Origin: a bacterium
GTDB lineage: Bacteria > Planctomycetota > Planctomycetia > Planctomycetales > Planctomycetaceae
DNA length: 64,000 nt
Reading direction: 5' to 3'
Assembly (NCBI GenBank): GCA_016125225.1
Contig: WGME01000003.1
Span: 930,001 to 994,000 of the forward strand
Below, piece after piece: positions 1 through 64,000 of the stretch (its first letter is position 1; every line of letters starts with the position of its first letter). The notes beneath the pieces were generated by a model. That model was not told the DNA's origin and ran no database searches. It saw only the letters and a program-made list of their open reading frames with translations. The translations under genes were made by a program, and so were the position numbers.

Positions 1-933
1 TTGTACCAGGCGATTGCCGATGTCATGCGGCCGCTCGGGAAAGAATGGGAACTGATCCTCGTGAACGATGGTTCCAAAGATGGCTCCAGCGGCGCCTTGG
101 CCAAGCTCGCGGCTGCCGATTCGCATGTGAAGGTCATCGAGTTCCGCAAGAACTATGGCCAGACCGCCGCGATGCAGGCCGGGATGCAGGCCGCGACCTG
201 CGATGTCACCATTCTGATGGATGGCGACCTGCAGAACGACCCGACCGACATTCCCATGATGCTCGCCAAGCTCGACGAAGGATACGACCTGATTCACGGC
301 TGGCGGAAGAATCGACAGGATTCGTTCCTCGACCGCAAGCTGCCTTCGAAGATTGCCAACTGGATCATCTCGCGCGTCACCAAATTTCCGGTGCACGACC
401 TCGGTTGCAGCCTGAAAGCGATCCGCACGGAAATCGCCCAGGAACTGCAGCTCTACGGCGAAATGCACCGCTTCATTCCCATCCTTGCCCATTGGCGCGG
501 GGCGAAATGCGTGGAAGTGGTCACCAATCACCACGCCCGCAAGTACGGCACATCGAAGTACGGCATCTCACGCACCACTCGCGTGATCCTCGATCTGCTC
601 ACCGTGAAATACATGATTCACTACTCCGCCAGCCCGATGAAGCTATTCGGCATGATCGGCCTCGGTTGCATGGCGGTCGCCGGGTTATCGGGCCTTGCCA
701 CGGGTTATATGAAACTCGCCTCCGGAGTCGATATGACCGGCAACCCGCTGTTGCTGCTGACGTGTCTGTCGGTGATGCTGTCAGCTCAGTTTCTCTTCCT
801 GGGGATGCTCGGCGAACTCTGTTCCCGCATCTTCTTCGAAGTCCGGGGCATGCCGAACTACGCCATCCGGAAGACCTGGAACTTCGACACGCACACCATC
901 CCCGCGTTCCCGACGGAGCGCCGCGCGGCGTGA
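1..933 (+). CDS. GT2 glycosyltransferase with C-terminal membrane helices (5' end cut by window)
   Basis: A family 2 glycosyltransferase of the polyprenyl-phosphate sugar transferase type (GtrB, YkcC or DPM1-like), expected to move a sugar from a nucleotide donor to a lipid carrier at the inner membrane. The nucleotide-binding start (LILVNDGSKDGS) and the DxD-type motif (LMDGDLQNDP, near residue 80) are present. Two hydrophobic segments near residues 214-238 and 255-280 form the usual two-helix membrane anchor. The N-terminal strand expected before residue 1 (an IPVYNE-type motif) is missing because the window begins inside the gene, so the apparent TTG start at base 1 is not a real start. 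It converges on dinD with only a few bases between the stop codons. The donor and acceptor cannot be told from the sequence. Confidence 0.85.
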   Translation: MYQAIADVMRPLGKEWELILVNDGSKDGSSGALAKLAAADSHVKVIEFRKNYGQTAAMQAGMQAATCDVTILMDGDLQNDPTDIPMMLAKLDEGYDLIHGWRKNRQDSFLDRKLPSKIANWIISRVTKFPVHDLGCSLKAIRTEIAQELQLYGEMHRFIPILAHWRGAKCVEVVTNHHARKYGTSKYGISRTTRVILDLLTVKYMIHYSASPMKLFGMIGLGCMAVAGLSGLATGYMKLASGVDMTGNPLLLLTCLSVMLSAQFLFLGMLGELCSRIFFEVRGMPNYAIRKTWNFDTHTIPAFPTERRAA

Positions 934-938
934 TCGAA

Positions 939-1751
939 CTAAGGTTTTTTCTTACCATCTTTGTCAATGTTCCGAAGCTGCTTATCTGTCTGCTTCAAGC
1001 GTTTCTTTACATCTTTGATTGGTTCAGCTGGTGGCAAGTCCTCGGGCTTTGCACCGCTGATTTCTAGCATGCTCTTCCTGACTTGTTTACCCACCTTCTC
1101 GGCAGCATCTTCCAACAATCGTTGACCTTGAACCCCTTCATTTCGAATTTTGGCTGCAGTTTGTGTAATCCGAAATAAGTGGGCAGCAAGTTCCTCTTTG
1201 CCCATTCGGTCAATGAGCTTTTCTGTCGGCTTGAGGCCTTTCCGTTCTCGGAGCTTGGAAAGGTTCATGTTGTACATGCCTCGATAGCCTGCATTTTGAA
1301 AAAACGGATAATTCTCGACACCGTGTCTGCTGGCCGTGCTGCTAAGAGACTTCTCACCCTCAGAAACCTCGTCTCGAATCAGCACACGATCAATCGCATC
1401 GGAATGTTCGAGCGCAGTGTGAAAAGTTTCAGCAAGAACTGCAAAATAAAGTTGGGCAGCTGCAACTTGAAGCTTCTTTGGATCTCCGTTCATCGCCAAT
1501 AGATAGCAAGCAAATCGTGTGAAGCGATATGTGCCATCTGCTTGTCTGTGGAAATTGTCCTCCGTCGGAATTCCAAGCGTAAGACACGCTTGCATCGCCT
1601 TCATGACCAATTTCCGAAAGGCCTCTTCGCTCCGATAATCGAGAGCGGACATGACGTCTGATTGCTCCCACAAATTTGCCCCATTCTTGATTGCAAGATC
1701 CTCAAAGCATTGACGATCCTCTTCAAAATGGAATAGCGAAATCTCAGTCAT
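939..1751 (-). CDS. dinD: DinD-like DNA damage-inducible protein (BRO-N type)
   Basis: A 270-residue protein of the DinD family; E. coli DinD, of similar length, is SOS-induced and acts on RecA filaments. Family hallmarks are the N-terminal stretch ending in RFACYLLAMNGDP (near residue 85), followed by AAAQLYFAVLAET, then FFQNAGYRGMYN and RERKGL (near residues 148-172), LAAHLFRITQT (near 190), and a Lys-rich tail. The ATG at 1751 gives the expected length. The gene is visibly more A/T-rich than its neighbours, which suggests horizontal acquisition. It is codirectional with and downstream of recQ, so a DNA-repair context is plausible. An inverted repeat lies just upstream (1771-1788). No LexA box was recognised, so SOS control is not shown. 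Confidence 0.8.
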   Translation of the reverse strand: MTEISLFHFEEDRQCFEDLAIKNGANLWEQSDVMSALDYRSEEAFRKLVMKAMQACLTLGIPTEDNFHRQADGTYRFTRFACYLLAMNGDPKKLQVAAAQLYFAVLAETFHTALEHSDAIDRVLIRDEVSEGEKSLSSTASRHGVENYPFFQNAGYRGMYNMNLSKLRERKGLKPTEKLIDRMGKEELAAHLFRITQTAAKIRNEGVQGQRLLEDAAEKVGKQVRKSMLEISGAKPEDLPPAEPIKDVKKRLKQTDKQLRNIDKDGKKKP

Positions 1752-1770
1752 TACGGCCCCTCAACAGAAG

Positions 1771-1788
1771 TGTGACCGTTTGATCACA
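1771..1788. promoter_or_regulatory. Inverted repeat upstream of dinD, operator candidate
   Basis: TGTGA and TCACA are separated by 8 bases, about 20 bp upstream of the dinD start. The half-sites match CRP/FNR-type sites, but the spacer is 8 rather than 6, so the regulator is not identified. Confidence 0.25.
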
Positions 1789-1811
1789 TGGGTGTGTTGC
1801 CATGCTAGATT

Positions 1812-2138
1812 TTACAGTTTTTTATCAATTCTTCTACGAAGATTCCGCACACACGCAAATGCGATTCGCAGGTGATCGTAGCTCACCTCGCCCTGCAATG
1901 CGTCGAAAGTTGGTTTCAAACGATCGAGGGGTTGGTCTGCGGTGACTTCGCAAATGTGGGCGAAAGTAACAGTATCGACCCAGGGTTCGGGTGACGTACG
2001 GTTTTCACTCTCCAGAAAATCGGCGAGATACTGTGTCACGGTCGAGGTCGCCCGCCCCAGATTCTCGCAGACTTCCGCGATCGATTTGCCATCTCGGAAC
2101 ATTGCGTCGACAACCGGCCGTGTTGGAGCATGATCATC
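1812..2138 (-). pseudogene. recQ: C-terminal helix-turn-helix portion of recQ, severed by an in-frame TGA
   Basis: This stretch continues the recQ reading frame directly after its TGA stop (2139-2141) and has no further stop until 1812. It encodes a helix-turn-helix (FRDGKSIAEVCENLGRA then STVTQYLADFL) followed by a helical segment ending LRIAFACVRNLRRR. This matches the C-terminal HTH_40-type domain that follows HRDC in long RecQ proteins. An ATG at 2102 could allow separate translation of 96 residues, but no convincing ribosome-binding site precedes it. Its intact coding character argues for a recent nonsense change, read-through, a functional split, or a sequencing error. Confidence 0.7.
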
Positions 2139-3989
2139 TCAAGGCGTACTCTTGATGTCGCCAGATTGATCGCAAATCGGACCCGGCTGCTGGCAATATT
2201 CCCCGATGGCATCGACAAATGTCTGTCCATACTCAGCACATTTGTGATCGCCGACACCGTGGATCTCGCGGAAAGCCGTGACGTTCGCTGGTCGCACACG
2301 GGCCAGTTCCTGCAAGGTCACGTCGCCAAAGACGACAAACGGGGGCACGCCGCGGGCTTCGGCAAGTTGCCGCCGCAACTTTCGCAGATGATCGAACAGC
2401 CCCACATCAACGCCGGTCATTGAGGAAGCCGTGCGAATCGAAGTTTTGGCCTTCGCTTTCCCCGCTTGCAGCAGTCGCGGTATAACTTCACCTTTCAACA
2501 ACTGGCGTCCGGTCGGCGTGACCTTCAGCACGCGATAATCCCCCAAACGCATCAGATATCCCTGACCGGCGAGCTGTTCAATCCATTCCCGCACAGCGGC
2601 TTTGCGGTGTTCCTTCAGCAATCCATACGTTGTGAGCTTGTCGTGGCCGTTCTCGCGGATGCGTTGGTCTTGCGAACCGGTCAGCACTTGAGCCACATAG
2701 TCGGCTCCATAGTTTTCCTGCACGCGGACCACGCATGAGAGAATCTTCTGACCGGTGATGAGCGCATCAGGCACGAGTTCCAGTTCGTTACTGCACGCAT
2801 CGCACGCTCCACAGTTATCCTGTTCATACGGCTGGCCGAAGTATTTGACCAATGCCGCATGCCGACACGTCACCGCCTGGCAATACTGTTCTATCTCCCG
2901 CAGGTTTTGCAGCATCCGCTCGGCGGCAACCCCCGTGAGATCGTCCTGCATCTTCTGCCAAGTGATGAAGTCGCCCGGGCCATAGAACAACCAGCACTCC
3001 GAGGTGAGCCCATCTCGACCGGCTCGCCCCGTTTCCTGCTGATAGTTCTCGATCGACTTCGGAGCCGACGTATGAATGACGAACCGCACGTTCGGCTTGT
3101 CGATTCCCATGCCGAAGGCGACCGTCGCGACGACGATGTCCACCTTTTCTTTGAGGAAGGCTTCCTGATGACGGTGCCGATCGACATCGGTGAGTCCCGC
3201 ATGATAAGCGGCCGCCCGATATCCCGACTCTTTCAAATCGGCGGTCAACGCATCAACTTCGCGGCGTGAGATGCAGTAGATAATGCCGGCTTCATCCCGA
3301 TGTTGGTCGAGCACGTCGCAGACCTGAGTGAAGACCGACTTACGGCGGAGCACGCGATAAATCAGGTTCGGGCGGTCAAACGAACCGACGATGACCTGCG
3401 GATTCTGGTGGCATAGTTGAGCCGCGATATCGTCCCGCACATGCTCGGTGGCAGTGGCCGTGTAAGCATGCACGCCGACGTTGGGGAACCGCTCACGCAG
3501 TTGGCCTAACAGCCGATACTCCGGTCGAAAATCGTGTCCCCACGCGCTGATACAATGGGCTTCGTCGATCGCGAAAAACGACACCGGACAATCGGTCAGA
3601 AAGTCGAGCATGCGTTCGGTACATAGCCGCTCGGGGGCCACATACAGCAGTTTCAGTCGACCCGCACGAATGTCATCGGCCACACGTCGCCGTTCTTCTG
3701 GCGGCTGGGAACTGTTAACCGCGGCCGCTGCGATGCCCGATTCCCGCAAGGCATCGACCTGGTCTTTCATCAAAGAAATGAGCGGCGAAACCACGACCGC
3801 GAGGCCATCGAGCACCACGGCGGGCACTTGATAACACAGCGATTTCCCGCCGCCGGTCGGCAGCACCACCACCGAATCCTGTTGCGATAAAACCGCCGTC
3901 ATCGCTTCGAGCTGATGCGGACGAAAATCGTCATACCCCCAGTGCTCACGCAGCACATGTCGCAGACGTTCCGTCGATCGTTCAGACAT
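2139..3989 (-). CDS. recQ: ATP-dependent DNA helicase RecQ (ends after HRDC)
   Basis: Superfamily 2 3'-5' DNA helicase for recombination repair. From the ATG at 3989 (MSERSTERL...) it runs 616 residues. It has the RecQ 0-motif (FRPHQLEA), Walker A (LPTGGGKSLCYQ), DEAH box (AIDEAHCISAWGHDFRPEY), motif VI (QETGRAGRDG), the zinc-binding cysteines (CRHAAL, CGACDAC), an RQC winged helix and a C-terminal HRDC domain. The open frame extends further upstream, but that part overlaps the Uma2 gene and has no RecQ similarity, so 3989 is preferred. In many relatives the protein continues into a helix-turn-helix. Here a single TGA at 2139-2141 cuts that domain off, although it remains open in the same frame (1812-2138). 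The helicase core is complete and probably active. Confidence 0.92.
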   Translation of the reverse strand: MSERSTERLRHVLREHWGYDDFRPHQLEAMTAVLSQQDSVVVLPTGGGKSLCYQVPAVVLDGLAVVVSPLISLMKDQVDALRESGIAAAAVNSSQPPEERRRVADDIRAGRLKLLYVAPERLCTERMLDFLTDCPVSFFAIDEAHCISAWGHDFRPEYRLLGQLRERFPNVGVHAYTATATEHVRDDIAAQLCHQNPQVIVGSFDRPNLIYRVLRRKSVFTQVCDVLDQHRDEAGIIYCISRREVDALTADLKESGYRAAAYHAGLTDVDRHRHQEAFLKEKVDIVVATVAFGMGIDKPNVRFVIHTSAPKSIENYQQETGRAGRDGLTSECWLFYGPGDFITWQKMQDDLTGVAAERMLQNLREIEQYCQAVTCRHAALVKYFGQPYEQDNCGACDACSNELELVPDALITGQKILSCVVRVQENYGADYVAQVLTGSQDQRIRENGHDKLTTYGLLKEHRKAAVREWIEQLAGQGYLMRLGDYRVLKVTPTGRQLLKGEVIPRLLQAGKAKAKTSIRTASSMTGVDVGLFDHLRKLRRQLAEARGVPPFVVFGDVTLQELARVRPANVTAFREIHGVGDHKCAEYGQTFVDAIGEYCQQPGPICDQSGDIKSTP

Positions 3990-4033
3990 CGCGTGCAGCA
4001 CCCGAAAACTCAGCGGCGATTCTAACCGATAAT

Positions 4034-4609
4034 TCAGGATGCCGCCTGCGGCGGTTCCGTTTCCGCAAACAGGGTGCTGATGGAGAGCTTGAAACCCGGT
4101 AGCAGAGCTTCGCATCCCAGCGAATCCTCGGCGGTGAGAATCTGGGCATCGGTCAGCGAACGATAAACATACATCCGTTGGGATTCGGGGTATAAGACCC
4201 AAACGAGTTCGACTCCATTTGAGATGTAGTCGACGATCTTCTGGTCAATTTCCTCAGCTGTGTTGCCGGGACTGACAACTTCCACGGCGAGATTCGGCAC
4301 GGTATCCCACGCGGCCCCAACCTTCGCGGGTCCCGCACTCCAGCGAGCATAATGGACCAAAGCCACATCTGGCTGACGGCGAAGTAATGGCTCCCGACGA
4401 AGCGTGAAGAGCACCTCCATGACCGCTATGCCAACGCCCGACGAATGTGCTGCATTAGTCATGTATCGCAACAATATGTTGGCCAGCAAGCTCGCAAACG
4501 CACTCGTCGGCTCGACCTCACGATATTCACCATGAACGACTTCGTACGGTGTATCGCTCTCATCAAACGCGATCGCATCCGAATCCAGCCAAGGTGCCGA
4601 GGTGGTCAT
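4034..4609 (-). CDS. Uma2-family putative restriction endonuclease (DUF820)
   Basis: A PD-(D/E)XK-fold protein of the Uma2 family, abundant in planctomycetes and cyanobacteria; the physiological substrate is unknown. Visible core elements are RRQPDVALV (active-site Asp), NLAVEVVSPGNT (Glu of the EVxSP motif) and EEIDQKIVDY (Lys and the following helix), ending with a typical LPGFKLSI segment. The start is set at the ATG at 4609 because GAGGAG lies a few bases upstream; an in-frame TTG at 4627 is less likely. The gene sits 44 bp upstream of recQ on the same strand and could share its transcript. Such genes occur in many scattered copies, so this position says little about function. Confidence 0.82.
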   Translation of the reverse strand: MTTSAPWLDSDAIAFDESDTPYEVVHGEYREVEPTSAFASLLANILLRYMTNAAHSSGVGIAVMEVLFTLRREPLLRRQPDVALVHYARWSAGPAKVGAAWDTVPNLAVEVVSPGNTAEEIDQKIVDYISNGVELVWVLYPESQRMYVYRSLTDAQILTAEDSLGCEALLPGFKLSISTLFAETEPPQAAS

Positions 4610-4656
4610 GTTATGCTCCTCATTCAAGCCATTACTCCATCATGATAAATCAGAAG

Positions 4657-4678
4657 CCCAGGGATCGCTATCCCTGGG
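4657..4678. repeat. REP-like palindrome, 3' copy at the RAYT gene
   Basis: CCCAGGGAT and ATCCCTGGG form 9-bp arms around CGCT. The stop codon of the transposase gene (4668-4670) lies inside this palindrome. A second copy stands just upstream of the same gene. Confidence 0.8.
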
Positions 4679-5210
4679 TCTCATCACGCGGGGGTATCAC
4701 TTCCGACCAGACCCATGCTCCCTCACGGGCATGATCGAGAATATACCGATAAACATTTCTTTGATGCGCGACATCGCGGATTCTGACAATTTTGCCACGT
4801 GCGGACCACAGTTGCCCTGTGAAGCCGGCGGCATGAGCGACAAACGTCGCGTGCTTTTTCGCGATTCCGACAGGTTTGCGTGCGTCAACGTTGGGAAGCT
4901 GTACCTGAATATGCGAGTGCTGGGCAGCGCAAGCGATAGCTAATACGCGGCCATGCTGTTGCTGTAATCGTTCCAGTAGTGCCTTGCCGACTACCTCACG
5001 CCATTGTGGCGTCAAGGTTACTGCTGGTTGCTTCAACTCCTGGCGACTCTGTTCAAGCCGTTGATCGTAGATTCCATCTGCTGGAGGATTACGATAATCG
5101 CCTTCGACATGTTCGCGATGATGACGGGTGCGAAAGCCACGTGGGTCACCCGGAAGCCATGACCCATAGGTGCTGATGATGATGTGAAACCAGACGCGTG
5201 ATTGCGACAT
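4668..5210 (-). CDS. REP-associated tyrosine transposase (Y1/HUH, IS200-like)
   Basis: A 180-residue Y1-type HUH protein resembling REP-associated tyrosine transposases (RAYTs), which bind and nick extragenic palindromes in single-stranded DNA. The N-terminal block (TYGSWLPGDPRGF, then RHHREHVEGDY) is typical of the family. The HUH pair is His98 and His100 (AAQHSHIQV), and candidate nucleophiles are Tyr154 and Tyr156 in the helix about 55 residues later. The ATG at 5210 is chosen because the residues before it translate the upstream palindrome. The gene is bracketed by two copies of one palindrome (4657-4678 and 5234-5263), the arrangement expected of a RAYT with its REP substrates. It has no full insertion-sequence ends, so it is probably domesticated rather than self-mobile. 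Confidence 0.78.
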   Translation of the reverse strand: MSQSRVWFHIIISTYGSWLPGDPRGFRTRHHREHVEGDYRNPPADGIYDQRLEQSRQELKQPAVTLTPQWREVVGKALLERLQQQHGRVLAIACAAQHSHIQVQLPNVDARKPVGIAKKHATFVAHAAGFTGQLWSARGKIVRIRDVAHQRNVYRYILDHAREGAWVWSEVIPPRDETQG

Positions 5211-5233
5211 GTCATGATCTCGTGAAGCACCCG

Positions 5234-5263
5234 GAAGCCCAGGGATCGCTATCCCTGGGCTTC
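5234..5263. repeat. REP-like palindrome, 5' copy at the RAYT gene
   Basis: Perfect 13-bp arms (GAAGCCCAGGGAT and ATCCCTGGGCTTC) surround CGCT. It lies between the leuS stop and the transposase start and could also act as a hairpin at the end of the leuS message, though no T-run follows. Confidence 0.85.
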
Positions 5264-5276
5264 GGAGCATGGTACA

Positions 5277-8216
5277 TCATTTCACCACCATGTTCAGCAG
5301 CTTTCCAGCGACGTAGATCACCTTCACGATGGCCTTGCCCTCGAGGTTCGCGGCGATGGTGGCGTGAGCCTTGGCGGCGGCTTCGACGGCGGCTTGATCC
5401 GCATCGGCGGGGACTGTGACTTTGCCGCGGACTTTGCCGTTGATCTGCACCGGGACTTCGATTTCCGATTCGACCAGCAGTGCCGGGTCGAAAGTCGGCC
5501 ACGGTTCATACGCCAATGAACTGTCATGGCCGAGCAGTTGCCATAACTCTTCGGCGATGTGCGGAGCCAGCGGGCTGACCAGTAACACGAACGGTTCCAG
5601 CACCGCCTTCGGTCGCACATCCATCGCGGTGAATTCGTTGGTGAACTCCATCATGCGGCTGATCGCCGTGTTGAACGACAGCTTATCGAGATCCTCGGTC
5701 ACCACTTTGATGGTCTTGTGCAAGGTGCGTAACTGGGCAGCCGTCGGCGGAACATCCTGCACGGCGGATGACAACGCCACGTCATCGGCCCGTTCATCGA
5801 CGAACAACCGCCACACGCGGCCGAGGAAGCGGAACACGCCATCGACGCCCGCCATACTCCACGGCTTGGTCGCTTCGAGCGGCCCCATGAACATCTCGTA
5901 CATCCGCAGCGCATCAGCCCCGTATTCCTTGACCACAAAGTCGGGATTGATGACGTTGCCGCGCGACTTGGACATCTTATAGGATTTTGCATCAACGACA
6001 ATTGAAGGGTCCTCCTTAAGCACCCAACGGTCGCCACGCTTTTCAACTTGATCTTGAGTAAGACGCTTAGGGCCGAGACTTGCCAGACTCGCTGACACTT
6101 CCTTATTTCGAACAGGGATTCGCGAGTCATCAGTAACTTCATAAGTGTCTGTGACCGAGACCCAGCGACCGTCCGTCTCTTGGTGTCCCGTAAATTCCAT
6201 TTCACCGAGAATCATGCCCTGGTTGACCAACCGCTGGAATGGTTCTGGCTTCGAGACGTAGCCGCGATCGAACAGCACCTTATGCCAGAACCGCGAGTAC
6301 AACAGGTGCAGCACGGCGTGTTCGGCACCGCCGATGTAGAGATCGACCGGCAGCCAGTACTTTTCCTTCACCGGGTCGATGAACTGCTCGCCGTTTTTGT
6401 TGTCGCAGAACCGCAGGTAGTACCAGCAACTACCGGCCCATTGCGGCATGCTATTCGTTTCGCGTTTCAACTTCGTGCCATCGGCGGCGGTGGCGTACAG
6501 CCAGTCGTCCGGGGCCTTCGACAACAACGGATCGGGCGTGCCAGTCGGTTGATAGTCTTCCATCTCGGGCAAGCGCACGGGCAAGTCGGATTCACTCACC
6601 GTGCGGACCATGCCGGTCGGTTCACCGTTCGCGTCAAGTTCATGCCAGATGGGGAACGGCTCGCCCCAGTACCGCTGCCGCGAGAACAACCAGTCGCGCA
6701 GACGGTAGTTGACCGCTTCACGCCCGAGACCCGCCGCGGTGAGATCAGCGGTGATTTTCGCCTTGAATTCCTGCGTGGGGAGGCCGGTGTAATCGCCGGA
6801 GTTGATGGCGATGCCTTCGCCGAAATAACTCTCGGCCCCCGGTGACTCACCGGGGGCTAAGACGACGGGCTTGATGTCGATGCCAAACTGCTTCGCGAAT
6901 TCGAAATCGCGCTCATCATGCGCCGGGACCGCCATGATTGCCCCGGTGCCATAGCTGATGAGGACATAATCGGCGATCCACACGGGGACCTGTTCGCCAT
7001 TGACCGGATTGATGACATACCCACCAGTGAAGACGCCGGATTTGTCTTTGGCGAGGTCGGTGCGATCGAGGTCGCTCTTGAGGGCGGCCTGTTGACGGTA
7101 GGCATCGACCGCCGCCTTCTGTTCCCGTGTGGTGATGACATCAACGAGCGGATGTTCCGGCGCGAGCACCATATAGGTGACGCCGTACAAGGTATCGGGC
7201 CGCGTGGTGTAGATGCGGAGCGTGCCGGGTTGTTGGGCTTGCGGGAAACCGGATTGGGTGCGTTGGGCTTTCCACTCCTGGAAGCCCAGGGATGGCGATC
7301 CCTGGGCGTCTTTCTGGCCCTGAACTCTCAACCCTGAACTCTCAACCCTGAACTCGACTTCTGCGCCGACGCTTTTGCCGATCCAGTTTTTCTGCAACGT
7401 CTTGATCGACTCGGTCCAGTTGAGCGATTCGAGTTCCGAGATCAACCGCTCGGCATACGCCGTGATGCGGAGCATCCACTGCCGCATGGGGCGGCGTTCG
7501 ACGGGGAAGCCGCCGACTTCGCTTTTGCCGTCGATCACTTCTTCGTTGGCCAACACCGTTCCCAGGGAAGGACACCAGTTGACCGGTGCTTCGTGAATGT
7601 AGGCGAGACGTTGGGCGTCGCGGTATTTGCGGACGGCGATGGTTTCGCCCCCGGGTGACTCACCGGGGGCTAAGACGGCGCGGACGTCGGCGGGAATTGG
7701 CAACTCGGCGATCGGGCGTCCTTTGCCGACACGCCGCATGCCATCGGGACCAGTCCACGGATAGTCCGGGTCGTACCAGGTGTCGAAGAGTTGCAGGAAG
7801 ATCCACTGCGTCCAACGAACGTAGTCCGGGTCGGTGGTGGCGAGTTCGCGTGACCAGTCGTAACTGAAGCCGAGGCTTTTCAACTGGCGTTTGAACGTGC
7901 CGATGTTCTTTTCGGTGGTGACACGGGGATGCGTCCCCGTTTTGATGGCATGCTGCTCGGCGGGAAGACCGAACGCGTCCCAGCCCATCGGATGCAGCAC
8001 GTTCTTGCCGCGCATGCGGTTGTATCGGCAGACGATATCGGTCGCTGTGTACCCCTCCGGGTGCCCCACATGGAGACCATCACCCGAGGGGTAGGGAAAC
8101 ATGTCGAGGACGTACAGCTTCTCTTTCGCTGGGTCCATTTCGACGCGAAACGTCTGGTGCGATTCCCAGTAGGCTTGCCATTTGGCTTCGATGCGGGCGG
8201 CGTCGTATCGGGGCAT
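5277..8216 (-). CDS. leuS: Leucine-tRNA ligase with repeat-derived in-frame inserts
   Basis: Class I aminoacyl-tRNA synthetase that charges tRNA-Leu. The HIGH motif is HVGH (residues 49-52) and the KMSKS loop is at 747-751. The CP1 editing region (TTRPDTLYG) and the C-terminal segment ([11 protein letters not shown]) are present. At 979 residues it is longer than the usual 820-960. The extra length includes three palindromic inserts in surface-loop positions: a LAPGESPG peptide near residues 181-190, a 38-residue Gln/Gly-rich insert around 288-325 that contains the REP-like palindrome and a 14-bp tandem repeat, and a second LAPGESPG near 454-461. All keep the frame and leave the catalytic motifs untouched. 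ATG at 8216; it is the first gene of a minus-strand series running to dinD. Confidence 0.96.
6835..6857. repeat. Palindromic element family B, copy 1, inside leuS
   Basis: GCCCCCGGTGA and its reverse complement surround a single base, followed by CTAAGAC on the plus strand. On the coding strand it reads LAPGESPG. The same sequence with one added base recurs at 7647-7670. Confidence 0.8.
7284..7307. repeat. REP-like palindrome inside leuS
   Basis: GCCCAGGGAT and ATCCCTGGGC surround GGCG. It is the same family as the two copies that bracket the transposase at 4668-5210, and it lies in the inserted part of the LeuRS editing region. Confidence 0.85.
7319..7355. repeat. 14-bp tandem repeat inside leuS
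   Basis: CCTGAACTCTCAAC is present twice and then in part (CCTGAACTC). It lies immediately beside the REP-like palindrome in leuS and belongs to the same 38-residue insert. Confidence 0.8.
7647..7670. repeat. Palindromic element family B, copy 2, inside leuS
   Basis: GCCCCCGGGTGA and TCACCGGGGGC nearly form a perfect palindrome, again followed by CTAAGAC. It encodes LAPGESPG in the same frame as copy 1. Confidence 0.8.
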
Positions 8217-8599
8217 GATGAGTCGAGGGTCTAGGGGCGAGAATCAAGAGCCGGTAAGAGGCGCGAAGTGCTAAGCTCGTTCGCATACTTCGCCGATCAA
8301 TACTGGACTTGCGCACATATTTCGTCGCAACGTGTTGCTAGTTTAGGGAGATATAGCTGGGAATGCCAGCGGTCTACCGGCGTGCCGACAGGTCGCATGC
8401 ATTAGAAAAGTCCCGGGTTTCTCGGCATAACCGGCGAAACTGATTCAATCGTTACAGTCGGAAAAGTCGATAGCAGAACGGACGCCCTCCAAAGTGTGGG
8501 CGGTACTGGCATCGTCAACGACTTGGCGATCGCTGTTCAGGGTCGAACGGCCAGCCGGTCTGGGAATGAGCGGCCTGGAAGTCCAGGAAGGAGATCAAC
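8217..8599. other. Intergenic region between divergent leuS and a DUF11 gene
   Basis: It must hold the promoters of both divergent genes. No coding potential or clear -10/-35 pair was recognised. The last bases carry a strong ribosome-binding site (AAGGAG) for the gene at 8600. Confidence 0.5.
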
Positions 8600-10423
8600 A
8601 TGCGTCGCGGGACATGGATTCTCGCAGTGGCCGGAGCCCTCGGGCTTCAAGCCGGCGGCGCTGGGGCCGCAGAGCCCGGCATCCCGGCGGGTATGGGACA
8701 GGGAGCAGGCGTGCCTTCGCGGTACAGCCGCCCGAGTTCCACTGCGACCAAGAACTTCTACGATGAACTTTTTGGTGATGTGAAAGAACTCAATGGGGGC
8801 ACGGCCACTCCGGCTGCTCCCGCCAAGGGTCCGAGCGCCCGCCCGGCGTCGGCTCCTCCGTCGAAGAAAATTCCGCTGGATGAGCAGTCGAAGGTCTTTC
8901 CGGCCGCGACCGCCGCACCGGCAGGAATCGACGTGATTCACGCCGATTTCGATAAATCCAAGGGATCAGAATCGTTCATTCAACCCGTGCGGGCGACGTC
9001 GGAAGCCGATGCCGCAGCATCATCGACTGCAACTCCGGTTGCGAGCGACGCCGTAGGTCAATCGCCGAACGTGGTGCTCGAGTGGGTGAAAAAGTCGGAC
9101 ATTAATGTCGGCCAGGAATGCGAACTGCAACTGGTCGCCAAGAATATCGGGAATGGCCCGGCCGCCCAAGTGAAACTGGAAGCCACCTTCCCAACCACGG
9201 TGCGGCTGACCTCGGCCGACCCGAAACCAGCCACGTCGACGGATAAGCTTGCCTGGACATTTGATGGTCTGCCCGCTGGTGCGGAAAAGCGAATCACAGT
9301 GAAGCTGATTCCCAGCCGTCGCGGCGATTTGGGCACCAGTGCTCAAGTCAGCTACTCCAGCCAGTCGGCTCACGTCTTTAAAGTCGAAGAGCCGCTGCTG
9401 AAGGTTGCCATCAAGGGGCCGAAGGATGTGCTGCTGGGCGACCCGGCTTCACAGATGATTACCATCTCGAACCCCGGTACCGGCGTGGCTCACAACGTCA
9501 AGCTGGAAGCCGTTCTGAGCGAAGGACTTGAGCATCCTCGCGGCGAACGTCTGACGATCGAAATCGGTTCGATCGCGGCCGGGGAATCGCAACAGGTGCG
9601 GCTGGGCATGTCAGCGGCCAAGGGCGGGGTGCAAACCCTGCAACTGGTGGCCAGTTCCAGCACCGAAGCCACTGCAGCCTTGACCGAGAAAATTAACGTC
9701 ATCGCTCCAAGCCTGGCTGTGAACGTGACCGGTCCCGGCCTCCGTTATATGGGACGGGCTGCGACCTATAAAATCGATGTGAAGAACGATGGCACCGTCG
9801 CGAACAACAATGTTCGTGTCCAGCATAAAGTGCCGGAAGGCTTCCAGTTTGTCTCGGCTGACCACGGCGGCAAATACGACGCCGATCAACGGACCGTGCA
9901 TTGGTTCATTGGACGGATGGAAGGCAACCAGCAGTCGCATGTTTCCTGCGAACTGTCTCCCATCGCGATTGGCGATTTCAGCCATGCGGTCAGCGTCGTC
10001 TCTGATGCCGGTGTGAAAGCCGATGGCAAATTTGAGACCACGGTGAAGGGGGCCGCCTCGCTCAGCACGGAAATCGTCGATCTCGATGATCCCGTCGAAG
10101 TCGGTGTGGAAACCGCCTGGGAAGTTCGCGTGAAAAACGATGGTTCCAAGGCTGCCAGTAACATTGCCGTGGTCTGCGAACTGCCGGAAAACCTGCAGGT
10201 GATCGCCGCCAAAGGCCCAACGCAAGCCGTTGCCGATCAGCGCATGATCATCTTCAAGGGCCTGCAGCAACTGGCCCCTGGTCAGCAAGCCATCTACCGC
10301 ATCCAGGTTAAGGGTGTGGTGGAAGGGACGCATCGGCTGCGAGCCCGCGTGACCAGCGACTCGCTCGATGAACCGCTGCTGATGGAAGAAGCCACCAAGT
10401 TTTACTCAGATACCAAGAAGTAA
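8600..10423 (+). CDS. Secreted DUF11/CARDB-type repeat protein
   Basis: A 607-residue secreted or envelope protein. An N-terminal signal peptide (about 23 residues, ending GGAGAAEP) is followed by a low-complexity Ala/Pro/Ser-rich linker to about residue 150. Then come several immunoglobulin-like DUF11 modules, recognisable by repeated 'N-x-G' turns such as VKNDGT, VKNDGS and ISNPGT. Such modules are beta-sandwich spacers found in surface proteins of planctomycetes, and no enzymatic motif is seen. The ATG at 8600 has AAGGAG eight bases upstream. A strong terminator follows at 10457, so it is probably a single-gene unit. A second DUF11 protein lies at 14691. A role in the cell envelope is inferred only from the signal peptide and family. 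Confidence 0.8.
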   Translation: MRRGTWILAVAGALGLQAGGAGAAEPGIPAGMGQGAGVPSRYSRPSSTATKNFYDELFGDVKELNGGTATPAAPAKGPSARPASAPPSKKIPLDEQSKVFPAATAAPAGIDVIHADFDKSKGSESFIQPVRATSEADAAASSTATPVASDAVGQSPNVVLEWVKKSDINVGQECELQLVAKNIGNGPAAQVKLEATFPTTVRLTSADPKPATSTDKLAWTFDGLPAGAEKRITVKLIPSRRGDLGTSAQVSYSSQSAHVFKVEEPLLKVAIKGPKDVLLGDPASQMITISNPGTGVAHNVKLEAVLSEGLEHPRGERLTIEIGSIAAGESQQVRLGMSAAKGGVQTLQLVASSSTEATAALTEKINVIAPSLAVNVTGPGLRYMGRAATYKIDVKNDGTVANNNVRVQHKVPEGFQFVSADHGGKYDADQRTVHWFIGRMEGNQQSHVSCELSPIAIGDFSHAVSVVSDAGVKADGKFETTVKGAASLSTEIVDLDDPVEVGVETAWEVRVKNDGSKAASNIAVVCELPENLQVIAAKGPTQAVADQRMIIFKGLQQLAPGQQAIYRIQVKGVVEGTHRLRARVTSDSLDEPLLMEEATKFYSDTKK

Positions 10424-10959
10424 ACTTGTCTGAGTCGAAGTTGTCGGATGACATCTAAGTCCGTCGGAGAGCCATGGTTCTCCGACGGACTTTTTCTTTG
10501 GGTGATGACAATACGTCGGCAGGCATCGACAGAGCTGGAGCTACTGTTGTTTTGGCGAGTTTGGGCGAAACGGGATGATCGTTTTTCTTGCGAAAAATCG
10601 TTCGGGAGGCTTTCGATTCGGAGCTCGCTGAAGATTCCGGCAGACTGGCCGAGATTTCATCGGTTTATGTTTGACGATCACGTTCGGGCAGAGTAACAGT
10701 AATCACACGGAGCAGGAGTCACACTCCGTCTTTCATGGTTACAAGAGGCGGCATGCCGTCTCACCACGAAGCAAGGATGTTCGGGTTTTTCGCCAGACTC
10801 ACGATTTCATCGCCGCTTCTGCAATGGCGAGTTGACGAAGATTCCGTTGCGGTTGTTGAAGTCGAGTGTGTCATGGTGCAGAAAACACCAGAAATTCGTG
10901 ATGATTTTGACAAGTACCTGGCTGGTTGCTGAGAGTCACTTCAGAGAAGGATCGAACTG
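10424..10959. other. Intergenic region with terminator and a small inverted repeat
   Basis: It holds the terminator at 10457-10497 and an 18-bp imperfect palindrome at 10745-10762 (GAGGCGGCATGCCGTCTC). Short open frames here have no ribosome-binding site or recognisable product. The promoter of the small gene at 10960 should lie in the right-hand part. Confidence 0.5.
10457..10497 (+). terminator. Rho-independent terminator of the DUF11 gene
   Basis: Perfect 14-bp arms (AAGTCCGTCGGAGA and its complement) with a short loop, followed by a T-rich tail. Confidence 0.9.
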
Positions 10960-11211
10960 ATGGCCATTGAAACTTGGACGGCGACAGCACCCACAAGCAT
11001 TCGGGAAAGTGACCCTGCGGAAGAAGTTCGGCAGCTCGTAGAAATGCGGACCGGCGGCCGTATCCAGGAACTGCAGGTGGCTGTCGAGGGCCAACGTCTG
11101 ATCATTTCCGGACGCACCGGAACGTACTACAGCAAGCAACTGGCAACCCACGCGGCGCTCGACGTGACGCAGCAATTGGTGATTCAGAACGACGTGATTG
11201 TCGGCATCTGA
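10960..11211 (+). CDS. Small BON-like domain protein
   Basis: An 83-residue protein with the alpha-beta pattern of a BON domain: a helix (VRQLVEMRTGGRI), strands (LQVAVEGQRLIISGRTGTYYSKQ) and a second helix (ATHAALDV). BON domains bind membranes or other envelope components. No signal peptide is present, so it should be cytoplasmic or act as a small adaptor. The ATG at 10960 is preceded by AGAAGGA at suitable spacing, which makes the call firm despite the length. It is flanked by intergenic DNA on both sides. The assignment to BON is by pattern only. Confidence 0.65.
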   Translation: MAIETWTATAPTSIRESDPAEEVRQLVEMRTGGRIQELQVAVEGQRLIISGRTGTYYSKQLATHAALDVTQQLVIQNDVIVGI

Positions 11212-11269
11212 GCCGATCTCACAGCTTGATTTCGATCCGAATTAGCGCATTCTGAGGTGTCGTTAATAC

Positions 11270-12169
11270 TTACGGCGCTGGAGCCGTAGTGTTGGACTGC
11301 TCTGGAAACAACTGTTTCAGGTAATCTCGCGTGACATCTTCCGGCTCAATCCCTTCCGGCGGGACAAAGTCGAATTCGCTGTCGCTCACGGCACCGCCCA
11401 GCATGATGTTGCGAAATCGCAGGTCGAGCAGCAGTTTCACGCCGTTATCCGAGCGTTTCAGATAGGCCAGGCGAACGGGAAAGAGCGTGTCTTTCGCCAG
11501 ACTCAGGCGCACGGCATCGGGAATGTGAGCGGGAAACCGGGGTTGGCGGGCATCGCCCCCCAATTGCTGAGACAGTTCCGCATTCCAGCGACCCACCAGG
11601 GTCACCACGGGTACGTCATCGGCCGTTTCTTCTTTAACGGCATCAAAGACCAGCGAGCGTTGCAGCGAGGTCAGCAAACCGGCCAAACCACCCAATGCCA
11701 GGTCGACGGCCGCTGCTCGATCGGAACGACCATCGGCTCGCTCCGCCGCAGATAGGATCTGGCGAACATCGCGGCGGGTCACCTTGCTGGAATCGGGCAA
11801 TTGCAGATAACTCCAAAGTCGTTCACCATCACAGACTTCGAGCAGTTTTCCTGACTGACCACCCGGGAGTTTTACCTGATATTCCAGTCGCAATTTGATG
11901 CCGGCCGAAAGATAAGTTCCCGTCATCTGCAGCGGTGGCGTCGTCAGGTGAGCCAGTTCCAGGACTTCAGCCCGAACCGACGACTGGGAAATCATCTGCG
12001 CGTGGGCTTGTTTGAGCAGTTCGCTCGCCTGACGAGCCGCCTCAGCCTGATTCGGGGCCGGTTTACTGGGTTCTGGGCTGGCGGCCTGCTGAGCCCATGC
12101 CAGCGGTTGTCGGGCGGCTTGCCACGCGACAAATCCGAGTGAGAGGACTAGCAGAATCGGGCCGAGCAT
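11270..12169 (-). CDS. Secreted LolA/LolB-like protein
   Basis: An exported protein of 299 residues that resembles the lipoprotein-carrier (LolA-like) beta-half-barrel found in planctomycetes. The signal peptide runs MLGPILLVLSLGFVAW to the LAWA cleavage region. A helical stretch (ASELLKQAHAQM) precedes strands such as MTGTYLSAGIKLRLEYQVK and KLLEVCDGERLWSYL, the usual 'carrier plus substrate' pattern. The ATG at 12169 is chosen because it gives a clean signal peptide. The frame is open to a TTG at 12286, which would put 39 extra residues in front. The sequence does not show whether it carries lipoproteins or another lipid. It is convergent with the BON-like gene and divergent from the lipoprotein at 12578. 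Confidence 0.6.
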   Translation of the reverse strand: MLGPILLVLSLGFVAWQAARQPLAWAQQAASPEPSKPAPNQAEAARQASELLKQAHAQMISQSSVRAEVLELAHLTTPPLQMTGTYLSAGIKLRLEYQVKLPGGQSGKLLEVCDGERLWSYLQLPDSSKVTRRDVRQILSAAERADGRSDRAAAVDLALGGLAGLLTSLQRSLVFDAVKEETADDVPVVTLVGRWNAELSQQLGGDARQPRFPAHIPDAVRLSLAKDTLFPVRLAYLKRSDNGVKLLLDLRFRNIMLGGAVSDSEFDFVPPEGIEPEDVTRDYLKQLFPEQSNTTAPAP

Positions 12170-12577
12170 GCTGATGCGTCCACGGCGGAGACTCTTCAAT
12201 GAGGCAGCCCCGTCGATTTGGCCGTGTCCCGTGGCGGTCGCCGGACAGGCTCGTTTAGCACATTGCTGGTTGGTCAAGCTGCGCAAGTTGCACCCAAGAT
12301 TCGGAAAATGCCGGATTTACCAAAGATGCGAGTCGCACCTTTCCGAAAATCATCTATGAGCGATGGCAGGGATCGCACATGTCCGGCAGTCCGACTGCCC
12401 TCACGACCCGGCCGAGCGGATTGTATCAGCTTTACGGCATTAAGGTCGATGGGTTTCGCGCCAGTGGCGCTTCGGCGGCAGAAGTTCTGCAGCGGAGCGG
12501 CTGAGCGGTTAGTCGGCTGACGAACGGACGCGGTCAGTCGTCTCCACAAGCGTCGTCTGGTTCCGAGAGGGGTCGCA

Positions 12578-13792
12578 ATGAAGTATTACTTTCTGGCACT
12601 CGGCACAGTCGTCGTCGTGTGCGTCGGTTGTGCCATGGATGGTCATCAATCGACCAGCAAAGGGGAGTTTCACGCTCCGCCTGCTGAAATGATGATGCGA
12701 CCTGGTCCCATGGTGGACGGTCCTGGTCCGGGCGTCATTCCGATGATGGCGGGCCCACAAATGATGGGTGGTCCGGGCATGCCCCAACCGGCGTTCCCCT
12801 CGACTTCGCAAGTGCGTTTCATGGGTCCTGACGGCATGACCGTCGGCTGGCAGATTCCGAACGGTTTTGCCGAGAACCAACTGGTGGCTCCGGCCCGTTA
12901 CAACTTCCTGCAAGGTCAGGCCTATCGCCTGAAGCTCACCAACGTTCCCGGTCGTGAAGGCCTGGTGATCTATCCTTCGCTGGAAGTTTACCCGACTCAT
13001 CCGAACACCGACTCGTACCTGTCGCACAATAGCTTGCCAATTCAGATCACGGTCGAAGACCTTGATCAGGTCGAAAGCAACAACTTTGTGACCAAGGTCA
13101 TCTACCTGCCGGATGCCAAGTTCCAGGAACTGGCGATTGCCAATGTCGAGACTTTGGTTTCGACCCGCCTCGATCCGGGTGTTGATCCGATCCACGAAGC
13201 CGACAAGATGGGCACCATCATGGCCGTGCTCCGCATGGGCAACATGGATCTCGAAATGCCGGCTCCGGTGAAACTACCGGGACAAGACGCCATGACCATG
13301 GGACCCAACGGCATTCAGCCCGCGTCTCATGCGATGGTGGTGGATGGCAACGAAGATCACTGGATGCCCCCGATGCCCATCGGTCCGGCTGGTTCGGGCA
13401 GCAGCGTGCCGAACGCGATGGTGGTCGCGGGTGGCGGTATGCCTGGCATGCCCGCTGGTTACCCGATCGCTGGTGTGAACATGCCCACCTACGGTATGCC
13501 TTACACCGGTACCCCGATCGGCCTGCCCGGTCCGACACACCTGCCGCTCGGTGGCCCGGCTTCTTTGAAGTCGCACACGATGGTCAACCGCACCAAGATG
13601 AACATCCCGGAACCGGTGCAGCACTTCCGGGCCGACGTGATCCACGAACCGGGCCTAAGCTTGCCGAAGCCGGTCAGCTATGTCGAGTACAAGGAAACGA
13701 ATCCGGTTTACTCGCCGGGTGAGTTGTCCTACCCCACCTGGGCTCAACCGGGGGCCGCTGGGCAATACTGCCCGCCCGGACAACAGCCGTAA
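12578..13792 (+). CDS. Putative lipoprotein, Met/Pro/Gly-rich, paralogous to the gene at 13881
   Basis: A 404-residue exported protein. The N-terminus ([14 protein letters not shown] then CVGCAMDG) looks like a lipoprotein signal, with Cys18 as the likely acylated residue; the -3 position is atypical. A central domain of about 130 residues ([12 protein letters not shown], then [11 protein letters not shown], then [10 protein letters not shown]) is shared with the next gene. The remainder is Met/Pro/Gly-rich low complexity typical of planctomycete wall proteins. A ribosome-binding site (GAGAGG) lies upstream. The next gene follows after 88 bp that contain a palindrome. No enzymatic motif was recognised and the function is unknown. 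Confidence 0.65.
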
Positions 13793-13817
13793 CTCGGGAC
13801 AGTGTTTACAACAGGGG

Positions 13818-13848
13818 GCCCAGGGATCGAAATGTCCCTGGGCTTCTT
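13818..13848 (+). repeat. REP-like palindrome with T-tail between two envelope genes
   Basis: GCCCAGGGA and TCCCTGGGC (arms 13818-13826 and 13834-13842) surround an 8-base loop and are followed by TTCTTTTT. It is the same family as the copies around the transposase and in leuS, and here it could act as a terminator or attenuator. Confidence 0.65.
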
Positions 13849-13880
13849 TTTGACCCAGACAAGCGACCAGGACCGACGCG

Positions 13881-14687
13881 ATGTCGCACCACTACTCAGG
13901 CTGCTGTCGGCTGCTGCTGGTTACGGGACTCTGTCTTGTCGCCAGCACCGCCTCGGCTCAGCAGACGCGGTACACCGAAGGCCGCCATTACATCTACGAT
14001 CAATTTGTTCCGCCCGGTGTCGCGGGGCAGATGAGCGTGATGGCTGGTAAGGTGCGTCCGTTTCATCCGCAACAACTCAAGGTGGTTCTGCCGTGTGACG
14101 GAACCGTCACCTTCTTCGCAGGGTCGCCGAATCGACCCCTGGAAACTGCGGCTCCGGCACAGGCTGCGGTGATGGTCGGCCCGATGTATCGTATCCGGCT
14201 GTCGAACCTGGCCGACTTCCCTCAGCACGAGTTCTTCCCGTCGATTGAACTGATTGACGAACTGCATCCGCCTCCCGGCCAAGCCGAACGCTTCCCGATC
14301 GAGGTGGAATTCCTGCGGGAAGAACTGGAATGGGCCGCCAACGGCCGCATGGTTACCAAGGTCGTCTATCTCGAACAACCCGATCGTGTTCCGGTGCAGA
14401 ACCTGCAAGGCACGCCCCGGGTGACCAATGTGGCTCAGGGCGAAAATGCGGTGGGTCATGCCGATCTGCTGGGCCGTCCGATTGCCATTGTTCGACTGGG
14501 CGGTCGCCAGCCCGATTTGCGTTCCCCTGATCCGCAATTCTGGGGACCAATGGCCCCTGTGACCCTGGTGCAAGTGGCTCCGCCGACCGCCGTGCAACCG
14601 ACGCGGTTCGATGCCCCGCCCCGACAAGATCGTCGCCAGGTGACAACGTTTCCTGGTGCCTCCGCAGACCAACCATCGTTGAGGTAG
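13881..14687 (+). CDS. Secreted protein, paralogous to the lipoprotein at 12578
   Basis: A 268-residue exported protein with a signal peptide (hydrophobic stretch CCRLLLVTGLCLVAS ending ASAQQ). The mature part repeats the domain seen in the upstream gene: a strand (MYRIRLSNLADFP), an acidic turn (FFPSIELID), then MVTKVVYLEQPD and PIAIVRLGG. The C-terminal tail is Pro/Arg-rich. The stop codon is followed at once by the start of the DUF11 lipoprotein, so the two are almost certainly cotranscribed and probably translationally coupled. No known fold or activity could be assigned. The shared domain suggests partners in one envelope structure. Confidence 0.6.
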   Translation: MSHHYSGCCRLLLVTGLCLVASTASAQQTRYTEGRHYIYDQFVPPGVAGQMSVMAGKVRPFHPQQLKVVLPCDGTVTFFAGSPNRPLETAAPAQAAVMVGPMYRIRLSNLADFPQHEFFPSIELIDELHPPPGQAERFPIEVEFLREELEWAANGRMVTKVVYLEQPDRVPVQNLQGTPRVTNVAQGENAVGHADLLGRPIAIVRLGGRQPDLRSPDPQFWGPMAPVTLVQVAPPTAVQPTRFDAPPRQDRRQVTTFPGASADQPSLR

Positions 14688-14690
14688 GTG

Positions 14691-16037
14691 ATGAAAGAAC
14701 AACATTGGTTGTCGCGTCTGCGTGGCCCGGCCTATGCCGTGGCGTTATCGACCATGGCGCTCTGCTGCAGTGCCTGTGCCACCACACAGCACGCACAATC
14801 TTCCAAGCTGCCGGAACCCCAGGCACCAACCGCGACGGAAGATGGCCAGGTCTTGCCCGTGAACTATGCACGGGAACTGGAACTCGACGAGCAGGTTCCA
14901 ACCGCGCCAGCCGGAGCCGCCCGCATTCAACGCGCTCGCACCATGAGCAGCGATGTCGACCAGGGAATTCAATTGGTCGCCTATCAGGAAACAGCCCTGC
15001 CCGCGCCCGGTTGCCCGCCTGAAGCTATTACCAGTTGCCCTCCGGAAGCACGCCAACCCGTGGCGGGGGCGAATCCTTATGGCGTCGGCATGCCGCATTG
15101 CGATGTCGCCTGCCAACCGTCACCGGCACATTATCCCGACGAATATCTTTGTGACGGTGGCGATCGGGAATTGCCCGTCCATTACGGAGCCGATGTGCGT
15201 CTGGGTCTCGACACGGAAGACACCGTCGCGGAATACACGAAGAACGATGGCAGCGAAGGTTTGACGAAGTCGAACAAAGTCTGCGTGTATGCCCCGCGAT
15301 TTGCCTCCGTGCGTTCCGTCAGCCTGCCGCATCAGGAAGGGACGTATCGCGAAGTCGGTGGCATCGACCACGCCGGTTTGGGCGGCGAGATGCAGAACCA
15401 ACTCGTAGCCAGCCTGGGACAGCGCAACATTGCCGCCGATGGCGTGCGGATGCGGTCGCGAGCCAGCGGTCTGGAAACCGAACAGATTTCGACCGATATG
15501 CAGCAGCGTCAACGGCCGCAGTTGCAGGACAAAGTCCTGAACACCTTCCAAGACGTCGGCTTCTTCCGCTCGGGCCTGCTCGATCAGTCCGATGTGGCTC
15601 GCCTGAACTTGGGAATTGGTGCCGCGCTGGTCTGGACGCGCGAACTCTATCCCGTGATTCAGGGCAAGGTCGAACGTGCCACCACGGGGCTATCGGAAGT
15701 GCAGGCCACCGCCCTGACAATTGTTAAGGTCGATGACAAACCAGGTTCATTGCGGATTGTGAAGGTCGCCGATAAACAATCAGCCGAACCGGGCGACATC
15801 ATCACCTTCAGCATTCGCTACGATAACCCCGGTCCGACGGCTGTGTCTTCCGTGCGAATTATCGATAACCTGACACCGCGACTCGAATACGTCATCGACT
15901 CGGCGACCTGCGAAGTCGCGGGCCGGTTGGTCGTGCAGGACAACGGCGAAGGCAGCCTGGTCTTGATCTGGGAACTCGACGAACCCGTCGCACCCAAAAC
16001 CGGCGGCGTCGTCACCTTCCAGGCGAAAGTGAGATAA
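14691..16037 (+). CDS. DUF11-domain lipoprotein
   Basis: A 448-residue lipoprotein. The signal ends in LCCSAC, a good lipobox with the acylated Cys near residue 28. The middle part is Pro/Cys-rich, with repeated CPPEA motifs. The C-terminal 110 residues form a DUF11 module (KVADKQSAEPGDIITFSIRY, DNPGPTAV, then VIDNLTPRLEYV). GTG at 14688 and ATG at 14691 are both possible starts behind GAGG; the ATG is chosen. It directly follows the gene at 13881 with no spacing. The position and the lipid anchor suggest an outer-envelope component that works with the two paralogous proteins upstream. Confidence 0.75.
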   Translation: MKEQHWLSRLRGPAYAVALSTMALCCSACATTQHAQSSKLPEPQAPTATEDGQVLPVNYARELELDEQVPTAPAGAARIQRARTMSSDVDQGIQLVAYQETALPAPGCPPEAITSCPPEARQPVAGANPYGVGMPHCDVACQPSPAHYPDEYLCDGGDRELPVHYGADVRLGLDTEDTVAEYTKNDGSEGLTKSNKVCVYAPRFASVRSVSLPHQEGTYREVGGIDHAGLGGEMQNQLVASLGQRNIAADGVRMRSRASGLETEQISTDMQQRQRPQLQDKVLNTFQDVGFFRSGLLDQSDVARLNLGIGAALVWTRELYPVIQGKVERATTGLSEVQATALTIVKVDDKPGSLRIVKVADKQSAEPGDIITFSIRYDNPGPTAVSSVRIIDNLTPRLEYVIDSATCEVAGRLVVQDNGEGSLVLIWELDEPVAPKTGGVVTFQAKVR

Positions 16038-16370
16038 GGTCGAAGGTTCATGGTCTATGGTTGAAAGTGAAGAAGCCCGCTGCTGTATCTTGACTCTCAA
16101 CCATCAACCCTCAACGATCGACTTTGAGCAACGTGGGGGGAAACCACGGGTAGCGCGTCATTACTGACTGTGCTACGACTTAACGCGGCGGCTGACTTCA
16201 CTGGTCAGCCGCCGCGTTGTCATTTCTGCCTGCCCCATCGATGTCCAGAATCTCGGTTTGTGATGGACGCCCGGAGTCCGTTCCGTTAGAACGGAGTTTG
16301 TGTTCGGACTGGGATGCTTGGCTCTTCATTCCCTCCCGATGGGAATGCGCACTTATAGACTGGCAGGCTG
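16038..16370. other. Intergenic region with terminator hairpin
   Basis: It holds the hairpin at 16182-16218 and, at 16045-16125, short imperfect repeats of a GGTTGA/TCAACC type that resemble the 14-bp tandem repeat in leuS. The sppA promoter must lie here but was not recognised. Confidence 0.45.
16182..16218 (+). terminator. Hairpin terminator candidate after the envelope cluster
   Basis: Perfect 15-bp GC-rich arms (AACGCGGCGGCTGAC and its complement) with a 7-base loop. Only a weak T-run follows, so it is a terminator candidate or a transcript-end stabiliser. Confidence 0.6.
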
Positions 16371-18182
16371 GTGATGGTGATGTGCCGTCGTGCTTCGTTC
16401 TGGCTGATGACCTGGTTGTTGATCGCCGCAGGCACAAATGCCGCAGACTCAGCCCCCGCGGCAGATGCTCAAGCCGCGATCAAACCCAAGAAGCTCACCT
16501 ACGCCCATATCCAGATCAAAGGGAGCCTACCCGAAGGGGCTCAACCGATGGGGCTATTCGGAGAGACGGTCGATACATTGGCCGACATTCTTCAGCGTCT
16601 GCGGAAAGCCGCCGAGGATGCGAAAGTTCATGGCGTGGTGATTCACGTTGATGACGTCAGCGTCGGCTGGGGCAAAATCCACGAGCTTCGAACTGAGATC
16701 GCTAAGATCCGCGCGGCGGGTAAGCCGGTCTATGGGTATCTCGAAAGTGGAGAGACCAAAGGCTACCTCGTGGCGGCCGCCTGTGATCAGGTAGTGCTCC
16801 CGGAATCGGGCGTGCTGATGTTGCCCGGCGTGCGCGCCGAAGTCACGTTCTACAAGAACCTGTTCGACTGGCTGCAGGTCGAACCGCAGATGCTGCGGGT
16901 CGGTGAGTACAAGTCCGCCGCCGAACCCTATTCCCGTTCGGAAATGAGCGCACAGTTCCGCGAAGAGCTGACCGCCGTCCTCGACAGCTTCTACGATCAG
17001 ATTCTGCGGCAGTTGGCAGAGAGCCGGAAACTCGATGTCGCGAAGGCCAAGGAATTGGTCGATCAGGGCGTCTTCACAGCACCCGATGCGAAAGCCGCCG
17101 GGTTGATCGACCATCTCGCCTATGAAGATCATATCGAACAGTTGATCAAACAGGCTGACCCCACTGCCGAAGTGAAGTTCACCAAAGGTTATGGCAAGCG
17201 TAAGCTCGATACCGACTTCAGCGGCCTGAATGGCATGGTGAAGATGATGAATCTGATGATGGGGGTGGAAGAACCCGAACGGCGCTCGCTGGCCGATAAG
17301 ATCGCGGTGATCAACGCCGTTGGCCCGATCACCTCTGGTCCCAGTTCGGCCGATGTTTTCGGCGAACAGTCCATGGGCTCTGCGACCATGATCAAGGCGA
17401 TCCGCCAAGCCCGCGATGATGAGACCGTCCGGGCCATTGTGCTGCGTGTTGACAGCCCTGGAGGGAGTGCCCTCGCCAGCGATCTCATGTGGCACGAATT
17501 GGAGTCAATCAAAAAACCCTTCATCGTCAGCATGGGAGACACCGCTGCCAGTGGTGGCTACTACATCGCGATGGGTTCCGATCGCATCTTCGCCGAACCG
17601 GGCACGATCACGGGTTCCATCGGTGTTGTCGGCGGTAAGCTTGCGTTGCAGAAGACTTTCGAGAAATTCGGCATGACCACCAGCGTGGTTCAACGAGGTG
17701 CCAACGGCGGTCTGAATAGCATCATGGCGCCCTTTACCGACTCCGAAAAAGCGGCCATGCAGAAGGTACTGAATACCATTTATGAACAATTCACCGGCAA
17801 AGCGGCAGCGGGCCGGAAGATGGACGTGGCCGTTCTCGAAAAGCTGGCACGCGGCCGAATCTATACCGGCGAGCAAGCGAAAGAGATTGGCCTCGTTGAT
17901 GAAATCGGAACTCTTGCCGACGCGATTGCCTATGCGAAGACGGCGGCTGGTATTGACCCCGAAAAGAAGCTCGAACGGCTCGACTTGCCCAAGCCTACCA
18001 GCCCGTTTGAACAATTGCTCGGCACGGTCGACAGCGAAACTCAGGCCCGTCGGATGCGAGACTCGCTTCTGCAGGTGATTCCGACCGACCTGCAGACCCC
18101 ACTGCGTGGTTGGCACGCCTTGCAGATGCTGGCGCGGGAACCTGCGGTCGTTCTGATGCCCTTCGCCCTGCAGATTCGTTAG
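16371..18182 (+). CDS. sppA: Signal peptide peptidase SppA, long form (family S49)
   Basis: A membrane serine protease that degrades cleaved signal peptides. At 603 residues it is the long, duplicated form with two S49 domains. The N-terminal hydrophobic segment (MTWLLIAAGTNA) is a signal or anchor. The catalytic Lys of the first half is Lys181 (VGEYKSAAEPYSRSEMS), and the nucleophile of the second half is Ser394 (DTAASGGYYIAMG, preceded by VDSPGGSA). Both match the Lys-Ser dyad of E. coli SppA. Several start codons are stacked at 16371-16380 (GTG, ATG, GTG, ATG), so the N-terminus is uncertain by three residues. It is convergent with the SirB1 gene. Confidence 0.93.
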   Translation: MMVMCRRASFWLMTWLLIAAGTNAADSAPAADAQAAIKPKKLTYAHIQIKGSLPEGAQPMGLFGETVDTLADILQRLRKAAEDAKVHGVVIHVDDVSVGWGKIHELRTEIAKIRAAGKPVYGYLESGETKGYLVAAACDQVVLPESGVLMLPGVRAEVTFYKNLFDWLQVEPQMLRVGEYKSAAEPYSRSEMSAQFREELTAVLDSFYDQILRQLAESRKLDVAKAKELVDQGVFTAPDAKAAGLIDHLAYEDHIEQLIKQADPTAEVKFTKGYGKRKLDTDFSGLNGMVKMMNLMMGVEEPERRSLADKIAVINAVGPITSGPSSADVFGEQSMGSATMIKAIRQARDDETVRAIVLRVDSPGGSALASDLMWHELESIKKPFIVSMGDTAASGGYYIAMGSDRIFAEPGTITGSIGVVGGKLALQKTFEKFGMTTSVVQRGANGGLNSIMAPFTDSEKAAMQKVLNTIYEQFTGKAAAGRKMDVAVLEKLARGRIYTGEQAKEIGLVDEIGTLADAIAYAKTAAGIDPEKKLERLDLPKPTSPFEQLLGTVDSETQARRMRDSLLQVIPTDLQTPLRGWHALQMLAREPAVVLMPFALQIR

Positions 18183-18218
18183 ATCAACTGGTTCATTCGG
18201 TCAACCGGGAACGATCGC

Positions 18219-19061
18219 TCAATTCCACTGCGACAAAAGCCGCTCGGCGGCGTCGCGGTGGTAGATCAGAATTTCCTCGGCCTCTTCATCGGGGGCATGT
18301 TCGAGGCAATCGTTCAGTAGATCAACAGCAAGGCCCAGGCGATGAGACTTCATCGCCACCAGGGCCAGGTCACGCCGTTGATCGAAGCGATTCGGTTCCA
18401 GGGCGGTCAAACGGCGTTGCACTTTCCAGGTGGCTTCCCAGTCGTCCTGCTGCACATGAACCGATTTCAGGTTATTCAGCATGCGGATGATGATGTCGCG
18501 TGGCCGGGCTGGTTCGAGCATCGGTTCGATGTCATCGATCGGCAGTTCGGTCATTTCCGCGAGCCAGTCGAGACAACGGTCATACTTCAAGATCCGTCCC
18601 TGATTGAACGGGTCGACGAAGTACGTTTCTCTGGACCCATCGAAGCGTGCAAGAAAGTGCATCGGTGAGGCGACACCGGCCAAGTCGATTCCGGCGCGTT
18701 GAGCCACGGCGACATACACGACCGACAAACTGATCGGGATACCGACCCCGGTTTCGATCACCCGGTGAATGTAACTCGATTCGGCCCGGGAAAACGCCTC
18801 ACGGTCTCCATGCAGACCATGTGTCCCTGCAAGACAGCGGCCCATCGCCCGTAGCGTGTTTTTCTCGGTTCCCTGCAGCGAAATGGAGTGCCCGACTTCG
18901 GCGGCCCGGCGGTCGAGCCATTCCAATGTTCGGTCGAAAGTCAGTTGCGGATAGGCATCACGCGCGATCTCCAGCGAGGCCAGGACCACATCGACGTTCC
19001 GCTGACGGCTGAGTAACCGCCGGAACTCGCGATCTTCGGGAAAGTCCAATTCCAGCTGCAT
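18219..19061 (-). CDS. SirB1-family transglutaminase-like protein with TPR tail
   Basis: A 280-residue protein of the SirB1/YchA family (Transglut_core2). The family core is seen in the segment YIHRVIETGVGIPISLSVVYV, then GIDLAGVASPMHFLARF and YFVDPFNQGRIL. Catalytic Cys is not conserved in this family, and its members' role is not settled. The C-terminal part (NLKSVHVQQDDWEATWKV, then LTALEPNRFDQRRDLALVAM) forms TPR-like repeats. Start ATG 19061. It is divergent from pilT and convergent with sppA. No operon partner is visible. Confidence 0.85.
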   Translation of the reverse strand: MQLELDFPEDREFRRLLSRQRNVDVVLASLEIARDAYPQLTFDRTLEWLDRRAAEVGHSISLQGTEKNTLRAMGRCLAGTHGLHGDREAFSRAESSYIHRVIETGVGIPISLSVVYVAVAQRAGIDLAGVASPMHFLARFDGSRETYFVDPFNQGRILKYDRCLDWLAEMTELPIDDIEPMLEPARPRDIIIRMLNNLKSVHVQQDDWEATWKVQRRLTALEPNRFDQRRDLALVAMKSHRLGLAVDLLNDCLEHAPDEEAEEILIYHRDAAERLLSQWN

Positions 19062-19279
19062 CGCCGTTCAAAACCTTTTTCTACGCGCTGCGGGCATTGT
19101 AGGGGCTGTCCAAAACAGCGTCGATAGGGTTTCTGCCGGTTTGTCCGATTCGCTTCGGGGGAAAATCTGCAGACCCGGCTTGCGAGGCAACGGTTGGCTT
19201 CGGTTAGAATGCAGGCAGCCGGTTGTGCCGGGTTCCAGGTCGAACGTCAACGTCGCCATCTCCCTTTGGAGAAGTACCT

Positions 19280-20443
19280 ATGGGCGGTGCAGCCCCCGCA
19301 GCTCCCAAGTTCAATACCATCCGCCTGGGCACGCCCAACAACAGAGACTTGGCGGTCAACAAACTCTTCAAAGCCATTATTGAATTGAATGGCTCGGACC
19401 TGCACCTGCAAGTGGGCAAGCCAGCCATCATTCGTGTTCGCGGCACGCTCAAGCAGCTTGATATGCCACCCATCGGCGAAGAGCAGATGAAAGAGCTGCT
19501 TATGCCGATGATGGATGAACGTAACAAAGACATCTTCCTGACCACCGGCGGGGCGGACTATGCCCACGTCATGGATCACAAAGGCGAGACCTGGCGCTTC
19601 CGTGTCAACCTGTTTATTCAGCAGGGCAAAATGGGCATGGTCAGTCGTAAGGTGGAACGCAGCATTCCGAACTTCGAAGGCTTGTGGCTGCCTGCGATTC
19701 TGCGGGACCTGTGCCTGTATGACCAGGGCATGGTGTTGCTGGCCGGTGTGACTGGTTCCGGTAAGTCGACGACGATCGCATCGATGCTCGACTACATCAA
19801 CCACAACTTCATTAAGCACATTCTCACGATCGAAGATCCCGTCGAATTCGTTTACACGTCCGACAAGTGTCTTGTGAATCAACGTGAAATCGGTTGTGAC
19901 GTGGTCGACTTCCATACGGCCATGAAGCATGCCGTGCGCCAAGACCCCGACATTATGCTCGTGGGCGAAATGCGTGACCGCGAAACGTTTGAAACCGCCA
20001 TGCATGCCGCCGAAACGGGGCACCTGGTGTATGGAACGATTCACGCCTCATCGGCCCCGTCAACCATCGGCCGTATTCTCGACCTCTTCCCGCAGAGCAT
20101 GCACAATGCTCTGCGGAGCTCGATGGGTTTCAACATGAAGGCAATTGTCGCCCAGAAACTGCTGGCGACCATCGTCGACAAACCCCGCCGCGTGCCGATT
20201 CAAGAGATCATGATTTTTAACGGCACCATCCGCAAACTCATTCTGGAAAACGAAGACGAAAAGCTTCCCGCGGCGATTCGTATTGGTAAAGCCGAAGGCA
20301 TGCAGCAGTTCAACGATTCGCTGTATCACTTCCTGAAGATGGAATTCATCAACCGCCCAGACGCCTTCGAAATCTCCCCGAATGCCGAAGAGCTGAAGAT
20401 GATGCTCAAGGGCATCGACGTGAAAGGCCCGGGGATTCTGTAA
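19280..20443 (+). CDS. pilT: Type IV pilus retraction ATPase PilT
   Basis: A hexameric AAA-type ATPase that powers pilus retraction (twitching). It has the Walker A motif (GVTGSGKSTT), Asp box (TIEDPVEFVY), Walker B (DIMLVGEMRDRETFETAM) and His box (ETGHLVYGTIHA). The N-terminal PAS-like part (NGSDLHLQVGKPAIIRVRG) is typical of PilT. At 387 residues it is slightly longer than usual. ATG at 19280 is preceded by GGAGAAG; the frame is open 19 codons further but without a ribosome-binding site. It stands alone here. The pilus-type operon at 47.9-54.2 kb may supply the assembly side of the machine. Confidence 0.93.
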   Translation: MGGAAPAAPKFNTIRLGTPNNRDLAVNKLFKAIIELNGSDLHLQVGKPAIIRVRGTLKQLDMPPIGEEQMKELLMPMMDERNKDIFLTTGGADYAHVMDHKGETWRFRVNLFIQQGKMGMVSRKVERSIPNFEGLWLPAILRDLCLYDQGMVLLAGVTGSGKSTTIASMLDYINHNFIKHILTIEDPVEFVYTSDKCLVNQREIGCDVVDFHTAMKHAVRQDPDIMLVGEMRDRETFETAMHAAETGHLVYGTIHASSAPSTIGRILDLFPQSMHNALRSSMGFNMKAIVAQKLLATIVDKPRRVPIQEIMIFNGTIRKLILENEDEKLPAAIRIGKAEGMQQFNDSLYHFLKMEFINRPDAFEISPNAEELKMMLKGIDVKGPGIL

Positions 20444-20503
20444 GACGGAACCAGTTGTCATCGCGATGCCGCGCATAGCATTTTCCAAATGGAGTCAATC
20501 GGC

Positions 20504-20758
20504 ATGTCTGCCACACTCCTCGATCAGGTGATTGAACCAGTCTCGGAATGCTTAACGCAGGCATCCGCTCGCAAGATTGTTGACTTGCGTGCTACTCCCG
20601 ATATGCAGGCCCGCGTCGATTATCTGGCAACTCAAGCAAATCAGGGCGGGCTGACGGATGAAGAGCGCTCCGAATACGATCGCTATCTGGCGGCATTCCA
20701 CCTGGTCACATTGCTACAGATTGAGGCACGCAAGCTGCTTGATGAATCGGCCGCTTAG
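20504..20758 (+). CDS. Small helical protein paired with an HNH nuclease
   Basis: An 84-residue protein, mostly helical and acidic (DLRATPDMQARVDYLATQAN, then LTDEERSEYDRYLAAFHLV). No domain was recognised. The ATG at 20504 has GGAG nine bases upstream; an ATG at 20489 is also possible. It ends two bases before the HNH nuclease gene, so the pair is an operon. The arrangement of a small acidic protein directly before a nuclease would fit an accessory or inhibitor role, but this is inferred from position only. Confidence 0.6.
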   Translation: MSATLLDQVIEPVSECLTQASARKIVDLRATPDMQARVDYLATQANQGGLTDEERSEYDRYLAAFHLVTLLQIEARKLLDESAA

Positions 20759-20760
20759 CC

Positions 20761-21174
20761 ATGGATGCTGCGACACGAGAGTTTGTTCACACTCGATCTC
20801 GGCATCGTTGCGAATACTGTCTGCTCCTGCAGTCATCTGCTCCATTTCTAACATTTCATGTTGAACACATCATCGCCTCACAGCACCTGCAGGATGATGG
20901 TATCGATAATCTGGCGTTGGCCTGTCCCGATTGCAATCGGCATAAAGGCCCCAATCTGAGTTCGGTCGATCCACTCACTCTGCAAATCGTTACGCTGTTT
21001 CATCCAAGGCGAGAACGGTGGACAGACCATTTCAGCGTCGTCAATGCCAACATTGCCGGGCTCACGCCCATTGGTCGTGCCACAGCAAAACTGTTGCGAT
21101 TTAACGATCCGGAAAGGCTAGCCATCCGTGAGGCTCTGCAACAAATGGATGAGTGGCCACCGCATCGTCATTAG
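20761..21174 (+). CDS. HNH endonuclease
   Basis: A 137-residue HNH nuclease of the beta-beta-alpha-metal fold. The motif is spread as RCEYC (zinc knuckle), HVEHIIASQH (His-His pair) and DNLALACPDCNRHKG (Asn, second CxxC and final His). These single-domain HNH proteins are common in planctomycetes and cyanobacteria, and the substrate is usually unknown. The C-terminal 50 residues are a conserved tail (VDPLTLQIVTLFHPRRERW). It is translated from an ATG two bases after the upstream small gene. Confidence 0.85.
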   Translation: MDAATREFVHTRSRHRCEYCLLLQSSAPFLTFHVEHIIASQHLQDDGIDNLALACPDCNRHKGPNLSSVDPLTLQIVTLFHPRRERWTDHFSVVNANIAGLTPIGRATAKLLRFNDPERLAIREALQQMDEWPPHRH

Positions 21175-21205
21175 GCAAAGTCTTTTCTTCAGATGAGGTG
21201 TCGGA

Positions 21206-22006
21206 TCAGCGAAAGAGTTCCGACTTCCACACGCCGAGCTTGTTCAGCCAGAACAACCACAGCACCTGTAATGTCCGCCAGCCGTAGGTGACGCTGCGGC
21301 GGAAGTTGATGCTGCTCATTTCGTCGAAGTAACGCACAGGAACCGGGATGTCGCCGACTTTGAAACCGTAGGTCACGGCCTGGGCGAGGAACTGGCTGTC
21401 GAACACAAAATCGTTGGAGTTCTTTTCCCAGGGAATCTGCTCAAGCACGCTGCGATGATAGGCCCGGAAGCCGCTATGAAAGTCGCCGAGGTTCTGTCCC
21501 AATGCGACATTCTCGATGAAGGTCAGAATGCGGTTGGCAATGTATTTGTAACGGGGCATGCCGCCGCGCAAGGCTTCGGCACGCGTACGAATGCGTGAAC
21601 CCAGCACCACATCGCAGATGCCCAAACGGATAATTTCGATGGCGACGGGAATCAACCGGCTGTCGTATTGATAATCGGGATGGATCATCACGATGTAATC
21701 GGCACCCGATTCCAGTGCCCGGCGGTAACACGTCTTCTGGTTTCCGCCGTAGCCCAGGTTGTGTTCATGCCGAATCACCGACAAACCCAGCCGCTCCGCG
21801 ACGGCCACGGTGTCATCCGGGCTGCAATCATCGACGACAAGAACTTCATCGACGGTGCCGGGGGGAATATCCGCCACGGTCAGTTCGATGGTGCGGGCGG
21901 CCTTATAAGCCGGCATCACCGCGATGGTTTTGCCGGGTCGCGGACGTTCCTCGGCACGGGCCTGTTCCTGGACTGTGGCCAAGGTATGCGGGACAGTCGT
22001 ACTCAA
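21206..22006 (-). CDS. GT2 glycosyltransferase, DPM1-like
   Basis: A family 2 glycosyltransferase with the start [15 protein letters not shown], the nucleotide-binding [10 protein letters not shown] and the DxD-like [10 protein letters not shown] segment. This subgroup resembles dolichol/polyprenyl-phosphate mannosyl- or glucosyl-transferases that lack the C-terminal membrane pair. At 266 residues it is complete. It differs from the GT2 at the left edge of the window, which has two membrane helices. Donor and acceptor are not predictable. It is convergent with the HNH gene and lies 53 bp beyond the end of the small zinc-finger-like gene. Confidence 0.85.
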
Positions 22007-22059
22007 ACCGTAGGCTTTCTCTCAGAAACCGGAACCAACTGGCAAGGAATTGCGGCCTG

Positions 22060-22488
22060 TTAAGAATGCCCGCGCCCCGAGGCCTTGTGCAAGTGTCCGA
22101 CCGAAGTCGCGAAAATCTTTTCGACGCGCGACCTCGTCTGAGCATCTTCCCGGGTCTGCAGGTCGCTGACATTCGCCGCACAATACCGGCATCCGATCAC
22201 GTCGAGATGAAATTGCAGATACTCACGGAATTCCCCGTGAATCTGATCATGCAAAAAGGCCTGCCAGGTCGTTCGGTTCGGGCAACTGACATGGCGTTGC
22301 CGCCAGATCGCACCCAGGCTGACCGGTCCAATATCGTAGTCCGCCAGGAGGGATCGCAGGCGATGTTGCAGTGGTGTTGATGACCGCAACGCGGTTTCCA
22401 CTGCCACGGACTGATCGAGCGGCAAGGTCTCTTCGATGTAGGCTACGAGTTGCTGATCGGTGAATGCTGATGGCATCGTCACAGTCAC
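22060..22488 (-). CDS. Small CxxC protein coupled to surE
   Basis: A 142-residue protein with no recognised family. The N-terminal helix pair (FTDQQLVAYIEETLPLDQSVAVETAL) recalls anti-sigma factor N-termini. A possible metal site is H-x5-C-x2-C in FHLDVIGCRYC. Its GTG start at 22488 overlaps the surE stop, so the two are translationally coupled; an ATG at 22476 is the alternative. The coupling with surE suggests a shared stress or nucleotide-related role, but nothing in the sequence proves it. Confidence 0.6.
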   Translation of the reverse strand: MTVTMPSAFTDQQLVAYIEETLPLDQSVAVETALRSSTPLQHRLRSLLADYDIGPVSLGAIWRQRHVSCPNRTTWQAFLHDQIHGEFREYLQFHLDVIGCRYCAANVSDLQTREDAQTRSRVEKIFATSVGHLHKASGRGHS

Positions 22489-23318
22489 CTCATCTCTTCA
22501 GAATCGGGTGAGTTTCCAGCTTGCCTGGGCGGATGCAGTTTTTTCCATGCGGGAAAGTTTTCGATGGCCTGTTCGGTTAACCGCTCGTGGTCGGTCAAAT
22601 CATACCGCAACGGGGTAATGGTAATCCGACCCTGCTGCATTGCCTCCAAATCCGAACCGGGATCGGCATGTTGGCTGCGAATCGGTTCCCAGCCGGTCCA
22701 GTAATAAGCGCGACCACGGGGATCGAGTCGGCGTTCGACAGTTTCACTGTGTCGCCGGACCCCCATCGTGGTGAATTCGATTCCCGTTGGCCAGTCGGGT
22801 TGATTCGCGGGGAAATTGACGTTCCACAACGCGCCGGCTGGCGATGTTTTCCACAGGTCCCGGGCAATCACCACGGCTTTTCGTGCTGTGGCCGCATAAT
22901 CGGGCGGGGTATCGAGCCATTGAGAAAGAGCAATGGACGTGATGCCAAACACCGCTCCCTCGATGGCGGCTGCGACGGTCCCCGAATACAGCACGTTCAC
23001 GCCGATGTTGCATCCCGAGTTGATTCCGCTGAGGATCACATCGGGTTTTTCCGGGCAAATCGCGAGAATTCCGAGTCGCACGCAATCGGCCGGGCTCCCT
23101 TCCACACGCCAGCCAAAGAACTCACCATTGCGATATTCCCGATGCGGCAACAGCGGGTGCAGATAAGTAATCGAATGCCCGACTCCGCTTTGTTCCATGG
23201 CTGGGGCGACGACGGTGACGTCGCCCCAATCTTCCAGCGCATCGCGGAGCGCGTGCAATCCGGGGGCGTGAATGCCATCATCGTTCACAAGCAGGATGCG
23301 TGGTCGTTCTGCGGTCAT
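22485..23318 (-). CDS. surE: 5'/3'-nucleotidase SurE
   Basis: Metal-dependent phosphatase acting on nucleoside 5'- and 3'-monophosphates, associated with stationary-phase survival. The metal-binding residues are in NDDGIHAPG (Asp-Asp), SGVGHSITY (Ser) and SGINSGCNIG (Asn). At 277 residues the length is typical. The ATG at 23318 opens directly onto the first strand (RILLVNDDG). The downstream gene overlaps by four bases. No regulatory site was recognised upstream; the divergent MobA-like gene begins 76 bp away. Confidence 0.95.
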   Translation of the reverse strand: MTAERPRILLVNDDGIHAPGLHALRDALEDWGDVTVVAPAMEQSGVGHSITYLHPLLPHREYRNGEFFGWRVEGSPADCVRLGILAICPEKPDVILSGINSGCNIGVNVLYSGTVAAAIEGAVFGITSIALSQWLDTPPDYAATARKAVVIARDLWKTSPAGALWNVNFPANQPDWPTGIEFTTMGVRRHSETVERRLDPRGRAYYWTGWEPIRSQHADPGSDLEAMQQGRITITPLRYDLTDHERLTEQAIENFPAWKKLHPPRQAGNSPDSEEMR

Positions 23319-23394
23319 GCGGGTCTCAAAACCTGACAGTTGTCTCTACTGACTGTAGCGAGGAACCGTTCTGGCGACCACTGCCGATGGTCTG

Positions 23395-24054
23395 GTGACG
23401 ATGTCTGTAACGTACAACTCCGCCCCACGGATCTTTGCCATCATTCCCGCTGCCGGGTTGAGCTGCCGCATGGGGCAGCCAAAGCTGTTGATGCCCTGGG
23501 CTGAGACCACGGTGATCGGGCAGTTGCTGCGCACTTTGGAATTGCCTTGGATCACGGCCCGATTTGTCGTCGTGCGGAAAGGGGATGTGGCCCTGCGGGC
23601 CGAAGTGGAATCGCATGGGGCGATGGTCGTTGCCCCTGAAAGTGATCCCGTCGACATGCGGGCCAGCGTCGAAGCGGGGTTGCGGTTTGTTCGAAAAGCT
23701 TATGCCCCGACAGATGATGATGCCTGGCTGATGCTGCCGGGCGATCAACCGGCGATCACGGTGGCAGTGTTGGAGCAGCTCTATCAGGTCTGGCAAACGC
23801 GGCATCCCCGATATCTGGTGCCGACGGTGAACGGTCGCCGGGGTCACCCTTTGATGGCCTGGTGGGATTCGGTCAATGACATCGAGCGGCTACCTGACTC
23901 GGTGGGCCTGAATCAGCTTCTGCGGCAAGCCCCCGCTGAAGTGCTCGAAATGCCTGTGGTTGATGCGGGAGTACTACTGGATCTCGACTCGCCTGCCGAC
24001 TATCACCGGGCAATCTCAGAATCGGCCGATCAGAAAAGAACACAGCCGGGGTAA
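23395..24054 (+). CDS. MobA-like nucleotidyltransferase (NTP_transf_3)
   Basis: A 219-residue nucleotidyltransferase of the MobA/MocA type, which attaches a nucleotide to a small substrate such as a molybdenum cofactor. The signature is IIPAAGLSCRMGQPK (residues 14-28), followed by the metal-binding Asp in LMLPGDQPAIT and a GHPLMAW segment. No other cofactor gene lies nearby, so the substrate cannot be set; related enzymes also act on sugar phosphates. Start is GTG 23395 or ATG 23401. It runs divergently from surE and converges with the secreted protein at 24098. Confidence 0.75.
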   Translation: MTMSVTYNSAPRIFAIIPAAGLSCRMGQPKLLMPWAETTVIGQLLRTLELPWITARFVVVRKGDVALRAEVESHGAMVVAPESDPVDMRASVEAGLRFVRKAYAPTDDDAWLMLPGDQPAITVAVLEQLYQVWQTRHPRYLVPTVNGRRGHPLMAWWDSVNDIERLPDSVGLNQLLRQAPAEVLEMPVVDAGVLLDLDSPADYHRAISESADQKRTQPG

Positions 24055-24066
24055 TACTCGGCTGTG
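24041..24066. terminator. Hairpin between convergent genes
   Basis: CACAGCCG and CGGCTGTG pair around a 10-base loop, overlapping the end of the MobA-like gene. There is no T-run, so this is a weak, possibly bidirectional, terminator. Confidence 0.35.
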
Positions 24067-24097
24067 ATGTGTCATCGATCGTAATCGGTGTTCCGGA

Positions 24098-24619
24098 TTA
24101 CTTCATGAAGAAGTCTGTCGGACCACGGAAGGTATAGTAGGGGTACTGCACCATGCCCGCCGGAGCCCCGTATTGCGGGTAGACCAGGTTTTCCGGCCAT
24201 TTGAATTCATAGGTCGTGTAGTGCTTCGGATGCGATTGGCAGTGCTTGCAGCCCGAAGGGGGGCAGGCGTTGCCGTATTGACAGTGAGGGCAGCCACCGC
24301 TTCCCGCTCCGCCATAGGTGTAAGCCTTGTGGCCGTGTGAGGTGTAGTAGCCTTCCGGACCCGCGTAGTAACCCCCTTCGTAACCGAAATTGTTATCGTG
24401 GAACTGCGGGAAAGTCTTATAGTCTTTGTGCTTGGACTTGGCGAATTCGCCATAGCCCGGACCAGAACCGATGAGCGGTCCCATGGTTTCAACGGGGGCT
24501 GTCGGGGTCGTCGGTGTGGGACTTTGTCCGCGAATGACCACGACGCCCGGTTCCGCCGCTGTGAGGGCAGAGGCCACGAGAGAGACAGTCAGCCAGGAGC
24601 AGCAGAACAGGCGGATCAT
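24098..24619 (-). CDS. Secreted Gly/Tyr/His-rich protein
   Basis: A 173-residue exported protein. The signal peptide (MIRLFCCSWLTVSLVASALTAAEP) is clear. The mature part is rich in Gly, Tyr, His and Pro and has a Cys-rich cluster (GGCPHCQ, CPPSGCKHC) that could bind metal or form disulfides. The C-terminus (PQYGAPAGMVQYPYYTFRG, then PTDFF) is typical of an uncharacterised planctomycete secreted family. No enzymatic motif is present. It is divergent from the isomerase at 24899 and stands alone. Confidence 0.65.
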   Translation of the reverse strand: MIRLFCCSWLTVSLVASALTAAEPGVVVIRGQSPTPTTPTAPVETMGPLIGSGPGYGEFAKSKHKDYKTFPQFHDNNFGYEGGYYAGPEGYYTSHGHKAYTYGGAGSGGCPHCQYGNACPPSGCKHCQSHPKHYTTYEFKWPENLVYPQYGAPAGMVQYPYYTFRGPTDFFMK

Positions 24620-24898
24620 GCGATATCCCTTATTGCACCTCGACGCGGTCGCTTGGCGAATGAGAGGAAGTTTCCACTTCCGTCAAAAGTCTTATCGGCG
24701 GATTGACCGTCAAGACACGAACCTTTCCTGCGATCTGCGCAAGTGGAATGCCAGGTAAGATCGGCAGACGTTGCAGATTTTCGCCAGTCGCGTTAAATTC
24801 CCAGCATGGCATGGTTTGGCCGAAATGGCCGGAATGTGTCGTAAGCTGAATGTTCTGAAGACTTTGTATACGATTGCATTACCACGGAGGGGGCAGGC

Positions 24899-25642
24899 GT
24901 GTTTCTCGCCGTTTCGACTCATTGTTTTGGCCATCAGCCATTTGCCGACACGTGTAGCCAGATTGTCGACCTGGAATACGACAAGATTGAACTCTGGTTC
25001 GATGAAGAAAATGGGCCGTTGCGTCCTTCGGAGATTGCACCGGCTCCCGAGAAATTTCTGGCGACCTATCGCGAGTTCACGCGGTTGATGCCGGTGGCCT
25101 TTCACTGCAAAGACGACCCGGGTTCCGAGTATTTTGAAGGCCTGTGTCGACTCGGGAAGCTGCTCAAGATCACGCAGATGACTCTGCCCGCGGGGGTGCT
25201 GGGCACGCCCTTCAATGAGGAAATCGATCGCCTGCGGAGTCGGTTGGCCATTGCCAACGCGGCCGGTATGCGGCTCTCTTTGAAGACTGAGAACGGCCAC
25301 TTGACCGAAGATCCGCAGACGGCGGTGGAACTTTGTCAGGCTGTGCCGGGATTGGGAATCACCCTCGACGTCAGCTATTACATGTGCGGCAAATACGCGA
25401 ATCTGTCGTACGACGGACTCTTTCCTTACGTCTATCACACGCATCTGCGCGATTCGACCGGGAATAACCTGCAGGTCCCGGTGGGACTGGGGGAAATCGA
25501 TTACGCCCGGATCATCTCGCTCTTAAAAAAGTACAACTACCAGCGAGCCTTGTCGGTCGAACTGCTGCCGGAGCTGATGGGCGACTGCGATCGTTCGCTG
25601 GAAATGCGCAAAATCCGCATGCTGCTGGAAACGTTGCTGTAA
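24899..25642 (+). CDS. Sugar phosphate isomerase/epimerase-like TIM barrel
   Basis: A 247-residue xylose isomerase-like TIM barrel (AP endonuclease 2 superfamily). Metal ligands are suggested by the LSLKTENGH (Glu), LGITLDVSYYM (Asp), YHTHLRDS (His) and ALSVELLPE (Glu) strands. This places it among planctomycete sugar epimerases. The start is GTG at 24899, with a GGAGGGGG tract upstream. It has no operon partner: the next gene is convergent. Substrate unknown. Confidence 0.8.
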   Translation: MFLAVSTHCFGHQPFADTCSQIVDLEYDKIELWFDEENGPLRPSEIAPAPEKFLATYREFTRLMPVAFHCKDDPGSEYFEGLCRLGKLLKITQMTLPAGVLGTPFNEEIDRLRSRLAIANAAGMRLSLKTENGHLTEDPQTAVELCQAVPGLGITLDVSYYMCGKYANLSYDGLFPYVYHTHLRDSTGNNLQVPVGLGEIDYARIISLLKKYNYQRALSVELLPELMGDCDRSLEMRKIRMLLETLL

Positions 25643-25663
25643 TCTGGTGGCGGTTCCCGCTGC

Positions 25664-28600
25664 TCAGCGAGGATTACCAATCAGGACGAAAGCCGCCCAG
25701 TAATGCGGATGGGCATAGGGCGATATCCGATTGCCGTTTGGTGGTGCCGTAGCCGCCACGGTTTGCAGCGGACGCCCTTGTTGCAACACGGACAGCATTC
25801 GCTGCTGTTCGACGTCTGTCAGCATTCGGAGCCATTGCTGCGCTTCATGCAGTGACTCGCTGACGGGCAGGGGTTGCGGCAAGTCGTCGCGGGCCCCCAG
25901 CAGGTTTTCATAGAACCGCGTCATTAACAAGGCCGTGGCCAGATCATCGACTTTCCAAAGTGATGACACGACCGACTGGCTGCCCGCCAGCAGCAGGGCC
26001 TGCGAAAAGCCGACATAACCTTCCGACGCGGTGAACCGTCCCAGAGCCGACTCACAAGCGGATAACGTGACCAGATCGGCCTGCAGATTCCAGGTCCGTA
26101 AAATCGTTTCCGCAGTCAGCTCACTGGGAGCCTCGTAACTTGGACCGGCACCAGCAACTCCGTCCGTCAATAATGGTTCATGAGCCAGGATGAGTCGCGA
26201 TCGCAGGGGCAAGTGCGGGTTGGCTTCGCCATGCGTGGCGAAATGTAGCCAGCGGTACTGCTGCAACACGTTTTCTTTCGCCTGATCGGCCAGCCAGGTC
26301 TGTTGGGCATCGGCTCCAAAGCGGAGCGTGATCGGTTCGTGCTGTCGTTCACATGCCGCGGCAATGGCTTGAACTTCCTGACGGGTACCGGGCAGCGGTG
26401 ACCACCGGGCAGCCGTCTGCAACGTGCCACTCTGGTCCGCTGGCAGGAACTCGGGATCGCCAATCGCGAGTAATCCCTGAGCCGCAGTTGAGGACCGGGC
26501 TTGTGTGCGTTGCTGCAGCCAGACCGAGATGGCTCCCGATGGCAGATAAACCACGCGCTGCTGGAACTCGGCAAAGAGATTAATCGGAACACCTTGCAGC
26601 CCCGGTGAGGGCATGACCAACAGCGTGCGGACCGCAGGGCCATCTGCCGTTTCGGCCAAAGCTGCGGCAAGCGGTTTCCAGACGATGTTACGCATCTGTG
26701 CGATCAGTGGTTGTAATTCCACCAGCGGAGTGAAGTCGGTCCGTGCGATGGCGTCTCGCAACCGCGTCGCCAGGTCAGCAAATTCTCCCTCTGCCAGGGG
26801 AATCCAGACGGGCTTTCCTGGGGGTCTTAAAACAACGCCCCAGTGTTGGGGGACTGTCGTAGGAATCGCATCGCTGCGGCTGACCCATCCGATGATGGCT
26901 TCATCGTGGTTCAGCGACTGCTGTAGCGTTGCGAGGTCGAGATCAATGCCCGGCATTTCCTGTGAGGACTGCAGAAAGCGTTGCTTCAGTTCGACCAGTT
27001 CTGCCAACAACCGATCTTCCTGCTGACGGAGTTGGACGATGGTCGTCGGTTCGACGACATCGCTGGTCCGCAGGCGGTCCAGTTGAGCGGTCACTTGGGC
27101 CAATTCGTCTTCCAGTTGACGCAACTCGGCCGAGGCTGCGGGCTGCAGCGTGCGTAATTGACGCAGAGCGACTTCTTCCCGAAGGCTGGCACCCAGAGAC
27201 CGCTGCCAGATGAACGCCGCGTCTGCTGCCTGTTGCTGGTTGGCCAGCAGAGTGACCAAACGAGCCGTCACCATGGCCGACTCGGACAATCCCACGGCAT
27301 CCAGCCCACGCACCCCGATGCGTGCCCGTGCCTGTTGCAGGCGTTCCAATGCCTGCCGATAGTAAGACGCGGCCGCTGAGAACTCTCGGTGCAATTCCGC
27401 GAGCAAACCCTGATCAGCAATCACCATCGCGGTTTCGACATGCCTGGGTCCAAATTGGATCTCGAAGGTTTTCAAGGCGGCAGACAACGACCCTTGTGCG
27501 TCATCGAGTTGGCCTAAGGCCATTTGACAGCGGGCCAGATGAAAGTGCGCGCGGGCCGTGGCATGGTGCTGGTCGCCGAGGGCTTGTTGTCTCAACTCGA
27601 CGACTGTTTGGAAATACTCCGCCGCCGTCGCCCAGTCGTGATCCAGTTCGGCATAACGGGCCGCTGTCTGCAGCAACGTGGCCAGCACGCGCGGCGGGGT
27701 CGAGGGGGTTGCACGGGCTCGCTCCAAAGCCTGATCGAGGAAGCCTTCAAATTGCTGACGTTCTTCCAGGGGAAGTTGCCGTGCCAGTTCGGCCAGATTT
27801 CCTTCCAGGCGGGTGACCACCGGGGCATCGGGGCCGAGGAGCGCGGTATAAATTTGCCAGGCCCGCAATGCCGACTGATGGGCCGTTAACGGCTCTCCCA
27901 GCAAGGCTTGAATTAGTGAGAGTTCATTCCAGGCCAGCGCCGTGAGAAGTTGCGGTGGAGCATCGGCCGCGGCAAGCACTTCGAGTTGCACGAGCGCTTT
28001 GCGACAGGCCACTTCCGCTTCCGCGAGCCGCCCCGAGTATCGCAATATAGCGGTCTCGGCGAGCCAGCTTTCGGCGACCGATGATTGACCCGCTTGTCCC
28101 TGGCTGACGGCCGCTGCTCGCCATGTCTGACAGAGCTGCGTGGCCTGATCCCAGTCCCCCTGCATTGTCCCGACTTGAACCCGCCCGGCGAGCGCTTCGA
28201 CATATAAAGCCATCCGATCGGGCGCTGAGTCGACAGGCGCGGCGGTCGCTTGCGTCAACCGTTCGACGTCTCGATAGAGTTGGTCCGCCGTGGGATAGTC
28301 TCCCCGGCGCTCGGCCAATTGCCCCTTGAGAAGGACCGATTCCAACCGCTGCAGGTTGGTCTCGGGCAAGGCAGCGAAACTTGCCTCGTCTTGCTGTAAC
28401 AGTTCACTCGCTGCGGTCAGTCGGTCCTGATTCAAACACCACCGGACCAGGAACAACTCCGACCACCGAGCCGCTTGCGGTTCCGGGAAATCGGGATCGG
28501 GTTGCAGATGCTTCAGCAGGCGGACGGCTTGACGCGCGGTGACATAGTCCTGTTGTTCGACGGCTGTGATGAGGACTTCGCTGACGCGAAACTCCAGTTC

Positions 28601-28915
28601 GTTCTCTGCCTGCCAGACAAAATCATGGTCTGCCCCAAGAGCGGTGATTAAAGCCTCGACCAGCTCCCGTTGCTTGCGTCCGGCGGCAAGAGCCTCGCCC
28701 GCTTCAGTGAGACGCTGAATTTCGTCGATCAGGGGCTGCAAGGAAACTTGCAGTTTCTCCAGATCGACCTCGGGGGCTGTCTCAGTTTCTGCGGTTGAGA
28801 CGGGTGCGGACTGAGTCGGCGGCCGATCGTCTTCCGCCTGCGCAGGACCGATCGTGGTAAGTCCTAAGAGCAGTCCAGCAATGATCTCGCGATGGCCCCT
28901 CCGCACGATCATCAT
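25664..28915 (-). CDS. TPR-CHAT protease
   Basis: A 1083-residue exported or membrane-associated protein (N-terminal hydrophobic stretch GLLLGLTTIGPAQA). A long array of TPR repeats is followed by a short coiled region and a C-terminal CHAT domain, a caspase-like cysteine protease fold. The catalytic pair is visible: His895 in LHFATHGEA and Cys954 in LVTLSACESALG, with the usual VGFSQALLLAGSQSV and SSLWKVDD motifs. TPR-CHAT proteins act as protein-cleaving effectors in several bacterial signalling and defence systems. Its start overlaps the stop of the FecR-like gene (ATGA), so the two are translationally coupled. A target is not known. Confidence 0.88.
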   Translation of the reverse strand: MMIVRRGHREIIAGLLLGLTTIGPAQAEDDRPPTQSAPVSTAETETAPEVDLEKLQVSLQPLIDEIQRLTEAGEALAAGRKQRELVEALITALGADHDFVWQAENELEFRVSEVLITAVEQQDYVTARQAVRLLKHLQPDPDFPEPQAARWSELFLVRWCLNQDRLTAASELLQQDEASFAALPETNLQRLESVLLKGQLAERRGDYPTADQLYRDVERLTQATAAPVDSAPDRMALYVEALAGRVQVGTMQGDWDQATQLCQTWRAAAVSQGQAGQSSVAESWLAETAILRYSGRLAEAEVACRKALVQLEVLAAADAPPQLLTALAWNELSLIQALLGEPLTAHQSALRAWQIYTALLGPDAPVVTRLEGNLAELARQLPLEERQQFEGFLDQALERARATPSTPPRVLATLLQTAARYAELDHDWATAAEYFQTVVELRQQALGDQHHATARAHFHLARCQMALGQLDDAQGSLSAALKTFEIQFGPRHVETAMVIADQGLLAELHREFSAAASYYRQALERLQQARARIGVRGLDAVGLSESAMVTARLVTLLANQQQAADAAFIWQRSLGASLREEVALRQLRTLQPAASAELRQLEDELAQVTAQLDRLRTSDVVEPTTIVQLRQQEDRLLAELVELKQRFLQSSQEMPGIDLDLATLQQSLNHDEAIIGWVSRSDAIPTTVPQHWGVVLRPPGKPVWIPLAEGEFADLATRLRDAIARTDFTPLVELQPLIAQMRNIVWKPLAAALAETADGPAVRTLLVMPSPGLQGVPINLFAEFQQRVVYLPSGAISVWLQQRTQARSSTAAQGLLAIGDPEFLPADQSGTLQTAARWSPLPGTRQEVQAIAAACERQHEPITLRFGADAQQTWLADQAKENVLQQYRWLHFATHGEANPHLPLRSRLILAHEPLLTDGVAGAGPSYEAPSELTAETILRTWNLQADLVTLSACESALGRFTASEGYVGFSQALLLAGSQSVVSSLWKVDDLATALLMTRFYENLLGARDDLPQPLPVSESLHEAQQWLRMLTDVEQQRMLSVLQQGRPLQTVAATAPPNGNRISPYAHPHYWAAFVLIGNPR

Positions 28916-29868
28916 GGCTGGTTTGGCTTGGTAAAGACAAAACCGGCGGCCTCGGCCCTCTTCCTCGCCGCCTGAGCTTCCGCATCACGTCCGGACTTTG
29001 CATACAACTCTGCCAGCGCGGCATGAAACGCCGCGTCGTCGCTCTCTTTGGCGAGTTGTGAATAGAGTTCGATCGCTTGCCCGTAGAACTGCTGCGACTC
29101 ACTGGTGAAGGCCGCAAAGGCTCGTGATTCCGCATCGGCTTCCGCCAGGGTCTGAAGCAATTCGGCTTGATCGTGCTGGCTGGGAAAGGCGACCGTGAAC
29201 GAGGCTTTGGCAATGGGGCCCGTTGTCCCCGGTCGGGCATCCAGGACCTGCCAGTCACAACGCGTTCCGGGCTTCAGCAACCCCATCGGTACCATCACCT
29301 TGGTTTCGGGGGTGGTCATCGACCATAGCTTTTTCCCTTCAGAGTTTAAGTAGACACGGTACCGTGCCACGCCCGACCGCTCCGGCCAACTCAAGGTCGG
29401 AGTTGTTGTGAGGACAATCTCAAAGTCGAGCGGTGAGACTTTCGGGCCATCGGTTTCTCCCGCACGGGCTACTGTCACTCCACCCAAACGCCCCCCCACT
29501 TCGGACGGTTGGGGCAACGACTTCATGAATGTTCCCAACGGGCGTGCCTGGTCGGCCTGTGTGGCCAGCACGGTCACCTTCTCACGCGGAGTCAGTCCCT
29601 CGGTCGTGAGTTTCCAGGTGCCTGTGGACTCGATCTGCTCACGATGTCCGTCACTGCACAGGCGCAGGCTGATACGCGACGCATCGGCCAGTTTCACTTG
29701 CTCGTCCTCATACACACAACCAAAGGTGGCGGCCCGACGAGCCTTACCGGCCGAGTCTATGACTTCCACCGCACCCTGCACCTGAAAAATATAGGCGGTC
29801 GGTGCACTCGCAGCCCATGCGATGTGGGCCGAGCCAACGAGATACGATGCACAAATAATCCAACGCAT
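28912..29868 (-). CDS. FecR-like secreted protein with TPR tail, coupled to the CHAT gene
   Basis: A 318-residue exported protein; the signal peptide (MRWIICASYLVGSAHIAWA) supports the ATG at 29868 over an in-frame GTG or ATG at 29910. A FecR-like domain follows (FQVQGAVEVIDSAGKARRA, then VKLADASRISLRLCSDG), then a strand-rich Ig-like segment (FEIVLTTTPTLSWPE), and a C-terminal TPR-like helical pair (IELYSQLAKESDDAAFHAALAE). FecR domains normally sense signals at the membrane. It overlaps the CHAT gene by four bases and is transcribed divergently from the kinase-CHASE2 gene. Confidence 0.8.
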   Translation of the reverse strand: MRWIICASYLVGSAHIAWAASAPTAYIFQVQGAVEVIDSAGKARRAATFGCVYEDEQVKLADASRISLRLCSDGHREQIESTGTWKLTTEGLTPREKVTVLATQADQARPLGTFMKSLPQPSEVGGRLGGVTVARAGETDGPKVSPLDFEIVLTTTPTLSWPERSGVARYRVYLNSEGKKLWSMTTPETKVMVPMGLLKPGTRCDWQVLDARPGTTGPIAKASFTVAFPSQHDQAELLQTLAEADAESRAFAAFTSESQQFYGQAIELYSQLAKESDDAAFHAALAELYAKSGRDAEAQAARKRAEAAGFVFTKPNQP

Positions 29869-29973
29869 GCTCACCGGACCTTGACTGACAGAGCTATCGA
29901 ACCGACTCACTGTATGCGATTTCGCTGCTTCATTATCGAATGATCAGGGAATCAGGGTCAACCGCAGTTGCCG

Positions 29974-30001
29974 TTGTCGACGGTCAAATTGTCAGTATTG
30001 T
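29974..30001 (+). promoter_or_regulatory. Possible promoter of the kinase-cyclase operon
   Basis: TTGTCG, 16 bp, TATTGT lies between the divergent FecR and kinase genes, 121 bp before the kinase start. The match to the sigma-70 consensus is only partial. Confidence 0.25.
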
Positions 30002-30121
30002 CTGAACAGGGGTGATGGCTGGTCTTTGATCCGACGAGCATTCTGAGGTAGACTCCCATGTCCAATCGAATTGGCAGTTCGAAGACCAACATAAGAATCG
30101 TGTTTCACAGCCACGGGAGCG

Positions 30122-32695
30122 ATGACGGTGACTGATGACGCTGCGTCCTCCGCATCGCAGCCAGATCCTCAGCTTTTCGAAACACGACCCACTGCGCTCC
30201 CTTCCTCTCCACCCGCCGCAGAAGAGTTAGAGGCTTCGGAACACGATTCTGAGGCCATTTCACAAGACACCCGGGCTTCCGTTGAACTGACGTCTGAACA
30301 GATTGCCGCCCTCTCCGCCGCTTCGCGGACCATCGGCAAATACCAGGTGGTCCATCTCCTGGGGTCTGGCGGCATGGGAGCGGTCTATCGGGCGCTCGAT
30401 CCTCAAATCGGCCGACAGGTGGCCCTCAAACTGATCCGGAATCTCGGGCAAGGGGCCACTCTGCGGCTACGGGATCAGTTCCTGCGGGAAGCCCAATCGC
30501 TGGCACGGCTGGAGAGTGTTGTTGGGATTGTGTCGGTGCTGGATCACAATTTTGATCAGGCCGACGACGAATACTTCTTCACGATGCGCTTGATCGAAGG
30601 GGGCACCTTACGCCGGCGAATCACGCCCGGAACGCCGTGGAATTCCGTCGCGGCGATCACGCTCATTCAGCAGTTGGCGCTGGTCATCCATCAGGCACAT
30701 GCGGTGGGAGTGATTCACCGTGACCTCAAGCCCGAAAACATTCTGATCGATCAAGACGGGCAACCCTGGATCACCGACTTTGGGATCGCCTGGTCGACCG
30801 ATCCGCAGTTGTTGTCCCGTTCATCGGATGCGGATGCCGCGGCGGGAACGCTCAACTACATGGCCCCGGAACAGGTGCAGGGATTAGCGGAGGCCATGTC
30901 TCCCCGTACCGATGTCTATGCACTGGGGGTGATGCTATATGAACTGCTGACCGGTCGCCTGCCCTTTGTGCCTCCCGCCCAACACGCAGACCCGGTCGGC
31001 TACCTGGAAAACTGCATCTTGCAGCGGCAGCCGTTTCCTCCGCAGGCGTATGCCCCCGGGTTGCCGAGTGCGCTGGATGCCGTGGTACTCAAATGTCTTG
31101 CCAAGGAACCCTGGGAGCGCTATGCCACCGCCGAAGAACTGGCCCGCGATCTCGAACGGTTGCTCGACAACGAACCCGTTGCCGCGGAATCGTTGACGCC
31201 ATTAGGTCAAATTTGGCAGCAATGCCGTCGACGGTATTCTGCGGCGACCAGTTGTCTGGTCGGTTGGATGACTCAAGCTGCGGTCGGAGCGACTGGGGGC
31301 TTACTGGTCTGGGCCATGATGCTCTGGTTATTGAAGCCGCGACGTACGCTTCCGGCGCGATCGCCCTTGCCAGAGGCTCGGCCGCAACTCTCGGTGATAC
31401 TGGGGCTGTTCGTAGGTTTGGTGGTGTGTGCCGGTTCGTTTCTGCCCGCCATGCAGGATTGGGAACGCCGCATGCAGGATGCCCAGTTCTGGTATCGGGG
31501 CACGCGACAGTCCTCTGCCCCGGTAGTGATCGTCGGAATCGATGCCCCTTCGCTCGATGAGTTTACCGAGTCGCTGGTGTCACTCAGTCCACGATTAGCC
31601 ACCGCGGTGCAATACCTGAGCGAACACGGCGCGACGGGGATTGCCATCGATTTCATGATTCCCCATGCCGATGCGACATTGCCGGAAATCCAGCCCGGTG
31701 CCATTGGAGACGCCGAAGTGTTCGGGCTGGCGATTGGCCAATCGGGGCGGGTGGTGCTGCCCATCAAATCCGAAACGCAGACCCGCGACGGAACCGTTTC
31801 ACGTCTGGAACCCGTACCGCAATGGCTCGCAAAACATGCGTTGATGCCGGAATGGAACGATCTGGGCGATGTGAATCTGACGGCCGACCGCGATCAGATT
31901 TTGCGCCGTCAGGTGATGATCACCGCCGATGAATCACGGGTGGTACCAGAACTGGCCCTAGCGTTGTATGGACGGCACGAAGGTTGGCCCGATCCCTGGG
32001 AACCATCGAGTCCGCAAGACTGGGAAGACTTGGGCATTCCGTCACGCATGGTGGTCAACTATCTCGGTCCAGCCGGGACCGTGCCGACGGTTTCTTTGCG
32101 GGATGTGATTCATGCTGCGGAAGACCCGGCAACCCATGCGGACTTTGCTGCCCAGTGGGCCGGGAAAATGGTTCTGATCGGTACGACCGACCTGTCGCTG
32201 GGGGATCGACATTTAACACCCTATTCGCGCCGTCCACCCTTTCCGTGGTGGAGTTTCACGTCTTCCAGTTCGCCGCCGGTCGCCTTGGAAGATCAATGGA
32301 TGGCCGGGGTCGAAGTCCAGGCCAATATCGCGGCGTCGCTGGCAGATCGTGCCTGGATCACGCGTTGGGAGTTTGGTCTGTCGACGGGATTGGTGCTGCT
32401 GGCGACCAGTGCTGGCCTGGGCTATCTGGCGGGCAGGTTCCGTCCGGGGCAGGTGTTGAACGTGCTGTTCGCCTCGCAAGCCCTCTGGTGGCTGATCACC
32501 TATGGGCTCTTTGCGGCTGGGAATGTTTCGGTGCCGATCGTGCCATTCTGGTCTTTGTGCTGGCTGGTACCGGCAGCGGTGCTGCTGTGGCGGGCCAATT
32601 TGCGTCCGAATCGCGGGATGAGTACCGAAGCCCCGGGCCGATGGGGTAAACTCTCTGGGTCGGCCTCTTTGACGGTTCAGCCAACGCATCGGTGA
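30122..32695 (+). CDS. Ser/Thr protein kinase fused to a CHASE2 sensor domain
   Basis: An 857-residue receptor. The kinase spans about residues 73-350, with glycine loop GSGGMG (81-86), Lys103 (VALK), HRD at 199-201, Asn206, DFG at 219-221 and APE 248-250, so it should be active. Two hydrophobic segments follow (near 385-404 and 421-441), then a CHASE2 sensor domain to about 725 (start QFWYRGTRQSSAPVVIVGID, end KMVLIGTTDLSLGD), and three C-terminal membrane segments. CHASE2 is an extracytoplasmic sensor normally linked to cyclases or histidine kinases. It starts an operon with the cyclase gene three bases downstream. The signal and substrate are unknown. Confidence 0.88.
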   Translation: MTVTDDAASSASQPDPQLFETRPTALPSSPPAAEELEASEHDSEAISQDTRASVELTSEQIAALSAASRTIGKYQVVHLLGSGGMGAVYRALDPQIGRQVALKLIRNLGQGATLRLRDQFLREAQSLARLESVVGIVSVLDHNFDQADDEYFFTMRLIEGGTLRRRITPGTPWNSVAAITLIQQLALVIHQAHAVGVIHRDLKPENILIDQDGQPWITDFGIAWSTDPQLLSRSSDADAAAGTLNYMAPEQVQGLAEAMSPRTDVYALGVMLYELLTGRLPFVPPAQHADPVGYLENCILQRQPFPPQAYAPGLPSALDAVVLKCLAKEPWERYATAEELARDLERLLDNEPVAAESLTPLGQIWQQCRRRYSAATSCLVGWMTQAAVGATGGLLVWAMMLWLLKPRRTLPARSPLPEARPQLSVILGLFVGLVVCAGSFLPAMQDWERRMQDAQFWYRGTRQSSAPVVIVGIDAPSLDEFTESLVSLSPRLATAVQYLSEHGATGIAIDFMIPHADATLPEIQPGAIGDAEVFGLAIGQSGRVVLPIKSETQTRDGTVSRLEPVPQWLAKHALMPEWNDLGDVNLTADRDQILRRQVMITADESRVVPELALALYGRHEGWPDPWEPSSPQDWEDLGIPSRMVVNYLGPAGTVPTVSLRDVIHAAEDPATHADFAAQWAGKMVLIGTTDLSLGDRHLTPYSRRPPFPWWSFTSSSSPPVALEDQWMAGVEVQANIAASLADRAWITRWEFGLSTGLVLLATSAGLGYLAGRFRPGQVLNVLFASQALWWLITYGLFAAGNVSVPIVPFWSLCWLVPAAVLLWRANLRPNRGMSTEAPGRWGKLSGSASLTVQPTHR

Positions 32696-32698
32696 CTC

Positions 32699-34522
32699 AT
32701 GCTCTGTGTAGAGTTGTTTGAACGCGACACGGTGGTGTTTGAAGCCACGGCCTCCGCACCGCTGGAAATCGGGCGGCGTGATCTCGCGCGTCAGGAACCG
32801 GCACCATTTCAACTCATTTCCAACGAAGGTCATCAGCGGCTCATCATCGTCGATGCGGGACGCAATCTCATTTCCCGCCGACATCTGACAATCGAAGAAT
32901 TGTCACCTGATCGACTGCAGTTGAAAAACGAGACATCCAATTCTCTGCTGTTGTGCGGCAGCGAGGCCGATCTGCAACCATTGCAGCCGCAGCACAGCTG
33001 TGAAGTTTTGCTGCCAACCACCATCGTCTTTCCCGACGATCTGCGGTTGCAACTCCGCTCGGAAGCGACGGAGCTTCAAGGTCTGCGCAATGTCACGCGC
33101 GCGCCTGGAAGCAAGCCCTCGCGCGAATCCGCCGCCGCTTTACAGCAGACAATGACTCCGGCGGCCATTGTTAATCACGATGGTTTTTTCGCCGAGTCGC
33201 TATTACTGCTGCTTGGCCGATTGGGTGATGGACTGCAACTTCAAACCGAGGCGATTGAAGCTGAGTGTTTCGCCGCCGAGCAGCTCCAGACGCTGCTGGG
33301 GATGTCCGCGGCGCGAATGGTTCCCTACCAGAACGGTTGGCCGGCGAATCGTACCGATTCGGAAGCGGTTGTCGCACAGCCTCCCGCCGAGATTCTGGAG
33401 CATGTTGCCGCCAGTCGTCGAACCATGTGGAAGCGGCGTCGTGAACTTGCCATCGCAAGGTCCGGGCCCGGCGTGCTGATGATCGCGGCTCCGGTGCTGT
33501 CTGCTAGCGGGGACTTACGGGGAGCACTGTACGCCGAAGCCATCGGGCGTGGGCCGAAGGAATCGGCCGCCAACGATCGTGCCACGGCACAGCTTGTCGA
33601 GTTCGTCGCCACCAGCCTGGCGGCAACCCTGGCCCGGATTCAGCAACAAAAGGAAGTCGAACGGCGGACCACGCTATTTCAGCAGTTTTTCGGCACGGCC
33701 TTGTCGCAAGAACTCGATCGGCAACCTGATTTGCTGAACGGCCGCGATGCCGATGTCTCAATTCTGTTCTGCGATCTCCGTGGGTTCAGCCGCTTCAGCG
33801 AAGCGCTCGGGACCGCCGCGACGTTTGAATGGATTCAATCGGTGATGACCGCCCTCACCCAATGCGTGGCGGATGAAGAAGGGGTACTGCTCGATTATGT
33901 TGGCGATGAGCTGATCGCGATGTGGGGGGCTCCATCACCCCGGGAAGATCATGCCGATCGGGCAATCCGTGCCGGGCAGCAGATGCTGGCGCGGTTGCCA
34001 CAGTTAAACGACTTGTGGCAGCATCGACTGGGGGCACGGTTCTCGCTCGGCATTGGCATCAACTCTGGCCCAGTGCGGGTCGGTAACATCGGTTCTGAGC
34101 AAAAATTCAAATACGGTCCGCTGGGCAACACTGTGAACGTGGCCAGCCGCATTCAGGGTTTGAATAAACAATTTGGCACGCGGTTACTGATCAGCGAAGC
34201 GACGGAAGCCCGCCGTCAGACTCCCTGTCCGACTCGGCGATTGGGGCTTTTCCGCGTGGTGGGCATCGATCAGCCCGTGCAACTGCACGAAGTCCCGGAA
34301 CCGGAATCGCCACCCGAGTGGAGCCAACTGCAAACCGCCTATCAAAAGGCGCTCGGGCATTTCGAGCGGGGGGAGTTCACCTCGGTGCTGGAGTTGCTGT
34401 CGGTCGCGCTGCGGATTGCCGTGAACGATCGGCCGTCGCTGCTGCTGCTCTCGCGTGCGGCGACCGCATTGTCACAGGGCCAGACTAGCGACCACCCAGT
34501 CTGGAGCATTACCGAGAAGTAG
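32699..34522 (+). CDS. FHA-GAF-class III nucleotide cyclase
   Basis: A 607-residue soluble protein that makes a cyclic nucleotide. An N-terminal FHA domain (about 20-115; ISRRHLTIE gives the phosphothreonine-binding Arg and His) is followed by a GAF domain (about 150-315) and a class III cyclase domain (about 345-505). Metal-binding Asp359 (LFCDLRGF) and Asp403 (YVGDELIAM), and the Asn480/Arg484 pair (TVNVASR), are all present, so activity is likely. Whether the product is cAMP or cGMP is not clear. The FHA domain could read Thr-phosphorylation by the upstream kinase, which is translated 3 bp before. Confidence 0.88.
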   Translation: MLCVELFERDTVVFEATASAPLEIGRRDLARQEPAPFQLISNEGHQRLIIVDAGRNLISRRHLTIEELSPDRLQLKNETSNSLLLCGSEADLQPLQPQHSCEVLLPTTIVFPDDLRLQLRSEATELQGLRNVTRAPGSKPSRESAAALQQTMTPAAIVNHDGFFAESLLLLLGRLGDGLQLQTEAIEAECFAAEQLQTLLGMSAARMVPYQNGWPANRTDSEAVVAQPPAEILEHVAASRRTMWKRRRELAIARSGPGVLMIAAPVLSASGDLRGALYAEAIGRGPKESAANDRATAQLVEFVATSLAATLARIQQQKEVERRTTLFQQFFGTALSQELDRQPDLLNGRDADVSILFCDLRGFSRFSEALGTAATFEWIQSVMTALTQCVADEEGVLLDYVGDELIAMWGAPSPREDHADRAIRAGQQMLARLPQLNDLWQHRLGARFSLGIGINSGPVRVGNIGSEQKFKYGPLGNTVNVASRIQGLNKQFGTRLLISEATEARRQTPCPTRRLGLFRVVGIDQPVQLHEVPEPESPPEWSQLQTAYQKALGHFERGEFTSVLELLSVALRIAVNDRPSLLLLSRAATALSQGQTSDHPVWSITEK

Positions 34523-34711
34523 ACTGCGAACGATCCACGACCAGATTCGCAGTTGTGTGAGAATCTGGGACCAGTGGTTAATGATGTTGATGCGTCGCGT
34601 CTTGAGAATCCCCCCGGCGATCACTAGCAGAAATGCGTTCCTGTTGAAACAATTGTCACGATGTGCAGCTCGTATTGACCTGCCGTTCTCGACAGAAGGA
34701 TTGATCGTCCC

Positions 34712-35953
34712 ATGAACAAACTGTTTGCCTGTGGCTGGGTCTCTGCCCTGCTGATTCTGACCTCGGCGGCATCGGCCGGAGATTGGCCGCAGTGGCGCGG
34801 ACCCGATCGCACCGATCTTTCGACCGAAACCGGGTTACTGAAATCGTGGCCGGAAGGTGGCCCGAAGCAGTTATGGGTCTTCAAGGACGCCGGTCTGGGA
34901 TATTCCGGCGTCGCCGTGGTGGAAGGCATCATCTACACCATGGGTGTGCGTGCCGAAGAAGAATTCCTGATCGCCATCAGTGCCGAAGATGGGACCGAAA
35001 AATGGGCCACCTCGATGGCCGGCCGCCTGGAAAACAAATGGGGCGATGGCCCGCGTGGCACTCCCACGGTACAAGACGGCATGGTCTATGCCATGGGGGG
35101 CACGGGCGTGCTGGTCTGTGCCGAAGCAGGCACGGGTCGCATCGTCTGGAAGAAAGAAATGTCCGACTTTGGTGGCAAGCGCCCCGGTTGGGGATTCTGT
35201 GAAAGCGTCCTCGTCGATGGTGACAAAGTCGTCTGCACACCCGGTGGCGACCAGGGGGCCATTCTGGCGTTGGATAAGAAGACGGGTGACACCCTTTGGC
35301 AAACCGCTGATTTCAAGGACGGGGCCCAATATGCCTCGATCTTGCCGATTCAATTTGCCGGCCAGCAGCAGTTGGTACAGTTGACGATGAAGACTTTGGT
35401 GGGCGTGAATCCGGAAACCGGTGCCATCCTCTGGAAAAGTGAATGGCCGGGACAGACCGCCGTGATTCCGACCCCGATCTACAAAGATGGCTATGTCTAC
35501 ATCACGAGTGGATACGGCGTGGGCTGCAAGCTGGTGAAACTGGCCGAAGGGGCTGACCCCACCGATGTCTATGTCAACAAGGTCATGAAAAACCATCATG
35601 GCGGCGTCGTGTTGGTGGGCGACCACCTGTATGGCTACTCCGATGGCGTCGGCTGGATCTGCCAGGACTTCCTGACCGGCGAAATGGTCTGGAATGATCG
35701 CGATGCCTTGGGCAAGGGCGCAGTGACCTATGCCGATGGCAAGCTCTATCTGCTGGATGAACGAGACGGCACCGTCGCTTTGGTCGATGCCTCACCAGAA
35801 GGTTGGAAGGAACACGGACGCTTCGTCCTGAACCCGCAAACCGAACAACGCAGCCCGTCCGGACGCATCTGGACCCACCCGGTGATCTCCAATGGCCGGC
35901 TCTATCTGCGCGATCAGGAATTGCTGATGTCTTACGACATCCAAGGGCAGTAA
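34712..35953 (+). CDS. Secreted PQQ-type beta-propeller protein (BamB-like)
   Basis: A 413-residue exported protein with a signal peptide (LLILTSAASAGD) and repeated PQQ-propeller blades, for example GDWPQWRGPDRT, ISAEDGTEKWATSM, LALDKKTGDTLWQ, GVNPETGAILWKSEW. No PQQ enzyme active-site block is seen, and the fold is the same as in BamB of the outer-membrane assembly machine. Planctomycetes contain many such proteins of unsettled role. A good terminator follows (35987-36027). Confidence 0.85.
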   Translation: MNKLFACGWVSALLILTSAASAGDWPQWRGPDRTDLSTETGLLKSWPEGGPKQLWVFKDAGLGYSGVAVVEGIIYTMGVRAEEEFLIAISAEDGTEKWATSMAGRLENKWGDGPRGTPTVQDGMVYAMGGTGVLVCAEAGTGRIVWKKEMSDFGGKRPGWGFCESVLVDGDKVVCTPGGDQGAILALDKKTGDTLWQTADFKDGAQYASILPIQFAGQQQLVQLTMKTLVGVNPETGAILWKSEWPGQTAVIPTPIYKDGYVYITSGYGVGCKLVKLAEGADPTDVYVNKVMKNHHGGVVLVGDHLYGYSDGVGWICQDFLTGEMVWNDRDALGKGAVTYADGKLYLLDERDGTVALVDASPEGWKEHGRFVLNPQTEQRSPSGRIWTHPVISNGRLYLRDQELLMSYDIQGQ

Positions 35954-35986
35954 ACAGCTGTCGGAATAACAGCCGTGGACCTAAAG

Positions 35987-36027
35987 CAACCGTCCGGTGG
36001 CACACTGTCACCGGACGGTTGTTCTTT
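35987..36027. terminator. Terminator between convergent genes
   Basis: 13-bp arms (CAACCGTCCGGTG and CACCGGACGGTTG) around a 9-base loop, followed by TTCTTT on the plus strand. Confidence 0.85.
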
Positions 36028-36049
36028 GGAATTCGATCAGAGCAACGGC

Positions 36050-39000
36050 TTACGCCACTGGCTCGTCGACCAACGCCTGCTGACGAATGACTTCCGCCAG
36101 GACGCTGCGTAATTCGTCGGGTTGAATGGGCTTGGTGATATAGCCATCCATCCCCGCATTCAGACACGTTTCCCGATAGCCGTGAATCGCATGAGCGGTC
36201 ATGGCATAAATTGGAATGCGATGGCCGCGATTCTGTTCCGCTTCCTGTTCCCGAATCAAACGCGTGGCCGAGAGCCCGTCCAACTCAGGCATTTCGACAT
36301 CCAGCAGCAGTACGTCAAATTCATGCTGTGCCCAGGCATCCACAGCCGCTCGACCATCGTCGACAGTGGTCACAATGTGACCTTCCAACTCCAGCAGTCC
36401 CACGGCCACTTCCTGATTCACCAGGCTGTCGTCCGCCACCAGAATCTTCAAGGAGTGTGTCGATGTGGCTGTGTCGCCATGGGATGCCGTTGTCCCGGCT
36501 GCTTCGCTTGCTTCAGAGACGCAGAGTTTTTCCAGTTCTCCCAGGATTTCTTGTGGTTTAGCCGGCTTGGTGAGCGTATGGACTCGTGGCATGTCTCGGA
36601 AACGTTCCATCGATGCCATATTTCCCGCGGGCAGAATGGCAAGGACGGGGAGCTTCAAGCCGAAAGTGGGGCCACTTAACCGTTCGATGAGCTGTAACGC
36701 CTCTTCATCGCCAGGACGAACTTCTACCACAACGGCTTGCGGACGCGGACGCTGTGCCCCGCCGAGCATGACAGCCATGATGGTTTCCTGCGGCGTGCGT
36801 GCTGCATCCACCACATAACCTGCGTGCGACAAGAGTTCGATATGGGCCTGTTGAGCGACCGGGTTCTGTGCCACGACCAACACCTGACGACCCCCCGCCT
36901 GCTGCGGCTCAGTTGGCGCAGTCTCTGCGGTGTCGCAGACGGTCAGGGGAAGTTCGACGAAGAATGTGCTGCCCTGATTGAGCTCGCTTTCCACCCAGAT
37001 TCGGCCGTGCATTAACGTGGCCAGTTGGGCCGAAATCGACAGACCCAGACCGGTGCCGCCAAAGCGTCGGGTAATCGAACTGTCGGTTTGTCGGAAGGCT
37101 TCGAAAATCGAAGTGACTTTGTCGGCCGGAATACCAATGCCGGTATCCTTCACGGCAATCAACAATCGCGGGGAACCATCGTCGTGCAGCGTGGGCGATG
37201 CCGTGACGGTCACGCCACCATTTTCCGTGAATTTGAGGGCATTTCCTACCAGATTGACCACGATCTGCCGCAGGCGAATGGAGTCCCCCACCAATTGCTG
37301 CGGGAGTTCGGCCGACACATGACAAACCAGGTCGAGACCTTTCCGCGTGGCATTCACCGATAACAATCGGCAGGCATCGAGGATGGTATTCGCGACCGGG
37401 TAGGGAATCGCTTCCAACTCCATATGCCCCGCCTCGATTTTCGAAAAATCAAGGATGTCGTTCAACAACGACAAGAGCGAATGGGCCGATTCTTTAACGA
37501 CGGTCAGGTAATTGCGTTGCTGATCGGTCAGACGAGACGACAAGGCCAGTTCGGTCATGCCGATCACACCGTTCATCGGCGTGCGAATTTCGTGGCTCAT
37601 GGTCGCCAGGAAACGACTCTTGGCGGCACTGGCCGCTTCCGCTGCAATCTTGGCGGCTTCCAGTTCCGTTTGTGCCTGTCGAAGTTGATTGGCTGTCCGC
37701 TTCAGTGATCGATTCGAAGCCGACAGTTCCTGGGCGCGGGCTTCCGCGGCAGCCGTCCGGTCGGCAACTCGGGCTTCCAATGTCGCATTCAAATCCTGCA
37801 ACTGCTGGAATCCGGCGGCATTTTCCAAGGCGGCTCCTGCCAGAGTTGCGATGAACTCGGCGAGGCGTTCTTCTTCATGACCGAACAGTTCGCGAATGTG
37901 CTGGTGCATCACGTACAGCACGACCGTCAGTTTTTCACGAACAAAGACCGGCACACACAACCGTGACGATGTGTTCTGCTCGGCTTTCACGCGACTGGCT
38001 GACAAGGCGCCGCTCACTGTTTGCACGCTGCAAATGGACGTGTTGGAGAGAGCCCGGCCAGATGCCAGCACTTGCTGGATCAGGTCCACATCCAGATGGC
38101 TCGGCAAGTCGCCAACTAATGGGGTCCACGTTCCGGCAGGCCCGCTAGGTGGCTGTAGCAAGACACAACATTCACCCCGCAAGAGTCGCAAGGCCGATTG
38201 CTGCACCATCTCGTAAATCGCCAACGGCGACAGGGCTCGTGCAATTTCACGGCCTGAAGTCAACAGCGTATCGAAACGATCGAGTAATGATAGACTGGCC
38301 GTCCGATGACTTGCTCGTTCCGTCACCGAAGCGGGTGTGGAATCCGAAAGTTCGATCCAGATATCATCGGCTTCATGCGCATGCCGGGCGGCATCTTTCC
38401 AACCGCACTCTCGTCCCAGTCGTGCATAGGTTTGCAGTGAAATCGCCAGTTCACGCCGGGCTTTCTGTCGGCGAGATTCCTCAATGCTGCGACGCAGAAA
38501 TTCGCGGGCTTTGTTAATTTGTCCCAAGTGGGCCCAGAAAAGACTGAACTCCCGCAGGATGAACGGCAAGTCGTTCCGGCAAAGCCAACTGTTCCACAAG
38601 GCTTTGCGTAACATGCGCTGCGACTGCTTCCGATACTCGTCGCGCTTGAGCGGAGTCAGTTCATGCGATGTCTCTGCCAGATGACGGTAGACAAATGCCA
38701 GCCACGGCAAGACCGGCGTGGTGTAGGGATTGCGAACCCCCGCTTCGACGGCCACGCTCACGGCCTCTTGCAGGATGCGAGCCGATTCTTCCGTCTGCCC
38801 CTGGCGAAACAAGGTGACGCCTTGCGCGAACAGCAATTGCGACTTGCCCTGCACGTCTCGCCGGGTGCGAGCGAGTTCGGTGTTCAGAATCTCTTCCGGA
38901 ACGCCTTCGGGAATACAACGTGCCCACAAATCGAGATTGATACCCGAGGCCTGCTCGTCGCCGAGTTCCAGTCCGGATCGTTGATTGATCTGCGCTTCTT

Positions 39001-42000
39001 CCAAGGCCCCGGCAAAGTCGCCTAATCGAAACAGCGACGCCGCGATCTGATAACGGGCAATGTGGACTTGCCAGAAATCGCCCGTATATTCCAGCAGGCG
39101 AACGGCTTCACGGCAGGTGCGCACACACTCTTCGTACTGAGAGGCGGCGTACAGCACCACACCGCGATAGTGCAACGCATGCCCCTGTCCCCAGAGATCG
39201 TTCAGTTCTACACGCAACGCATGGGCACGATCAACGTAGCGCAGGGCACGGGGAAAATACGAAATGAGTGTCATCGCCGGCGCGTGCTCTTCATAGGCAT
39301 TCGCCAAGTCGGTCGATGGCTGATAGGTCTCTGCGATATTCAGCCCACGCAGGTGAGACCACAAGCAAATTTCCAGATCGCGGCAATACCAGCAGCTATG
39401 GGCCACATGGCTATACAGCTTCAGAGCCAGTTTCACTTCTTCTGGCGGCTGTTGTGGTTTGCGATGCAGGAACCAACCGGGAAGCAGGGTATGCAGGGCT
39501 TGCACACAGAGTTCCCAGAACAGAAACAGGAACACAAAGATCCGACGTTTCGGAACTTTGCGGCCCAGCAGATTCAAGGCAGAGACAAAGTCAGCGAGGG
39601 CCAACTCCATATCCCCACGCTTGAAGCTGACCTCCGCCAGTTTCCCACGAATTTCGGCTTTGGAGAATGGAGTGTCTGCCAGTTCGGCGGCTTGTTCAAA
39701 ACTGCGTTGGGCTTCGGTATATCGTCCCAGCAGCAACAGCGTATTGCCCAAGCCTTCGGCAATACGGTACTGCAACACCCGCGCCTCGTGTGTGGCCCCA
39801 CGTGCGGCAATCCGGTATTGCTGTTCGGCCACATCCAGGGCGTGTTGACGACGAGCCAGGTCAGCTGCCTCGAGCGCGTAAGGTAACGCTCGCTCGCTGT
39901 CTCCGGCCGCATCGTAATGGTAGGCCAGTTCGGTCACACGTTCGGGAGACTTCTCGAACAGATACGCCGCGGCGTTGCGATGCAACTGGCATCGCAAGTC
40001 TTCCGACATTTCCGCAAGCACGGCCTCGCGAATCTTGTCGTGCACAAACGCGTAACTGCTGCCATCGGTCCGCATCCAGATCAGGCGTCGTTGCCGGGCA
40101 ATGTCCACTGCTTGAACGGCGTCATCGGCCGATTGACCAACCAGATGAGCGGCGAGACCTAATTCGAATTGTTTCCCCAGAATCGCACCGGCCGATAATA
40201 ATTGCACGGTGGCTGGAGGCAGCAACTGCAGGCGGCGCGTCAGTAAGACGGCAGCCTGGTCGGATGATTGCAGGTCGCCATGGGCCAGGGGATTGATCAC
40301 CCAGCCCTGTGGACCCGAGGTCAGCATTTCGGCTTCAACGAACCCTCGCAGCACCGCCGATGCCATGAACGGACTACCGTCCGCAATGCTGACGATTTGC
40401 TGCACGACGGCATCTGGCAATGCCCCTGCCATCGATTCCAGCAGGTGTTGAATTTCCAATGGGGAAAAGGGAGCCAGCTTGATCCATTCGTGCGGCGTCA
40501 AGCGTCGCAGCGCATGTTCGGCCGGCACTTCCTCGGAGCGGAAGGCTGCCATCAACAAAACATAGTTTTGTTCGTTCGGCTGGTCCTGCGTTAGACGTTT
40601 CCAGCGTCGGAGCAACTTGATCGTCAGTTCATCGGCCCACTGGCAGTCATCCAGCAAGATCACTGCGGGACGATCGATATTGCCCAATGCCGCCAGAAAA
40701 CTGGCCAAGGCATTCACCGTTCGCGTTTCGCCCGGAACGTCAGGACTTTCTGTGATCGCAGGATCAGCCTGCGACCACAGGGGAGCCAATCCCGGTAATG
40801 CGGCCTTCAGACAAACGATGGTTTCGTCCGAAAGCTGGGCACGAACCTGGTTCAGCAAGGCGGGATTGGATTTCCCAGCCGTCAGCAAGCCATCGACAAT
40901 GCCCTGCAGAACCTGCACCGAGCGTTGTGCGATATCTGATGTGCCGATTCCCCGAAAAACGTTGAAACCTGTGGCGGCGGCCTGCCGGGCAATTTCCGAC
41001 AGGATTCGTGATTTGCCACCCCCCGATTCAGCTTCAAGATACAGCAGTTCGGCCTGCCCCATCCGGACCCGATCGCAGGCCACTTGAACTTGCGAGATTT
41101 CCTGGGTGCGGGCGACAAAGGCGGGTTCCGTAATGGTCCGTCGGACATCATGTGCCCCGATGATCACTTGGGGTTCGGACTGTCCGTCACGCAATTGCGA
41201 AGAGATGGCCTCGAGATCTTTAGCTGCTGCCTCGGCGGTCTGATAGCGGTCCCGCGGATCTTCCTGCAGCAGCCGCCGCACCAACTCGTCCAATGCCCTC
41301 GGAATCGTGGCATCGAGGCTGCGAGGACTCGGCGTCTCATGGGTCATGCGGGCATGCAGCAGGTCACTGACAGACTCACCTTCAAAGGGAGGACGGCCCG
41401 TCAGGCCATGGAACATCACCGCACCGATGGCATACAAGTCGGCTAGTTCCGTCGGGTCCTGATCAATCAGCCCCGCAAGTTCCGGCGACAAATACCGTGC
41501 GACATTCAGCAGCCGTTCGCGTTGCTGGTCACCAGCGACAATGACCGGCGGCGGACCGAAGTCGATCAACGTGCAGCGATCAAATTGGCCCTGCGGATTC
41601 ACGATGATGTTCGTCGGTCGTATGTTCCGATGGACCAGTCGCCGCGTATGCCACGGAATCAGCGTGGCGAGCAATTGCTGTGCGAGCTGTGTCGTCTGAA
41701 AGACCGAGAGTGGCCCCGATTCCATATGTTCGGCCAAGCTCCGGCCGGACACATGCTGACGAACGAGCACCAGTTGCCGGGAATCGGACGTGACGTCCAG
41801 AATGCAGCCACGTTGTTCGGCTGTCAGCCCCATAAGTTGGCGGGCTTCATGTTCGAGCCGCATCAACACGCCGGGGGCGTAAACCTCACGTGAGAGGCAT
41901 TGGATGACCGCCGGTAACTCCGTTTCCCGGTCAAGTCCCAGATACCGTTCCATTCCCGTCGAGGAAGACAGGACTTGCTGCAGTTCAAAACGGGAGAGTG

Positions 42001-42133
42001 CGGCGGGCAAATCGGTGGCGGCACGGCGCAGTTCTGCTGCGGTGACTTGCGCGGCCGTCGATCGTTTGCGTGCCGATTCCACCATGGGTGCCAATGGGTT
42101 TTCACCGGAGGAGTCCCTCGACCTTGCGTACAC
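36050..42133 (-). CDS. Giant hybrid: pseudokinase, AAA ATPase, TPR, GAF, histidine kinase and two receiver domains
   Basis: A 2027-residue signalling protein. Domains in order: a Ser/Thr kinase-like domain (about 48-312), an AAA/STAND-type ATPase (Walker A EAESGGGKSR near 370, Walker B VILLDDCQWADE near 495), a long TPR-like region, a GAF domain (about 1230-1400), a coiled coil, a histidine kinase (phosphoacceptor His1514 in SHEIRTPMNG; N box NALKFTENGG; DTGIGIP; GTGLGLS) and two receivers. The kinase-like domain has Gln78 where the ATP-binding Lys should be and HRN (168-170) instead of HRD, but keeps DFG 191-193, so it is probably a pseudokinase. The first receiver (about 1749-1872) has Glu in place of its Asp; the second keeps Asp1945. 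Start is GTG 42133 or ATG 42085. Confidence 0.9.
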   Translation of the reverse strand: MYARSRDSSGENPLAPMVESARKRSTAAQVTAAELRRAATDLPAALSRFELQQVLSSSTGMERYLGLDRETELPAVIQCLSREVYAPGVLMRLEHEARQLMGLTAEQRGCILDVTSDSRQLVLVRQHVSGRSLAEHMESGPLSVFQTTQLAQQLLATLIPWHTRRLVHRNIRPTNIIVNPQGQFDRCTLIDFGPPPVIVAGDQQRERLLNVARYLSPELAGLIDQDPTELADLYAIGAVMFHGLTGRPPFEGESVSDLLHARMTHETPSPRSLDATIPRALDELVRRLLQEDPRDRYQTAEAAAKDLEAISSQLRDGQSEPQVIIGAHDVRRTITEPAFVARTQEISQVQVACDRVRMGQAELLYLEAESGGGKSRILSEIARQAAATGFNVFRGIGTSDIAQRSVQVLQGIVDGLLTAGKSNPALLNQVRAQLSDETIVCLKAALPGLAPLWSQADPAITESPDVPGETRTVNALASFLAALGNIDRPAVILLDDCQWADELTIKLLRRWKRLTQDQPNEQNYVLLMAAFRSEEVPAEHALRRLTPHEWIKLAPFSPLEIQHLLESMAGALPDAVVQQIVSIADGSPFMASAVLRGFVEAEMLTSGPQGWVINPLAHGDLQSSDQAAVLLTRRLQLLPPATVQLLSAGAILGKQFELGLAAHLVGQSADDAVQAVDIARQRRLIWMRTDGSSYAFVHDKIREAVLAEMSEDLRCQLHRNAAAYLFEKSPERVTELAYHYDAAGDSERALPYALEAADLARRQHALDVAEQQYRIAARGATHEARVLQYRIAEGLGNTLLLLGRYTEAQRSFEQAAELADTPFSKAEIRGKLAEVSFKRGDMELALADFVSALNLLGRKVPKRRIFVFLFLFWELCVQALHTLLPGWFLHRKPQQPPEEVKLALKLYSHVAHSCWYCRDLEICLWSHLRGLNIAETYQPSTDLANAYEEHAPAMTLISYFPRALRYVDRAHALRVELNDLWGQGHALHYRGVVLYAASQYEECVRTCREAVRLLEYTGDFWQVHIARYQIAASLFRLGDFAGALEEAQINQRSGLELGDEQASGINLDLWARCIPEGVPEEILNTELARTRRDVQGKSQLLFAQGVTLFRQGQTEESARILQEAVSVAVEAGVRNPYTTPVLPWLAFVYRHLAETSHELTPLKRDEYRKQSQRMLRKALWNSWLCRNDLPFILREFSLFWAHLGQINKAREFLRRSIEESRRQKARRELAISLQTYARLGRECGWKDAARHAHEADDIWIELSDSTPASVTERASHRTASLSLLDRFDTLLTSGREIARALSPLAIYEMVQQSALRLLRGECCVLLQPPSGPAGTWTPLVGDLPSHLDVDLIQQVLASGRALSNTSICSVQTVSGALSASRVKAEQNTSSRLCVPVFVREKLTVVLYVMHQHIRELFGHEEERLAEFIATLAGAALENAAGFQQLQDLNATLEARVADRTAAAEARAQELSASNRSLKRTANQLRQAQTELEAAKIAAEAASAAKSRFLATMSHEIRTPMNGVIGMTELALSSRLTDQQRNYLTVVKESAHSLLSLLNDILDFSKIEAGHMELEAIPYPVANTILDACRLLSVNATRKGLDLVCHVSAELPQQLVGDSIRLRQIVVNLVGNALKFTENGGVTVTASPTLHDDGSPRLLIAVKDTGIGIPADKVTSIFEAFRQTDSSITRRFGGTGLGLSISAQLATLMHGRIWVESELNQGSTFFVELPLTVCDTAETAPTEPQQAGGRQVLVVAQNPVAQQAHIELLSHAGYVVDAARTPQETIMAVMLGGAQRPRPQAVVVEVRPGDEEALQLIERLSGPTFGLKLPVLAILPAGNMASMERFRDMPRVHTLTKPAKPQEILGELEKLCVSEASEAAGTTASHGDTATSTHSLKILVADDSLVNQEVAVGLLELEGHIVTTVDDGRAAVDAWAQHEFDVLLLDVEMPELDGLSATRLIREQEAEQNRGHRIPIYAMTAHAIHGYRETCLNAGMDGYITKPIQPDELRSVLAEVIRQQALVDEPVA

Positions 42134-42562
42134 GACGCAACGGAGGACAATGTCAACCTAGCTTGCTGAATCGTGACCGTCGGGCGGCATGATGACATTT
42201 GGCGACATTTCTCGATTACTACAATCGTTACGATCCGGGCAGTTAAACCCTCCCCGCTATGAAACGGTACTTCGGGGCGGTCAACCAGCTGTCGCGAGGC
42301 TTGTTGACGTTGTGTTTCCTCGTGTGCGGACTGCGAGCCATCTCCGCATTGATCTTTCAATCGTTATGATCATCATGGAAGACATCTTCGATGACACCAT
42401 TTTAATCCGGCAGCGATCGCTGGAAGAAAAGCCTTGCCTGTTCGATTGTCTCTCCGCGTTTTACCAGACCGAATTGGTTCAAGAGAAATTGCGCGAAATC
42501 GTGTTCGCAACTGTTGATTCTGGAATCACGCCGTTTCTCCAGCGGGAAGAGTAGAAGTACCA
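42134..42562. other. Divergent promoter region between hybrid kinase and PhcB-like gene
   Basis: About 430 bp separate the divergent genes. A plus-strand open frame at 42189-42554 has no family match or ribosome-binding site and is not called. No promoter motif was recognised with confidence. Confidence 0.4.
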
Positions 42563-43678
42563 ATGGCACACATCGCTGTGCCCTCGATGACTTGCCCCCA
42601 ACTGGGAATGAATATGATTCTTCAATCGGAAGCACTGCTGGATGGTCCCGTGAAGCAGTTCACGTCTCAACTGGCAGAGTGGGATCGGCAAATTGATCCC
42701 CTGGCTTTGCCGGACGACGATGCCTGCCTGGCTGCAATCACACAGGACATTGACCACTGCCTGGCTGAATGTGCTCAACTTGATCAGGCACTCGCCGACC
42801 AGGTCCGTGTGCTGCGAGAGACTCAGCAAGCGTTCCGGGAGGCCATTCGCTCCTGGTTCGACAAGAGCCCGCTGATGAAGCATGCGTTGGCCAAGCCGCG
42901 GGGTTATGCCGGCGACTATCAGATGCTGACCTGCGTCTACAATGGACAGGCACAGGGGACCGGCTTGGGCGGTTATCTCGACCGTTATTTCCTCACTTCG
43001 GAACTCGGACGGGCCGTGCCATTACGGCTGAACATGGCCCGTGAGTTTCTGATTGAAGAGGCGATATCCCGCGCAACCATGACCGTTCTGAACATCGCTT
43101 CCGGTCCCGGAAGGGAGTATCAGCATGGCTGGGATCTGCCCGAGGGGCATCATGTCAATGTCGTCTGCGTCGATCAGGATGAAGCCGCGATCGAGTTTGT
43201 CGAACAGACGGTGATTCCGACGCTGCCGTACACCATCGAATTGCAAATGGTCCGTCATAACGCCCTCAAGATGGGGAATGCCCGGCAGAATATCGAATTG
43301 TTCGGACGCCGTGATGTGGTCTACAGCATCGGCTTGTGTGACTACATTCCCGATCGTCTGATGATTCGTCTGCTCTCGGGATGGCGCGAGTCCGTTGCAG
43401 AAGGGGGAACAGTCTACGTCGCCTTCAAGGATTGCGAGCAGTACAGCAAAACGAAATACCAATGGCTCGTCGATTGGTACTTCTATCAACGGACAGTCGA
43501 GGAGTGTCGCGGGTTGTTCGCGCTGGCTGGTTACGACATGGAGCATCTGGAGATGACACGCGATACCACGGGGTCGATCATCAACTTTGTGGCGCGCAAT
43601 CTGCCTGCGGTTTCGCTGTCACGCCAGGAGACCACAGTTGAACCGGCGGAACAGCCCGCGATTGCCGTGGAAGGATGA
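42563..43678 (+). CDS. SAM-dependent methyltransferase, PhcB-like
   Basis: A 371-residue class I methyltransferase. The N-terminal helical region ends in HALAKPRGYAGDYQML, a block typical of proteins annotated as the 3-hydroxypalmitate methyl ester synthase PhcB. The SAM-binding motif I is VLNIASGPGREYQ (near 175), followed by VVCVDQDEAAIEF and a catalytic-region YSIGLCDYIPDR. In Ralstonia, PhcB makes a quorum-sensing fatty acid methyl ester sensed by a histidine kinase (PhcS). Here the gene is divergent from a hybrid histidine kinase, which resembles that pairing. The substrate is not proven. Confidence 0.7.
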   Translation: MAHIAVPSMTCPQLGMNMILQSEALLDGPVKQFTSQLAEWDRQIDPLALPDDDACLAAITQDIDHCLAECAQLDQALADQVRVLRETQQAFREAIRSWFDKSPLMKHALAKPRGYAGDYQMLTCVYNGQAQGTGLGGYLDRYFLTSELGRAVPLRLNMAREFLIEEAISRATMTVLNIASGPGREYQHGWDLPEGHHVNVVCVDQDEAAIEFVEQTVIPTLPYTIELQMVRHNALKMGNARQNIELFGRRDVVYSIGLCDYIPDRLMIRLLSGWRESVAEGGTVYVAFKDCEQYSKTKYQWLVDWYFYQRTVEECRGLFALAGYDMEHLEMTRDTTGSIINFVARNLPAVSLSRQETTVEPAEQPAIAVEG

Positions 43679-43717
43679 CTTCGGTAGTTCTGGCAAACGG
43701 TCGTCAGTGGGAATCCC

Positions 43718-44425
43718 TTACGGCCGAACGGTCGTCGCTTTAAGCTGGAGTCGCTCACGGGCGAGTTGCTCCAGATGATTGAGGACTTCGTCGATCGTCA
43801 TCTGCGAGGAATCGACAATCTGGGCATCCGCTGCGGGCACAAGCGGGGCGCAGGCACGCGTGGCATCCCGGTGATCGCGGAGTTGTAAGTCGGCCAGTAG
43901 TGCTTCCCAGTCGACGGCCTGCCCTTGGTCAGACAGTTCCCGCATCCGCCGCCGCGCCCGCTCCTCGGCAGTGGCTGTGAGAAAGATTTTGCAAGCAGCG
44001 TGGGGGAAGACGACGGTTCCCTGATCTCGCCCTTCCGTCACCAGATTCGACTGCTCGGCACACTGTTGCTGCAACGCCACCAGTTGCTTCCGAACCTCGG
44101 GATTCGAGGCCACGATCGAAGCCACTTCGGTCACGGTTGTGTCGCGGATCGACTCGGAAACATCACGGTCGTTGAGCCACAGGCGATTATTCCGGAAGAT
44201 CATGCGTACGCTGTGGGGGACGGCGGCGACCGCTGGGTCATCCTGCGGGGCAATGTTCCGTTCAAGGCAGACCAAGGCCACGGCCCGATACATGGCCCCG
44301 GTATTGAGGAATTCAAAGCCAAGTCGCTCCGCCAACTGGCGTGCAACCGTGCTTTTGCCGGTACCCGCAGGTCCATCAATCGTAACTATCATTCCCGCCG
44401 ACTTTCCCGAATCGCGTGGACTCAT
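43718..44425 (-). CDS. cmk: Cytidylate kinase
   Basis: Phosphorylates CMP and dCMP with ATP, part of pyrimidine nucleotide supply. P-loop IDGPAGTGKSTVA, then the substrate-binding FLNTGAMYRAVA, the LWLNDRDVSESIRDTTV segment and the ATTEERARRRM-like lid (TATEERARRRM) are all present. At 235 residues it is normal. ATG at 44392 opens directly onto MIVTIDGPAG; the frame also has an upstream start at 44425 that adds 11 residues. It lies 26 bp downstream of the GH38-like gene on the same strand and is probably cotranscribed with it. Confidence 0.96.
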   Translation of the reverse strand: MSPRDSGKSAGMIVTIDGPAGTGKSTVARQLAERLGFEFLNTGAMYRAVALVCLERNIAPQDDPAVAAVPHSVRMIFRNNRLWLNDRDVSESIRDTTVTEVASIVASNPEVRKQLVALQQQCAEQSNLVTEGRDQGTVVFPHAACKIFLTATAEERARRRMRELSDQGQAVDWEALLADLQLRDHRDATRACAPLVPAADAQIVDSSQMTIDEVLNHLEQLARERLQLKATTVRP

Positions 44426-44451
44426 GGCTGATACCCAAGAAGATCGCCGAC

Positions 44452-47319
44452 CTAAAATCGTAGCTCGATTTCCGCCAGTTCATAAGGTTTGAACTCGCAA
44501 ATCACAGCGTCACCCTCGAGGGGCAGTGGATATTCGGTGGTCCCCGATAAAGCTCGCTTGATGGCGGCAATGGGCGAGCGAAAGAGCCGGATTCTCGCGG
44601 TCCGGCCACGTCCCTCGGTCTCCAGAACCCGCAGGACATAACCGACAGGTGAGGTCGTTGCCGAGTCGGTTTCCCCGAGATCGTGCAGTTCCAGCAGTTC
44701 CATGCCACGGGTATCGATATGGAGTAGCCAACCTGTCGACGCTCCGCGTGGCGGGCCACTTTCCGTGGGCACAATCAAAGCGGGAAGTGTTGCCTCACGT
44801 GCCGCCTCCAACGGATAGGTCTGATCCATCGCCACGGCAAAGTGGAAGTCGCGGCGAGTTTCCCCATGCACAATCAGCAATGCATCAAGCATCCGTGGGC
44901 CGGTCTTGCGATGGAACGGCAAGCCGTAGGGAATGATGGTCAGCCGTTCGGTTTCGTCAGCGATTTCGATGTATTCCGTCGTTTCAAAGCGATCGTTACT
45001 CACCTCGCTGGCTTCGTCGACCAGACAACGGGTGACCGCGGCGGAACTGCTTTCCCAGGCGAATCGCAGGCAGAAATAGTTATTCCAGGGATCACCATCC
45101 GGGACAACGACGGCTGTGAGAGAGACATCGATCTCGATCGCCGGGCGATAACGATCCAGCTTGGTCCGCTGTTGAAACTGTGCCAGAACCTGGCCCGTTA
45201 ATTGATCAATGATCTCGCCTTCGGTCGCGAATTCCTGCCAGGCACCGTGCTCGCGAATGAGCTGGTGCCCCGTGCAGCGCGTCTCCGCATATTGTGATTT
45301 GAAAGGCGGTTCTCCCTCGCCCCCAGGAATCTGCCGCTCGCGGGGATAACGGAACGACACCAGTTGACTGAATCGATTCTGTCGCTTCTGCGGATGTCGT
45401 ACCTGACCAATTCCGCCGGTGGCTTCATTGAGCGTCACCTCAAAACGCTCATTGAAAATCGTCCAGGCATCATTCGGCATTCGGGGACGCAGGCTGCTGC
45501 GCTTCGCTGGGGTTGCCGAGGGACCGGAAGTCGGTAACCAGGCGAAACCGAATCCCGGGACATCGACAATCACTTCGCCCGGATGCTGATTCTGGCCGGG
45601 CTCAATCGCTTTGACCGCTCCGGACACCGGCGGATAGGGAGTGCCCGCAGGCCAGGGAACATGCAGACGACGTCCAAAACGCTGCGGGTTCAGAATCATC
45701 ATTCCGGGCGTCTGGCTCGCACCATGCAACAAAGTTTGAGTCAATTCACGGGCCGATAGCGATTCGTACTCTGCCAGATCCCGCGTTAGTTCGCCGACAT
45801 CGCCATCACGTTTTCCATCGGGGCCAGCGGCTTCGAGACGTTGTCGCAATGCCAGATCATCGGGAGAAATGGGCTGCTGATGCAGCATCCGGGACATCGC
45901 CTGACACCAGCGGGCTTGGTCGAATCGCTGGCTGCGCAGGACGTGATCGGCATAGCGGCTGATCGGATTGGCTTCCCGCCGAGCAACATGTTGCAGCAGA
46001 AACGGAGTGAAGTAGTCACCCGCGTGATGGTTTGAGATGCGTCCCGGTGATGCCGTCACCGTAAACAATCGATCAAACGTGATGAACTTGCCCAGCACCG
46101 GTGCATATTTCTGCGAACGTCGCCAGTCCTCCAGCCACGGCGTTTTGACTTCCGGCCAACGGGCGAAGCAAATCGCGGCGACGTGATCATTGTCCATGCT
46201 TTCCGCAAGTCGCTGCGGTGCCCTGAGAAATGTCGCCGCCCCATCGGCTGCCAGCGGAATTCGGCTGAAGGCCTCCAGCAGCGTGCCATCGTTCCCTTGC
46301 CAACGCATCCGGCTATGTTCGGCGTCGGGATAGATGCCATCATCAATGGCCACATGCAACGCTCCCACATAACCGAGTTGTTGCAGGATCTGTGGCCAGA
46401 CCGGCGACAGCCCGAACCGACGCCGCCCCCAGACATTCGGTGTCGCTCCAAGCAATCGCCGAAAGGTTTGCTGCCCCGTCAGCAGATGATGCAACCAGGA
46501 AGACATCGGCAGCACGGGAACCGAGGAATCGTCCTGCTCGGCGGCTAACACACAGATGCGTTGTTCGGCCACGGCGGTCTTCAGGTCCGCCGCGATTTCG
46601 GGATGCTGTTCCGCAATCGTTGTCAGGTCGGTCCCGGAAACCAACAGATTCCAGGCCGTCGTGCTACGGATCTGAGCGGCGAATTCTTCGTTGACGACAT
46701 CCGGGATGAGCAGGCAGAGATCAATCAAATAGCTATCCACGGGGTAAAACTGCTCCCGGGCTTCCAGCAGGATTTCGAAGGCCGCCTGCAAATGGGCCTG
46801 GGCGGTCTCCCGATCGTGAGCCAACACGGCCCGGGCGGTCCCGATCACCCGATTCTGAAAGCGAATTTCGTCAACATTTCCGAAGTTCCGCATGTGCCGG
46901 GTCAGCAGTTCCACCGAAAGCCAGACGGTTCCCAAGGCGAGGCAGTCGCGTACGAACTCCGCATCGAGGGGGGCATCACCTGTTGAGGCTAAAGGAAGGA
47001 GTGCGGCCTGAAGTAACTCGTCCCGATCGGAAACGCCCTCAACCACGACGGCTTCGGCTTCACGGGCCTGATTCACCCAGTCGTGCGGCAACCAGGAAAC
47101 CGACGACTCCGGAATCATAACCAATTGCCCCGGTTGAGGATGGGGCGGATCATCGGCCCGGTGCCAACGTGGCAGTTGAGGCATTTTGTGCAAAATCGCA
47201 GGATGGAAGGCCACGGCGAAGGCATTCAACAATCCGGCGGCAGCTGACTCGCCCACATCACTGGGAAAGTCCTCGAGGCTATGACACGGAATGAGAATGA
47301 TAACGTCTGTGTAGGTCAT
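44452..47319 (-). CDS. GH38-like protein, probably catalytically degenerate
   Basis: A 955-residue protein that looks like a distant family 38 glycoside hydrolase (alpha-mannosidase type). The segment NVWGRRRFGLSPVWPQIL aligns with the GH38 motif (normally with Asp before FG), followed by QLGYVGALHV. The C-terminal half carries the beta-sandwich hallmark NERFEVTLNEATGGIGQVRHP. The expected nucleophile Asp is replaced by Arg, so enzyme activity is doubtful. No signal peptide is visible. It precedes cmk on the same strand. I did not recognise it as any named enzyme. Confidence 0.5.
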   Translation of the reverse strand: MTYTDVIILIPCHSLEDFPSDVGESAAAGLLNAFAVAFHPAILHKMPQLPRWHRADDPPHPQPGQLVMIPESSVSWLPHDWVNQAREAEAVVVEGVSDRDELLQAALLPLASTGDAPLDAEFVRDCLALGTVWLSVELLTRHMRNFGNVDEIRFQNRVIGTARAVLAHDRETAQAHLQAAFEILLEAREQFYPVDSYLIDLCLLIPDVVNEEFAAQIRSTTAWNLLVSGTDLTTIAEQHPEIAADLKTAVAEQRICVLAAEQDDSSVPVLPMSSWLHHLLTGQQTFRRLLGATPNVWGRRRFGLSPVWPQILQQLGYVGALHVAIDDGIYPDAEHSRMRWQGNDGTLLEAFSRIPLAADGAATFLRAPQRLAESMDNDHVAAICFARWPEVKTPWLEDWRRSQKYAPVLGKFITFDRLFTVTASPGRISNHHAGDYFTPFLLQHVARREANPISRYADHVLRSQRFDQARWCQAMSRMLHQQPISPDDLALRQRLEAAGPDGKRDGDVGELTRDLAEYESLSARELTQTLLHGASQTPGMMILNPQRFGRRLHVPWPAGTPYPPVSGAVKAIEPGQNQHPGEVIVDVPGFGFAWLPTSGPSATPAKRSSLRPRMPNDAWTIFNERFEVTLNEATGGIGQVRHPQKRQNRFSQLVSFRYPRERQIPGGEGEPPFKSQYAETRCTGHQLIREHGAWQEFATEGEIIDQLTGQVLAQFQQRTKLDRYRPAIEIDVSLTAVVVPDGDPWNNYFCLRFAWESSSAAVTRCLVDEASEVSNDRFETTEYIEIADETERLTIIPYGLPFHRKTGPRMLDALLIVHGETRRDFHFAVAMDQTYPLEAAREATLPALIVPTESGPPRGASTGWLLHIDTRGMELLELHDLGETDSATTSPVGYVLRVLETEGRGRTARIRLFRSPIAAIKRALSGTTEYPLPLEGDAVICEFKPYELAEIELRF

Positions 47320-47891
47320 ACCGGGAATGCCTGCGGAACACGTGGCCGGTCATTCTGTGACGAAAAATTGTCTTGGACCGGCTGCGGTGTGCTGCTCAAA
47401 GAGTTTTCCGTATCCTGCTGGTAAAAATACACTTACATCGCAAAAACTTGTAGCCAAGACGTCGTCGAATCTACAGAATCACCGGGGAATTTGAAAATCG
47501 GGAACTCTTGGCGTCGAATTCACGTCGAAAGAATGGGGACGTCACTTGGGGACCTGTCGCGATTTCCGTGGAAAGAGTGGCCGGGGGTCATCGATTCTGG
47601 CGGAGTTTCTGGCCTGTCAGATTGCTGGTTCTGTCGACGCAAATCGACTTCCTGCTTGACGTTTGTGGAAAGTACGGAGTAGTCTGTCAGTAGTTCTTAT
47701 CGGTGAGCCGCGCTCCTCTGGCTGGTCATTCGACTGTCAGGTCGGCCGATCCGTGAATCCTGCTTAGTGAACTTGAACATTCTCACGCTGACCAACGTAA
47801 TGCACGCTGGCTTCACCCCAACTTTCGGGGCGCGCTGGGCGTACGTACTTCGTTGGAATGACTTTATTTGTGGCTGAAGGAAGGTGACGTC
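47320..47891. other. Intergenic region upstream of the pilus operon
   Basis: About 570 bp between divergent genes, probably including the promoter of the pilM operon. An open frame at 47491-47682 shows no ribosome-binding site or recognisable product. A TG-extended TAAAAAT box lies near 47417-47426, but without a clear -35. Confidence 0.4.
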
Positions 47892-50090
47892 ATGGCGGAA
47901 TCACAAGGCGTCTGGGGCATCGAAATCGGTCAGGCCGGCTTGAAAGCCATTCGCTTACGGTATGCCGAGGCAGCCGGGCAGGTGATTGCGGCAGCCTTCG
48001 ATTATGTTCCGCATCCCAAATTGCTCAGCCAGCCGGATGCCAATCCTGATGAGTTGATCCGTCAGGCCTTGGACACATTCCTCTCGCGGAATCAGATCGC
48101 CGGTGACCTGGTGAGTATGGCGCTCCCCGGGCAGACGGCCCTCGCGAAGTTCATTCAACTGCCGCCAATCGAGTCCAGTCGTGTGGCGGAAATTATCAAG
48201 TACGAAGCCCGCCAGCAGATTCCGTTCGCCCTCGAAGATGTCGAGTGGGATTACCAACCCATCGGCGGCGGACAGGAAGAAAGCGGCTTCCTGATCGATG
48301 CGGAAGTCGGCCTGTTCGCCATGAAAAAGGAACAGGTGCGGCATCATCTCAAGCCGTTCCTCGATCGCAAGGTGGAAGTCGAAACGATCCAGATTGCCCC
48401 GCTGGCCTTATACAACTTCCTCTGCTACGACCGCATGGGCCTGCGGAAAGATGGTTCAACCGAAGCCCCGGAAGATTACACCGTGGTCCTCGACATGGGG
48501 GCCGATGCCACCACGCTGCTGGTGACCAACGGCAAAAAGATCTGGATTCGTAATGTGCCGGTGGGGGGCAACCACTTCACGCGGGCTTTAACGAAGGAAA
48601 TGAAGCTCACCTTCGCCAAGGCCGAGCATCTGAAATGCAATGCTACGAAATCTCCCGATCCGCGGGCCGTCTTCCAGGCTCTGCGGCCGGTCTTCAACGA
48701 TTATGTCTCCGAAATTCAGCGGTCCATCGGCTTCTTCTCCAGCGTGAATCGTCAGGCCAAGATTGGTCGGCTCGTGGGTGTGGGGAATGGCTTCAAGCTG
48801 GCGGGCTTGCAGAAGTTCCTGCAGCAGAATCTGCAGTACGAAGTCGATCGCGTCGACAACTTCAACGCCGTGGTGGGCGATCATGTACTCACAGCCCCGT
48901 TGTTCCAGGACAACCTGCTCACCTTCGCCGTGCCCTACGGATTGGCTTTGCAGGGCCTGAAGCTGACCGAGATTCATACGTCGCTGCTGCCGCGGGAAAT
49001 TACGATTGCTCGTAAGATCCGCCGCAAGAAGCCCTGGGCTGTGGCCACCGCCGCGACCATTCTCTTTGGCATGGCCGCTTCGACGGCGGGCTATGGCAAT
49101 GTCTGGCAGTCGGTCAGCCCCGACCTCTTCGGCAATGCGGAAAAGGTTGCTACCGAGGTCACGGGCCAGGCCGCAAGTTTGAAAAGTGCCTACGGTGCTG
49201 AAGAAGGTCGTAATACCTCCGCGAAGGCCAAGGGCGACAAGTTGGTCAACATGTTGCCCACCCGCGAACTGTGGCTGGAAGTTTACAAGTCCATCAATGA
49301 ATGCCTGCCGCGTGATGAAGGTCAGCAACTCGATGAAACCAACATCGAGATGATGAACCGGATTTCGCTCGACAGCATCACCTGCAAGAAATACGCCGAC
49401 TTGGGGACCTGGTTCTCGACGTTGTCGGAAGACGTGAAGTCGTACATGACCGAGACCGATAAGGCCGCGGCACCGAGCGGCCAGGGCTATGTCTTCACGC
49501 TGAATGGTCATCACTATCATCACGATAAGAGCAATTCACTGGGAATGGGTCACCCCTATGTGATCTCGACCCTGATGAAGAATCTCAATCGTGATTTCAT
49601 CGTGCGGAAAGATGCGCTCGGCAGCGGAGAGGAAACGCAATCGGATGTACGTCGGCTGGGCATTTCGCATGTGACCGAAACCTGGTCTCCGCAATCGAAA
49701 CAGATCCAGTTCTGGCCGAATGGCAAGCCCGGTGCCCGTCCCAATATGGGAGCACCGAACGGCTTTGCGGGGGCCAATCCTGGTGGTGCGGGCTTCGGGC
49801 CTCCCATGCCGATGCCTATGCCCATGGCTGCCGTCCCCATGCCGGCTGGCGGCTTCCGTCCGGGTGTGCGTGGGCCTATGGGACCGCTTCCCGGTGAGGC
49901 TGAGGGGGTCACGGTGAAGCTGATTCAACTCACCGAATTCACTCTGGAATTTGCCTGGAAGCCGACGTTACCCGCAGATCGACCGGAATTGATCACGGAA
50001 CAACCGGCAGCAGAAGGGGCACCAGCCGATTCTGCGATGCCGGAGGAGACGCCCGCCATTGCAGATCCGGCAGCCGCTCCTGCCAATTGA
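47892..50090 (+). CDS. PilM-type protein fused to a PilN-like membrane part
   Basis: A 732-residue protein. Residues 1-370 form a PilM (FtsA/actin-like) domain: GIEIGQAGLKAIRL, KYEARQQIPFALEDVEWDY, VVLDMGADATTLLV, GVGNGFKLAGL. Residues 365-380 (SLLPREITIARKIRRKK) resemble the start of PilN, and a membrane helix follows (381-401). The rest is a periplasmic domain with a Met/Pro/Gly-rich tail. The arrangement is best read as a PilM-PilN fusion; in other bacteria these are separate and PilN's N-terminus binds PilM. The start ATG 47892 has GGAAGG upstream. It leads an operon with the next two genes. Confidence 0.82.
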   Translation: MAESQGVWGIEIGQAGLKAIRLRYAEAAGQVIAAAFDYVPHPKLLSQPDANPDELIRQALDTFLSRNQIAGDLVSMALPGQTALAKFIQLPPIESSRVAEIIKYEARQQIPFALEDVEWDYQPIGGGQEESGFLIDAEVGLFAMKKEQVRHHLKPFLDRKVEVETIQIAPLALYNFLCYDRMGLRKDGSTEAPEDYTVVLDMGADATTLLVTNGKKIWIRNVPVGGNHFTRALTKEMKLTFAKAEHLKCNATKSPDPRAVFQALRPVFNDYVSEIQRSIGFFSSVNRQAKIGRLVGVGNGFKLAGLQKFLQQNLQYEVDRVDNFNAVVGDHVLTAPLFQDNLLTFAVPYGLALQGLKLTEIHTSLLPREITIARKIRRKKPWAVATAATILFGMAASTAGYGNVWQSVSPDLFGNAEKVATEVTGQAASLKSAYGAEEGRNTSAKAKGDKLVNMLPTRELWLEVYKSINECLPRDEGQQLDETNIEMMNRISLDSITCKKYADLGTWFSTLSEDVKSYMTETDKAAAPSGQGYVFTLNGHHYHHDKSNSLGMGHPYVISTLMKNLNRDFIVRKDALGSGEETQSDVRRLGISHVTETWSPQSKQIQFWPNGKPGARPNMGAPNGFAGANPGGAGFGPPMPMPMPMAAVPMPAGGFRPGVRGPMGPLPGEAEGVTVKLIQLTEFTLEFAWKPTLPADRPELITEQPAAEGAPADSAMPEETPAIADPAAAPAN

Positions 50091-50148
50091 TGTTTGTTAC
50101 ACAACTTCGAATTGACTATTCGCCTGTAAGGCCGCATGAGGCTCGACC

Positions 50149-51873
50149 ATGGATAAACTCGAACCCATTCTCAAGCAGAAGTTCTGGATCATTCTCGGTG
50201 TGGGAGTGATTCTGACCATCACCGGCTGGTGGATGGCTACCGGTAGCCTCTCGGCCGCGATTGCTGATCGCAAAACCGCGATCGAAAAGGCTTCAAACGA
50301 CATTCCGTCGGGTGAAGTTCCCAACAACGACTGGACCACCAAGCTCTCGGCGATTAATACCCGCCAGGAAGAAATGGTGACCGTGGTCGAACGGCAGATG
50401 TGGGAGGACCAGAAGGCCACCATGTTCTGGCCGGAAAGCGTGGCGGACTTTGTCAGCCAACTCGATTTTCGGGGCGAATTCCTCGGGGAAGCCGGGTTGG
50501 TGGCCCGCGACCTGTACCGCAGCAGCTACATCTTTACGGCTCAGGAAGTGTGGATGAAAGTTCGCCCGATCCTGCCCGATGGCACGGGGATTGTGCTCTT
50601 CCCCTTCGAAGCAATGCCCCACGAAAAATGGGGTTCGCTTGCACCCAAGTCTCCCGAGATCTGGGATGCCCAGGAAGATTTGTGGCTCCTCAGCCCGATT
50701 CTCGATGCCATTCGGGAAGTCAATGGCGGCGAAAACGGCACCCGTCTCGATGCTTCGATTCATGTCATCAATAAGCTGGAACTGCTCGGAGGTGAACGAA
50801 CCACGGGCGATGCGGGTGACGGTGGCGGTGGCGGGGGAGGCGGCGGTTATGATGGTGCGATGGGCGGCGCCGAAGCCGGGATGTTTGGCGGTGGGGGCGG
50901 CGGAGGTGGTGGCTCCGGCCAGAACTCTGGACCTAAGACCGTCAAATCCGAGTTCTCACTGGAAGAAGAATTTGGTTCCAGTGGTCGCAAAGGCGGCGGC
51001 GGTGGGGGCGGTGGCGGCGGCATGTTCAGCGGGGCTGCCAGTGCTGAATACTCGATGGATGCCGGCTCGGGTGATAGCGGCGGCGGCGCTGTCGAGATTC
51101 GTCGTTATGTCGATGACACCGACGATCTGCCCTATAAGACTCGCGGCTTTTACATGTCGTTGACGATGGATCATCGCCGTGTTCCGCATTTGATTGGCGA
51201 ATTGACGGCGAGTGGTAACTCACCCTGGCCCATGGAAATCCTGCGCGTCCAAGTGGCTCGAGTGAACCCTGATGATGCAACAGGCCAAAGCCTGGGTGGC
51301 AACCCCATGATGACCATGGGTGGTCAGATGGGTGGGGCTGGATTTGGTAACGAGAGCCCGGAATACTCATCTGGCTTCGGAGCCGGTGGCACACCGGAAA
51401 GTGCGGGAGCCAGTTTTGATTCGGCAGCTGGTGGCGGGGCTGGGTCCGAAGGATTTAGTAACCCGACAATGCCGACTCAACTCGAAGGACGCTTGTCGAT
51501 GGCGGCGGCTTTGCAAGACCCCTTCATCGCCAAGGTCACGATTGCCGGGCTCATTTACCTGTATAAGCCAGTGGCTCCACCGACGGCATCGGAAGCAGCC
51601 ACGCCGGAGGAAGGTATAGCGGCTGATCCCGCTGCCAGCGAGATGCCCGCCGAGTTGCCCACGGAAACAACTCCTGCGGAAACCACGGTGACCACCGAGT
51701 CGGTTCCCATGCCAGCCGAAACACCGGAGGGCAGCGATCCTTCAGTGACTCCCGCTGCACCGGCAGCCAATCCCGATGGTTCAGCTCCAGCGGTTCCCCA
51801 ACCGGCTGAGCCAGCGGCGACACCACCGCCGGAGAATTCTCCTCCTGAGGCGGCATCTCCAGCCCCGCAGTAG
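50149..51873 (+). CDS. Membrane-anchored Gly-rich protein of the pilus operon
   Basis: A 574-residue bitopic protein. A short N-terminus is followed by a single membrane helix (IILGVGVILTITGWWMA, residues 14-31) and a helical segment (AIADRKTAIEKASNDI) that recalls PilO. Then a mixed domain is interrupted by long Gly runs near residues 226-305, and the C-terminus is Pro/Ala/Glu-rich. It follows the PilM-like gene by 58 bp and probably fills the PilO or assembly role. The family is not named. Confidence 0.6.
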   Translation: MDKLEPILKQKFWIILGVGVILTITGWWMATGSLSAAIADRKTAIEKASNDIPSGEVPNNDWTTKLSAINTRQEEMVTVVERQMWEDQKATMFWPESVADFVSQLDFRGEFLGEAGLVARDLYRSSYIFTAQEVWMKVRPILPDGTGIVLFPFEAMPHEKWGSLAPKSPEIWDAQEDLWLLSPILDAIREVNGGENGTRLDASIHVINKLELLGGERTTGDAGDGGGGGGGGGYDGAMGGAEAGMFGGGGGGGGGSGQNSGPKTVKSEFSLEEEFGSSGRKGGGGGGGGGGMFSGAASAEYSMDAGSGDSGGGAVEIRRYVDDTDDLPYKTRGFYMSLTMDHRRVPHLIGELTASGNSPWPMEILRVQVARVNPDDATGQSLGGNPMMTMGGQMGGAGFGNESPEYSSGFGAGGTPESAGASFDSAAGGGAGSEGFSNPTMPTQLEGRLSMAAALQDPFIAKVTIAGLIYLYKPVAPPTASEAATPEEGIAADPAASEMPAELPTETTPAETTVTTESVPMPAETPEGSDPSVTPAAPAANPDGSAPAVPQPAEPAATPPPENSPPEAASPAPQ

Positions 51874-51958
51874 CGACATGGTTTAAGTACGTTTGAACAG
51901 ACCCGATTTTACGCCCATCCGTCCATAACCCTCGCCCGATTACGGCAGGAGCCTGATT

Positions 51959-54190
51959 ATGAAAAAGAAACTCGGTGGCCTGAAGGGCTTCAATGCAAAA
52001 GAGTTTTTGATCAACCATGGCGAAAAGCTGGGGTTTGGTACCGGTGTGTTGATTTGTCTGGCGACCTTGGGGCTGACCAACTGGTCGCGGTATGACAAGA
52101 CGCCCCAGGAACTGGAAAAGAAGGCCACCGACGCCAAGAACCGGATTCTGTCGACCACCTGGCCCGACGACAAACGGGCAACCTTCGGCCTCAAGGACTT
52201 TGCCGGTCAGGCTCAGGAAGTCCGTGGTCCTCTCTCGATCACTCCCTACGAATACTCCACCAACATGTGGTGGCCGTTGTACCGCAAGCAGGAACTGGCA
52301 AAAGAGCCGGAACTGCTGGCCGTGCTCGATCTGCAAGCCAAATCCGGCGTTTTCACCTTGGGGATTCAACCCAAAACCCCCGCGATGGATGGCATGATGG
52401 CCGATGGATCGGGAGCCATGATTGGTCCCGACGGCAGCCCGGTGGCCGCCAATACCCCGGCTCTGCCGGATGATTTCGACAAGCAGTTCTCTCCCGTAAC
52501 GGGTCGCGGCGCGACAGGTCCTGGTGGTGCGATGGGTCCTGGCGGTGCCATGGGACCCGGTGGCGCGATGGGACCGGGGGCGGCTCATGGCGGTGCCTTC
52601 GCACCTCCCGAATCGGCGATGATGCCCATGGCGGTCGATGGTGGCATGATGTCCCCAGAAATGATGATGGGGATGGGATCTGGCATGGGGATGGTGAGTG
52701 GACTGGAATCCCGCGGCGAACGCTATGTGGCAGTGCGTGGTGTCTGGCCGCTTTGGCAGCAGATGGAAAAGATGCAGCGGGCTTTGAATCTGCAAACCAC
52801 GAACGACGCTCGCAATTTCCTGCAGCTGCTCGATTTTGTGCTGGAACGGCAAACCGCCGTCGCCGGGACCGATCCCTGGTCGGGCGATTGGGAAAAGGTC
52901 GACATTCAGCGAGCCTTGGATGTGCTCGATGAAGCCTACGACTTCGCCATTGATGAAGTTGATCCGCAAATTATTGATACCGTGATCACCATGCCGCTGC
53001 CGGCCCGTCTGGTTGGTGTCTGGGGGGATACGGCCACTCATCCGCGGATCGAGAACTTCAAACTTCCCCCAGCGGAACAGGCTCGTATTCAGAAGTTGGA
53101 ACAGAAGCTGATCGACGAGTTCGAACGCTTCCGTCTGGAAGAGGAAAAGAAGACCATCCGTCCGAAAGGATTTGCAGGTCGACAACGCAATATTCGGTCA
53201 ATGGCCGAAACTATGTTCCAGAGCGAGTACTCGGGGTCATTCGATACGGCCATGCGGACCACCATGGAACAAGATCCCAGCATGCGGATGCAAATGCCCG
53301 ACTTGAAGTCGCGGTTGACGGCCGTCGGCCGGTTGCTTCTCTTCCGTTATATGGACTTTGATGTGCGGCCTGGCTATGCCTATCGGTATCGCGTCAAGCT
53401 GATCTTGCGGAATCCCAATTTTGAACGCCCGCTGGACCAGGTCATTGAACCATCGGTTGCAGAGGGTTCGGATCGCGAAACACCCTGGAGTAATGCCTCG
53501 AATGCCGCAGTGGTGCCACAGTCGGTCAATTACTTCCTGGAAGATGTTGATCGCGATCCGGTGAATGAGCAGCGACCGACTTCGAGCCGTCCCTTGGCGA
53601 AAATGGACTTCTACGAATGGGACCCCGAAGTGGGAACCATGATTCACGACACCGTGGAAGTGAAAACCTATGGCCAGTTTCTCGGCGGGACCAAAGAAAG
53701 CCTGCGGTTAGATGTGGCCAAGCCAAAGTTTGAAGATACGGAAGTGACCTTCCGTTCCGACGACCTTCTGCTGGATACACTTGGCGACGTCCGGCTCGAC
53801 CCGGCGGTCCATCCCGATTTGAAATTGCCGAGAGAACTGCGCGGGCATGCGGGGCTGAATCCTGAAGCCATCGTGGTCGATCCATCAGGCCAGCTTGAGG
53901 ATCTGACTCCCAAGAAGACGGTGCCAGACCCGATGCAGACCTTTCTGTCAAACTATGTGAAGCGCGAACGGGCACCCTTCGACGCGATCAAAAATAAGGA
54001 AGATCAACCAGCCCCGGGGATGCTCGATGGTGGGGCTGGTATGTCATTTGACTCGGCCATGGCCCCGGAAATGATGATGATGGGCGCTGGGGCAGGGATG
54101 CAGCCTCCGCGTAAGACGAAAAAGAGCACCCGCAAAATCAAAGGGGGCGCCAGTTATGATCCTATGGGCATGGGATTTGGTGGCCCATAG
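51959..54190 (+). CDS. Second membrane-anchored protein of the pilus operon
   Basis: A 743-residue bitopic protein: a basic N-terminus (MKKKLGGLKGFNAKEF), a membrane helix (FGTGVLICLATLGLTNW), then a periplasmic part with a collagen-like GPGGAM repeat (52517-52570), a coiled-coil region (EQKLIDEFERFRLEEEKK) and a C-terminal beta-rich domain (YMDFDVRPGYAYRYRVKLILRN). The end is Met/Gly-rich and then basic. It is the last gene of the operon and is closed by a terminator at 54219. Its role is inferred only from its place beside the PilM-like gene. Confidence 0.6.
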   Translation: MKKKLGGLKGFNAKEFLINHGEKLGFGTGVLICLATLGLTNWSRYDKTPQELEKKATDAKNRILSTTWPDDKRATFGLKDFAGQAQEVRGPLSITPYEYSTNMWWPLYRKQELAKEPELLAVLDLQAKSGVFTLGIQPKTPAMDGMMADGSGAMIGPDGSPVAANTPALPDDFDKQFSPVTGRGATGPGGAMGPGGAMGPGGAMGPGAAHGGAFAPPESAMMPMAVDGGMMSPEMMMGMGSGMGMVSGLESRGERYVAVRGVWPLWQQMEKMQRALNLQTTNDARNFLQLLDFVLERQTAVAGTDPWSGDWEKVDIQRALDVLDEAYDFAIDEVDPQIIDTVITMPLPARLVGVWGDTATHPRIENFKLPPAEQARIQKLEQKLIDEFERFRLEEEKKTIRPKGFAGRQRNIRSMAETMFQSEYSGSFDTAMRTTMEQDPSMRMQMPDLKSRLTAVGRLLLFRYMDFDVRPGYAYRYRVKLILRNPNFERPLDQVIEPSVAEGSDRETPWSNASNAAVVPQSVNYFLEDVDRDPVNEQRPTSSRPLAKMDFYEWDPEVGTMIHDTVEVKTYGQFLGGTKESLRLDVAKPKFEDTEVTFRSDDLLLDTLGDVRLDPAVHPDLKLPRELRGHAGLNPEAIVVDPSGQLEDLTPKKTVPDPMQTFLSNYVKRERAPFDAIKNKEDQPAPGMLDGGAGMSFDSAMAPEMMMMGAGAGMQPPRKTKKSTRKIKGGASYDPMGMGFGGP
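52517..52570 (+). repeat. 18-bp tandem repeat encoding GPGGAM
   Basis: Three copies of an 18-bp unit give three GPGGAM hexapeptides, a collagen-like stretch inside the pilus-operon protein. Confidence 0.85.
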
Positions 54191-54218
54191 ATTTCTTTGG
54201 TCTGATGATGAATAAGCA

Positions 54219-54260
54219 AGCGGCCCGGCAGATCTCGGTATCAGCCGGGTCGCTTTTTTG
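54219..54260 (+). terminator. Terminator of the pilus-type operon
   Basis: AGCGGCCCGGC pairs with GCCGGGTCGCT (one G-T pair) around a 14-base loop and is followed by TTTTTT. Confidence 0.85.
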
Positions 54261-54295
54261 CCTTAGCCCAATTGGGTTGAAGGCGTATCTCAGCA

Positions 54296-55738
54296 TCAAG
54301 CCAGAATTTCGTGTATCACCCGGCCGGAAACATCTGTCAGGCGAAAGTCGCGACCATTAAACCGGTAGGTGAGTTGTTCGTGATCGATGCCGAGTTGATG
54401 CAGAATCGTGGCATGCAGATCGGGAATGGAAACACGATCGACGAGACTTTTGAAACCAATCTCATCGGTTTCCCCGTAGTGGGTTCCTCCGCGCACTCCG
54501 CCGCCAGCCATCCAGACGGTGAAGGCATGGGGATTATGGTCGCGACCGGTGCCACCTTTCTGGACGATGGGCAAACGGCCGAATTCCCCCCCCCAGATGA
54601 CAAGTGTTTCTTCCAGCAAGCCGCGTTGAGCCAGGTCGGTCAGTAAGGCCGCAACCGGTTGATCGGTTTCGCGAGCAAACCCGCGATGGTTGTCGGCGAT
54701 GTCTTTATGACCATCCCAACTCCGTTCATTTTCCATCCCGCCGCTATAGACCTGCACGCAGCGGACACCCTGTTCTACCAACCGTCGGGCCAGCAAACAC
54801 TGTTTCGCAAAATGCCCGCACTTGGGATCGTCCAGACCATATAACGATTGAATTGATTTCGACTCAGTGGCCAGATCGAAGATCGCCGGTGCCGACATCT
54901 GCATCCGATACGCTAACTCGAAATTCTCCAATCGGGTGGAGATGGCTGCCGCCTCCGGGGAGGGAGTTGCCTGGGCACCTTGCAGTTGTCGCAAGAGATC
55001 GAGTTGCCGCCGTTGTTGAATTGCAGTGATGTCAGCGGGGCGGCTCAAGTTATCGATCGGGTCGCCCTGCGGTTTGAGGGCCGTCCCTTGATAGACGCTG
55101 GGCAGAAATCCCGCAGCCCAGTTTTGAGCGTGCCCCTTCGGAACGCCGCGACCAAGGGTGTCGTACATCACCACGAAGGCGGGCAGGTTACGGCTTTCGC
55201 TCCCTAGGCCATAGGTCAGCCAAGATCCGAAACAGGGGAGGCCCTGCCGTGTTGACCCGGTGTTCATCTTGAACAGGGCCGGTGCATGATTGTTGGAGTC
55301 GGTCCAGCATGAGTGGATGAATGCCAATTTATCAACATGCCCGGCAAGGTGCGGGAAGATCTCCGATACCCAGGTGCCCGAGTCGCCATGCTGTTGGAAC
55401 TGAAACGGCGATTTCATCAAAGGTCCGACCGCGCCGGTGAAAAAACCGGTGTCGGGATCGAAGCCTTCCAGTTCCTGTCCATTACGCCGGTTCAGTTCGG
55501 GTTTGTAGTCCCAGGTATCCACCTGGCTGGGACCACCATTCATGAATAGCCAGATTACCGACTTGGCCGCTGGTGTCACATGGCTGCTGCGAGCCGAGAG
55601 AGGAGCAAGAGACGCGGGCGAAAGCGGCTCACTGGCAAGCAGCGACGAAAATCCCAGCCAACCGCATCCCATACCGGCCTGTTGCAGAAAACGACGCCGC
55701 TGAGGCCACGTGATCGCAGGATCTATCCGCCAGTTCAT
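54296..55738 (-). CDS. DUF1501 protein (secreted sulfatase-like)
   Basis: A 480-residue DUF1501 protein, a planctomycete family related to alkaline phosphatase/sulfatase folds. The N-terminus has a twin-arginine-like signal (RRRFLQQAG followed by a hydrophobic run). Family marks are WLFMNGGPSQVDTWDYKP and EGFDPDTGF near the front, VMYDTLGRGVPKGHAQNW, and RVSIPDLHATILHQLGID at the end. DUF1501 genes normally sit beside a DUF1549/DUF1553 cytochrome-type gene; none is here, so this one is an orphan. The function is not settled. Confidence 0.9.
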   Translation of the reverse strand: MNWRIDPAITWPQRRRFLQQAGMGCGWLGFSSLLASEPLSPASLAPLSARSSHVTPAAKSVIWLFMNGGPSQVDTWDYKPELNRRNGQELEGFDPDTGFFTGAVGPLMKSPFQFQQHGDSGTWVSEIFPHLAGHVDKLAFIHSCWTDSNNHAPALFKMNTGSTRQGLPCFGSWLTYGLGSESRNLPAFVVMYDTLGRGVPKGHAQNWAAGFLPSVYQGTALKPQGDPIDNLSRPADITAIQQRRQLDLLRQLQGAQATPSPEAAAISTRLENFELAYRMQMSAPAIFDLATESKSIQSLYGLDDPKCGHFAKQCLLARRLVEQGVRCVQVYSGGMENERSWDGHKDIADNHRGFARETDQPVAALLTDLAQRGLLEETLVIWGGEFGRLPIVQKGGTGRDHNPHAFTVWMAGGGVRGGTHYGETDEIGFKSLVDRVSIPDLHATILHQLGIDHEQLTYRFNGRDFRLTDVSGRVIHEILA

Positions 55739-55890
55739 CTCGCCACTCCTTCCCTTGCAGTATCAACCAAGTGGCTACTGGCCGCAATGGTTTTCGCGGT
55801 GGTCATTTCCCTCAGAGGAACGGTTTGGCTACGCTACACGTCTCGCCCGAGCCCCGTGTTTCTCACCGCTCTCTGCCAAGGATTGTTCGC

Positions 55891-56622
55891 ATGTCTTTGC
55901 GTTGGATGCTTCTCTGTGGTCTGTCGTTCGTGGGATGTTTGTGGGGATCGGCTCTTACTCAAGCCGAGGAACCCGTGGTCCCCAAAGCCACGATCGACGG
56001 CAGTGGACCCGACTGGAAATTGCTCACCAGCGAAGACTTCGAAAATGTGAATACCGACCCGGACACCTGGACCTGGCATGAAAATCTGGTCGCCTGTACG
56101 GGCCGCCCCATCGGTGTCATGAAGACCAAAACGGAGTACACCAACTTTGAACTGGTCGCCGAGTGGCGGCACCTCAAGTCGGCGGGCAACTCCGGCATTT
56201 TCCTGTGGGCCTCGCCGGAAGCCTTGGCTGAGGTGAAGCGTGACGCGCTGCCTCGCAGCGGCATCGAAGTGCAGGTGCTCGATCATGGTTACACCGAGCA
56301 ATATGAAAAGGCGACCGGTAAAAAGGCCGACTGGTTCACGACCAACGGCGATGTCTTCCCGGTGGGGGCCTCCAAAATGACGCCCTTTGAACCAACGGCT
56401 CCCAATGGTTCCCGCAGCTTTCCACGGAAGCAACTCAGCAAGGGGATCAACGAATGGAATCACTACTACATTCGAGCCATCAACGGTGAGGTGCGGTTGT
56501 GGGTGAACGGCGAAGAAGTCTCCGGGGGCAATAACTGCGAACCCCGCACCGGTTTTCTCTGCCTCGAATCAGAGGGGGCACCTGTCGAATTCCGCAATCT
56601 GAAGATTCGCGTGCTGCCGTAA
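55891..56622 (+). CDS. DUF1080 secreted protein (3-keto-disaccharide hydrolase-like)
   Basis: A 243-residue secreted protein with a concanavalin-like jelly roll, Pfam 3-keto-disaccharide hydrolase (formerly DUF1080). Signal peptide from MSLRWMLLCGLSFVG to LTQAEE. The core shows DWKLLTSEDFENVN, NFELVAEWRHLKSAGNSGIFLWA, GIEVQVLDHG and WNHYYIRAINGEVRLWVNGEEV. The ATG at 55891 gives the clear signal peptide; longer versions begin in DNA that belongs to the divergent DUF1501 promoter region. Found in planctomycetes in large numbers, probably for polysaccharide breakdown. Confidence 0.88.
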   Translation: MSLRWMLLCGLSFVGCLWGSALTQAEEPVVPKATIDGSGPDWKLLTSEDFENVNTDPDTWTWHENLVACTGRPIGVMKTKTEYTNFELVAEWRHLKSAGNSGIFLWASPEALAEVKRDALPRSGIEVQVLDHGYTEQYEKATGKKADWFTTNGDVFPVGASKMTPFEPTAPNGSRSFPRKQLSKGINEWNHYYIRAINGEVRLWVNGEEVSGGNNCEPRTGFLCLESEGAPVEFRNLKIRVLP

Positions 56623-56654
56623 AGGCAACTGCAGATCGTCCGTATCAAAAGCTC

Positions 56655-56700
56655 AGCCGCCGTGGGAACCAAAACAGTTCCCACGGCGGCTAGTTGTTTC
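56655..56700 (+). terminator. Terminator of the DUF1080 gene
   Basis: Perfect 15-bp arms (AGCCGCCGTGGGAAC and its complement) with a 7-base loop, followed by TTGTTTC. Confidence 0.85.
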
Positions 56701-56726
56701 TGCACCGTTTTCTGCGACCGATGCGA

Positions 56727-57800
56727 TTAGAAGTCTCCCACGACTTGGCCATCATTCCGGCCGAGCAACCGTTCGAATGTGCTGTCGATGAATGCGGCTC
56801 CAGAATGATCTGGCGGGGTCAACGCAGTCGCTCCGCCGATGCTGTTGGGTTTGTGATCGATGTTTTCGCTGATGAATCGCACGCCGCCATCGCCCATCAG
56901 GAAGTGAGCACCGCCGACGTGCTGGCTCGAATAGCCGCGCGATTGATGATTGGCATTGATCACCGTTTGATTGATGCCCCAGTACGGAAGACCAATGACG
57001 GAGAGGCAAGACCGGCATTGCTGGTTGGCATAGGTCCCCACGGAGGTCGCGGGACTGAACCCGACGGCATTTCCGGCCCCGATGAATAAGCCTTTGAGCT
57101 GGTACGCCCGCTCACCGAGAAAAATGGTGTTGCTGGAACCATCGGTGATATCACGGAAGTTGATGCGGGAGTCAGCCCAACCGATTCCCAAGGGGGGGCC
57201 GTAAGTCGCTGAGACCACAGCCGGAGTGTTGCTGTCGCCGGTATCCGAGGACATCACATAGTTGGATTTGGCGATCGCCACGTTGCTGGTCCCATTGGTG
57301 ACCAGTCGGGTGTAAGTGCCGAAGTCAGTTTGCTGCGTCGCATTGGCACCAAGGCTGGAGTCGAAAGGATTAAGGGCAGGTCCTGTATCGCTGGGGCAAG
57401 AGAACGCAGGCAGGGGAGACGTCAACGCGGCAGCCGTTGCACCACCGGCCGCCAGATTCTGATCGATGCGGCGGGTTCCCGGCGAAAGCGTGTTGAACAT
57501 CGGTGCCTGATCGATCTGCGGCAACAGATAGGCCCCCCAACTCCAGATGGTCGTTTCGCCTGCAGCCGTCTGGTAGTAACTGCTAACCCAACCCGGGGGC
57601 AAGGTGTTGAAGTTGTCATGATAGTTGTGCATGGCCAGCCCCAACTGCTTGATGTTGTTGCGGCATTGTGTTCGCCGAGCCGCCTCGCGAGCCTGCTGCA
57701 CAGCTGGTAGCAGCAAGGCGATCAGGATCGCGATAATGGCGATAACGACCAGCAGCTCAATCAAGGTGAAACCGCGGGTCCGTGACTGACGAAAGGCCAT
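56727..57800 (-). CDS. DUF1559 prepilin-like protein
   Basis: A 357-residue DUF1559 protein, the hallmark planctomycete family. The N-terminus is a type IV prepilin signal ([27 protein letters not shown]), so it should be processed by a prepilin peptidase. The C-terminus has the family motif ([13 protein letters not shown]). Such proteins are probably pseudopilin-like surface components; a type IV pilus machine is encoded elsewhere in this window. It lies downstream of the lipoprotein gene at 57869, a standard pairing. Confidence 0.95.
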
Positions 57801-57868
57801 CTGACATGCTCCAGGAATGAGGTATTGAAAGAGGCGTACCGCCGTCAGAAGTTGACGAACGGGATGGT

Positions 57869-58309
57869 TTAATCGAGAACCGGCCCCTTCAACTTAGGGG
57901 CGGGCTTGCCAGGCGCATCGGCCTTCAAATCAAAATTGAACTCGTTCGAGCCCTTTTTGACGTCTGCCTTTAAGTCCGAGCGTTCTTGGTAAGCTTTCGG
58001 AATGGCATGCGAGGGCGATCCGCCGGTGGGAGCAAAGAAGACCACCGAATTAGGGCCGATTTTGCAGCCCTTCACACCGTGCAGATAGGAGAGTTCGTAC
58101 TCGCCCTTGTCATTGGTTTCCGCACTGGCAGAACGTCCTTCGTCGGGCATGAAAGTGATGATCACACCCTTAAACGGTTCGCCATCAACTGTCACCTTTC
58201 CAGAAACATAACCCAACGGAGGGCGATCGCCCTGTCCGCCACAGCCTCCGTTGGTCATAACAATCAAGAGCAGAAGAAACGGGGAAAACTGTCGTAGGGC
58301 ATGGTTCAT
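57869..58309 (-). CDS. Carboxypeptidase-regulatory-like lipoprotein paired with DUF1559
   Basis: A 146-residue lipoprotein. Signal ([18 protein letters not shown]) with Cys21 or Cys22 region as the lipid site. The mature part is a transthyretin-like beta sandwich ([23 protein letters not shown], then [16 protein letters not shown]), the regulatory-like domain of carboxypeptidases. It precedes a DUF1559 gene, and this two-gene unit recurs many times in planctomycete genomes. ATG at 58309 is chosen for the signal peptide; an in-frame upstream frame extends to 58459. Confidence 0.82.
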
Positions 58310-58812
58310 GGAGCGAAGTTCACCTGTGAAAGACGGAGCGGTAGCTGCACCAATTGCCTCTGACCAACTGGTAGAGACCGGTGAGGCCAACTGACGGAAC
58401 ATGTCTATGGGATGGACGCACTCACCCTCGGACATCGAGAGTGAATTGGTTTCAGTCAAGAATGCAGTCGACTGCGGAATTGCAGTCGCGTCAAAACAGC
58501 CGGAATCAGCATCATTAAAGGGACGAGGTCTGTGAATATACCTCGTTCACATATTCTTAACAATCGGCCAAGTAGCAGTCGGCATGCCGCTCATCAGATT
58601 TTTTGATTCCCGTATGACAACGTTGGCATCTGTGGGAAACAACATGCGAAATCACTGAGGTTATCTCATTTTGTATCGCTGCTGAGATCAGGCGTTCACG
58701 GCTCCGCGCAGGACGATGCCGCTACGATCGTGGAATTCCCAAGCATAGGTGTTCATTCTCTGAGCAGTCGGTAGAAATTCTGCCACCCGCGAAGAAGAGC
58801 ACCCGCATCCGT
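58310..58812. other. Intergenic region with competing inverted repeats
   Basis: About 500 bp upstream of the lipoprotein-DUF1559 pair and beyond the end of metF. Inverted repeats ACGAGGT/ACCTCGT (58523-58529 and 58540-58546) and GAATAT/ATATTC (58534-58539 and 58551-58556) overlap and could form alternative hairpins. No gene was found. Confidence 0.4.
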
Positions 58813-59700
58813 TTAGATAGAACTTGCGGTCGGAGTCAGGCCGAGTGCTGTCAGAATTTTCCGGCAGGCCTGGCTCTTGTTCAGCACATAGAAATGCAGC
58901 CCGGGCACACCCTGTTCGAGTAGATCACGACACTGCTGAATCGCGAAGTCCACACCGATTTCGAACTGGGCCTGCTTGTCGTCTTGCACGGCTTCGAGTT
59001 GGCTGGCCAATTGACCGGGAATAGCCGCACCGCACAACGCGGTGATGCGCTTGATGCGGGCGAACTCCGTGATGGGCATCACGCCTGGGATGATGGGAAT
59101 GCGAATGCCCAACCGGTCGCAGGCCTCTCGGAACTGAAAAAAGCGGCTGTTGTCATAGAAGAGTTGCGTGTAAATCGCATCTGCCCCGGCATCCACCTTG
59201 CGCTTCAAGTTGAGCAGATCGGTGTCGATGTTCGGTGCTTCCGGATGCTTTTCCGGATACCCACCGACACCGATGCCCATTTCAGGAAACTGTTCTCGGA
59301 TCAGGGTCACCAACTCATTCGCGTAGCGCAATCCGCCTGCTGTCGGCTGGAAGTCGGTCGACCCGGCGGGAGGATCGCCCCGCAAGGCCATGATGTTGCG
59401 AACACCACCCCGGTAGGCAGCCGCCAGCCATTCGATCAACTCTTCACGCGAACTACCGACACAGGTGAAATGGGCCGTGGCCGCACGCTGAAACTGATCC
59501 TGAATCTCGCGGCACCAATCAATGGTGCGTTTGCTGGTCGAACCGCCCGCTCCATAAGTGCAGGAGATGAATGCGGGCTGAAAGGGGACCAGTTCGCGCA
59601 GGGTTTGACGAAGCCCGTCATCACCCTCTGAGGTTTTCGGAGGGAACACCTCAATCGAGAGGCCCCACGGTCCCGATCCGTAAATCTCCCTCAGAGACAT
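58813..59700 (-). CDS. metF: Methylenetetrahydrofolate reductase
   Basis: Reduces 5,10-methylene-THF to 5-methyl-THF for methionine synthesis. At 295 residues from the ATG at 59700 (MSLREIYG) it has the normal length. The TIM-barrel marks are [13 protein letters not shown] (catalytic Glu), [61 protein letters not shown] and [11 protein letters not shown]. The frame runs 70 codons further upstream, but that stretch has no similarity and falls in the promoter region. It is divergent from ahcY, which works in the same methyl cycle. Confidence 0.95.
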
Positions 59701-60053
59701 GTGCAGTCTGCTCCCCGGACGTTCGCAAAAAAAGTTCGTGTGCCTGACCTGGCTCGCCATGTGTCCCACGGCGAGCATGCGCTGGCAGCATACCCGTATT
59801 CTTAAAGGGCTGCCAACATGCGGCCCGGAAAGCCAAAGGGGTGCCCCGACGGCGGTCACCAATTCGATTCTACGGGTTTTTATCGAACGTGCGGTCGGAA
59901 GGTTCGTCACTGCTAGAAGAGTTTGCTACAATCCCACGGGTTTTATGTGGATCGGCGTTGCCGTGCAGGAGCATACGCGGCACGCACATTGAGGCTTCGA
60001 CTCATGGGACGCTGTCCCGTCGGTCACATTTTGTTCTGAAGGATTAGATTCTC
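59701..60053. promoter_or_regulatory. Divergent control region between metF and ahcY
   Basis: About 350 bp. An extended -10 (TGCTACAAT, 59934-59942) faces ahcY. I looked for an S-adenosylhomocysteine riboswitch in the leader and did not recognise one. Confidence 0.35.
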
Positions 60054-61412
<1,359 letters not shown>

Positions 61413-61480
61413 ACTACTCTGGTTGGAAGTCTTGTCTGCCTCACGGTTTACGAGGAAGAAGCTGCGGGAGCCCCCGTGGC

Positions 61481-61509
61481 TTGCTGCCGCCAAACCGTCA
61501 TGGTAGACT
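61481..61509 (+). promoter_or_regulatory. Possible promoter of the 32-residue basic gene
   Basis: TTGCTG, 17 bp, TAGACT, 43 bp before the start codon. The spacing is ideal and both boxes match the consensus in part. Confidence 0.35.
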
Positions 61510-61552
61510 AGGTTTTTGCCAATTTGGTACAGAGACCGCAAGGATCAGTGTG

Positions 61553-61651
61553 ATGCCCAAGAATCAACGCAAAATCAACCGGGCCAACCATGGTAAGCGT
61601 CCGGCGAGTTCGAAAGCCCGCAAAGCCAAGCGTCGAAAGCTGTGCATGTAA
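61553..61651 (+). CDS. Very small, very basic protein (32 residues)
   Basis: ATG CCC AAG begins a 32-codon frame (start MPKNQRKINRANHGKR, end KRRKLCM) in which about half of the residues are Lys or Arg. AAGGA lies ten bases upstream, and a strong terminator follows 28 bp after the stop. These signs make it a real gene although it is short. The composition resembles small ribosomal or RNA-binding proteins such as bTHX, but no family is recognised with confidence. It stands alone between ahcY and the porin gene. Confidence 0.7.
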   Translation: MPKNQRKINRANHGKRPASSKARKAKRRKLCM

Positions 61652-61997
61652 TCGCGTGGCTGAACTATCGTTTCATCGCAGCCCGAGAACCAGCTTCTGG
61701 TTCTCGGGCTGTTTTTTAAATATCTACCTATCAATAACTTATGTCACAAATAGGACGTGTTGGAATTATGCCCATGATCCCTCGAACTACGGCGATACCC
61801 GAAAATATCCAATCTTTCCAATCTCACCAGATAGGTTAACTCGCCGGATTGTAAGGTTACAGTCGCGCATCTTGACCGAATTCCGCCGATATCCCAGTTG
61901 CCGCTTCTACCGTTTCTAAGTTTAGAAACGTAGAAAACGATTTTTCGTCCTCGGTGCAGGGATGTGCCAGTAAGGCGCTCCGAGAAGGAATTCGGAT
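61652..61997. other. Intergenic region with terminator, upstream of the porin gene
   Basis: It holds the terminator at 61679-61717 and then an A/T-rich stretch with a TTTCTAAGTTTAGAAA palindrome near 61913-61928, which could be a control site of the porin gene. No coding potential was seen. Confidence 0.4.
61679..61717 (+). terminator. Strong terminator of the 32-residue gene
   Basis: Perfect 15-bp arms (CAGCCCGAGAACCAG and its complement) with a 3-base loop and TTTTTT. Confidence 0.95.
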
Positions 61998-63485
61998 ATG
62001 CTACGGAAACCCAATCTCTGGGCTTGGGGAGTCGTTGTTGCCTTGGCATCGACGTCTTGGGCTGAATCGCCCGATTTTGTCTCAGACGAAGAATCGCTCG
62101 ATCATCTGGTCGCTGCCTATGAACCGGCCCCGGTTCCCTCGGCGTCAGAGATGCCCCCGGAGCCGAGTGATGTCGCCGATTTGGCTCAGGACCGCCGCAT
62201 TTATGAATTGGAAATGCGGTTCCAGCAGTTGCAGCAGCGGCTGGATATGGCCCCAGAACTCAACACACGTCCTCGTTCATCGGATGTTGCCCACGTCGCT
62301 TCGGCTCCGAAGACGACGTACCCCACAGTGAAAATCACCGGCTTCTTCCAGGCCGACGCGGGTTTCTTTGCTCAGGATACTGCCAGCAATGCTCAGTTCG
62401 GGAACATTCCGGACGATCGTGGTTTCCGTCGAGCTCGCCTGGCAGCGACAGGGGATATCGCCAGCAATGCCAGCTATCTCATTGAAATGGATTTCGCATT
62501 TCCCGGACGTCCCTCGTTCATGGATGTTTGGGTCGATGTGCACGATATCCCCTGGCTGGGTAATGTTCGCGTCGGCCAATGGCGGCAACCCTTCGGCCTG
62601 GATGAACTGACCAGTGTTCGGGAATTGACGTTTTTCGAACGTCCCACCATGTTCGCCTTCGCCCCGTTCCGTCAGACCGGGATTGGATTCCATAACAGTA
62701 ATGAAGACGAAACGGTCACTTGGGCGGCATCTGTCTATGGCTTTCCGACCGATGCCTTTGGTGACAGCTTGGGTGACTCCGGCTATGGAACCGCAGAACG
62801 TGTGACGGCTTTGCTGATAGGCGAATGCGAGGGCCACCGCATTCTGCATGTCGGTTTCGATCATGCCTTGACGATTCCCAACTCCAGCGGATTCACGTAC
62901 CGCAACGTGCCGGAATATGGCGGACCCTTTGGGTCGCCCGGCACCACACCAGGGACCGTGGGGGATGTTCCGTTCTTCATCAACTCGGGTGTCCTCAACT
63001 TCGATACGTCAAACCTGCTGAATGTCGAATTGGCCGGCGTGTACGACTCGTTCCATTGGCAATCGGAAGCCCGTTACGCCGTGGTGGATATCGCCGGTGA
63101 CACGGTGACCTTGCCCGCCTATTACTTTCAAGCGGGTTACATCCTCACGGGTGAAGTTCGTCCCTATAACAAGGCCAATGCGGTCCTGGGACGCATCAAA
63201 CCACGCAATCCGTTTGCATGGGGATGTGGCTGGGGGGCATGGGAAATTGCGGCACGGTACTCCTATATTGACTTGAACCCTATCGCCCCCTATTCCGCAG
63301 GGGGTGGCGGTCTGCTTCCGGGACAACCTCCTGGTGGTGCCTTGAATGATATGACGTTAGGGCTGAACTGGTATCTGCATGCCAACCTTAAGGTACAGTT
63401 CCAATATGTGCGGGCCATGCTCAACAACTCGGTTGCCAGCAGCACCACGGACATTGTTGGCTTCCGGACGCAGTTGGACTTCTAA
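61998..63485 (+). CDS. Outer membrane porin, OprO/OprP-like
   Basis: A 495-residue outer-membrane beta-barrel of the phosphate-selective porin O/P family. Signal peptide (MLRKPNLWAWGVVVALASTSWAES), a coiled-coil N-terminal segment (YELEMRFQQLQQRLDM), then barrel strands such as VKITGFFQADAGFF, FRRARLAATGDIASN, VRVGQWRQPFGLDEL and LTFFERPT, ending in an outer-membrane-type strand (GFRTQLDF) with a terminal Phe. ATG 61998 follows GAGAAGGA. The family in planctomycetes is large; phosphate selectivity cannot be claimed. Confidence 0.88.
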   Translation: MLRKPNLWAWGVVVALASTSWAESPDFVSDEESLDHLVAAYEPAPVPSASEMPPEPSDVADLAQDRRIYELEMRFQQLQQRLDMAPELNTRPRSSDVAHVASAPKTTYPTVKITGFFQADAGFFAQDTASNAQFGNIPDDRGFRRARLAATGDIASNASYLIEMDFAFPGRPSFMDVWVDVHDIPWLGNVRVGQWRQPFGLDELTSVRELTFFERPTMFAFAPFRQTGIGFHNSNEDETVTWAASVYGFPTDAFGDSLGDSGYGTAERVTALLIGECEGHRILHVGFDHALTIPNSSGFTYRNVPEYGGPFGSPGTTPGTVGDVPFFINSGVLNFDTSNLLNVELAGVYDSFHWQSEARYAVVDIAGDTVTLPAYYFQAGYILTGEVRPYNKANAVLGRIKPRNPFAWGCGWGAWEIAARYSYIDLNPIAPYSAGGGGLLPGQPPGGALNDMTLGLNWYLHANLKVQFQYVRAMLNNSVASSTTDIVGFRTQLDF

Positions 63486-63496
63486 CCACCGCAGGA

Positions 63497-64000
63497 TCAA
63501 CGAACTGACGGTGGGAAATCACGGGGCGAAAGGATCTGTGATCGCCACGTCTCGGGTGCGGATTTGTTGAGCCACCGGTGGATACCGTGCTGGTTCCACA
63601 AGGCCACTAGGTCCGGCGTGACCCAGCCAGTGACACCGACCAGTTCCGCGTTGGGACAGATTTGAGACCACTGTTCGACGCGGGCCATCGTTTCCTCGGT
63701 CCAGGGTTCGATGTCGATCAGGATGGCATCGGCCCCGGGTTCCGGGGAATCCAGGCAACGGACACCGGCCGTCTCCAGTTCGGTGACCAGGCAATTCCGC
63801 AGGGCCATGTCGGGGAGATCCAACGCAATCCTCTTCCCGGTCAAATCCACTAGCGGCTGATGCGACACCGTCCAACGCCAGACCTCATCGACAGCGGCGG
63901 TCCATGAGCAAGCGGGAACAGCAGTTCCCTTAAGAGACTGCAATTCCAACTCCAGGCGATGACGGGCCTGGTCGACAGCCACACGGAACCGGGCCAGTGC
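63497..64000 (-). CDS. Receiver-like domain protein (5' end beyond the window)
   Basis: The frame is open to the right edge, so the true start is outside the window. The visible 167 residues end in a receiver-like fold: strand GKRIALDLPDM, then ADAILIDIEPW (possible Asp at the phosphorylation position), ELVGVTGWVT and GIHRWLNKSAP (conserved Lys position). The stretch before it is helical. It could be the C-terminal receiver of a longer response regulator. The match is by pattern, so function is open. Confidence 0.5.
   Translation of the reverse strand, partial: ALARFRVAVDQARHRLELELQSLKGTAVPACSWTAAVDEVWRWTVSHQPLVDLTGKRIALDLPDMALRNCLVTELETAGVRCLDSPEPGADAILIDIEPWTEETMARVEQWSQICPNAELVGVTGWVTPDLVALWNQHGIHRWLNKSAPETWRSQILSPRDFPPSVR

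Follow-up and report, generated by a model that had tools for sequence, protein, structure and literature searches.

Three short palindromic segments within the leucyl-tRNA synthetase gene (leuS) of a planctomycete are, in all likelihood, REP-type repeats of two unrelated families that entered the gene, survived in variable loops of the protein and can be read in frame. The gene belongs to a genome (G000) of 6.35 Mb in 42 contigs, of which we analysed a window of 64,000 nucleotides (G000:C27:930001-994000); it occupies positions 5277..8216 of the window on the minus strand (8216 -> 5277) and holds two copies of one palindrome (A) and a single copy of another (B), each belonging to a dispersed family. 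These observations add a planctomycete to the bacteria in which REPs are inserted in frame, here with a sister species in which one site is empty; they also show that two independent repeat families can reside in a single essential gene, at sites that mark loops where the synthetase tolerates extra peptide.

Repeat copies in the leuS reading frame

The leuS frame is unbroken over 979 aa and both catalytic motifs, HVGH (aa 49) and KMSKS (aa 747), are preserved, as the original prediction had stated. Its product scores 1028 bits against the NCBIfam model leuS_bact (cut-off 548), contains the synthetase and editing domains in Pfam and was the only full-length LeuRS match in a search of its own genome; the top named matches came from two Schlesneria metagenome assemblies, in a search that possibly excluded the own genome. 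For comparison, 48 LeuRS sequences were aligned, one per genome and including our own, from 48 of 59 genomes; the other 11 include G002. G001 is the sister species, G001 and G002 are of the same genus as G000, and G003 is of another genus. The idea that the insertions make this LeuRS longer than usual is wrong among relatives, since its 979 aa compare with 896-1066 aa in the others, bar one 707-aa fragment.

Palindrome A occurs in the window at 6835-6857, where it is perfect, and at 7647-7670, where one arm has one extra base; palindrome B occurs at 7284-7307, within leuS, and at 4656-4679 and 5237-5260. Neither appeared in 100 shuffles (dinucleotide shuffles for A). Both A copies have TAAGAC behind them on the plus strand and read VLAPGESPG in the leuS frame, from aa 452 and aa 181, in line with the LAPGESPG of the original prediction, and the frame reads through the B copy likewise.

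The element at site 1 (7647..7676, minus strand) is a 30-nt A half-element, comprising the GTCTTA tag at 7671-7676 and the hairpin at 7647-7670, and encodes aa 181-190; the 30-nt form, with its extra base, is found here only among the A loci examined. Between fixed anchors there are 17 residues at this position. Of the 46 other sequences in which both anchors are present, 37 have 8 residues and seven have 2-5, with longer stretches in G006 (18) and G028 (27); G001 reads ADVRSQGDIAVRNY where G000 has 23 residues. The net gain relative to those 37 relatives is nine residues and, because this amounts to 27 nt from a 30-nt element, the borders are fixed only to within one codon. On this alignment site 1 is an insertion, for which the sister species and most relatives are empty; nor do all relatives carry the same peptide here in diverged DNA, the pattern that the original prediction had linked to ordinary loops. 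The long loops of G006 and G028 do mean that site 1 varies anyway, which counts against our explanation. The loop of G006 reads HLAPSDPPGD in non-palindromic DNA and might be either a decayed older insert or a coincidence, and that of G028 is tandem-repeat DNA (a heptamer array). Comparison with the solved Thermus LeuRS places site 1 within aa 146-202, some 57 residues that have no counterpart in Thermus.

Site 3 (6835..6863, minus strand) is a 29-nt A half-element with its tag at 6858-6863 and its hairpin at 6835-6857, encoding VLAPGESPG from aa 452 within what corresponds to an editing-domain loop of the Thermus enzyme. This loop (aa 452-461 here) is hypervariable, ranging from 17 to 155 residues in the 48 LeuRS, with 18 in G000 and 93 in G001; since 18 lies within that range, a net-gain insertion cannot be claimed, and we infer that the element was inserted rather than that it replaced existing codons. 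Site 2, the B hairpin (7281..7310, minus strand; core 7284-7307, aa 304-311), lies at the entry of the editing domain in the Thermus comparison, in a region of 9-109 residues in 47 sequences and of 44 in both G000 and G001. Placed by alignment, the A and B copies would all have fallen in variable loops. The original prediction of three comparable insertions that lengthen LeuRS is not sustained, since only site 1 has a clean empty counterpart and site 3 shows no net gain.

Two further features of the window were recorded. A small palindrome at 7923-7940, ACGGGGATGCGTCCCCGT, falls within the codons of the conserved LeuRS motif TGTHPR and is probably ordinary coding sequence, and a tandem array of an 18-base unit in ~4 copies lies at 52506-52582.

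Two dispersed repeat families

The original prediction had proposed counting both palindromes across the genome. With up to two mismatches, the core of A was found at 27 forward places in G000 and B at 87 (controls 0 for both), and a search for A with its tag gave 58 places (control 1). Palindromes of 20-40 bp in many copies, mostly between genes, are characteristic of REPs, and both families conform, with 14 of 22 loci intergenic for A and 36 of 47 for B. It is therefore barely credible that the leuS segments are ordinary LeuRS loops whose DNA became palindromic by convergence. Other LeuRS do have site-3 loops of similar length, and Thermus aligns RPGE there, but the A copies match dispersed repeats complete with tag and hairpin, and B likewise; these genome-wide copies contradict convergence, as do the barren shuffles and the empty site 1 in 37 of 46 relatives.

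After removal of three opposite-strand shadows, 55 A hairpins remained, of which 50 pair up as 25 inverted dimers, 76-107 bp long, whose tags face outward. Judged from its sequence, family A is a GTCTTA-tagged, REPIN-like inverted dimer of ~90 bp, restricted to the genus and unrelated to family B; a related pattern was detected in four of 59 genomes, namely G000, G001, G002 and, as one copy, G003. Besides the 14 intergenic loci, five of the 22 A loci lie at gene ends and three were scored inside genes, two of these in doubtful N-terminal extensions, gene calls for the placement of repeats having been made with a simple codon-score predictor. Only five of the 55 hairpins are unpaired: the two in leuS, one (L016) with a decayed partner still visible, one outside predicted genes (C42:20580) and one that is a poor match (C36:229450). 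The scarcity of single hairpins is a trait of G000 only, and in G001 and G002 single A hairpins and double-tagged single hairpins also occur. Among the latter, three loci in G002 (L275, L278 and L279) have GTCTTA on both sides of a single hairpin, as the central deletion of a dimer would leave. A predicted 518-aa ORF of G001 contains an A hairpin at about aa 337 (L325, C52, near 1544), perhaps a second instance in the genus of A within coding sequence.

Both leuS copies of A are half-dimers, of the same half and in the same orientation. They are direct rather than inverted, which rules out that they form one dimer with an 813-bp spacer. Their agreement in half, orientation and frame at a distance of 813 bp, in a genome where two of only five unpaired A hairpins are these very copies, could alternatively mean that one copy was inserted and the second was copied from it by intragenic gene conversion. 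We consider this unlikely, because no flanking homology is evident past the element and the same half is available as a potential donor in many other A dimers. Separate entry of two half-elements, which we prefer, may reflect what a gene can tolerate. Among 20 distinct A dimers that were recovered, 12 have no open frame of the six and eight have one or two, while the 29-nt A half is open in three of six frames; since most dimers are unreadable in any frame, half-dimers are perhaps all that a gene can tolerate, and those in leuS, both the same half and both in its open frame, would have been tolerated for this reason.

The hairpin of family B is REP-like, 30 bp long and usually placed close to the 3' end of a gene. 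It was found in 10 of 59 genomes, with forward/reverse counts of 90/87 in G000, 99/103 in G001, 38/44 in G002 (64% complete) and 1-11 in the other seven. We examined 50 of the 87 copies in G000 (47 loci and the three window copies), a sample weighted to the best matches. In addition to the 36 intergenic copies, 31 of which have the 3' end of a gene no more than 60 bp away, the 47 loci include six that overlap a gene end and five scored inside a gene; we think that the N-terminal stretches in which three of these five lie are start-codon errors. Mid-gene copies among those examined are therefore found in leuS, in a ThuA/DUF7133 protein (L031) and in a FabA-like protein (L115), and the last two read RPGIAIPGR. 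Five or all six reading frames of the B 30-mer are open in nine loop variants. At 14 of 50 copies the hairpin is followed on one strand, no more than 12 nt away, by a TTTT run, as against 3.3% of random positions from the same loci (coding DNA included).

The RAYT-like gene and the site-2 hairpin

Directly downstream of leuS lies a gene for a RAYT-like HUH/Tyr transposase (4668..5210, minus strand; listed as an ORF at 4668-5270 with a likely start near 5210). Its H-x-H motif and a following tyrosine align in 16 homologues, in the HUH/Y1 layout, but the middle residue of the motif is Ser and not hydrophobic, which counts against our explanation. The protein has no match in Pfam and one in NCBIfam, far below the cut-off, and the gene is absent from the list returned by a Y1_Tnp search of its own genome. 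One B hairpin stands between leuS and this gene (5237..5260) and another overlaps its stop codon (4656..4679), both being recorded without strand. The layout is the same in G001, where a homologue with 64% identity is likewise next to leuS and bracketed by B-type hairpins. That B brackets the neighbouring transposase was correctly anticipated, and the proposed tie between the repeats and the RAYT next door stands for B, whose flanking copies recur in two species, and finds no support for A. The stem and tag of A are different, and no A hairpin was found within ~1.5 kb of RAYT/Y1 at the five loci examined in G000 (L080-L084); the nearest RAYT/Y1 found in G000 is ~2.4 kb from an A dimer. At two RAYT loci of G003 (L247 and L261) each RAYT gene is surrounded by three palindromes GCCCCCCTCCANTGGAGGGGGGC that bear TCTTA as a tag and CCG as a tail; their tag and GCCCCC stem resemble those of A, which suggests the kind of transposase that A may once have had.

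A pairing of B with the RAYT-like protein is thus indicated by two species of one genus (G000 and G001). The next RAYT homologues, in G051 (48% identity) and G023 (47%), have no flanking B, and six B-bearing genomes have no RAYT homologue of at least 47% identity; both facts count against our explanation.

The B copy at site 2 has a palindromic counterpart at the same place in leuS of G001. Across 2897 aligned bases the two genes share 77.2% identity, and 58% at third positions, yet the stems of both site-2 palindromes are perfect. The stem in G000 ends in AT/AT, as do the RAYT flanks of that genome, from which one loop base differs; the stem in G001 ends in AC/GT and the palindrome is identical to both RAYT flanks there. 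This exact form occurs at seven places in G001, of ~100 B copies, and three of the seven constitute the leuS-RAYT cluster. The coding B copy and the RAYT flanks have therefore, to all appearances, changed in concert. Inheritance combined with local homogenisation, or else repeated insertion at one spot, would explain the likeness; selection on the stem is a further candidate.

Selection is the substance of another explanation, under which B, and perhaps A, is maintained as a functional RNA or DNA hairpin, such as a terminator or mRNA stabiliser, and the genic copies are by-products or regulators of leuS. The stem conserved amid divergent third positions, the accumulation of intergenic copies near gene 3' ends and the excess of T runs all accord with such a role, but 36 of 50 B copies are without a T run, 3'-end placement is equally typical of REPs (PMC3733652, in the available text), the arm at site 1 is bulged, and local homogenisation accounts for the site-2 stem. 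We regard a functional hairpin as improbable. On the preferred reading, that of REP-type repeats which entered leuS, B would belong to a REPtron-like unit in which the RAYT-like protein is bracketed by B, in the sister species also. Either that protein or recombination between neighbouring copies may spread and refresh B, and refreshing would account for a coding copy that stays palindromic and matches the local variant. We infer RAYT catalysis, the order of events and the neutrality of the peptides from sequence, and no copy of A or B was caught moving. Whether REPs owe their copying and refreshing to a RAYT or to gene conversion could be tested directly in the leuS-RAYT neighbourhood.

Beside the site-2 hairpin, the coding sequence also contains a tandem array with a 14-base unit of two heptamers (7318..7355, minus strand; TRF, 2.7 copies, 100% match), which the original prediction had missed; a related array is present in G001. 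Arrays were considered as regular companions of the repeats and this was rejected, there being a period-7 array within 80 bp at none of 47 B and none of 22 A loci under two settings of a strict detector, which also missed the TRF-found array itself. As far as these tests go, the leuS array next to the B hairpin is a local feature.

Known repeat systems and shared loops

Intragenic REPs are described, in the available text of PMC3733652, as lying in frame, in tRNA synthetase genes among others and in some genes twice; location near gene 3' ends is typical, and the five phyla for which CGTC repeats are reported there do not include Planctomycetes. The planctomycete repeats are like those GTAG/CGTC-tagged REPs in being short palindromes in many copies, with a tag at one end, inverted dimers, 3'-end placement and in-frame genic copies. 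They are unlike them in that A has TTA between GTC and its G-C stem and is, as far as that text extends, not a printed family, and B is without such a tag. The base before GTCTTA in 43 contexts is C in 20, T in 14, G in six and A in three, giving CGTC or TGTC in 34. CGTC-tagged REPs have CGTC, TGTC or CCTC at one end and open their stem with two A-T pairs; the stem of A begins GCCCCC. A REPIN comprises two inverted REPs and a spacer, as do the 25 A dimers, unlike the leuS copies; the REPIN paper, in the part available (PMC3116915), treats single REPs as remnants and doublets as extragenic, with REPs beside RAYT genes, and A differs in that no RAYT was found beside it in G000. The arrangement of a REPtron, with a HUH/Tyr gene flanked on both sides by a dispersed REP, is seen for B in G000 and G001 and not in G051 or G023.

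Class 3 of TnpA-Y1 is reported mainly from Planctomycetes, Acidobacteria and Proteobacteria, flanked by atypical hairpins that sometimes occur in high copy, and frame-keeping REP insertions inside tnpA-REP genes are described in the same source (PMC6006769, in the text available). The window protein departs from this class, reading YILDHA in place of the Y----Q motif, and among 18 B copies the stem is mostly preceded by GAA or GAC, the 5' foot CnGA not being constant. The Rickettsia palindromic elements, to which the leuS segments had been likened, are 100-150 bp long and lie in frame in housekeeping genes, with orthologues carrying different inserts at the same place, according to the accessible portion of PMC3767692. 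The likeness is apt for in-frame palindromes in an essential gene; at 29-30 nt and with other sequence, the leuS elements are closer to the REP, REPIN and REPtron systems.

In-frame REPs in genes are already known; what is new is the apparent concerted change of the coding B copy with the RAYT flanks and the presence of different repeats at the same loops. The open PMC literature, which defined our scope to the exclusion of subscription papers, yielded no report of planctomycete leuS with REPs or of a coding REP changing with a transposase locus. This is a known phenomenon, unusually clear in this leuS.

Wherever B lies in mid-gene, in all three genes, a species of the same genus has repeat DNA at the corresponding codons. 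In the FabA-like protein, the position of the B copy is occupied by heptamer arrays of one type in G001 and G002 and of another type in G003, and homologues examined from the more distant G037-G047 have no such insert. In the ThuA/DUF7133 protein the B copy has as its counterpart a B-like palindrome in G002 and a heptamer array in G001, and the loop there is also longer in two other relatives (L293 and L294). Repeats at the same loops may reflect survivor bias or the replacement of one repeat by another, a question that the Rickettsia paper, in the portion available, leaves open for its own elements (PMC3767692). Tentatively, and with more doubt than confidence, we suggest that certain protein loops of this genus repeatedly serve as docking sites for unrelated repeats and that a coding REP evolves in concert with its neighbouring REPtron; if so, leuS-RAYT would offer a natural laboratory in which REPs are copied and homogenised within coding DNA.

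Heptamer arrays were also noted in frame within loops of the ThuA/DUF7133 protein, the FabA-like protein and leuS of G028 (L284, L295-L298 and L035). In the FabA-like protein of G000 (L295), ~45 codons past the B copy, a degenerate B-like palindrome is followed by an AACCCTC array, and this second loop contains arrays in G001-G003 too.
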